Source: Deltaproteobacteria bacterium
GTDB taxonomy: Bacteria > Desulfobacterota > DSM-4660 > Desulfatiglandales > HGW-15
Assembly: GCA_016930835.1 (NCBI GenBank)
Contig: JAFGGA010000120.1
Span: forward strand, 1 to 32,622
Reading direction: 5' to 3'
Length of the DNA: 32,622 nucleotides
The notes beneath the pieces were generated by a model. That model was not told the DNA's origin. It did no database searches and saw only the letters and a program-made list of their open reading frames with translations. The translations under genes and the position numbers were made by a program. Shown here in pieces: positions 1-32,622 of the stretch. Positions within the stretch are counted from its first letter, which is position 1. Each line of letters begins with the position of its first letter.

Positions 1-139
1 CCTGACTATAAAGCGAAGTTGGAGTGATTTTGACCCGCAGGCATATTACCGATATGGTGAGGATCAAAATCACGAAACAAGCTTTATGGTCAAGGCGCTT
101 CAAGCCGCAGTAGATGATTGGTGCAAGATACAGGTATTA
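1..139 (+). repeat. Truncated copy of a long palindromic (MITE-like) repeat
   Basis: Positions 1-139 align without gaps to the reverse complement of 12743-12881, with 10 mismatches (about 93% identity). The end at 113-139 corresponds to the 25-bp terminal inverted repeat of the complete copy. The other end, about 43 bp, lies outside the window. Internal complementary segments (for example TGATTTT near 24-30 against AAAATCA near 66-72) show that this copy can also fold on itself. Similarity stops just after 139, which fits a discrete mobile or amplified element. An open frame at 2-169 runs through it but is not considered a gene. Confidence 0.8.
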
Positions 140-266
140 CATCGACATCCTATGGGGAACTCTTTGTAAGCTTAATTTATACGGAAGCATGGCCCGTGGC
201 ATCTATCTGATTTTCACCAACGGGCTATGTTACCCGATTTTATGATCATCAAGACGGGGTGAAAAA

Positions 267-728
267 ATGATGAGGAAAAAAGAAAAAGAAATCTTTGATG
301 AATCGGCCATCGAATCGGTTATCCTGGATTCACTTTTTTGCACGTTGGGTATGGTTGATGGAAATACGCCGTATGTGGTGCCTTTATGTTTTGGTTATAA
401 AGATAAGACTATCTATTTACATGGTTCCTTAAAAGGCAAAAAAACAAATGCCTTAAAAAAGAATCCGAATGTCTGTTTCGAGTTCGATGTGAATGCTGAA
501 ATTATTCAGGCGGACGATGCATGTGATTGGGGCGTGAGGTTTAAAAGCGTGATTGGTTTTGGCAAGGCCTCTTTCCTTGATCATTTTGATGAAAAACGCG
601 AGGCGCTGAATATTATCATGAGCCAGTATTCAGATCATTCATTCCACTTCCCGGATGATGTATTGAAAAAAACGGCCGTGATCAAGATTAGGATAGACAG
701 CATGACCGGTAAACAATCCGGTTTTTGA
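267..728 (+). CDS. Pyridoxamine 5'-phosphate oxidase-like FMN-binding protein (NimA type)
   Basis: A 153-residue protein of the small split-barrel flavin family related to pyridoxamine 5'-phosphate oxidase and nitroimidazole reductase NimA. Features that fit are the short N-terminal helix, a strand ending in PYVVPLCFGY (residues 35-44), the motif IYLHGSLKGKK (49-59) and the following NPNVCFEF (66-73), which form the usual FMN-phosphate-binding half of these proteins. Length is typical. A GGGGTG motif lies a few bases before a double ATG (267 and 270); either could be used. Substrate cannot be told from sequence: members reduce nitro compounds, bind flavin or F420, or have no known activity. 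It stands alone, with two hairpins downstream at 788-829. Confidence 0.8.
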   Translation: MMRKKEKEIFDESAIESVILDSLFCTLGMVDGNTPYVVPLCFGYKDKTIYLHGSLKGKKTNALKKNPNVCFEFDVNAEIIQADDACDWGVRFKSVIGFGKASFLDHFDEKREALNIIMSQYSDHSFHFPDDVLKKTAVIKIRIDSMTGKQSGF

Positions 729-787
729 AAAAATGGATATCGGGGAATGAAGAAAAACAAATCAGCCTCGATAGATTAGAATCCATC

Positions 788-829
788 TGGATACCGGCTC
801 TCGCCGGTATGACGGCTTGCTTGAGCCGT
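788..829. repeat. REP-like palindrome and second hairpin
   Basis: Two adjacent perfect hairpins lie after the PNPOx-like gene. The first pairs ATACCGGC (791-798) with GCCGGTAT (803-810) around a TCTC loop, inside the TGGATnCC...GGnATGACGG pattern typical of bacterial REP elements. The second pairs ACGGCT (812-817) with AGCCGT (824-829). There is no strong T-run, so a REP element is more likely than a plain intrinsic terminator, though either could protect or end the upstream transcript. Confidence 0.6.
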
Positions 830-976
830 TTACAATAGTCTGTCTGTGATAAGGGTTCTAGGCGTCCAGGATTCAAGGATTCGAGTGAGGAACGTTTGAA
901 CCGCTGAAACCTGGAATCCCTGGCCGCTTTATCCTAACAGATTGGGAGAAGAACCTATTGCTTAAGGAAATCATTC

Positions 977-1726
977 ATGATTCAAATCGATGATCAAGAT
1001 GGTATAGCCATCATTAGATTGGATCGGGGCGTCACCAATGCCATCAACCTGGATCTGGTGAATGAGCTGGCCGAAGCCGTCGAACATATTCGAACAGATC
1101 CACGGTTACGGAGCCTTGTTTTGGGGAGTACAAGCGAGAAATTTTTTTCAATCGGTTTCGATATCCCGCAGCTGTTCGATTTGCCGGAGAACGATCTACG
1201 CGCTTTTTTTGATGCCTTTAATCGCGTTTGCCTGGCCCTGTTCACGCTGCCCAAGCCGACCGTGGCGGCCCTCACCGGTCACACTATCGCAGGCGGTTGC
1301 ATCTTATCGCTTTGTTGCGACTATCGATTCATGGCCGAAGGCCGAATTTGGATGGGCCTGAATGAGATTAAATTGGGTGTGCCGGTACCCCATCTGCCGG
1401 ATTGTATCCTGCGAAGCTTGGTGGGTGTGAGAAAGGCCCGCGATATGATGGAGACAGGTGAATTTTGCGGTCCCGATGAATCGCTTGCCATCGGCCTGGT
1501 GGATGATGTATGTCCACGTGAAAAGGTGTCGGAAAAGGCCGTGGAGAGGTTACGGGCCTTGGGTGCCTTACCATCGCTTGCATTCGAGACCATAAAAAGA
1601 AGTCGCGTTGAAGGTATTGAAAAAGAGGTCCTCGAAAGGTGGGGGCAAAAGGATCGTGAGTTCTTGGAATGCTGGTATTGCGAAGAGGCGCGCATCCTTT
1701 TAAAAGAGGCCATGGAGAAATTCTGA
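977..1726 (+). CDS. Enoyl-CoA hydratase/isomerase family, probably delta3,delta2-enoyl-CoA isomerase
   Basis: A 249-residue crotonase-fold protein. The oxyanion-hole segments are FSIGFDI (57-63) and TIAGGCIL (103-110). The first catalytic Glu of true hydratases (GGGCE) is replaced by Ile109, while the second is kept as Glu130 in GLNEIKLG. That one-Glu pattern, together with AGGC, CDYR and GLNE, closely resembles mitochondrial-type delta3,delta2-enoyl-CoA isomerase (ECI1). Such an enzyme moves the double bond of cis- or trans-3-enoyl-CoA to the 2-trans position so that unsaturated fatty acids can enter beta-oxidation. The acyl-CoA dehydrogenase and thiolase elsewhere in the window would act in the same pathway, but the genes are not in one operon. 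Isomerase rather than hydratase is an inference from these residues. Confidence 0.78.
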   Translation: MIQIDDQDGIAIIRLDRGVTNAINLDLVNELAEAVEHIRTDPRLRSLVLGSTSEKFFSIGFDIPQLFDLPENDLRAFFDAFNRVCLALFTLPKPTVAALTGHTIAGGCILSLCCDYRFMAEGRIWMGLNEIKLGVPVPHLPDCILRSLVGVRKARDMMETGEFCGPDESLAIGLVDDVCPREKVSEKAVERLRALGALPSLAFETIKRSRVEGIEKEVLERWGQKDREFLECWYCEEARILLKEAMEKF

Positions 1727-1816
1727 ATTTCGGCCGAATAGATGCTTGTGTAAAATTCCACTCTCGATACAGCATTCGCTTATCATCATTTTAAAAAGTC
1801 CATGGAGGTGTCTGTC

Positions 1817-2860
1817 ATGTCAAAGGTATTTTTTATTCCCATTGATTCCTACGATCAAACGCAAGAGATCAGTCAATCTGCAGCAAGGCTCTTGGGTCAT
1901 TTAATGGCTGAAGGGCATATCCATCCGGCATCCTATATACCCTTAAAGGTCCATTTTGGTGAAAAGGGGAATCAAACCTATATCACTCCGGAAAACTATA
2001 CAGGTATTATCCAATTTTTGAAGGAAAAAGGGATATCCTCCGCCTACACGGATACCAATGCCCTGTACCGGGGTCAACGTCAGAATCGCACGGACCATCT
2101 GAAACTCGCTGAAGAACATGGTTTTACCCAATTGCCGCTTGTCATAGCGGATGGTGAATACGGGGAGGAATATGTTGAAAGGCCATTTCATGGAAAATAT
2201 TTCCAATCTTGCAAGATTGGAAAGGCCTTCACGGAACTCGAACAAATGATCATCCTGAGTCATTTTAAAGGGCATATGTTGGCCGGGTTCGGCGGCGCCC
2301 TCAAGCAATTGGCCATGGGTTGCGCCTCCAGGGGGGGGAAATTGGCCCAGCATTCCGGGACGATCCCGAAGGTCAAAGCCCGTAAATGCGAGGCCTGCGG
2401 CGATTGCGCGGAAAAATGTCCAGCTGGTGCCATCGTGCTTCAGCCAAAGGCCATGATTTTAGAAGATAAATGTATCGGATGTGCTTCCTGTATAGCGGTT
2501 TGTAAAAAAGGGGCCATATCCTTTAGTTGGCAGATGTCTTTGGGAAAGGAATTCCGGGAAAGGCTGGCTGAATATGCCATGGCGGCCCAAACCGGTAAAA
2601 CCTTCATGTATCTTAATTTTCTGATAAATATTACCCGCGGGTGTGATTGCGAAAGCCGTCGAATGAAACCTATAGTCCCGAATATCGGCTTGTTGGGCTC
2701 CATGGATCCGGTTGCCGTGGATACGGCCTCATTGGATTTGGTGCAAAAAGCCAAGGGGAAGAAGGTGTTTCAGCGTGGTAAGAATGCGTTAAAGTATGCC
2801 GAGAAGATTGGGATGGGAACCATGCACTATGAACTTGTCGAACTCTCACCTACACCTTGA
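1817..2860 (+). CDS. DUF362 protein with two [4Fe-4S] ferredoxin motifs
   Basis: A DUF362 protein of 347 residues from the chosen start. The body (residues 1-185) carries family motifs such as [19 protein letters not shown]. It is followed by two bacterial-ferredoxin clusters: C191-x2-C194-x2-C197-x3-C201-P and C219-x2-C222-x2-C225-x3-C229. Like others in the family it ends with a conserved segment about being one of several metal-centre sites ([13 protein letters not shown]). The ATG at 1817 is chosen over the one at 1802 because GGAGGTG lies 1804-1810, at good spacing for 1817 only. Function is unknown; electron transfer to a partner enzyme is the usual guess. Its last 11 bases overlap the end of the convergent chemotaxis receptor gene. 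Confidence 0.85.
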
Positions 2861-4862
2861 ATCGGCCCACCAGTTTTTTTAATTGTTCAGCCATGGTATT
2901 CAATTCTTGGGCGCTTAGGTTCACTTGAGACGTGTTATTGGCCATTTCATTAATGGCTTGACTGGCTTCGGAAACGTCTCTTGCAATTTCTCTGGAGACC
3001 GAAGAGCTTTGTATTACGTTTTCACTGGATTCCTGAATACCAGCGGACATCTGTGCAATATTGCCCGCGATTTCTCTTGTCGTGGACGATTGCTCCTCAA
3101 CTGCGGCGGCAATGGTGGACACCAGTTCGTTTATATCATGAATCACCTTTGAGATGCGGCCGATCTGGGTAACGACATTATCCGTGTTGGTCTGAATATT
3201 TTCCGTTTTTTCTTTTATTTCTAATGTGGCAGCCGATGTCTGACGAGCCAGTTCTTTAATCTCGTTGGCCACCACGGCGAAACCCTTTCCGGCTTCACCT
3301 GCCCTGGCTGCTTCAATGGTGGCATTGAGCGCAAGGAGGTTGGTCTGCTCCGAAATTTCATTAATGGTCTCAGTGACCTTTCCGATATCTTGTGCCGAAT
3401 CACCGAGGACATAAATATTCCGGCTCGTCAGGGATGCCTCCAAAACCGCGTTGTCCGCCATAGTGCGTGCCCCTTCGGAATGTTTGGCTATCTCATTGAT
3501 GGTGGCCGTCATTTGCTCCACGGAGGCCGCCACAACACCTGCATTACCGGCTGTCTGTTCCATCGTTGCCGCGATGGAATTCATGGTGGCGCTCATCTGT
3601 TCAGTGGCCGTGGCAACGGTGTTGGATTTGAATGACATGTCCTCCACGCTCCGAGTCATGTATTCGGAAAGACCAGAGAGGTGGTTTGAAGAAGATCCCA
3701 GCAATCCGGCGTTATCTGCAATATCCCTTATCATAGCATGAAGGTTGTCAATGAAAGTATTGACCCATTTCGCCAATTCTCCGATCTCATCCTTGCCATG
3801 TACTTGAAGCCGTTTGGTTAAGTCGCTTTCCCCTTCAGCAATGTCCTTGACCATCATCACGGTGCGATTGAGGGGTTTTGAAATGGAGATCACCGTAAAA
3901 TAGGTGATCAATATGACAAGAATGATCCCTGTCAATAATAGGATCACAGCCATTGTGATGGTGCGGTTTTTCACGTGGATTGTGTTTCTTTCAGCGTCCT
4001 GTTCAAGCTGTTGGGCAATGAAAGTGATTTTCTTCCCGTTATCGGTCAAGGTCTTGCGGATATCGTTATTGGTTTTCCAAAGTAAAAAAGACTTTTCAAA
4101 GGTTTGTCGGTTATAGGTCTTGGCTTGAGCATCAATGGTCGCTAAAGCCTCTTCAAGGTCACGATCCTCCGCAGTATTAATCAGATAGGTCAGATCTTCT
4201 TTTGTTTTTTCCCAGTCGGACATTTTTTCATAGAAATTTTGAGCATATGTCGGATCATTATATAAAAGGAACAGGTTTTCGAATAATCTGGCATCTTGAA
4301 GGTCCATGGTCATCGAATCGATCACCTTCAATATTTCCCCAAGGACAGGGGGTGCTTCTTTTCCACTGACAATAGCCATATTTTGTGCATCTAGGATCGG
4401 CGCCCTCATATTTTGGTCAAAGGTGCTGAAGATAACCGCCGAGGCCTCTTTCATATGCGCTTTCAATTCTTCAAACTCTTTCGTGTTTTCCACGATCTGA
4501 GCAAATTGTGCATGATATACTTCAACGGAATCGTTTATTTCGCGTAATAACAATAATCGTTTTCCATCGTCGGAAATGGATTGCATTTCATTGGTTATAC
4601 GAAGAATATCGCCAAGATTTTGGGTTACAACCTTGGCAGCTTTCATGTTTTTATAGACAACATATTCTTTTTCATGGTCAAGGATTTCGTATACATCCCT
4701 GACCATGTGGTTGGCATTATTGGATAACGCCAGCATGGATGAAATACTGGTTATCCCGAGCAGACTTCCCCCCAGACCAACCATAAACAACAGGAGGATG
4801 ATGATAAATCCAGCTATGATTTTTGTCCGAAAGGAAAAAAAACGATATATGACCTTATTCAT
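2850..4862 (-). CDS. Methyl-accepting chemotaxis protein with large helical sensor domain
   Basis: A 670-residue chemoreceptor. Order: cytoplasmic start, TM1 about 14-36, a roughly 260-residue extracytoplasmic region predicted all-helical (size fits a helical bimodular, HBM-type, sensor), TM2 about 301-325, HAMP about 326-375, then the coiled-coil signalling domain. The hairpin tip that contacts CheA/CheW is plain: [19 protein letters not shown] followed by [15 protein letters not shown]. The start ATG overlaps the last codons of the upstream Cache gene by 8 bases (ATGAATAA), so translation is probably coupled and the two share the sigma-54-type promoter at 5407-5422. HBM domains of known receptors bind small organic acids; the ligand here is unknown. 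Confidence 0.95.
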
Positions 4863-5343
4863 ATATCCCGGCGCCTATATATACGTTTTCATCGTCCATC
4901 AAGCAGCCCCTGATATATGAGATTTTTGGGGAAAAGGCTTTCTCATTGGGTTTGGGCCAGCGGTAGGACACCCATCCGCTTCCATTATAGTGGACCTTGC
5001 CATCTTTGTAGGTTTGGCTGGATTGGGCCATTTTGGTGAAGTCGGCAAAAAATCGTTTGCCCGTATCATCTTTAAGGGCGATCAGGACCTTGCCGATAAG
5101 ATGAGGCATGACATGCATAAGCGTTTTGCCTTTGAAATCATTGACGAACACATAGTTGTCATCACAAAATCGCATCTGTCCAACCTTCTCCAGGCCTGCC
5201 CGGCCCTCTCTTTCAAGTATCGCCACGGCTTCATCAACCGCCTTTACCACATCTTGTTTGGTGCATGTGCTCTCAGCCATCAAGGGTGATGTGAAAAACA
5301 ATACGAAAAAAACCGCTAAAATAAAATAAATCAACCTTTTCAT
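4855..5343 (-). CDS. Secreted single-Cache domain protein
   Basis: A 162-residue protein with a signal peptide (MKRLIYF then a hydrophobic run to about residue 23, cleavage near MAEST) and one small Cache (sCache_2-like) domain. The family pattern is visible as [22 protein letters not shown] followed by an aromatic stretch ([16 protein letters not shown]). There is no membrane anchor or output domain, so it is a free periplasmic sensor or ligand-binding module. The start at 5343 has AAGGAG eight bases upstream; a longer frame to 5382 lacks this. It overlaps the following chemoreceptor gene by 8 bases, which suggests that it presents a ligand to that receptor. This partnership is inferred. Confidence 0.85.
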
Positions 5344-5406
5344 GATCTCTTCTCCTTTTAAATATTTTATTGAGCCGATCATAACAAATCACGTTAATGG
5401 TTTGTC

Positions 5407-5422
5407 AGCAACATTTATGCCA
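5407..5422 (-). promoter_or_regulatory. Sigma-54 (RpoN) promoter for the Cache/chemoreceptor pair
   Basis: On the minus strand the sequence reads TGGCATAAATGTTGCT. This matches the sigma-54 consensus TGGCAcg-N4-TTGCW with GG and GC exactly ten bases apart. Transcription would start near 5396, giving a leader of about 53 bases before the ATG at 5343. Motility and chemotaxis genes are often under sigma-54 control in these bacteria. No activator-binding site was identified. Confidence 0.7.
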
Positions 5423-5634
5423 CTCTTTATGCATATTTCTGACGCGGATGGAGGAGTAATAAATTAGTGAAATCAGCAAGATACAATGCCTGTTTGGGGT
5501 AAGAATGAATCTGTGCCGTCGGGTGAGGCGATGCCCATGGAATGGAAATTCATTCCCGTCAACATTTTGTCATAGATGGGAAATAAATGACGGATAGAAT
5601 ACTATGGACATACTTTTGTGATCGTGTTAATAAG

Positions 5635-5681
5635 GCACCTCTTAGAGAGTGCAGGCCCTCCCCGGTTTTGGAGGAGAGGGC
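5635..5681 (+). promoter_or_regulatory. Paired hairpins in the leader of the PpiD-like gene
   Basis: Two consecutive hairpins precede the chaperone gene. The first pairs GCAC (5635-5638) with GTGC (5649-5652). The second pairs GCCCTC (5655-5660) with GAGGGC (5676-5681). They lie about 70-115 bases before the ribosome-binding site at 5738-5743. A frame stays open through this region in phase with the gene, but the strong AGGAGG and the family N-terminus place the start at 5752, so this is probably untranslated leader. No known riboswitch class was recognised. Confidence 0.35.
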
Positions 5682-5751
5682 AAGGTTTGAAGCCATACGA
5701 ACACGTCTAATCGATTGCATAGGAATAATCCTTTTCAGGAGGAAAAATCGA

Positions 5752-7653
5752 ATGTTACTGGGTTTGATGAGAAAGCATGCCAAATCATGGCTGATCAAAT
5801 TTATGATCGCCATTATCGTCATTGTCTTTGTTTTCTACTTTGGCTACTCCTTTAGAGAACAAGGGGGTGGAAAAATTGCCTATGTGAATGATGAACTCAT
5901 TACCTATGATGAATATCAAAAGGCTTATCGGATAAGGCTTGATGCATTAAAAAGGCAATACAGGAGCATGTGGAGTGATAATCTCCTTAAGATGTTTGAT
6001 CTTGAAAATGCAGTTCTGGAAGAGCTTATTGAAACAAGGCTGATTACTCAAGAGGCCGAGCGCATCGGACTAGGGGTCACGGAAGAGGAAATCCGGCAGG
6101 AGATCTTTACCTTCCCGGCCTTTCAGTATAACGGCATGTTTAATGAGGCCCGCTATCGAACCCTTTTAAGCAATAATCAGATGACGCCTGAGGATTTTGA
6201 GGAATCTCTACGGCGGGATATGCTCCTGTCAAAGATCACGCAGTTTTTGATGACTTTTTCACCCGTGACTGAACAGGAAATCAGGGATCAATACACGTTC
6301 ACTAACGAACAATTGAAGATCAGTTACGTGCAATTTTCACCCAAGGATTTTCAAAAGTCTGTTCAAGTGGATGACGTGGCCATGGCGGCTTATTTTCAAG
6401 AAAACAGGGAAACCTACCGGGTCCCTGAAAAGATCAAGGTAGCCCACATTACGATTGATCCTGCCGCGTATCGACAAGCTGTTCAGATTAGTGATCAGGT
6501 CATCACTTATTATTATGAAGACAATCTGGACATGTTCAAAGAAGAGAAGGAGGTTAAGGCCCGGCATATCCTTTTCAATGTGGCGCCAGATGCCCCGGAT
6601 GAAGAGGTGGAAAAGGTAAGGGAGCGGGCATTGGCCGTTCTTGAAAAGGCCAGGAACAATGAAGATTTTGCAGCGCTGGCCAAAAAATATTCCGAAGGAC
6701 CCACAGCGCCCAAAGGCGGGGACCTTGGTTTTTTCACGCGTGGCAGGATGGCCCCGGCCTTTGAAGAGGCGGCCTTTAGTATGGAAAAAGGGGCCGTCAG
6801 CGATCTGGTAAGGACGGAGTTCGGATTCCATATTATTAAAGTCGATGATATCAAGGAAGAAAGGATAAAGCCCCTTGCCGAGGTGAAGGAAGAGATAAAG
6901 GAGATACTGATTGATAATGAAAGCATGGACATTGCACACGAGAAAACGTTAACCCTGATTGATCAGATGCCCTATGATGTGGATTTGACCCAGTATGCCG
7001 AACAAAATGATGTTCCGGTCAAGACCACGGATTTCTTCCCGCAAGATGAACCCATACCCGGCATCGGAGGGGATTCAAAACTCCGCGAGTCTCTTTTTGC
7101 CATGAATAAGGAAAGCGTCAGCGACATGGTCGAGGTCAATAATAAATATTATATCTTCCAGGTAATGGACAAAAAGGAATCTTACCTCCCTGAGATGGAA
7201 GAGGTCAAAGATCGGGTCAAAAACGATTATATTAATCATCTGGCTTCTGTCGCGGCTAAGACGGCCGCTGAAAAATATCTAAAACAACTCCTGGACGGAA
7301 AAGATTGGGATCAGCTTGCCAAGGAAAAGAAATACAAGACCCAGACAACGGATTACTTTACACGACAAGGCCTGCCTTCACAGATCGGATACGTGCCTGA
7401 AATGCTGGAAACAGCCTTTAAGCTGGGTGGAGAGAAGAGATATCCTGATGATGTATTTGAAAACAGCAAAGGGGCTTTTGTTATGCGGTGGGAAGGTTAT
7501 CAGGGAATAGATGAAGAAAGATATACTGCAGAGAAAGAGATCTTTCGAAATTCCATCATTCAGACTAAGACACAAGAAATTTATCGAGATTGGGTGGATC
7601 GCCTGAAAGACAATGCGGACATTGATCGGTCACCTTTTAAAAAATATACGTAA
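5752..7653 (+). CDS. ppiD: PpiD/SurA-type membrane-anchored peptidyl-prolyl isomerase
   Basis: A 633-residue periplasmic folding factor, close in size to E. coli PpiD (623). It starts with a short basic cytoplasmic tail (MLLGLMRKHAKSWLIKF) and one membrane anchor about residues 13-33, followed by a SurA_N-like helical chaperone region (about 45-260), a parvulin-type PPIC domain about 267-366 (KARHILF, GGDLGFFTRGRMAPAFEEAAF, FGFHIIKV), and a C-terminal helical region with a second, degenerate parvulin-like part. The ATG at 5752 has AGGAGG ten bases upstream; the frame is open further upstream to 5587 but that part looks unlike the family. It helps outer-membrane and secreted proteins fold after leaving the Sec channel. 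It converges on the frameshifted methyltransferase with one base between the stop codons. Confidence 0.92.
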   Translation: MLLGLMRKHAKSWLIKFMIAIIVIVFVFYFGYSFREQGGGKIAYVNDELITYDEYQKAYRIRLDALKRQYRSMWSDNLLKMFDLENAVLEELIETRLITQEAERIGLGVTEEEIRQEIFTFPAFQYNGMFNEARYRTLLSNNQMTPEDFEESLRRDMLLSKITQFLMTFSPVTEQEIRDQYTFTNEQLKISYVQFSPKDFQKSVQVDDVAMAAYFQENRETYRVPEKIKVAHITIDPAAYRQAVQISDQVITYYYEDNLDMFKEEKEVKARHILFNVAPDAPDEEVEKVRERALAVLEKARNNEDFAALAKKYSEGPTAPKGGDLGFFTRGRMAPAFEEAAFSMEKGAVSDLVRTEFGFHIIKVDDIKEERIKPLAEVKEEIKEILIDNESMDIAHEKTLTLIDQMPYDVDLTQYAEQNDVPVKTTDFFPQDEPIPGIGGDSKLRESLFAMNKESVSDMVEVNNKYYIFQVMDKKESYLPEMEEVKDRVKNDYINHLASVAAKTAAEKYLKQLLDGKDWDQLAKEKKYKTQTTDYFTRQGLPSQIGYVPEMLETAFKLGGEKRYPDDVFENSKGAFVMRWEGYQGIDEERYTAEKEIFRNSIIQTKTQEIYRDWVDRLKDNADIDRSPFKKYT

Positions 7654-7654
7654 A

Positions 7655-8252
7655 TTAATATATTTTAAATATTGAGGGAAGTAATCTTAGTTCGTGCAGC
7701 TCTTCAATAAGCTCAAGAATGCCGATGATCCAGATAAACCAGAGGGCGCTAAACATGTGCCTGCGAAAGATCACCGGCTTTATCAAATATTCGTCCGGTT
7801 CGATGAGATAGGATATCTTGGGAAAGAATCTGGGGACTTTCTTAAGATAGGTTTCAAATTGATCTCCATGTAATTTTGCCAGTTCCGCTTCCTCTTTTTT
7901 ATTGTAAAAGGATAATATATGAAAAAACCAGCCAGAATAAGCAATGGAATGAAAAAAGTCTCGGAAACAAAACCTTTACCCAGGGCACCTAGCAGGCTGA
8001 AAAAACTAACGGATTCATGGTCATGGAATATGGCCCTTGGGCAATGAGATGGCTGGTCTTGTAGCCGGCAATATAGATGGAGCACCATAAGCTACCCAAA
8101 GAAGCAACCCCCACCAGAAAGGCACCCAAAAAGAATAAGGCACTAGTGATCAATGGGGCCTTCTCCTCCCATTGGCTGCTTGAAATAGAAATAAATACGA
8201 GCAATAGCAGAGCAAATATTTGAGAGATGCGAATTCGATTTTTTTCAATCAT
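7655..8252 (-). pseudogene. ICMT/PEMT-like membrane methyltransferase with two frameshifts
   Basis: Read with two frame corrections this is one protein of about 199 residues in the isoprenylcysteine carboxyl methyltransferase/phospholipid methyltransferase family. The pieces are MIEKNRIRIS...with membrane helices, then SHLIAQGPYSMTMNPL, then FFSLLGALGKGF and a helix to YYPFTIKK, then EEAELAKLHGDQFETYLKK and VPRFFPK. The GPY...NP...E..L...G..F..Y pattern is the family's SAM-binding end. Each break needs one extra base and each falls in a run of six identical bases: T6 near 8007-8012 and A6 near 7902-7907. Start 8252 has GAGGG nine bases upstream. This may be a true pseudogene, a phase-variable gene or a homopolymer sequencing error. 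If intact it would methylate a lipid or protein at the membrane. Confidence 0.75.
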
Positions 8253-8475
8253 TTTATAACCCTCTTTATGTTTATAACATATTCTTTCTAAAACAATCTG
8301 TCGATTTCATTTATCACTCATCTCAACCTTCCGGCGGAATGGTCTCTAGAGAATTTCCATTTTTAATCGTTTAGAACTCTCCTTAGAAGTTCAAATATTT
8401 TTCGGCTTATTGGTTTATCTCCACCGACTTTGTCACGAGAATCCACAATGTATGTAAGCCCCGAGAGAACCCTGG

Positions 8476-10161
8476 TCATGGGACGGTTTTATTTACGCCG
8501 GTTACGATGACCGGTTTTTTATCAAGGTCAGCATAATAGTTTGCAAAACGATCTTCCTGTTCCGTGTGATCCTGTAATAAGTCCCGAATAAATGGAAAGG
8601 AGAGGGTCTGATACATGAGTTCGGCCGCCACCACATAGGGCCCCGATTTTCCGCTTATATCCAATTCATACAGAACCTGGTCCGTCCCGCCTTGAAAGTT
8701 CGTATCGGATGTCGCCATGCCCCATATTGCGATGTCATCAGGCGATGTCGCTTTCTCGAACCCGCGTGGGAGCAAGCGATTATCTTTTATATACCCCGCC
8801 CCTCTTAAAAGGGTATAAGTGACGTTTCCGTCGCTGTTGCGCATGATCCCTTCATAAATTTGAACCTGTTCAGGTTTTGATATCCGGTTATAATGGGGTT
8901 CAAAGGCGCCGGCATTGAGATCGGCGTCATTTTCGGTAATGCTTCCGTCATCCCGGGGTTTGCCGGATTCAAACACAATGTGGCCGTCAGCATCCTTCAC
9001 GCGCAAGTGGATCCAGGCCCGTCGGGAAGGAAAACCGGTTGGAAATTTATGACCTACAAGATTTTTAACCTGTAGAACGATATTGAGAGTGTCCGCTTTA
9101 ATTTGGGTGTCAATGACGGCAAGCTGCGCGGTATCAGAATGTAATTGTTCCAGCGTGCGGGCTAAGGTCGTTTCAAGATGTTTGGAAGATGCGGATATGC
9201 CGAGTTCTTCGTTTTGCTCCGCCAACAGTGTTAGCATCGTGCTGTTACCTCCGATAAAGTAATGTTGGTTAAAGGGACTACGCGCAGTAAGCCCTCGTCC
9301 CCTGGGACGATTGGAAATCACCACACTTCCATTTGCCTCTGGCATATGACACTGCTGGCAGGTTTTGGTTTTCTCATATTCACTGTGTTTCCATTCCAGG
9401 TAAGGGGTTTGCTCTGGGAATTCTCCCAGCACTTTGCCATCCGCGTTTACATAAGGAGTGTAAAGTGTATGACACGCACCGCATAGCGCGGAATCTTCGA
9501 CTTGCGGGCCTCGAGCAGGCGTGAACCCGACATTATTTCGCATCATGTTTTGTATGGGATTCGAGTATGGGCCGAAAATGAGACGATTGGGTGGAACCGT
9601 AGCACTATCTATTGCATAATGCCCGCTGAAACTTGCCATTTCTCCAAGATTCCAAGCCTGAATCTGGTGACAAAGCGTGCAGGATACACCGTCAAAGGCC
9701 GCTTCGTGGAATGGATGGTTTGAATCTAAAAAGCCGTCTTCTAAGATCGCAATAGATAATTGTTTGATAAGGGCCTGGGTACGCCCCATGGGCATATGAC
9801 AGGTGGCACATTTATCCTCGATTACGGTTTGAAGTTGAGGGTGACGGGCAATTTCGGAACTGACCTTTGCCTGCCATAGGGGGTCTTTGGCACTGTTGGC
9901 CATGAGTGTAGAACGCCAGTGGGCATCGATGGAGACATCTTCCCCGCCACGATCCCTCAACAGACTATGACACATTGCACATTGCCCTGAACCGGCGAAA
10001 TCATCCGACATAAATGTAGTTAATGGCAAGCCGGACGATGCCGCATGGATATTTTGCGGTGTCGCTGCAGCTAAAAATAAAATGCTGATGACTAACAGCC
10101 CCATAAAAACAGGCAAGCCAATTGGCCATACAACCTTATTCAGTCTATTATTACGTTCCAT
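8476..10161 (-). CDS. Five-haem secreted cytochrome c
   Basis: About 561 residues with an N-terminal signal or anchor (hydrophobic about 13-34, AAATPQNIHA near the cleavage site). Five CxxCH haem c sites are seen: CAMCH, CATCH, CTLCH, CGACH and CQQCH, first cysteines near residues 62, 119, 162, 228 and 269 (numbered from the GTG at 10164). Spacing and the isolated histidines resemble the cytochrome c-554 family. The C-terminal 260 residues hold no haem and contain GHKFPTGFPSRRAWI, a conserved block seen in this cytochrome family, probably a beta-sandwich. ATG at 10161 follows AAGGAG at good spacing; a GTG lies 3 bases before. It would carry electrons in the periplasm. Donor and acceptor are unknown, and no other redox subunit is adjacent. 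Confidence 0.88.
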   Translation of the reverse strand: MERNNRLNKVVWPIGLPVFMGLLVISILFLAAATPQNIHAASSGLPLTTFMSDDFAGSGQCAMCHSLLRDRGGEDVSIDAHWRSTLMANSAKDPLWQAKVSSEIARHPQLQTVIEDKCATCHMPMGRTQALIKQLSIAILEDGFLDSNHPFHEAAFDGVSCTLCHQIQAWNLGEMASFSGHYAIDSATVPPNRLIFGPYSNPIQNMMRNNVGFTPARGPQVEDSALCGACHTLYTPYVNADGKVLGEFPEQTPYLEWKHSEYEKTKTCQQCHMPEANGSVVISNRPRGRGLTARSPFNQHYFIGGNSTMLTLLAEQNEELGISASSKHLETTLARTLEQLHSDTAQLAVIDTQIKADTLNIVLQVKNLVGHKFPTGFPSRRAWIHLRVKDADGHIVFESGKPRDDGSITENDADLNAGAFEPHYNRISKPEQVQIYEGIMRNSDGNVTYTLLRGAGYIKDNRLLPRGFEKATSPDDIAIWGMATSDTNFQGGTDQVLYELDISGKSGPYVVAAELMYQTLSFPFIRDLLQDHTEQEDRFANYYADLDKKPVIVTGVNKTVP

Positions 10162-10343
10162 CACACACTCCTTGTTTTATTACATTGTATAACAGCAAGC
10201 CATCCGCACCTCTTAAATCGAGATCACAAGTTACAGGATTATGACTTTCTCTTTCATCAACCTTTTTTTTACCACCATGCCTTCCTTTTTTCAATATTGG
10301 GATTGAGGGCTCGATACCCCACGCCTTAAGCATTTCTCCGGCT

Positions 10344-10715
10344 TCATGATATTTTCCTTTCAACTTGAATTTTAAACACCCTAATGAAGGACAACGTTTT
10401 TATGTCATAAACAAGCGCCAGACAAGTCGACCGCGCGAGTAAAAGAGGATCGTGGGAGTGAAAACCATATAATTCCGATACATTGCCGGCGATTCTCGCC
10501 CCCCTAGGATCGACCATAAAATTGTGTATGTCATGCTGTTGAGAAATCTCGCTTGCCTCCTTTCGTGAGGCCATCGCTAGTGAATAAATTGCATCCCCAT
10601 AATGCGTTATCTGAATCATCGATCCTTCTGCAATCATTTTTACATCGAATGATTCCATATGACTTTTGTCTCTATCGCTATACATTTCATGAAAAATTGC
10701 GACATAATGAGACAT
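10344..10715 (-). pseudogene. STAS-like (SpoIIAA-like) small protein, probably frameshifted near its end
   Basis: A 123-residue frame resembling small STAS-like proteins of Desulfobacterota: a short strand region (GSMIQITHYGDAIYS), a helix, then NFMVDPRGARIAGNVSELYGF and LALVYDIKTLSFIRVF. The family normally continues with a strand and a final helix ending in a pattern like EA..WL. Here the frame runs into an unlike tail (KIQVERKIS). A matching end (KGKYHEAGEMLKAWGI) is found immediately downstream in another frame, about 10300-10363. This suggests a frameshift or small deletion near 10360. The ribosome-binding site at 10715 is weak. Role unknown; the family name is tentative. Confidence 0.4.
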
Positions 10716-10794
10716 CCGTCAACCGGACTATTCACTTGAAATAGAAAATAAGCAGCTTGAGTATGTCGCGATAGCAGGCAACTGTGAATTTTCA

Positions 10795-12039
10795 TTATTC
10801 GAATATCTTTTCATCCTTTGCGCCCGCTTCAGCGGCGACCGGTTCCATATCTCGAATGGTTTCGGTTTTTTTGTTTGCCCAATATTCCTTGTACCATTCA
10901 TTGGCTATGATCATGGACATGACCTCGTTGGTCCCGGTCCAGATGGAAGCCAATCGGAGGTCCCTGAAGATACGTTCCACTGGATAAATATTGGTATACC
11001 CGATCCCCCCCATCACTTGCAGGGCATGATGAACGGCTTTCTGGCAGGACTCGGTCACGAATTTTTTGGACTGGGATATCATCCGGCGGATCTGTTTGCC
11101 ATCGATCTGTTCATCCACAGCTCTGGCGGTCGAGTAAATCACGGATCGTGAAGCATCCAATAGCATCACCGCCTCGGCCACCTGGAACGAGACTCCCTGG
11201 AAATCGGCGATTGGCTGTCCGAAGGCCTTGCGCTTGGACGTGTACCCTGTGGCTATATCGACGGCCGGATTTGCCGCGCCGATGGTCATCGCGGCGGTAC
11301 CCAAGCGCTCCGGGATCATCATGGTATTGAATATGGCGATCCCCTGGTTGAGTTCACCCAGAAGGTTCGCTTTGGGCACTTTAACATCCTCGAACACCAA
11401 CCTGGCGGCGCCGCCGCCGCGGCAACCCATCAGTCCATAAAGATACTCACTTCTCACCCCGTCGGTTCTGTCCACGATGAAGCAGGAAATGGATTTGTGG
11501 GGCTCGTTGTCGGGATCGGTCCGGGCATAGACCAGGAAGTAATCGGCACCTTCTCCACCCACAATAAACCGTTTCTGGCCGTTGAGCAGAAAGTATTCCC
11601 CTTTGTCCTCAGCCACCGTCGTGGTGCCAAAGAAATCCGATCCGCCGCGGGGTTCGGTCAGGCATTCTGCCGCGAACAGTTCTCCTTTGAGTAGGGGCTT
11701 GACATATTTTTCCTTCTGCTCATCATTGCCATGTAGGATAATGGCATCGCATACCAATTCCGCGCCCACACCGAATATACAGGCAAAAATATATCCGAGC
11801 ATCCCGATTTCTTCCATGACCATGCAAGTGGATACCCAGTCCATATTTCGGCCACCCCATTCCACGGGGTAACGGCAGCCCATGAGGTTCAATTTCCCGG
11901 CCTCCCGCAAAAACGTCTTGGGGAACTGAATTCTGTCCGCGTCCATATCCAGAATCATCTGTCTGGGGATCGATTTGACAAAATCGCGGGCTTCCTGCCG
12001 CAGCTTTTTCTGTTCTTTGTTCAACAGGTATTCAAACAT
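10795..12039 (-). CDS. Acyl-CoA dehydrogenase
   Basis: A 414-residue flavoprotein with the three parts of the family: N-terminal helices to about 125, the beta domain with ECLTEPRGGSDFF (125-137) and GQKRFIVGGEGAD (154-166), and C-terminal helices with KRKAFGQPIADFQ (269-281) and QVMGGIGYTN (341-350). It removes two hydrogens from an acyl-CoA and passes electrons to ETF. The usual catalytic Glu of medium/short-chain enzymes (xEGT) is Thr368 here (IWTGTNEV). A Glu at position 244 in IPERL falls where isovaleryl- and long-chain dehydrogenases keep their base. A branched or long substrate is therefore more likely than a short straight one. ETF genes are not in the window. A 130-base spacer separates it from the GNAT gene upstream. 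Confidence 0.92.
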   Translation of the reverse strand: MFEYLLNKEQKKLRQEARDFVKSIPRQMILDMDADRIQFPKTFLREAGKLNLMGCRYPVEWGGRNMDWVSTCMVMEEIGMLGYIFACIFGVGAELVCDAIILHGNDEQKEKYVKPLLKGELFAAECLTEPRGGSDFFGTTTVAEDKGEYFLLNGQKRFIVGGEGADYFLVYARTDPDNEPHKSISCFIVDRTDGVRSEYLYGLMGCRGGGAARLVFEDVKVPKANLLGELNQGIAIFNTMMIPERLGTAAMTIGAANPAVDIATGYTSKRKAFGQPIADFQGVSFQVAEAVMLLDASRSVIYSTARAVDEQIDGKQIRRMISQSKKFVTESCQKAVHHALQVMGGIGYTNIYPVERIFRDLRLASIWTGTNEVMSMIIANEWYKEYWANKKTETIRDMEPVAAEAGAKDEKIFE

Positions 12040-12123
12040 GGCAAAAATGGTCTCCGGGTTTCAGTTTCATACCTTTCCCGTGGAACGGGGACAAAACCAT
12101 TTTAGAATTTTAGGGAACCTCAT

Positions 12124-12141
12124 CTTCTGCGAAGAAGATTT
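12124..12141 (-). terminator. Hairpin after the GNAT gene
   Basis: In the spacer downstream of the acetyltransferase, ATCTTCT and AGAAGAT form a perfect 7-bp stem around TCGC on the minus strand. No T-run follows, so it may be a weak or Rho-assisted terminator or simply an RNA-end hairpin. Confidence 0.3.
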
Positions 12142-12170
12142 CCATTATGATCACGGGCTACCAACTGGGA

Positions 12171-12689
12171 TTAGCCATTGGTTAAAACGTCATGTCGGGC
12201 TTTACGCCATGTTTGGTTTCCCAAAACCACCGATGTTTCCACTTGCCGCTCTGGAATCGACCAGTACTTACGGAGAAGACGATTCTTTTCTTCCTCCGAA
12301 ACCAGAGTATATCCGTTCTTTTCGTAAAATGAGATTGCCCATGATGCCGCTGCCCACGTCCCGATAAGGATGGGTTTCTCTGTCATGTTCTCTAAATGCT
12401 TGAGCAGCTTTGTCCCGATCCCCTTCTTTTGACCTCGTGTCCGAACATAGGCATGCCGAATGAGTGCAACGTCGTTTCTATCCTGAATTCCCATTACTGC
12501 GAGGAGCTGCCCCTGATGTTCCAAGCACCAGAAAACAATACCATCTTCAATTTCACGCATCAGTTCCGCAAAAGGCATGTATGGCTCGTTCCAACGATCT
12601 TCCGGTATCATCCCTTTATACGCCTGCGCTGCATCATTGATGATCTCGAATATGGTATCCAGATCGGATTTTCTACACTGCCGTATCAT
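12171..12689 (-). CDS. GNAT family N-acetyltransferase
   Basis: A 172-residue acetyltransferase. The acetyl-CoA-binding motif A is RTRGQKKGIGTKLLKHLE (83-100), with the Q-x-x-G-x-G/A turn for the pyrophosphate; preceding strands are QLLAVMGIQD and ALIRHAYV. A later ASWAISFYEKNGYTLV block is the usual motif B. The frame is open upstream to 12764, but AGGAG sits seven bases before the ATG at 12689 and MIRQCRKSDLDTIF is the normal family start, so the longer form would only translate part of the palindromic repeat. Substrate unknown. The repeat ends 55 bp upstream, so it may supply or disturb this gene's promoter. Confidence 0.88.
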   Translation of the reverse strand: MIRQCRKSDLDTIFEIINDAAQAYKGMIPEDRWNEPYMPFAELMREIEDGIVFWCLEHQGQLLAVMGIQDRNDVALIRHAYVRTRGQKKGIGTKLLKHLENMTEKPILIGTWAAASWAISFYEKNGYTLVSEEEKNRLLRKYWSIPERQVETSVVLGNQTWRKARHDVLTNG

Positions 12690-12744
12690 CTTTATCTCCT
12701 GCTTGACGGTAATCGCTGAAATGGCCAGGGCTTCCAATGATTTA

Positions 12745-12924
12745 TTACCTGAATCTTGCACCAATCATCTACTGCGGCTTGAAGCGCCTTGACTATAAGG
12801 CTTGTATCGTGATTTTGATCCTCACCATATAGGTAATATGCCTGCGGGCCAAAATCATTTCAACTTCGCTTTACAGTCAGGCTTTCGGCGCCTCGCTATG
12901 ATGATTGTTGCAAGATTCAGGTAA
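12745..12924. repeat. Complete 180-bp long palindromic (MITE-like) element
   Basis: The ends 12745-12769 and 12900-12924 are 25-bp inverted repeats with one mismatch (TTACCTGAATCTTGCA...). Complementarity continues inwards: GACTATAAGGC against GCTTTACAGTC, and TGATTTTG (12810-12817) against CAAAATCA (12851-12858). Most of the 180 bp can therefore form one long imperfect hairpin. A second copy, inverted relative to this one, lies at the window start (1-139). No target-site duplication is clear, and there is no transposase. This could be a non-autonomous miniature element moved by an enzyme elsewhere, or a REPIN-like repeat. Confidence 0.82.
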
Positions 12925-12980
12925 CAAAATCTAAAACAGCCGTTTCATTTTTGATTTTTAAAAGATTTGGTGCGAACCTA

Positions 12981-13091
12981 TGGATTCCGCGATCAAGTCG
13001 CGGAATGACCTTGCAAAAACCAGGGGTGATCATTTACAGTCGAGTAGCCAAAAACTAGGCTGGTCATTCCGCGACTTGATCGCGGAATCCA
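12981..13091. repeat. Perfect 30-bp inverted REP pair
   Basis: 12981-13010 and 13062-13091 are exact reverse complements over 30 bp, separated by 51 bp. Each arm contains its own palindrome, ATTCCGCGA-tcaag-TCGCGGAAT. This two-level symmetry is the layout of REP doublets (REPINs). No RAYT transposase is in the window. The remaining sequence from 13092 to 13350 shows no gene. Confidence 0.8.
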
Positions 13092-13350
13092 ATCGTCTGG
13101 ATTTAGAAAAACCTAAATTCTTACAAACAACTTTAACCAGTGTATCGTTTTTGCATCAGCAAAAAGCCAGTCGATGTTCACTCCTTCTGTTTTTGTGGAA
13201 ATTTTTGCCGCCTGTGACGATTCCAAGATCATTGAATAATGAATGTTGAACAAAAAACCGAAGAATCACGAATCGCCCACGTCTAGATTCATTATTCCTT
13301 ATTTGATATTCTGCAGTTTATGGAAAACATGAGATCAACAAAAAATCTAT

Positions 13351-16300
13351 TCAACGCAATGCTATTTCTTGATATGGCAGCCTTAATTCTTTAGCCAATC
13401 CTTGTAGGTCCGCCTCAAGGGTAATCTCCTGCCCGTTTTCTTTTTGCACACGAACGGTTTTATCAGCGACAACGACAATCTGCAACTGTCTAGGATTCAG
13501 GTATCGTTTGGCCAGGGCTTCCATCTCTTTTCTGTTTGAGGCAAGATAGGCGTCCTGGATCCTTTCTAATGTATCCAAAGGTTCTTGCCGCATGTGATAA
13601 CGGCCATACACCTCCACCAGCTCCTGTGGAGTGTCTACATTAAAGATAAAGCTGTTCAAGGAATCCAGACGCTTTTGATCCAGGTCCTCCTGGGGGACAT
13701 GGGATTGTAGTTGTCCCATTATTTTAACCGTCTCCGTGATGGCTTGTCTTGTTTTGTCGGCGCGACATCCGATGTATCCCATCAAAATGCCTGCCTCCCA
13801 TTTATAGGTCTGGCCGAACCAGCTCGCATAGACCAGACCCAGATCATCCCGCAACCGTTTGTACATGAGTGAATCGCTTCCACCTAAGATCTGGGTGAGC
13901 AGGTTGAGTTTCCAGTAATCAGGGTGATTACGTTTAATCCCGTTCTTACCCATGATGATCTGAGATTGCACTTGCCCCGGCTTGTGAATCAGGGCCAGGA
14001 TAGGAGCGGTTGGTTTTGGCTCGGGAAGGGATGTTTCAACGGCTTCCTGTTCCGAGAATCCTTGGAACAGGATTTGATCGAGATCGGTTATCAGTCTTCC
14101 CATCTCAATATCTCCAGCCACAGTCACCACCATGTTGGGAGGTGCAAAATATCTTCCAAGGAATCCGGCCAGGTCATCTTGAGTGAGTTCGGGGATGGTG
14201 TCCAAGGCTTTTAAGGGATCGCGACCATATGGATGACCTTTAAAATGCAAAATCTCCCATTCGCGTCCCGCTACGGCTTGGGCGTCTTCGCCCTGACGTT
14301 GTAGAGCAATGATTGCCTGCTCTTTCAAGATGTTGAGTACTGTTTCATCAAATTTTGGATGGACCAGGAGATCATTGAGGATGGTTAAACCCTTTTCCCA
14401 GTCTTCCTTCATGACTGAAAGGTGTATGCTCGCATCTTCCTCATTAATGGATATGGATAATCGAATAGCGTCCTCATCCAGCATCATGGCCAGTTCAGCA
14501 GGGGAATGGTTTTTTGTCCCGCCCCTTATAAGAGCCTCACCCAGCAGTTGAGCCATGCCGGTTTTGTCTTCAGCAATATCCACCGCCCCCGCCCTGATCA
14601 ACAGTGTTAAATCGATGAGGGGCAATTCCGGGTCCGCCAAATAAAAAACAGGGGCACCTTTAACTTTTGTGGTCTCCGCCCCGGGATAAACGATCTTTTC
14701 AGGTCTTCGTTCAAAGGAGAGCGGGTGTCGCCATTCAGGCGGTGTGGGATAGACGGAATGATTAATCCAGTCTTCCGGTTTGATTGCCCGCGATTTGGTC
14801 GCACCGCTTGCCGATCGGATTTCGGTATAGGTCTCCGGGGGTTGATCCGGTTCACCACCGGGAATAAGGTAGACCACGTTTTTATTTTCATCATGGATGT
14901 GTTTTCGGGCAACCCGCTTGATATCCTCTTTGGTTATCATTTCAATCTCATCCAGATAGGTGGTGAGATACTGCCAACCTTGTTGGACCTCCAGTGTCGC
15001 CAAGGTGCTTGCCAGCTCTTCATTATTTTTCATACGATCCAGGAATTCACGATACATCATCTTCTTGATGCGACGGAGTTCATGATCCGACACATCTTCG
15101 GTCTTCATTTTTTCTGCTTCACCCATGAGCAGTTGATCCAGTTCTTCGCATGCCTTTACATAAATGCGTCTTTTCTCTTCCTCGTTCATGTTCTCTTTTT
15201 CAAGTTTCGGTTCGTTGGGCGACCCCCCCAAGATCACCAAGTCTCCATACCGGTTGTCCGGGTTATAGGCCCAGGCCTGGACCGCCAGGCCTCGTTGAAT
15301 AATATTCTGGTTCATACGGGAGCTTCGGCCATGGCTGAGGATCATGGTCATGGCATCCAGAGCATAGAAGTCCTTTTCTCCCATGGGTGCCCCGTGAAAT
15401 CCCAGCAAGATGAGCGGCGTACGGGCACCTTTAAGATATCGGATGCGCATGCGTGAACCTTCCTGTGCGGGTTCTCGGGTAACCACCTCCGGGGTGCGAT
15501 TCCCTACCGGATATCTGGCAAAATAGATCTCAGCAAATCGTTTGACCTGCTCAACGGTGACATCCCCCACCAGTACACAAACGGCGTTGGTGGGACTATA
15601 ATACTTCCAGTGAAATTCCATGGCGTCGGTCGTGTTATAATCATCCATGTCGGACCGCCATCCGATCGTGGGATTTTCATAAGGGTGGGCCGTGAAGGCC
15701 GTGGCATACAGATCAAGCCAGGCCGCACCGTTAGGGTTATTAATATAGCGATAGGCCCATTCCCTCTGAACCACCTCCTTCTCCACGTAGAATTCACGCC
15801 ACGCCGGTTCGAAGATCTGTTCACTCATGATGGAAAACCACTGCTCGATCATGTCGGAGGGAATAGACATGATATATTGAGTTTGGTCTTTGGTGGTGAA
15901 GGCATTGACGCCCGTGGCGCCGTTTCGTTCAACCTGGGAGGAGAGGGCTTGGGGGACGTAGATTTTTTGTACCTCAAGGCGAAGCCGTTCCATTTCATTT
16001 TTTTTCTTTTCAATGAGGTCAATATAGGGCTGTCGTTTGCGTTTTTCAGCCAGAATGACCTGATAGGCCGCTTCAATGCGTTCCTGAAGATCTTGATCTC
16101 TTTCAACATCCAAGGTTCCGAAGTTCTTGGTCCCTTTAAACATCATATGTTCAAGTAAATGGGCGATCCCAGTTCTACCCACGTCTTCCAGGGCAGAACC
16201 GGCTCGAATCGCCAATCGGCATGCCACCTGTGGAGCGGTATGACGCTCAACGATCAGAAAGAGCATGCCGTTATCCAGCATAAACTCTTGGACGTCTAAT

Positions 16301-16395
16301 TGAATGGCTTCATCGCGCTCTACGGCCAACCCCAAGGAACAGATGGAAAGGGGCAGTAAAAGCCCGATAATCATTAGTTTATAAAGCTTTTTCAT
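13351..16395 (-). CDS. Secreted M16 (pitrilysin/insulinase-type) zinc peptidase with two M16 halves
   Basis: A 1014-residue protein with a signal peptide (MKKLYKLMIIGLLLPLSICSLG). The N-terminal half carries the inverted zinc motif H79-L-L-E82-H83, and Glu212 in VVQREW is the likely third ligand. Between them lies a charged helical insert of about 50 residues (around 95-150) found in one sub-branch of the family. The C-terminal half repeats the fold (AGAVDIAEDKTGMAQLLGEAL) but has lost the zinc motif, as usual for M16 pairs where the second half forms the chamber. It would degrade peptides in the periplasm. The start at 16395 follows TTGGAG; the frame is open to 16449 but would overlap bioF. 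It lies 41 bases after bioF in the same direction, probably co-transcribed without a functional link. Confidence 0.9.
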   Translation of the reverse strand: MKKLYKLMIIGLLLPLSICSLGLAVERDEAIQLDVQEFMLDNGMLFLIVERHTAPQVACRLAIRAGSALEDVGRTGIAHLLEHMMFKGTKNFGTLDVERDQDLQERIEAAYQVILAEKRKRQPYIDLIEKKKNEMERLRLEVQKIYVPQALSSQVERNGATGVNAFTTKDQTQYIMSIPSDMIEQWFSIMSEQIFEPAWREFYVEKEVVQREWAYRYINNPNGAAWLDLYATAFTAHPYENPTIGWRSDMDDYNTTDAMEFHWKYYSPTNAVCVLVGDVTVEQVKRFAEIYFARYPVGNRTPEVVTREPAQEGSRMRIRYLKGARTPLILLGFHGAPMGEKDFYALDAMTMILSHGRSSRMNQNIIQRGLAVQAWAYNPDNRYGDLVILGGSPNEPKLEKENMNEEEKRRIYVKACEELDQLLMGEAEKMKTEDVSDHELRRIKKMMYREFLDRMKNNEELASTLATLEVQQGWQYLTTYLDEIEMITKEDIKRVARKHIHDENKNVVYLIPGGEPDQPPETYTEIRSASGATKSRAIKPEDWINHSVYPTPPEWRHPLSFERRPEKIVYPGAETTKVKGAPVFYLADPELPLIDLTLLIRAGAVDIAEDKTGMAQLLGEALIRGGTKNHSPAELAMMLDEDAIRLSISINEEDASIHLSVMKEDWEKGLTILNDLLVHPKFDETVLNILKEQAIIALQRQGEDAQAVAGREWEILHFKGHPYGRDPLKALDTIPELTQDDLAGFLGRYFAPPNMVVTVAGDIEMGRLITDLDQILFQGFSEQEAVETSLPEPKPTAPILALIHKPGQVQSQIIMGKNGIKRNHPDYWKLNLLTQILGGSDSLMYKRLRDDLGLVYASWFGQTYKWEAGILMGYIGCRADKTRQAITETVKIMGQLQSHVPQEDLDQKRLDSLNSFIFNVDTPQELVEVYGRYHMRQEPLDTLERIQDAYLASNRKEMEALAKRYLNPRQLQIVVVADKTVRVQKENGQEITLEADLQGLAKELRLPYQEIALR

Positions 16396-16436
16396 ATTAG
16401 CGGCTCCAAAAGGTTTACATTCATCAAATAGTCTTG

Positions 16437-17594
16437 CTACCGGCACCACCTTGAAATGATATCGATCAAGTCTTCTATATGTTCCAGCTTGTGGAGGGAT
16501 GAAAAAGAAAATCGGATCCTGGCTTCACCCGGTTCGACCGTAGGTGTGCGAAAGGCCGTTGCGAGGATGCCGTTTTTTTCAAGCCAGGCGGACAGGGCCA
16601 CGGTTTCCCTTTCATCACCGATAATGACGGGGATGATTTGCGTTGTAGATGCTCCAGTATTAAGCCCCAGTTTATGCATTGCGTCTCGAAAGAGATCGGC
16701 TTTTTCGAGTAGCTCCTGCCGCTGCCTATCCATTTCGGGGATCAATTCAAGAGAGGCATCAACGGAACCGATGATCGAGGGCGGCAATGCCGTAGTATAA
16801 ATAAAGCCATAACAAAAGTTAATCAAATAATCACGTATTTCTTTCGAACATGCGATATAGGCCCCAAATGAACCCGCTCCCTTCCCAAAGGTCCCCATTT
16901 TGAGGTCCACTTCCTTCTGGAACGTCAACCCCTTTCCATTCGGTCCCAATACTCCGGTTGCGTGGGCCTCGTCTACAATCAGGAGGGCCTGAAACTCATC
17001 GGCAAGGTTAATGAGTGTATCTATATCGCTTTGATCGCCGTCCATGCTGAAAACCGATTCCGTTATGATCAAGATGCGCGATGTGGTTTTATTATCCGCG
17101 GCGTTCCCCAAGAGTTCCCTTAAGTGGTCGGGGTTATTATGCCGAAAGCGTTGAACGTGACATCGGGCCAGCAAAGAGCCTTGAATAATACTGTTGTGGT
17201 TGAGCTCGTCCGATAAGATGAGGGTCTCCCGGTCCGCCAGGGCAGGCAGGAGCGTCACGTTGGTCTGATATCCTGAATTGAGGATGAGAGCGGTTTCACT
17301 GCCTTTAAAAGCGGCTATTTTTTTTTCCAACTGATCCATACATTCATAAGTGCCGCATACCAACCTTGAAGCGGTGGAGCCGGAGCCGTAAAGATCCATG
17401 AATTCAACGGCCCTTTGATGAAGCAACGGATGTTTGGATAGACCCAGGTAATCATTTGAACAAAAATTGAGCATCCTGCGCCCATTGACCTCTATTTCCA
17501 TGCCTTGACCCGGTTTTATCGTCCGAAGTGTACGTAAAAGCTGTCCATTGTGACGATCGTTCAGGCTCTTATGAATAAAATCGTATTTGCTCAT
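16437..17594 (-). CDS. bioF: 8-amino-7-oxononanoate synthase (biotin synthesis)
   Basis: A 385-residue fold-type I PLP enzyme (E. coli BioF 384) joining pimeloyl-ACP or -CoA with alanine to give 8-amino-7-oxononanoate. Motifs: NFCSNDYLGLSKHP near the start, GSGSTASRLVCG, DELNHNSIIQG, IVDEAHATGVLG (Asp208 holds the pyridine nitrogen; His211), and FGKGAGSFG with the Schiff-base Lys238. ATG at 17594 gives the family length and sits 16 bases after the bioA stop; a TTG at 17627 with GAGGTGG just before it would overlap bioA and add 11 residues. It forms an operon with bioA. The closely related 2-amino-3-ketobutyrate ligase is excluded mainly by this pairing. Confidence 0.93.
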   Translation of the reverse strand: MSKYDFIHKSLNDRHNGQLLRTLRTIKPGQGMEIEVNGRRMLNFCSNDYLGLSKHPLLHQRAVEFMDLYGSGSTASRLVCGTYECMDQLEKKIAAFKGSETALILNSGYQTNVTLLPALADRETLILSDELNHNSIIQGSLLARCHVQRFRHNNPDHLRELLGNAADNKTTSRILIITESVFSMDGDQSDIDTLINLADEFQALLIVDEAHATGVLGPNGKGLTFQKEVDLKMGTFGKGAGSFGAYIACSKEIRDYLINFCYGFIYTTALPPSIIGSVDASLELIPEMDRQRQELLEKADLFRDAMHKLGLNTGASTTQIIPVIIGDERETVALSAWLEKNGILATAFRTPTVEPGEARIRFSFSSLHKLEHIEDLIDIISRWCR

Positions 17595-17610
17595 CTTCTT
17601 CGTCAATCGT

Positions 17611-18900
17611 TCATGTATCGCTTCCAACCACCTCGACCATTGCCCGGGTTATTTGGGCCAATTCTTCAGGCTTGATGATAAAAGCGGGCATGGTATAGAC
17701 CAGCTTCCCGAATGGCCTGAGCCAGACACCTTTCTCCACAAATTGCTTTTGTATCCGTGTCATGTCCACCGGTCTTTTCATCTCGATTACTCCAATGGCG
17801 CCCAAAACCCTGACATCTTCAACCAACGGAAATCGGGCACACGGTGATAACTCCTGAGTGAGTTGGTCTTCTATACAATGAACCCTTTCTTTCCAGGATG
17901 CCGCCATAAGGAGCTTTATGCTGGCCACAGCAATGGAACATGCCAAAGGATTGGCCATGAAGGTGGGCCCATGCATAAAAACACCCGGCTCCCCGGATGA
18001 TATCGCCTCGCCCACCTCATTGGTGGTGAGGGTGGCGGCCAGTGTCAAATAACCTCCGGTCAAGGCCTTGCCCACACACATGATATCCGGTGCGATATGC
18101 GCCTTCTCACAAGCAAACATGGTGCCCGTACGGCCGAATCCCGTGGCGATTTCATCACAGATCAGAAGCGTGTCATATTGATCACAAAGCTCTCGGGTCC
18201 TTTTTAAATAATAAGGGGAATAAAATCGCATACCGCCCGCGCCTTGCACAACAGGTTCCAAGATAACGGCGGCGATTTTTCGATGATGTTTGATCAAGAT
18301 AGCCTTTAAGCTCTCTATGTCCCCTTCATTCCATCGGTCATGGTACTGGCATTGCGGGGCGTTGGCGAAATAGTGCCCAGGTAAGATGTCTTGGAACAGA
18401 CTATGCATACCGGTGATAGGATCACATACGGCCATGGCCCCGAATGTATCCCCGTGATAACCGGACCGAATGGTTAGGAGTTTTTGTTTCTCCGGCTGTT
18501 TCTTGGCATGCCAGTACTGAATAGCCATCTTAATGGCCACCTCGACCGATACGGACCCTGAATCACTGAAAAAGACTTTTTGAAGGGGTTCAGGTGTCAG
18601 GTCGATGAGCAAGGACGCCAACTCCACAGCCGGTTCATGGGTGAGGCCGCCGAACATCACATGGGACATCTTTTTAAGCTGTTGGTTTGCGGCTCGATTC
18701 AACGCGGGGTGGTTATAGCCGTGGATAGCGGCCCACCAGGATGACATGCCGTCAACCAGCTCACAACCATCCTTGAGTCTTATTCGTACCCCTTGAGCCG
18801 ATTCAACCGGATAGACCGGTAGCGGATCAATCATGGAAGTGTAAGGGTGCCATATGTGATCCCGATCAAAAGTTAGGATGGATTGTTTCTTGAAGTCCAT
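17611..18900 (-). CDS. bioA: Adenosylmethionine-8-amino-7-oxononanoate aminotransferase
   Basis: A 429-residue class III PLP aminotransferase that converts the BioF product to 7,8-diaminononanoate using SAM as amino donor. IWHPYTSM at the start, [15 protein letters not shown] (51-65) with the substrate-pocket tryptophan pair, [24 protein letters not shown] (248-259) and the Schiff-base lysine 278 in VGKALTGGY all match BioA (E. coli lysine 274). First gene of bioA-bioF. No bioB, bioD or birA is in the window and no clear BirA/BioR operator was found in the upstream sequence. Confidence 0.95.
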
Positions 18901-18975
18901 TTTTATATTAAACCTTATTCCCGGTTAACCCGCTTGAATCCGAATGAAGCGATTTCTCACCAATGTTGTTTGTGA

Positions 18976-19170
18976 TTAACAGAAAAGCGGGTTGGGTGCA
19001 AGGGGCAACCTATATGGGAAGATCGATATTTCCCCCATGTGGTGAACCGTATTGCCATTGTACAGGACGTCAATAATATTCAAGGATGCCTCATTGGCAC
19101 GGAGCAGACCTTCACTCAAAGATTCCAGAGATTCTTCTACCGCCTTTTATTCTGAAAATGGCTTAAACAT
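18976..19170 (-). pseudogene. Remnant of a small gene with an in-frame stop
   Basis: Minus-strand reading from ATG at 19170 gives MFKPFSE, a TAA stop, then an uninterrupted protein-like stretch KAVEESLESLSEGLLRANEA, continuing SLNIIDVLYNGNTVHHMGEI and ending at 18976. The amino-acid make-up is that of a real helical protein. No family was recognised. It may be a decayed gene or, if the ATG is not used, a small protein begun further in. The upstream region has no clear ribosome-binding site. Confidence 0.25.
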
Positions 19171-19623
19171 TTCAGGTGATATAACGCACACACCAAGCCG
19201 GGCCATTGATTATGGGTAAAGTATTTCTAAAACATGGAATATAGTTCATACAAGTATGGAAGGTCCTTACATAAAAAATTTTCCGCACTTTCATTTTCCG
19301 CGGATTCCTTGTTAACCTATTGAAAATGCGGTAAAAAAATATTTTTGCGACATCGGGACTGACGGCATATAAATTGCTCCAATAACGGATCAACTTTAAA
19401 GTTGGAGAAAAGGGATTTTTAGATAACGGTCAAAGGATGGGTTTTTGGGAAAATGATTAATAATTCCGGGAAGTTACTGCCTGTGTGCCATCCCATTGCC
19501 CGATTGGGCTGCTTTCATATGGTAATGTATCGTTTTTACCGTTTCTGATAGTCGATTGGCGCATAAAAGGGTGGTAACGCAAAAATTGGTAATCGCTTTT
19601 TGAAATATACGGAGAGATCAGAG
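19171..19623. other. Gene-free stretch with a perfect palindrome
   Basis: No convincing gene on either strand; the base composition is AT-rich. It contains a perfect 14-bp palindrome, CAACTTTAAAGTTG (19391-19404), and a CCGCA/TGCGG inverted pair near 19283-19335, which could act as operator or transcript-end structures. It probably holds the promoter of the small + strand genes beginning at 19624, but no standard -35/-10 pair is convincing. Confidence 0.4.
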
Positions 19624-19893
19624 ATGATGGAAGAAAATATTTGGAGGACAAAATTGCAGTATCTTCTGGAAGGATTGCAGATGGAACATATTGATGAACT
19701 AATGGATAAACCCCCTGTCGCGTTGAAATTCATCGGTTCGGCGATGGCAAGCGAAATGGAGAAGCTAAAAACCGTTACTCGCTCGTTTGAACGTTCGCGG
19801 CCTAATAATCACTGTATCCGCTCGGAGATATGTGATATGAAGCATGAGGGTTGCACGAATACTTGCTTTCTATATCAACCTTTTGTTATTTAG
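19624..19893 (+). CDS. Small hypothetical protein with cysteine-rich tail
   Basis: An 89-residue protein not recognised as a known family. GGAGAG (19611-19616) lies nine bases before a double ATG (19624, 19627). The first 60 residues are helical and acidic (LEGLQMEHIDELMDKP, SAMASEMEKLKTV); the tail has four cysteines and two histidines (HCIRSEICDMKHEGCTNTC), spaced 5, 6 and 3 apart, perhaps a metal site. It is followed 87 bases later by the arginine-rich small protein in the same direction, so the two may be one transcript. A non-coding origin cannot be excluded. Confidence 0.55.
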   Translation: MMEENIWRTKLQYLLEGLQMEHIDELMDKPPVALKFIGSAMASEMEKLKTVTRSFERSRPNNHCIRSEICDMKHEGCTNTCFLYQPFVI

Positions 19894-19980
19894 ATTTCAG
19901 GTGCATTCCGGATTTTTTGTTTCATCGAATCGTCATTTCACACGGAATGGAGTAGGAAGAGAGAAAGGAGTTATTGATAT

Positions 19981-20163
19981 ATGGAACCTGCTGAAAATAG
20001 AGACAACGGGGGCAGGCGTTCTGGTATGGATAGAAGGCGATATTCCTATACATCTCATATCCCGGAGAGGAGATCGGATGAGGATAGGCGCAGTGGTGAA
20101 GACCGTAGAGACGGTACCGGCGAAAGAAGAGAATATGAACGGAGGGCAATCCATGCAATCTGA
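19981..20163 (+). CDS. Arginine/aspartate-rich small repeat protein
   Basis: A 60-residue highly charged protein made of a repeated RRSGxDRR unit: GGRRSGMDRRR, PERRSDEDRRSGEDRRDG, ERREYERR. AAGGAG lies about eleven bases before the ATG. Similar RRSGxDRR stretches are familiar in deltaproteobacteria, both as free small proteins and ahead of PilZ or other signalling domains. Probably disordered; might bind RNA, anionic lipid or nucleotide. The stop codon is 17 bases from the convergent rsmE gene. Function unknown. Confidence 0.6.
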   Translation: MEPAENRDNGGRRSGMDRRRYSYTSHIPERRSDEDRRSGEDRRDGTGERREYERRAIHAI

Positions 20164-20180
20164 AGTGTTTGATTGATTAT

Positions 20181-20936
20181 TTAAATATTCGTTGATCCCA
20201 AATCACCCCATTCATATTGAAAGACGGCGGATAAGATCACTGCCGCCGTCTCCGCTCTCAGGATCCTATGCCCCAGAGAGATTGAACTAAATCCTACACT
20301 CCTTGAAATCTTGATCTCTTCAGGGGAGAATCCGCCCTCTGGACCGACAATCCCCATGATTTTTTCCTCAAAAGAAGTTTTTCTGATAAATCCTTTCAGG
20401 TCATTTGACCGCTCTTCCTCCCATAAAATTACCTTAACCCCCATTTCTTCTGATAATCTGCTCATCATGTCCTGGAAATTCGTGATATGGCTGATTTTTG
20501 TCATGATGGGGCTTCCCGACTGTTTGGTTGCGCTTTGTGCAATTTTTTGCCAATGTTTGATTTTATTATCAAGGTCTCGATTATTCAACTTGACGACCGT
20601 TCTTTGTGAAAGGAAAGGGATAATGCGATACACGCCCAGTTCGCAGATCTTTTGAATGATGTAATCCATGGGCTGGGACCTCAGGACGGCTTGACACAAT
20701 GTGATTTCGATACGAGGGGGTGGTGGTGCGGGTAGCGGTTTTTCAATGGCTACCCGGACGTCCTTCGATCCTATGGATTCAATTACCGCTTGAAAACGAA
20801 GGCCGTTCATGTCTATGAGCACGAGTCGATCACCCGGTTTCATCCGCAAGACCCTTGTGATATGCCTGGCCTCGGAACCCGAGATGGTGCTGTAACCATT
20901 TTGATTCTCAATTTGTTCGATCAAAAACCGTCGCAT
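20181..20936 (-). CDS. rsmE: 16S rRNA (uracil-1498-N3)-methyltransferase
   Basis: A 251-residue SPOUT methyltransferase that methylates N3 of U1498 in 16S rRNA. The N-terminal PUA-like part has HITRVLRMKPGDRLVLIDMNG; the C-terminal knot has GIVGPEGGFSPEEI and SLGHRILRAETAAV, the SAM-binding trefoil. The ATG at 20936 is chosen because RsmE proteins begin MRRF; the frame is open to 20972 but only with a TTG inside prmA. It starts 10 bases after the prmA stop, a common prmA-rsmE pairing. Confidence 0.93.
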   Translation of the reverse strand: MRRFLIEQIENQNGYSTISGSEARHITRVLRMKPGDRLVLIDMNGLRFQAVIESIGSKDVRVAIEKPLPAPPPPRIEITLCQAVLRSQPMDYIIQKICELGVYRIIPFLSQRTVVKLNNRDLDNKIKHWQKIAQSATKQSGSPIMTKISHITNFQDMMSRLSEEMGVKVILWEEERSNDLKGFIRKTSFEEKIMGIVGPEGGFSPEEIKISRSVGFSSISLGHRILRAETAAVILSAVFQYEWGDLGSTNI

Positions 20937-20946
20937 ATGTTCGGAT

Positions 20947-21870
20947 TCATTCCCCCTGAATTTTTTTGGCAATCAGACAGGCCCATTCTTCTCGAAAAAA
21001 CGCCTGGTCATTTTGGAAATGAAGATCGGCAAGGGCCTTCTCAATATCATCGCCCTGTTCTTTTAAGATACCTGATAAGATCAGTCGACCCTCAGGCTTC
21101 AGGATACGGCCGAAATGGGTCAATAGTTCAAGGATTACGTTTCTGGTCAGGTTGGCGACCACCATCGTAAACCGGTCTTCCAGGGTTCCAACAGGGTCTA
21201 GGGAGAGCTCGATGTTTTTTGAAAGACCGTTTAATGCAATATTCTTCTCGGCCCACCGTAAGGCCTCCGGATCAATATCAATCCCAACCACCCGCCGTGC
21301 TCCCAACTTAACCCCATAAATCGAAAGGATTCCACTGCCCGTTCCCACGTCCAACATGGTCCATTCCTGGTTAGAAGATATCCTTTCCATGGCCTCCAGG
21401 CATAGACGTGTGGAGGCATGCTGGCCAGTACCGAAGGCAGGCCCTGGATCGATCCGAATGACATGTTCGGTGGATTGGACTGGCATGGATTCCCACGCGG
21501 GGATGATGGTCAACCTATCCGTGATACGGTCCGGTTTGAAAAATTTTTTCCATGTCTGGCTCCAGTCGCGATTCTCAAGATTATTTACTGCCAGTGAATA
21601 GGTTTTGGCTTCCGGGAAGATCTCTTTGAGGTTTAAGAGGAAATGATCCAATCTCTGATGTATTTCATCAACAGATTGTTCGGGTTGCAGATATGCCCTG
21701 ATGGAGGATTTTCGGGTGAAATCATCTGATACGATTCCTTCACATCCCAGGTCAAAGAGGAAAGAGCCCACAGCCTCATGGACGATTGGATGGATGTGGA
21801 TATCTATTTCCAGCCATTCCGGAGTGACTAACGGTGAACCGGATAAAACCTTTTCCATTGCTGGATTCAC
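20947..21870 (-). CDS. prmA: Ribosomal protein L11 methyltransferase
   Basis: A 307-residue class I SAM methyltransferase that trimethylates L11. The N-terminal ferredoxin-like substrate domain (EWLEIDIHIHP..., about 15-95) is followed by the catalytic domain with DPGPAFGTGQHASTRLCLE, motif I LDVGTGSGILSIYG, the acidic GIDIDPEAL, and VVANLTRNVILEL. This order is characteristic of PrmA. The first possible start is GTG at 21870; an ATG at 21858 is an alternative, and neither has a clear ribosome-binding site. Followed directly by rsmE. Confidence 0.93.
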   Translation of the reverse strand: MNPAMEKVLSGSPLVTPEWLEIDIHIHPIVHEAVGSFLFDLGCEGIVSDDFTRKSSIRAYLQPEQSVDEIHQRLDHFLLNLKEIFPEAKTYSLAVNNLENRDWSQTWKKFFKPDRITDRLTIIPAWESMPVQSTEHVIRIDPGPAFGTGQHASTRLCLEAMERISSNQEWTMLDVGTGSGILSIYGVKLGARRVVGIDIDPEALRWAEKNIALNGLSKNIELSLDPVGTLEDRFTMVVANLTRNVILELLTHFGRILKPEGRLILSGILKEQGDDIEKALADLHFQNDQAFFREEWACLIAKKIQGE

Positions 21871-21902
21871 GCCTAAAGGGATTACACATAAAATTCATAT
21901 GA

Positions 21903-21988
21903 CTGGATGCCTGACACTTGATACCGGGTTTTTCATACAACCTTTTCAGACGGTCCTTTACGGTCTTTATCCGGTATCAAGTATCCAG
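21903..21988. repeat. Long-stem inverted repeat between the DUF35 gene and prmA
   Basis: ACTTGATACCGG (21916-21927) and CCGGTATCAAGT (21971-21982) are perfect 12-bp inverted repeats, and flanking CTGGAT (21903-21908) and ATCCAG (21983-21988) extend the symmetry. The loop is 43 bases. It sits in the 127-base gap after the thiolase/DUF35 pair, and may be a transcript-end or processing structure, or an intergenic repeat of the CCGGTATC type. Confidence 0.55.
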
Positions 21989-21997
21989 CAGCCAGTA

Positions 21998-22429
21998 TCA
22001 TGCCTTCTGAAACACGTAGTTCAATTGACCGTTCGGCAGTTTGTTGACCGCGGTCTTCATCTCCATCCCGACTTGAATTTCGTCATCGGATAGATTGCTG
22101 TCCAATCTTCCAAAGACCTTAAAATCACCGAAGTCTAAAAGGGCAATGGCATAAGGCAGATCACCATCAAAACCGACGGGGGCATATTCCAATTTGCTGT
22201 ATGTGACGAGCTTTCCCGTGCCGGCGACATCAAACCATTCCATGTCGCTGGAGAAACACTGGTAACAGTCAGCCCGAGGCGGGAAGAATGTCATGCCGCA
22301 TTTTTTGCAACGGGTCCCCGAGACTTTTCCCTGCTCCAGCCTGTCGATAAAATCGTTTACCTTGGTTGTGGAGGTAAAGCTCACCGTCCCAAATTTGTTA
22401 AATCTTGTGTCTATTTCTTTTTTTGCCAT
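21998..22429 (-). CDS. DUF35 (Zn-ribbon plus OB-fold) acyl-CoA-binding partner of thiolase
   Basis: A 143-residue protein with a rubredoxin-like zinc ribbon, C41-x2-C44 and C55-x2-C58, followed by an OB-fold (AGTGKLVTYSKLEY, YAIALLDFGDFKVFGRL). DUF35 proteins form complexes with thiolase-fold enzymes and guide CoA substrates between active sites, as in archaeal acetoacetyl-CoA thiolase and in steroid side-chain degradation. The 3-base gap to the thiolase gene upstream supports this complex here. Confidence 0.9.
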   Translation of the reverse strand: MAKKEIDTRFNKFGTVSFTSTTKVNDFIDRLEQGKVSGTRCKKCGMTFFPPRADCYQCFSSDMEWFDVAGTGKLVTYSKLEYAPVGFDGDLPYAIALLDFGDFKVFGRLDSNLSDDEIQVGMEMKTAVNKLPNGQLNYVFQKA

Positions 22430-22432
22430 GAT

Positions 22433-23599
22433 TTACCTCCCCAGAATTGTAACATTACCATAAAGACCCACGCCGCCGATATTGTGGACCAAACCGATTT
22501 CCGGGTCTTTGACTTGCATATCTCCTGCCTCGCCCCTTAACTGCAGGACGATGGTACGGATCTGTGAGCCGCCGGTCGCGCCGATGGGATGCCCTTTTGA
22601 GAGCAGCCCGCCATCCACATTTACGGGAATACTGCCTTCTTTATAGGTTTCTTTGCCCCTAATCAGATCCCGTCCTTCACCCGGCTTTGCAAAACCTAGA
22701 TTCTCATAGGCCATCATCTCCGCGATGGTAAAGCAGTCATGGACTTCCGCCACATCAATATCCTTAGGTGAGACGCCCGCCATTTCATAGGCCTGCTTTC
22801 CGGCTTCCATACCCACGGTCAGTCCGGAGAATAAACTCCTTCCCACCAAGTTTACCGTGGTGGATGCGGCCCCGACACCCAAGATCCATACAGGTTTCTT
22901 GGAGAACGCCTTGGCCTTTTCTTCATTCGCCACGATAATACATGAGCTGCCGTCGGCGTTGGCGCAACAATCCCCTACCCGAAGCGGGCTGGCGACCGGG
23001 CCGGACATGGCGCTTTCGGGATCAGAGAACATATCCAAGGTAACCGGTTTTCGATAAACGGCCTTTTCATTGATCTGTCCATAGGTGGCCGCCTTTACCC
23101 GGATAAGGGCCAGGTCTTCAGAGGTGGTCCCGTACTTTGACATGTGCCGACGGGCATACATGGCATAATATGCGGGCATCATGGTTCCAAAAGGGCTTTC
23201 CCATTGGATATCCGCACCCCGTCCCATACGTTCCTGCGATTCTGCCGATGAAATTTCCGACATCTTCTGAAAACCCACTACAGCCACCACGTCATGAAGG
23301 CCGGATTTGATCAGGCTATATGCCAGTTTGACACCCGTACTACTGGAAGAGCAAAGGGTTTCAACATAAAATGTGGGTTGAGGTGTTAGACCGAAATATT
23401 CCGCCAGCACACCGGCCGGGGAACGCTGTTTGTCATATTCAGGGGCCGAGCAAATCACGGATGCGTCAATATCTTTGGTCGTGATCTGTGCATCCAGCAT
23501 GGCGTCCCTGAAACCTTCAAAGGCCAGCTCTTTGATGGACCCGGGGTAACCCCGGACAAAGGCGCTTTGGCCCACTCCAATAATTCCAACTTTTCCCAT
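22433..23599 (-). CDS. Thiolase of the SCP-x type
   Basis: A 388-residue thiolase-fold enzyme. The nucleophilic Cys83 is in VETLCSSSSTGVK, and GHPIGATGG and VHNIGGVG near the end give the catalytic histidine and final loop. The C-terminal cysteine (CxGGG) of ordinary thiolases is absent and HNIGG stands in its place, as in SCP-2/SCP-x thiolases. Start 23599 has AGGAGG upstream; the frame opens earlier at 23626. Together with the DUF35 gene it probably performs thiolytic cleavage or Claisen condensation of an acyl-CoA, likely in acid or branched-chain degradation. Substrate unknown. Confidence 0.9.
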   Translation of the reverse strand: MGKVGIIGVGQSAFVRGYPGSIKELAFEGFRDAMLDAQITTKDIDASVICSAPEYDKQRSPAGVLAEYFGLTPQPTFYVETLCSSSSTGVKLAYSLIKSGLHDVVAVVGFQKMSEISSAESQERMGRGADIQWESPFGTMMPAYYAMYARRHMSKYGTTSEDLALIRVKAATYGQINEKAVYRKPVTLDMFSDPESAMSGPVASPLRVGDCCANADGSSCIIVANEEKAKAFSKKPVWILGVGAASTTVNLVGRSLFSGLTVGMEAGKQAYEMAGVSPKDIDVAEVHDCFTIAEMMAYENLGFAKPGEGRDLIRGKETYKEGSIPVNVDGGLLSKGHPIGATGGSQIRTIVLQLRGEAGDMQVKDPEIGLVHNIGGVGLYGNVTILGR

Positions 23600-23771
23600 A
23601 CATAACCTCCTGTTCGTTATTATCATGTATCATACAGCCTTCAATGGGAATACACGGGGAACTTCGGATTCACCGCACCGCCGGGCCGTATCGCTATGTT
23701 GTCATTTTTGACAGGGGTGGAGTATAGGAGAAGATTGGGCCGTGGTCAAGCTAAAAGGGGGTAAATTCAAT

Positions 23772-25394
23772 TTATTCGGTTTTCCGCCGGAATGTATCAT
23801 AAGCTTCCCGTCCTAGGTAAAAATGGATCGCTTCTCTTGTCTTGCCCGAATCCGTTTTTTGTTCCGGCCCTATGCTGTAGAGATCCAGTCCGCCGGAAAT
23901 GGATTTCATCTTTAAAGGCGTATCGTCGAAGGGGTCCACCGGTATCCGGTCTATATATTTTGGGACCAGATCTTCCAAATGGTTGGGATAGCGCCCCGTA
24001 ATGGTTTGATATGAGGTTAAAGCGAGGGCCAAGTCGTAGAGACCTTTCATGGCATCTCGACTCATGGCACGGGATACGTATGCTCCATAACTAGGGGCGC
24101 TAATCCCCGTAAAAATGCTCATTTTCCCGGATTCCGCAGCATCGTAAATGGCATTCAGATGCTCCTCAAGGGCCTTATACGACTCAACCGGTTTGGTCAT
24201 TTCACGGGTGATGATATCCTTGGCCGCTCGTATTTCACTTGGAAGAATGAAAACACGCCACCAGATGGTTGGTAGTTCGGATCGCATGGTAGTCGGCAAC
24301 GTAGAGGAATCCCATCTCGGATCGTCTGTTTTGAAAATATCCGTTGATAAAGAGACCGATACCAGCAAATGGAGGCCGGCGTATGCTTCCATGTGAAGGG
24401 CTCTGGTGAAATGCCCCCGGATGGAAGGGTGTGCACGAATGGGTATGTTCATGAAATGATTTATGGGACGCGATTCCCCGGATAAGATATTTTCCAAGGT
24501 CTCATATTGTATCGTCTCCAGCGCGGAAGCGGCTAATACGGAAATCAGTATGGGGTAACCATATAGATGCTCAGCCATCTTTTCGATAGCCCCAAGATCT
24601 TGAGCTACATCGGCCATATCACCCGCCCGGGCCTTGGATCGGGCCGATAGGCTCAATAGTCTGGCGAAGTTTTGATAATTCGAGTATTGAGGGATGGGGT
24701 AATTGAAAAAGTTGGATATATCCACTTCCAGGTTGTATCCAGTCATGGATGCGGCATGGTGGATAATTGCCAGGGTATTTTGATGTTTTTCAAGAAAGGC
24801 ACGAACTTCCTGGGATGCGATATCAAAACCAGGTTCTCGGCTTCTATTAAACCAGTCCGGGAGGTCCGTTCGGGGCCCCAACTCCGCTACAGCCTTTTCA
24901 TAGATTGGATAAGAGTTTGTATGATCCGGCAGTCGCGCGGGCAGGAGATAGGCGATTTGCGTTGCAGCTTCACCCCTGGTGCTTGCAAGATGCGCCAGGA
25001 TTCTTATATCGGCCATATTGAGGGTGATGGCGTAAATGACAACAGCACATCCAAAGCCAAGCCCCAGGACGGTTCTGGACCATTGTCTTGCCGGATGGCT
25101 GCCCGACGTCGTCCCTTTCAATCCTCTTACGAGGATAACGATCACACTTGGGATATAGACGATGGTTTCCGATAATCCAAACCAAAACAGCCATTTGGGC
25201 TGGATATTGGCAGTGATGAAGTAAAAGCCTCCAATCCCCACGCCGATGATGGGAATGAAAACGACACAGGCGGTGAATATAGGCCAGAATTTGCGCCACA
25301 ATGGTTTCTTGCACCGTGCAGCCACCGCTGAGATCAGGGTGACCAAAAAAAGACTATACGCGATATGGGAAAACCACAGAATGCTATAGCTCAT
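23772..25394 (-). CDS. Undescribed membrane protein with pseudopilin-like C-terminal end
   Basis: A 540-residue protein that I cannot place in a named family. Four membrane helices (about 4-25, 36-58, 66-90, 104-126) are followed by a large presumably extracytoplasmic helical region (about 130-420). Near the end, LTSYQTITGRYPNHLEDL then VPKYIDRIPVDPFDDTPLK resembles the C-terminal half of GspG-like major pseudopilins (GRYP..L..LVP.Y...P.DPF). That part is fused to a region without a pilin N-helix. The ATG at 25394 follows AAGGAG at six bases. It lies between the thiolase operon and the kinase, with over 170 bases on each side, so it is probably a single-gene unit. Confidence 0.8.
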   Translation of the reverse strand: MSYSILWFSHIAYSLFLVTLISAVAARCKKPLWRKFWPIFTACVVFIPIIGVGIGGFYFITANIQPKWLFWFGLSETIVYIPSVIVILVRGLKGTTSGSHPARQWSRTVLGLGFGCAVVIYAITLNMADIRILAHLASTRGEAATQIAYLLPARLPDHTNSYPIYEKAVAELGPRTDLPDWFNRSREPGFDIASQEVRAFLEKHQNTLAIIHHAASMTGYNLEVDISNFFNYPIPQYSNYQNFARLLSLSARSKARAGDMADVAQDLGAIEKMAEHLYGYPILISVLAASALETIQYETLENILSGESRPINHFMNIPIRAHPSIRGHFTRALHMEAYAGLHLLVSVSLSTDIFKTDDPRWDSSTLPTTMRSELPTIWWRVFILPSEIRAAKDIITREMTKPVESYKALEEHLNAIYDAAESGKMSIFTGISAPSYGAYVSRAMSRDAMKGLYDLALALTSYQTITGRYPNHLEDLVPKYIDRIPVDPFDDTPLKMKSISGGLDLYSIGPEQKTDSGKTREAIHFYLGREAYDTFRRKTE

Positions 25395-25619
25395 GATCAT
25401 CTCCTTATTAAAGATTGATGGTTAAAAATGATCAATCATGCACACGATAGGTGATAGGGCAGTTACAGATTAGAGTCATTTATGAAGATCGGATACTTAT
25501 AATGGAAAACAGGAAACAAGTCCATTTGCGGGATATCTACAGCCCGTTTCACCTCGGCTTTTTACGAGACCACCGGTATTTGAGTTCTTTCGAAAAATGA
25601 CCGTTTTTGATCCATTCAC

Positions 25620-27902
25620 TTAAGGCCTGTCCAATTCTTCCCTAACGGCAATGCCGATCTTTTCCAAGGTATAGGGTTTTCTGATGTATTGCGCGGCACC
25701 TATTGACATGGCTTCTTTTACTCGTTCCGTCTCGGAATAGCCGCTGGCTATGATGGCTTTCTGGTTCGGATAAATTTCCAGGATAAGTTTGTAAGTGTCC
25801 AGACCGTCAATACCCGGATCCATAATCATGTCCAATATCACGATATCCACCGGATGATCTTTTATATAATCGATGGCCTCTAACCCGCCGGAAGCGCAAT
25901 GGACCGAATACCCCAACCTTGTTAGGATGGTATTGGCGATCTCCCGTTGTTCTTCAACATCATCGACGATAAGGATGGACTCTCCCCGTCCCATATAATC
26001 TTTCATGGTGCGCTTGAGCGTGTCTTCAGAAATTTCTTCCGTTGTAGCGGGAAAATACAATGTAAATGTGCTCCCTCCACCTTCCACGCTTTCCACATCA
26101 ATGTATCCCTGATGGTCCTTCACGGTGCCCCAGACCACTGTCATGCCCAATCCCGTTCCGCTCCTCCCCATCACTTTTTTGGTGAAAAACGGTTCAAAAA
26201 TATTTTTCAGATCATCGGATGAAATGCCTATCCCATCATCAGAGACAATGAGTACCACATAGTCTCCTTCCTCAACATGGTCGTAACCTGTAATGGGTTT
26301 ATCCACGTAACGGTTTTCAGTTTGTATCCGTAGGACACCACCATCGGGCATGGCTTCGGCGGCGTTGGATATCAGATTCATGAGCGCTTTCGTGATATGT
26401 ATTGAAGACCCATGTATATTCAATAATGCCTTATCCATCCGGGTTTTGATGACAACATTCGGATGAAATGCCTTTATCTTCTCTATCTCTGGGCTGGTAA
26501 CCGTTTCGGAAACGATCTTGTTTAAATCCAAAATTTTTTTATTTTCAACACCCCTGCGAGCCAGCGTAAGGAGGTCCTGCACAATGGTAGCTGCTTTTTG
26601 TCCTGATTTCTGTATGGCCAGGACGCTACTGCGGAGAGGGCTGTCTTCCGGTAAATCCATCAAAAGCAAATCCGGATAGCCGACCAATCCGCTTAAGATA
26701 TTATTCAGGTCATGGGCCACACCTCCGGCCAAGATCCCGATGGCCTCCATCTTTTCAGCTCGTCGGAGTTTTTCTTCAAGTTCCCGCTTTAGTTTTTCCG
26801 CTCTTTTCTTTTCGGTAATATCCCGAACGGTAGTTAACCGGAGTGTTCGTCCCTCTATCTCGATGGTGCTTGTGTGGACCTCCACATCAATGGATGTACC
26901 ATCGGCTTGAAGATCTTTATGCTGGATGATGGGATTTTTAAGGTCTAAATGCTTTTTCTTCCTGCGTTCACGAATATAGGAGTGATGATCCGGGTGGATG
27001 AAATGGATAATGTCCATTCCGATGATATCACCTGTATGTCTGTAGCCATGAAGTTTTAACCAGGCAGGATTCACGTCCACGATACGGCCGTTTTGCGTCA
27101 GGCTCATGGCCTCGAGGGAATCTTGGAAGAGGGCCTTGTATTTTCTTTCCGATTCTTTTAACTGTTCGTTGACCTCGGTTAATTCCATGGCGCGTTGCTG
27201 AATCCGTTGTTCCAATTCATTATTGATTAAACTCAATTCCTTTTCCGCCTGTTCCAGCCGTTTGTTGGCTTCGGACAACTTTCCTTTTTCTTCTTCAAGG
27301 TCAGCCTGTCTGCTGCTTATACCTTTATGATACTCGGTTTTGATACTTTCAAAGGCGTAGGAAATCACACAAACCAAAAATAGCGATATCAAAAATTCCA
27401 TTTTCATGATGATATCGGGGTATACATGGGCATGAAATAGTTCCGGGGAGAAAAGGAGCACTCCCACGCTGGCAAGAAAAAGAAAATTGTACAACGCCCC
27501 TTCTTTTCTGCCGAGCATGAAATATGCTTCCATAGGGAATATAAAAGACCATAAAAGACGATTGGGATAGTTTTGGCTGGTCCCGATCATGTATAGGAAA
27601 AGTAGTCCAAGGGCAATGATGATGAATCGATAAAGAGGTATTATACGGAATGCATATCGGCCAAAGATGAGACTGATGGTACATATTATTCCCAAGAATA
27701 AGAGAAAAGCACCTAAAGTATATTCTTTGGCAGAAAATTGAATGCCGGCAAACAAAAAAATAAATGGGATAGTGCAGACGCCCGCAAGCGCGGTGAGCAT
27801 CCGCTTTGATTTTTCTTCTGACCCAAGATCAAAGTGGATCATGAATCGATCCAATTTTTCGAAAAACAGGTTGGTCCTTGCCGGTTTTTTATCTAAACCC
27901 AT
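25620..27902 (-). CDS. Hybrid sensor histidine kinase with PAS and receiver domains
   Basis: A 760-residue kinase. Order: membrane domain of about six helices (35-185), coiled coil (195-250), PAS (about 252-365), HisKA with the phosphorylated His397 in GGVAHDLNNILSG, HATPase_c (N box NLISNAAEAM, G1 DDGIGI 555-560, G2 GTGLGM 582-587), and a C-terminal receiver with Asp647-Asp648, phospho-acceptor Asp691 in VILDMIMDPG and Lys742. The VAHDLNN form is the sub-type lacking a cytoplasmic partner on the same chain, so a separate response regulator or phosphotransfer protein is expected; none is adjacent. Signal unknown; a membrane or lipid-soluble cue is possible. Confidence 0.93.
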   Translation of the reverse strand: MGLDKKPARTNLFFEKLDRFMIHFDLGSEEKSKRMLTALAGVCTIPFIFLFAGIQFSAKEYTLGAFLLFLGIICTISLIFGRYAFRIIPLYRFIIIALGLLFLYMIGTSQNYPNRLLWSFIFPMEAYFMLGRKEGALYNFLFLASVGVLLFSPELFHAHVYPDIIMKMEFLISLFLVCVISYAFESIKTEYHKGISSRQADLEEEKGKLSEANKRLEQAEKELSLINNELEQRIQQRAMELTEVNEQLKESERKYKALFQDSLEAMSLTQNGRIVDVNPAWLKLHGYRHTGDIIGMDIIHFIHPDHHSYIRERRKKKHLDLKNPIIQHKDLQADGTSIDVEVHTSTIEIEGRTLRLTTVRDITEKKRAEKLKRELEEKLRRAEKMEAIGILAGGVAHDLNNILSGLVGYPDLLLMDLPEDSPLRSSVLAIQKSGQKAATIVQDLLTLARRGVENKKILDLNKIVSETVTSPEIEKIKAFHPNVVIKTRMDKALLNIHGSSIHITKALMNLISNAAEAMPDGGVLRIQTENRYVDKPITGYDHVEEGDYVVLIVSDDGIGISSDDLKNIFEPFFTKKVMGRSGTGLGMTVVWGTVKDHQGYIDVESVEGGGSTFTLYFPATTEEISEDTLKRTMKDYMGRGESILIVDDVEEQREIANTILTRLGYSVHCASGGLEAIDYIKDHPVDIVILDMIMDPGIDGLDTYKLILEIYPNQKAIIASGYSETERVKEAMSIGAAQYIRKPYTLEKIGIAVREELDRP

Positions 27903-28080
27903 GGTATCTCCAGGATTAGGGTCTGTTTAACCTTTGCCTGCAAGATTCATGCTATCTGGTCTTTCCTGAATCGTCCTATCGTGATATCAGTGCTTATGAA
28001 TGGTGGGTTGAAAATGAAATAGATGATGATAAAGTAATGATTTATCTAATGCTAACCTGTTCTTGCATTGGGCCCAACGA

Positions 28081-29730
28081 TCATCTTCTGTCGCGATATT
28101 CCCCGAAAATTTCTCTCAGGATGTTGCATATCTCTCCGAGGGTCGCGTAGGTTTTTACGGCTTCCAATATGAAGGGCATGAGGTTATCGCTCCCTTGGGC
28201 GGCTCTTTTAAGCTGGTCCAATGACGATTGAACGGCCCGGGAATCACGATCTTTCTTTAAACGCGACAAGTTTTTCACCTGCTCTTGTTCAACAGCAGGG
28301 TCAACCCGAAGCAATGGTGTGGTACGATCCTCTTTCATCTGAAATGCATTGACCCCGACCACGATGCGATCACCGCTTTCAACTTCTTTTTGGTAATTGT
28401 AGGAAGCGTCCTCGATCTCTTGTTGGATAAAACCCTGTTCAATGCAAGCAATTACACCTCCCAGTTCATCTATCTTTTTGATTAAAGCCTGGGCCTGTTC
28501 TTCGATCCGGTCGGTTAAAGATTCAATATAATAAGAACCGGCCAGGGGGTCTATGGTATTGACCACCCCGGACTCATGGGCGATGATCTGTTGGGTCCGA
28601 AGGGCGATCCGCACCGAATCCTCAGTGGGCAAGGTGAGGGCCTCGTCCCGGGAGTTGGTGTGTAATGATTGGGTCCCTCCCAGGACGGCTGACAGGGCCT
28701 GGAGGGTAACACGAACGATGTTATTGTCAATCTGCTGGGCCGTCAGGGTGTTGCCTGCGGTTTGGGTGTGGAACCGGAGCATCTGACTAGCTGGTTTTTT
28801 GGCCCCGAAGCGTTCTTTCATGATTCGTGCCCACAGTCGTCTGGCAGCCCTGAACTTGGCTACTTCTTCCAAGAGGTCGGATGATGCATTGAAGAAAAAG
28901 GCCAAGCGGCCTGCGAAGGTATCAATTTCAAGGCCGGCCTCCAATGCTGATTGTATATACACGCAGGCATTGGCCAAGGTGAAGGCGACTTCTTGGACGG
29001 CGGTGGAACCGGCCTCCCGGATATGGTAACCGGATACGGAGATGGTGTTGAATGCCGGCATATGATCGCTGCACCACTGAAAGATGTTGGTAATCAACCG
29101 CAGACTGGGCGTGGGAGGGAAGATATAGGTGCCTCGCGCCACATATTCCTTCAGAACGTCATTTTGGATGGTTCCCCTTAGCTGTTCCGCGGCGACACCT
29201 TGTTTTTCCGCTACCGCGACGTACATGGCCAGCAAAACGGCAGCGGGTGAATTAATGGTCATGGACGTGGAGACCTTGTCTAAGGGGATTTCATGGAACA
29301 AGGTTTCCATATCGGCTAGAGAGTCGATGGTCACACCGACTTTACCCACCTCTCCCATACTCATGGGATCATCGGAGTCATATCCGATCTGGGTGGGGAG
29401 GTCAAAAGCGATAGAAAGACCCGTAGTACCTTGATCCAGGAGATAGCGATATCGCTTGTTGGATTCAGCGGCCGTTGAAAAACCAGCATACTGTCTCATG
29501 GTCCAGAGGCGTCCCCGGTACATGGTGGGCTGCACCCCTCTGGTAAATGGATATTGGCCCGGAAAGCCCAGGTTATGGATGTAGTCGTCATCCATAACCT
29601 GGGGTAGTGCAAGCCGTGTAATTTCTTGGCCGCCGTGATTCAAGAATCGTTCTTTTCGTTCCGGGGATCTGCTGAGGCTCTTTTTAAGCTCGTTTTCTTC
29701 CCATTCTTTTTGTTTCGGGTGCTTCTGCAT
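28081..29730 (-). CDS. Methylmalonyl-CoA mutase, large (substrate-binding) subunit
   Basis: A 549-residue TIM-barrel mutase subunit without the B12-binding domain. Motifs: [15 protein letters not shown] with Tyr81, the residue (Tyr89 in Propionibacterium) that separates methylmalonyl-CoA mutase from isobutyryl-CoA mutase, where it is Phe; PPTPSLR with Arg211 for the carboxylate; and [11 protein letters not shown] with His236. It interconverts (R)-methylmalonyl-CoA and succinyl-CoA. It is encoded 26 bases after the small subunit. The split, small-subunit-first layout is common in this phylum. MeaB and epimerase genes are not in view. Confidence 0.93.
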
Positions 29731-29756
29731 AAAATCGTTCCTTTGTGTCCGGTGCG

Positions 29757-30161
29757 TTATTTCTCACAGGCCTTATGAAAGGCTTCCAGGATATCACTGA
29801 TGGGTGTTCCCGGGCCGAAGATAGCGGCAATGCCCGCATTCTTTAATGGGGGGATATCTTCATCGGGAATGATCCCACCCCCCAGAACCGGGATATCTTC
29901 GGCACTCATCCTTTTTAATTCATCTATCACGGCAGTGAAGAGTCTCATATGACCGCCGGAAAGGGAGGATAGACCGATCACCGCCACATCTTCCTGGATG
30001 GCAACCGAGGCGATCTCCCCGGGAGTCTGGCGGATGCCGGTGTAGATGACTTCGAAGCCGTCATCACGCAGGGCGCGTGCGATAATTTTTGCCCCCCGGT
30101 CATGGCCGTCCAATCCTGGTTTGGCAATAAGCACTCGTTTTTTTTTCATATCTCTGGACAT
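29757..30161 (-). CDS. Methylmalonyl-CoA mutase, small cobalamin-binding subunit
   Basis: A 134-residue B12-binding domain with the DxHxxG signature (D18-G-H20-D-R-G23), in which the histidine replaces dimethylbenzimidazole on cobalt, plus GLSSLSGGH and [13 protein letters not shown]. It partners with the large subunit that follows. Start 30161 gives the family's size; 30149 is an alternative. The 395-base region upstream contains a perfect CATACC/GGTATG hairpin (30192-30207) that may lie in the leader. Confidence 0.93.
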
Positions 30162-30297
30162 GTTTAAGCCTTTTTAAGTGGTTGATGGTTTCATACCCTC
30201 TGGTATGCAAATAAATGAACGAAAGAATTCAGGTAGGTATAGAATTTTTACGGTATGGAATTCAAGGAAAAAGTGAAAATCCGAGCCGTAAATTCAG

Positions 30298-30537
30298 TTA
30301 AAGAATTCCTCCTTCACTACCGATAAGATAGGTGTACCTAAGGCTATGCCCCTTAATTGATCTATCCCTTATATGGCAGGTATGCTTAACCTTCATGTCT
30401 ATTTTTCGATCGGTCAGTGCGATAAACGAACCGACGCCCCCTTTTTGTCCGGCCGGAATATTCATTTGGCATGCGGGCCTAGATGGAAGATGCCGATTTA
30501 GGGGCTTGACGGGCATAATAAGAATAAAACGGATCAA
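30298..30537 (-). pseudogene. Possible remnant of a PilZ-type domain
   Basis: The minus strand reads GVGSFIALTDRKIDMKVKH and then TCHIRDRSIKGHSLRYTYL, which resembles the first half of a PilZ domain (GAFVAL..., I.DIS..GLSFRY). The frame then ends after GSEGGIL without the second half, and only a TTG is available as start. Probably a decayed gene or a chance frame. Between it and 30161 nothing coding is seen except a CATACC/GGTATG hairpin at 30192-30207. Confidence 0.22.
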
Positions 30538-30556
30538 TGTATTTTAACGGATCAGA

Positions 30557-32622
30557 ATGGGTTTACAGGCAGGAAAACATAACCTTGCGGCTCAGAGGGG
30601 GGTTTCTTCGAATAGATCATCATCCTTAAAAGCCACTATTAAGGATCAGTCCGGCGCGGGAAAGACACGCATCGGTGATATTTTATGCAAGGAAGGTCAT
30701 ATTACCAGCGGTCAACTCCAGGAGGCCCTTAACTACCAGAAAAAGAACAAAGGCCGGTTGGGCAGTATACTGTTGCGCTTGGGCTATATTGAAGAAGAGA
30801 CCATTGTCAATGTGCTGAGCCGGATCCATAACTATCCCGCTGCTATTATCTCGAAGATGACACCGGACCCTGAGGCCTTTAAGCTCCTACCCTACTACCT
30901 TGCCAAAGAAAATCTGGCCTTTCCTCTGCGATTAAAAGGAGATACCCTTGAGGTCTCCATGGCGGAACCCACCGACACCACCGCGGTAGAGGCCATGCAG
31001 ACAAAGATCAAAAAGAGCATTAAGGTCTGCGTTTCTTCCGAGAAAGATATTGTTGAAGCATACAAGAGATACTATAAAATCAGTGATCAAGAATATCATT
31101 CATTTTTTGATAAAAAGGAGGTGGAAGAGGGGGAAGAGGATCTTCCCGTGACAGAGGTGGATGACTTCGGTTCGCTTGTCTCCGAGGCTGCCGGAGACTT
31201 GGAGCTTGAGAGCTACGACGAGGATGAACAGGATGAATTCTCGGCGGGAGACGCCCCCATTATTAAGCTGGTGAACGGCATCCTGATCCGGGCGGTGAAC
31301 GAAGGGATCAGTGATATTCATATCGAACCCTTTGAAAAGGCCTTACAAGTGAGATACCGTTTGGATGGCGCCTTGTATAAATCCATGAATCTGCCCATTA
31401 GCATCAAGAACGCCATGATCTCCCGGATCAAGATCATCGCCAGTCTGGATATTTCAGAGCGTCGAATTCCTCAAGACGGCAGGATTAAACTCCGGCTTGG
31501 GAAAAAAAGGGTCATTGATTTCCGTGTATCCACCCTGCCCACGCTGTTTGGTGAGGGGGTTGTCCTGCGTATCCTGGATCCCGCAGCCCTGAATGTGGAT
31601 CTGACCAAATTGGGTTTTGAGAAAAAAACTTATGCGGCCTTTAATCGTTGCATCTCCCGGCCGTACGGCCTGGTCTTGGTGACGGGACCCACGGGTAGCG
31701 GAAAGACAACGACCTTGTACTCGGCATTGAACTCACTGAATAAGGAGGATATCAAAATTCTGACCGCGGAAGACCCGGTGGAGTTTAATTTCAAGGGGAT
31801 CAATCAGGTAAATGTGAAGAATGAGGTGGGGATGACCTTCGCGGCCGCTTTAAAATCGTTCTTGAGGCAAGACCCGGATATCATCATGGTGGGTGAGATC
31901 CGTGATATGGAAACGGCCGAGATCGCTATTAAGGCCGCCATGACCGGCCACTTGGTTTTCAGCACCCTCCATACCAATGACTGCCCTTCTACCATCGGTC
32001 GATTGATGGATATCGGGATCCCCGCGTACATGCTGGCCTCGTCCGTGACCATGGTCCTGTCGCAGCGGTTGGCCAGAAAACTCTGTCCCAAATGCAAGGT
32101 TCCCGTGAAAGATCCTGATCCCGAAGAATTGGAGGCCATGGGATTTTCAAAAGAAGAGATCCCCCAACTACGATTATTCGGACCCAAAGGTTGTCCGGAA
32201 TGCAACAAGGGCTATAAAGGCCGATTGGGTCTTTATGAACTCATGGAAGTCACAGACGAAGTAGCAAAGGCTATCAACGCGGCGGTACCAGAAGATCAAC
32301 TCAGGAAAACGGCCATGGCCGAAGGAATGGACACCTTGAGGGAGGTCGCCCTTGAAAAGGCTCGGCAAGGTGTGACCAGCATCGAAGAAGTCCTTAAAAG
32401 AACCGTTATCACCAAAGAGGCCCTGCCCACGTATTTGATCAATCCGGATGTGGAGAAATATGAGGATGGGGATGTGATCATTCGTGAGGGGAATCAGGAT
32501 GTGGACTTCTTTAAACTCGTCCAAGGGGCTGTATCCGTGGTCAAACAGGGTAATAAAATCGCCCGGATCGTGGAGCCCGGCGAATATTTCGGCGAAATGG
32601 CCGCCATATCCGGAGAACCTAG
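30557..32622 (+). CDS. PilB/GspE-type ATPase with C-terminal cyclic-nucleotide-binding domain (partial)
   Basis: The frame is open from ATG 30557 (first start after a TAA at 30545) to the window end, 688 codons without a stop. Order: MshEN-type N-domain (about 37-95, RIGDILCKEGHI), acidic linker (about 185-232), ATPase core with Walker A GPTGSGKTT (377-385), Asp box TAEDPVEF, Walker B IIMVGEIRD, His box STLHTND, and a zinc site with CPKC (about 510) and CPEC (about 546). The normal T4P/T2SS ATPase ends near 620. After it, DGDVIIREGNQDVDFFKLVQG and then GEYFGEMAAISGEP begin a cNMP-binding beta-roll, cut by the edge. It powers type IV pilus or type II secretion assembly. The extra domain would allow control by a cyclic nucleotide or similar ligand. 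Confidence 0.9.
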   Translation, partial: MGLQAGKHNLAAQRGVSSNRSSSLKATIKDQSGAGKTRIGDILCKEGHITSGQLQEALNYQKKNKGRLGSILLRLGYIEEETIVNVLSRIHNYPAAIISKMTPDPEAFKLLPYYLAKENLAFPLRLKGDTLEVSMAEPTDTTAVEAMQTKIKKSIKVCVSSEKDIVEAYKRYYKISDQEYHSFFDKKEVEEGEEDLPVTEVDDFGSLVSEAAGDLELESYDEDEQDEFSAGDAPIIKLVNGILIRAVNEGISDIHIEPFEKALQVRYRLDGALYKSMNLPISIKNAMISRIKIIASLDISERRIPQDGRIKLRLGKKRVIDFRVSTLPTLFGEGVVLRILDPAALNVDLTKLGFEKKTYAAFNRCISRPYGLVLVTGPTGSGKTTTLYSALNSLNKEDIKILTAEDPVEFNFKGINQVNVKNEVGMTFAAALKSFLRQDPDIIMVGEIRDMETAEIAIKAAMTGHLVFSTLHTNDCPSTIGRLMDIGIPAYMLASSVTMVLSQRLARKLCPKCKVPVKDPDPEELEAMGFSKEEIPQLRLFGPKGCPECNKGYKGRLGLYELMEVTDEVAKAINAAVPEDQLRKTAMAEGMDTLREVALEKARQGVTSIEEVLKRTVITKEALPTYLINPDVEKYEDGDVIIREGNQDVDFFKLVQGAVSVVKQGNKIARIVEPGEYFGEMAAISGEP

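Follow-up and report, generated by a model that had tools for sequence, protein, structure and literature searches.

Results

An imperfect palindrome at the locus

The window, which is the whole 32,622-nucleotide stretch of DNA analysed here, carries a 174-bp element on its plus strand at 12748..12921. It begins with CCTGAATC and ends with GATTCAGG, boundaries defined by 19 full copies, and its fold shows an imperfect palindrome that spans its whole length. The left terminal inverted repeat (TIR), CCTGAATCTTGCACCAATCATC, lies at 12748..12769 on the plus strand, and the right TIR, with one mismatch to the left, lies at 12900..12921 on the minus strand. The hairpin has a conserved apex, TGATTTTGATCCTCACCATAT..ATATGCCTGCGGGCCAAAATCA (12810..12857, plus strand), which is better kept in distant relatives than any other part. 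Copy comparison identified flanking target bases, which have no strand, as TATTA on the left (12743..12747) and TAACA on the right (12922..12926); the 5-bp duplication is thus imperfect here, with two mismatches.

The first-pass annotation had described a 180-bp palindromic element at 12745-12924. The palindrome was confirmed, as were its 25-bp inverted repeats with one mismatch (12745-12769 and 12900-12924), but the extent was not: end-to-end comparison of the 19 copies showed that the element proper runs from CCTG to CAGG at 12748-12921, the outer 3 bp on each side being target DNA. The predicted hairpin folding also held: a 200-nt stretch reached -82.1 kcal/mol, whereas its shuffled versions averaged -43.0 (0 of 200 were as good; z = -8.8).

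A second, inverted copy with 93% identity was found at 1..134 on the minus strand, adjoined by target bases TATTA at 135..139 (no strand). It is fragmentary because the contig starts inside it. The annotation had rightly placed an inverted copy here, but its interval of 1-139 comprises 134 bp of element and 5 bp of target. The two arms, 1-143 and 12739-12881, are 92% identical without gaps, and 93% over the element.

Downstream of the element lies a REPIN-like unit (12981-13091), whose 30-bp arms (TGGATTCCGCGATCAAGTCGCGGAATGACC) are perfectly complementary and stand 51 bp apart; it has a weak Rfam match to RyfD below the gathering score. Similar sequence flanks other copies of the element (L005 and L029).

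Copy number and genomic setting

The element had been noticed as a pair of copies and a genome-wide search for more had been proposed. That search of the 4.7-Mb draft genome, in 224 contigs, found dozens, and a mere pair is not what the genome holds. The 180-bp query scored 40 places at E < 1e-36, and a 21-base TIR pattern gave 73 matches versus 0 for the reversed control. Scored matches together with TIR matches at contig ends amount to about 57 copies, full and contig-cut copies both being counted. Many copies coincide exactly with contig ends, the usual outcome for a repeat that assembly leaves unresolved. The copies are scattered and star-like about a single consensus, from which they diverge by 4.5% on average. 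The annotation had suggested that recombination between the window pair might invert the 12.6 kb that they flank; dozens of copy pairs equivalent to this one occur elsewhere in the genome.

By a mechanical ORF scan, 17 of the 20 copies with usable flanks overlapped no ORF. Two (L001 and L008) overlapped by 16 bp an ORF starting within the TIR, the 16-bp overlap at the window copy being the over-extended start of a GNAT gene, and in one (L004) the overlap, with a 105-aa mechanical ORF, was 44 bp. Neighbouring genes were convergent at some copies and tandem or divergent at others, with no fixed orientation of the element relative to genes among the copies checked in this genome.

Target duplication and empty sites

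Both 5-bp flanks were complete at 16 copies; they were identical at 8 and had one mismatch at 6 (together 14 of 16). Exact duplications include TAATA/TAATA, TACAA/TACAA, GAATA/GAATA and TATTA/TATTA. True left-right pairs averaged 0.79 mismatches versus 1.39 for mismatched pairs, where the first figure scores L020 and L021, whose right flanks are truncated, as zero mismatches and L002, truncated on the left, as three. The difference is modest because nearly all targets resemble TAATA.

The genome also contains an abundant second palindromic repeat family of ~107-140 bp with ends TTATTAACGGTCTCA and TGAGACAGTTAATAA (54 match rows; loci L178-L207, for example L180, L182 and L195), whose terminal TTAATA receives insertions of both the element and the insertion sequence (IS) described below. 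At least 7 copies of the element lie within the terminal GTTAATA of this family. Many copies of the second repeat without the element run through intact as GTTAATAA, and insertion converts this sequence to GTTAATA-[element]-TAATAA. These are paralogous empty sites, which the annotation had proposed to look for. The nesting is stronger evidence for a target duplication than the flank statistics.

A candidate partner of the IS1380 family

A first search for a partner IS, by paired TIRs at the relatives' loci of the element, returned only short elements of ~70 to 370 bp. Among short elements, those at G002 loci L088, L093 and L094 and G009 loci L101 and L102 share CCTGAATYTTGCA ends and have interiors that differ or are deleted (about 70, 90, 185 and 370 bp), which suggests that several non-autonomous families may share one IS1380 clade.

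We then searched 118 related genomes with Pfam PF13701, followed by a TIR search. L120 is a 1809-bp IS with a 504-aa transposase and CCTGAATCTTGCACC at both ends. The first 15 bases of the left TIR CCTGAATCTTGCACCAATCATC are identical to both ends of this IS, and the ends of the element match it at 15/15 bases on both sides. Among relatives of this IS the ends include CCTGAATTTTGCAC, CCTGGATTTTGCAC and CCTCAATCTTGCAT, and the 1790-bp copy L121/L134 is bordered by TAATA on each side. The L120, L134 and L135 proteins scored above the NCBIfam IS1380 cut-off (NF033539) and also matched PF13701.

The Pfam IS1380 search gave no match in the genome of the window itself, because contig ends interrupt the IS there. 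Contig C217 carries, at its end, an open transposase N-terminus preceded by TTATTA followed by CCTGAATCTTGCAT; this piece, only 100 aa long, was assigned by its 52% identity to L120. The end of the element matches this IS left end at 13/13 bases. DNA and pattern searches found at least 5 IS left ends (C217, C96, C199, C39 and C61) and at least 6 right ends (C13, C42, C53, C167, C168 and C169), all at contig breaks and mostly at TTATTA/TTAATA-like targets; a multicopy IS has therefore been lost in assembly. On C39 the IS, like the element, is inserted in a copy of the second repeat, at its terminal TTAATA. From the ends and the two-ended relatives we infer that the right ends belong to the same IS as the left ends. 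An intact IS1380 transposase is probably encoded in this genome, judging from the contig-end pieces, no complete copy having been assembled.

Identity between the element and the ISs found is confined to the terminal 13-15 bp and the subterminal sequence differs, so none of these ISs gave rise to the element by simple deletion. In distant relatives of the f4 type the element has ends CCCAGATTTTGCAGTAG, matched by CCCAGAATTTGCAGTAG of L124, an IS1380-type element with ends CCCAGAATTTGCAGTAG and CCCAGATATTGCAGTTG whose protein, with a score of 179.1, falls short of the NCBIfam cut-off (180). The ends of the element thus follow the transposase ends.

A 1177-bp IS1380 element with its transposase in two separate pieces was found in genomes of two different families (L136 in G011:C84 and L147 in G041:C62), a likeness judged from matching lengths, identities and end sequences. 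It may reflect either recent transfer or shared contamination.

Distribution in related bacteria

Relatives of the element were found in families f1, f3 and f4 of the same order and in f39 and f110 of the same phylum, giving at least 5 bacterial families of one phylum. In an even sample of that phylum, 8 of 395 genomes matched. The named records among the matches are metagenome-assembled genomes of Desulfobacteraceae, Desulfatiglandales, Desulfobacterales and one unclassified deltaproteobacterium. Plasmids gave no match, nor did viral contigs searched with the exact core pattern only; no transfer vector was therefore seen.

Decay of the hairpin within the genome and its conservation across lineages

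Among 19 copies of the genome under study, single changes at paired sites broke pairs 65 times and kept them 35 times, and one compensated pair only was found, in two sister copies. The folding energy (-74.4 kcal/mol) was no better than that of a randomly mutated consensus (-72.6 kcal/mol). The change rate was 3.8% at paired versus 7.2% at unpaired sites. The decay of these copies is mostly neutral.

Across 13 lineage representatives, 94.5% of cells were paired and 19 of 57 pairs had two-sided changes. None of 500 shuffles reached 19 and slid structures gave at most 5, a comparison that is not a probability because the sequences share ancestry and the structure was itself derived from their alignment. 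Helix 1, the terminal helix that holds the TIRs, contains nine of the 19, and covariation is expected there anyway because both ends must match one transposase; the other ten lie inside. In addition, 26 unpaired columns were at least 90% conserved, and columns 23-26, 152-154, 95-97 and 99, which are unpaired, were 92-100% identical. The inner hairpin is unusually well preserved across several bacterial families. We read this as a hairpin that may be kept by selection or by arm-to-arm correction, acting on active source copies only.

Correction without selection, in which quasi-palindrome template switching in a few active source copies would maintain the palindromy by mutation, is a possible if doubtful explanation. 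It would account for pairing that is kept between lineages and lost among dead copies. However, such correction should remove imperfections of the palindrome, and several of these are conserved; the conserved mismatches argue for some selection on the hairpin.

It is also conceivable, but rather unlikely, that the element exists mainly as a functional hairpin of RNA or DNA, whose conserved stem and internal loops serve the host or the element itself and for which the transposon ends are just a means of spread. The cross-lineage pairing, its two-sided changes and the conserved unpaired columns speak for this, as does a ~50-bp core that persists in G016 elements with a replaced left arm. Against it stand the 65 pair-breaking changes versus one compensated pair and the energies like those of a mutated consensus in the genome under study, and the nine covarying pairs of the TIR-bearing helix. 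The element also has no Rfam match, terminator, excess of promoter-like sites or fixed gene orientation: Rfam gave no gathering-level match in the window and, with the limit relaxed to E = 1, still none over the element, which leaves it outside the known structured RNA families; no terminator was found in it, and a terminator reading was rejected; and promoter-like sites were not above chance. A more specific form, to which we give similarly little credence, is that the interior works as a hairpin, in RNA or in cruciform DNA, and that this hairpin with its conserved internal loops was retained in several bacterial families as the transposon ends changed to suit different IS1380 transposases. 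If true, it would be a structured module carried by whichever IS1380 is available.

At L067, L075, L083 and L226 (G016) and L228 (G008), the apex of the element is found with a different small palindrome, TAGAGACGGGTTTAAAACCCGTCTCTAC or a diverged version, in place of the left arm, a pattern that recombination of the core into new arms would produce.

Coding capacity

That the palindrome is a protein-coding insert of the kind seen in the Rickettsia palindromic elements is very improbable. In other lineages, 9 of 15 full 175-bp copies have a minus strand free of stops over all 58 codons, and the target TTAATA introduces none. But substitutions by codon position were 37/55/54, with no third-position preference, the frame is shifted or stopped in the copies of this genome and in the f4 relatives, and the copies checked were nearly all intergenic. 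With 17 of 20 copies overlapping no ORF and no coding constraint, the element does not belong to the Rickettsia type, and the annotation's remark that protein-like constraint is absent was borne out by the codon-position and frame analysis.

Discussion

The element is very likely a miniature inverted-repeat transposable element (MITE) moved in trans by an IS1380-type transposase with matching ends. It is short (174 bp), dispersed (~57 copies) and transposase-free, with no conserved frame; its TIRs are common to an autonomous element (15/15 bases with L120 and 13/13 with C217); and it has a TAATA-type 5-bp target duplication together with uninserted copies of the second repeat. The partner transposase is of the IS1380 type (L120, L134 and L135, and C217 by identity), and CCTGAATC ends with a 5-bp AT-rich duplication agree with the CC... 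ends and 4-5-bp duplications of that family. The annotation had left the choice between a MITE, a REPIN relative and an RNA element. The TIRs, target duplications, paralogous empty sites and identified transposase family favour the MITE, ends and a partner of the DDE type and the lack of a REP core speak against a REPIN relative, and the RNA reading is conceivable but rather unlikely, with pairing that decays within the genome and is kept across lineages.

REPs are associated with tyrosine transposases and carry a GTAG tag (PMC3733652), and we took two REP units with a GTAG tag, a RAYT partner and no target duplication as the marks of a REPIN. The long palindrome, intergenic position and high copy number would fit a REPIN or other RAYT-dependent repeat, but this reading is extremely improbable given the 5-bp target duplications, the DDE-type ends identical to those of an IS1380 element and the absence of a REP unit from the 174 bp; the REPIN-like repeat at 12981-13091 is a different sequence.

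For the IS1380-linked MITE, we infer mobilisation in trans by the IS1380 transposase. Full-length IS copies with the same ends would make an IS1380-family DDE transposase, which would recognise CCTGAATCTTGCACC at both ends of the MITE and excise or copy the 174-bp element. Insertion would occur at AT-rich TTAATA-like sites with duplication of 5 bp (consensus TAATA), and folding of the palindrome may aid propagation. Copies within one genome would then drift apart as neutral relics of a burst, with the hairpin retained across lineages.

Like the IS1380 ISs (NF033539, PF13701; IS1247, ISEcp1 and ISPme1), the MITE has CC...GG terminal inverted repeats, which match the ends of IS1380 elements in related bacteria, and its 5-bp target duplication is like that of IS1247, an IS1380-family element with IR 16/13 and DR 5 (PMC3281130). 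Unlike these ISs, it lacks a transposase and shares the terminal 13-15 bp only, its palindromic interior being absent from the ISs found. IS1380 transposases are the prokaryotic outgroup of the piggyBac superfamily, which has CC-rich 5' ends and a TTAA target (PMC10813416); piggyBac is eukaryotic and its target has 4 bp, whereas the MITE uses 5-bp TAATA.

Known MITEs share the anatomy of this element (PMC10969869, PMC11578231), among them MITEPye1, which is mobilised by IS1182 (PMC11578231), and the QMITEs of Coxiella, which are bacterial MITEs (PMC5896051). Like these, it is short, gene-free and intergenic, with IS-matching TIRs, direct repeats and a long stem-loop when transcribed. Unlike them, its partner is IS1380 and its family spans several bacterial families; MITEPye1 has 1-3 chromosomal copies versus ~57 here. 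The Correia elements of Neisseria are long palindromic MITEs of about 150 bp with many copies, and they differ from this MITE in their ends and transposase partner. Their borders carry TA-rich 2-5-bp repeats (PMC9330008).

The family is new and the kind of element ordinary, an IS1380-linked MITE. None is described in the accessible parts of the literature searched, which was mostly open-access with ISfinder outside its scope, which falls short of proving novelty.

The MITE reading explains the palindrome, and the many contig ends that coincide with MITE or IS copies account for part of the fragmentation of the assembly. The family ties a MITE to IS1380, the bacterial relatives of piggyBac, an association with no example in the literature searched. 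Its neutral decay within a genome, set against covariation between lineages, provides a usable case for what keeps MITE hairpins.
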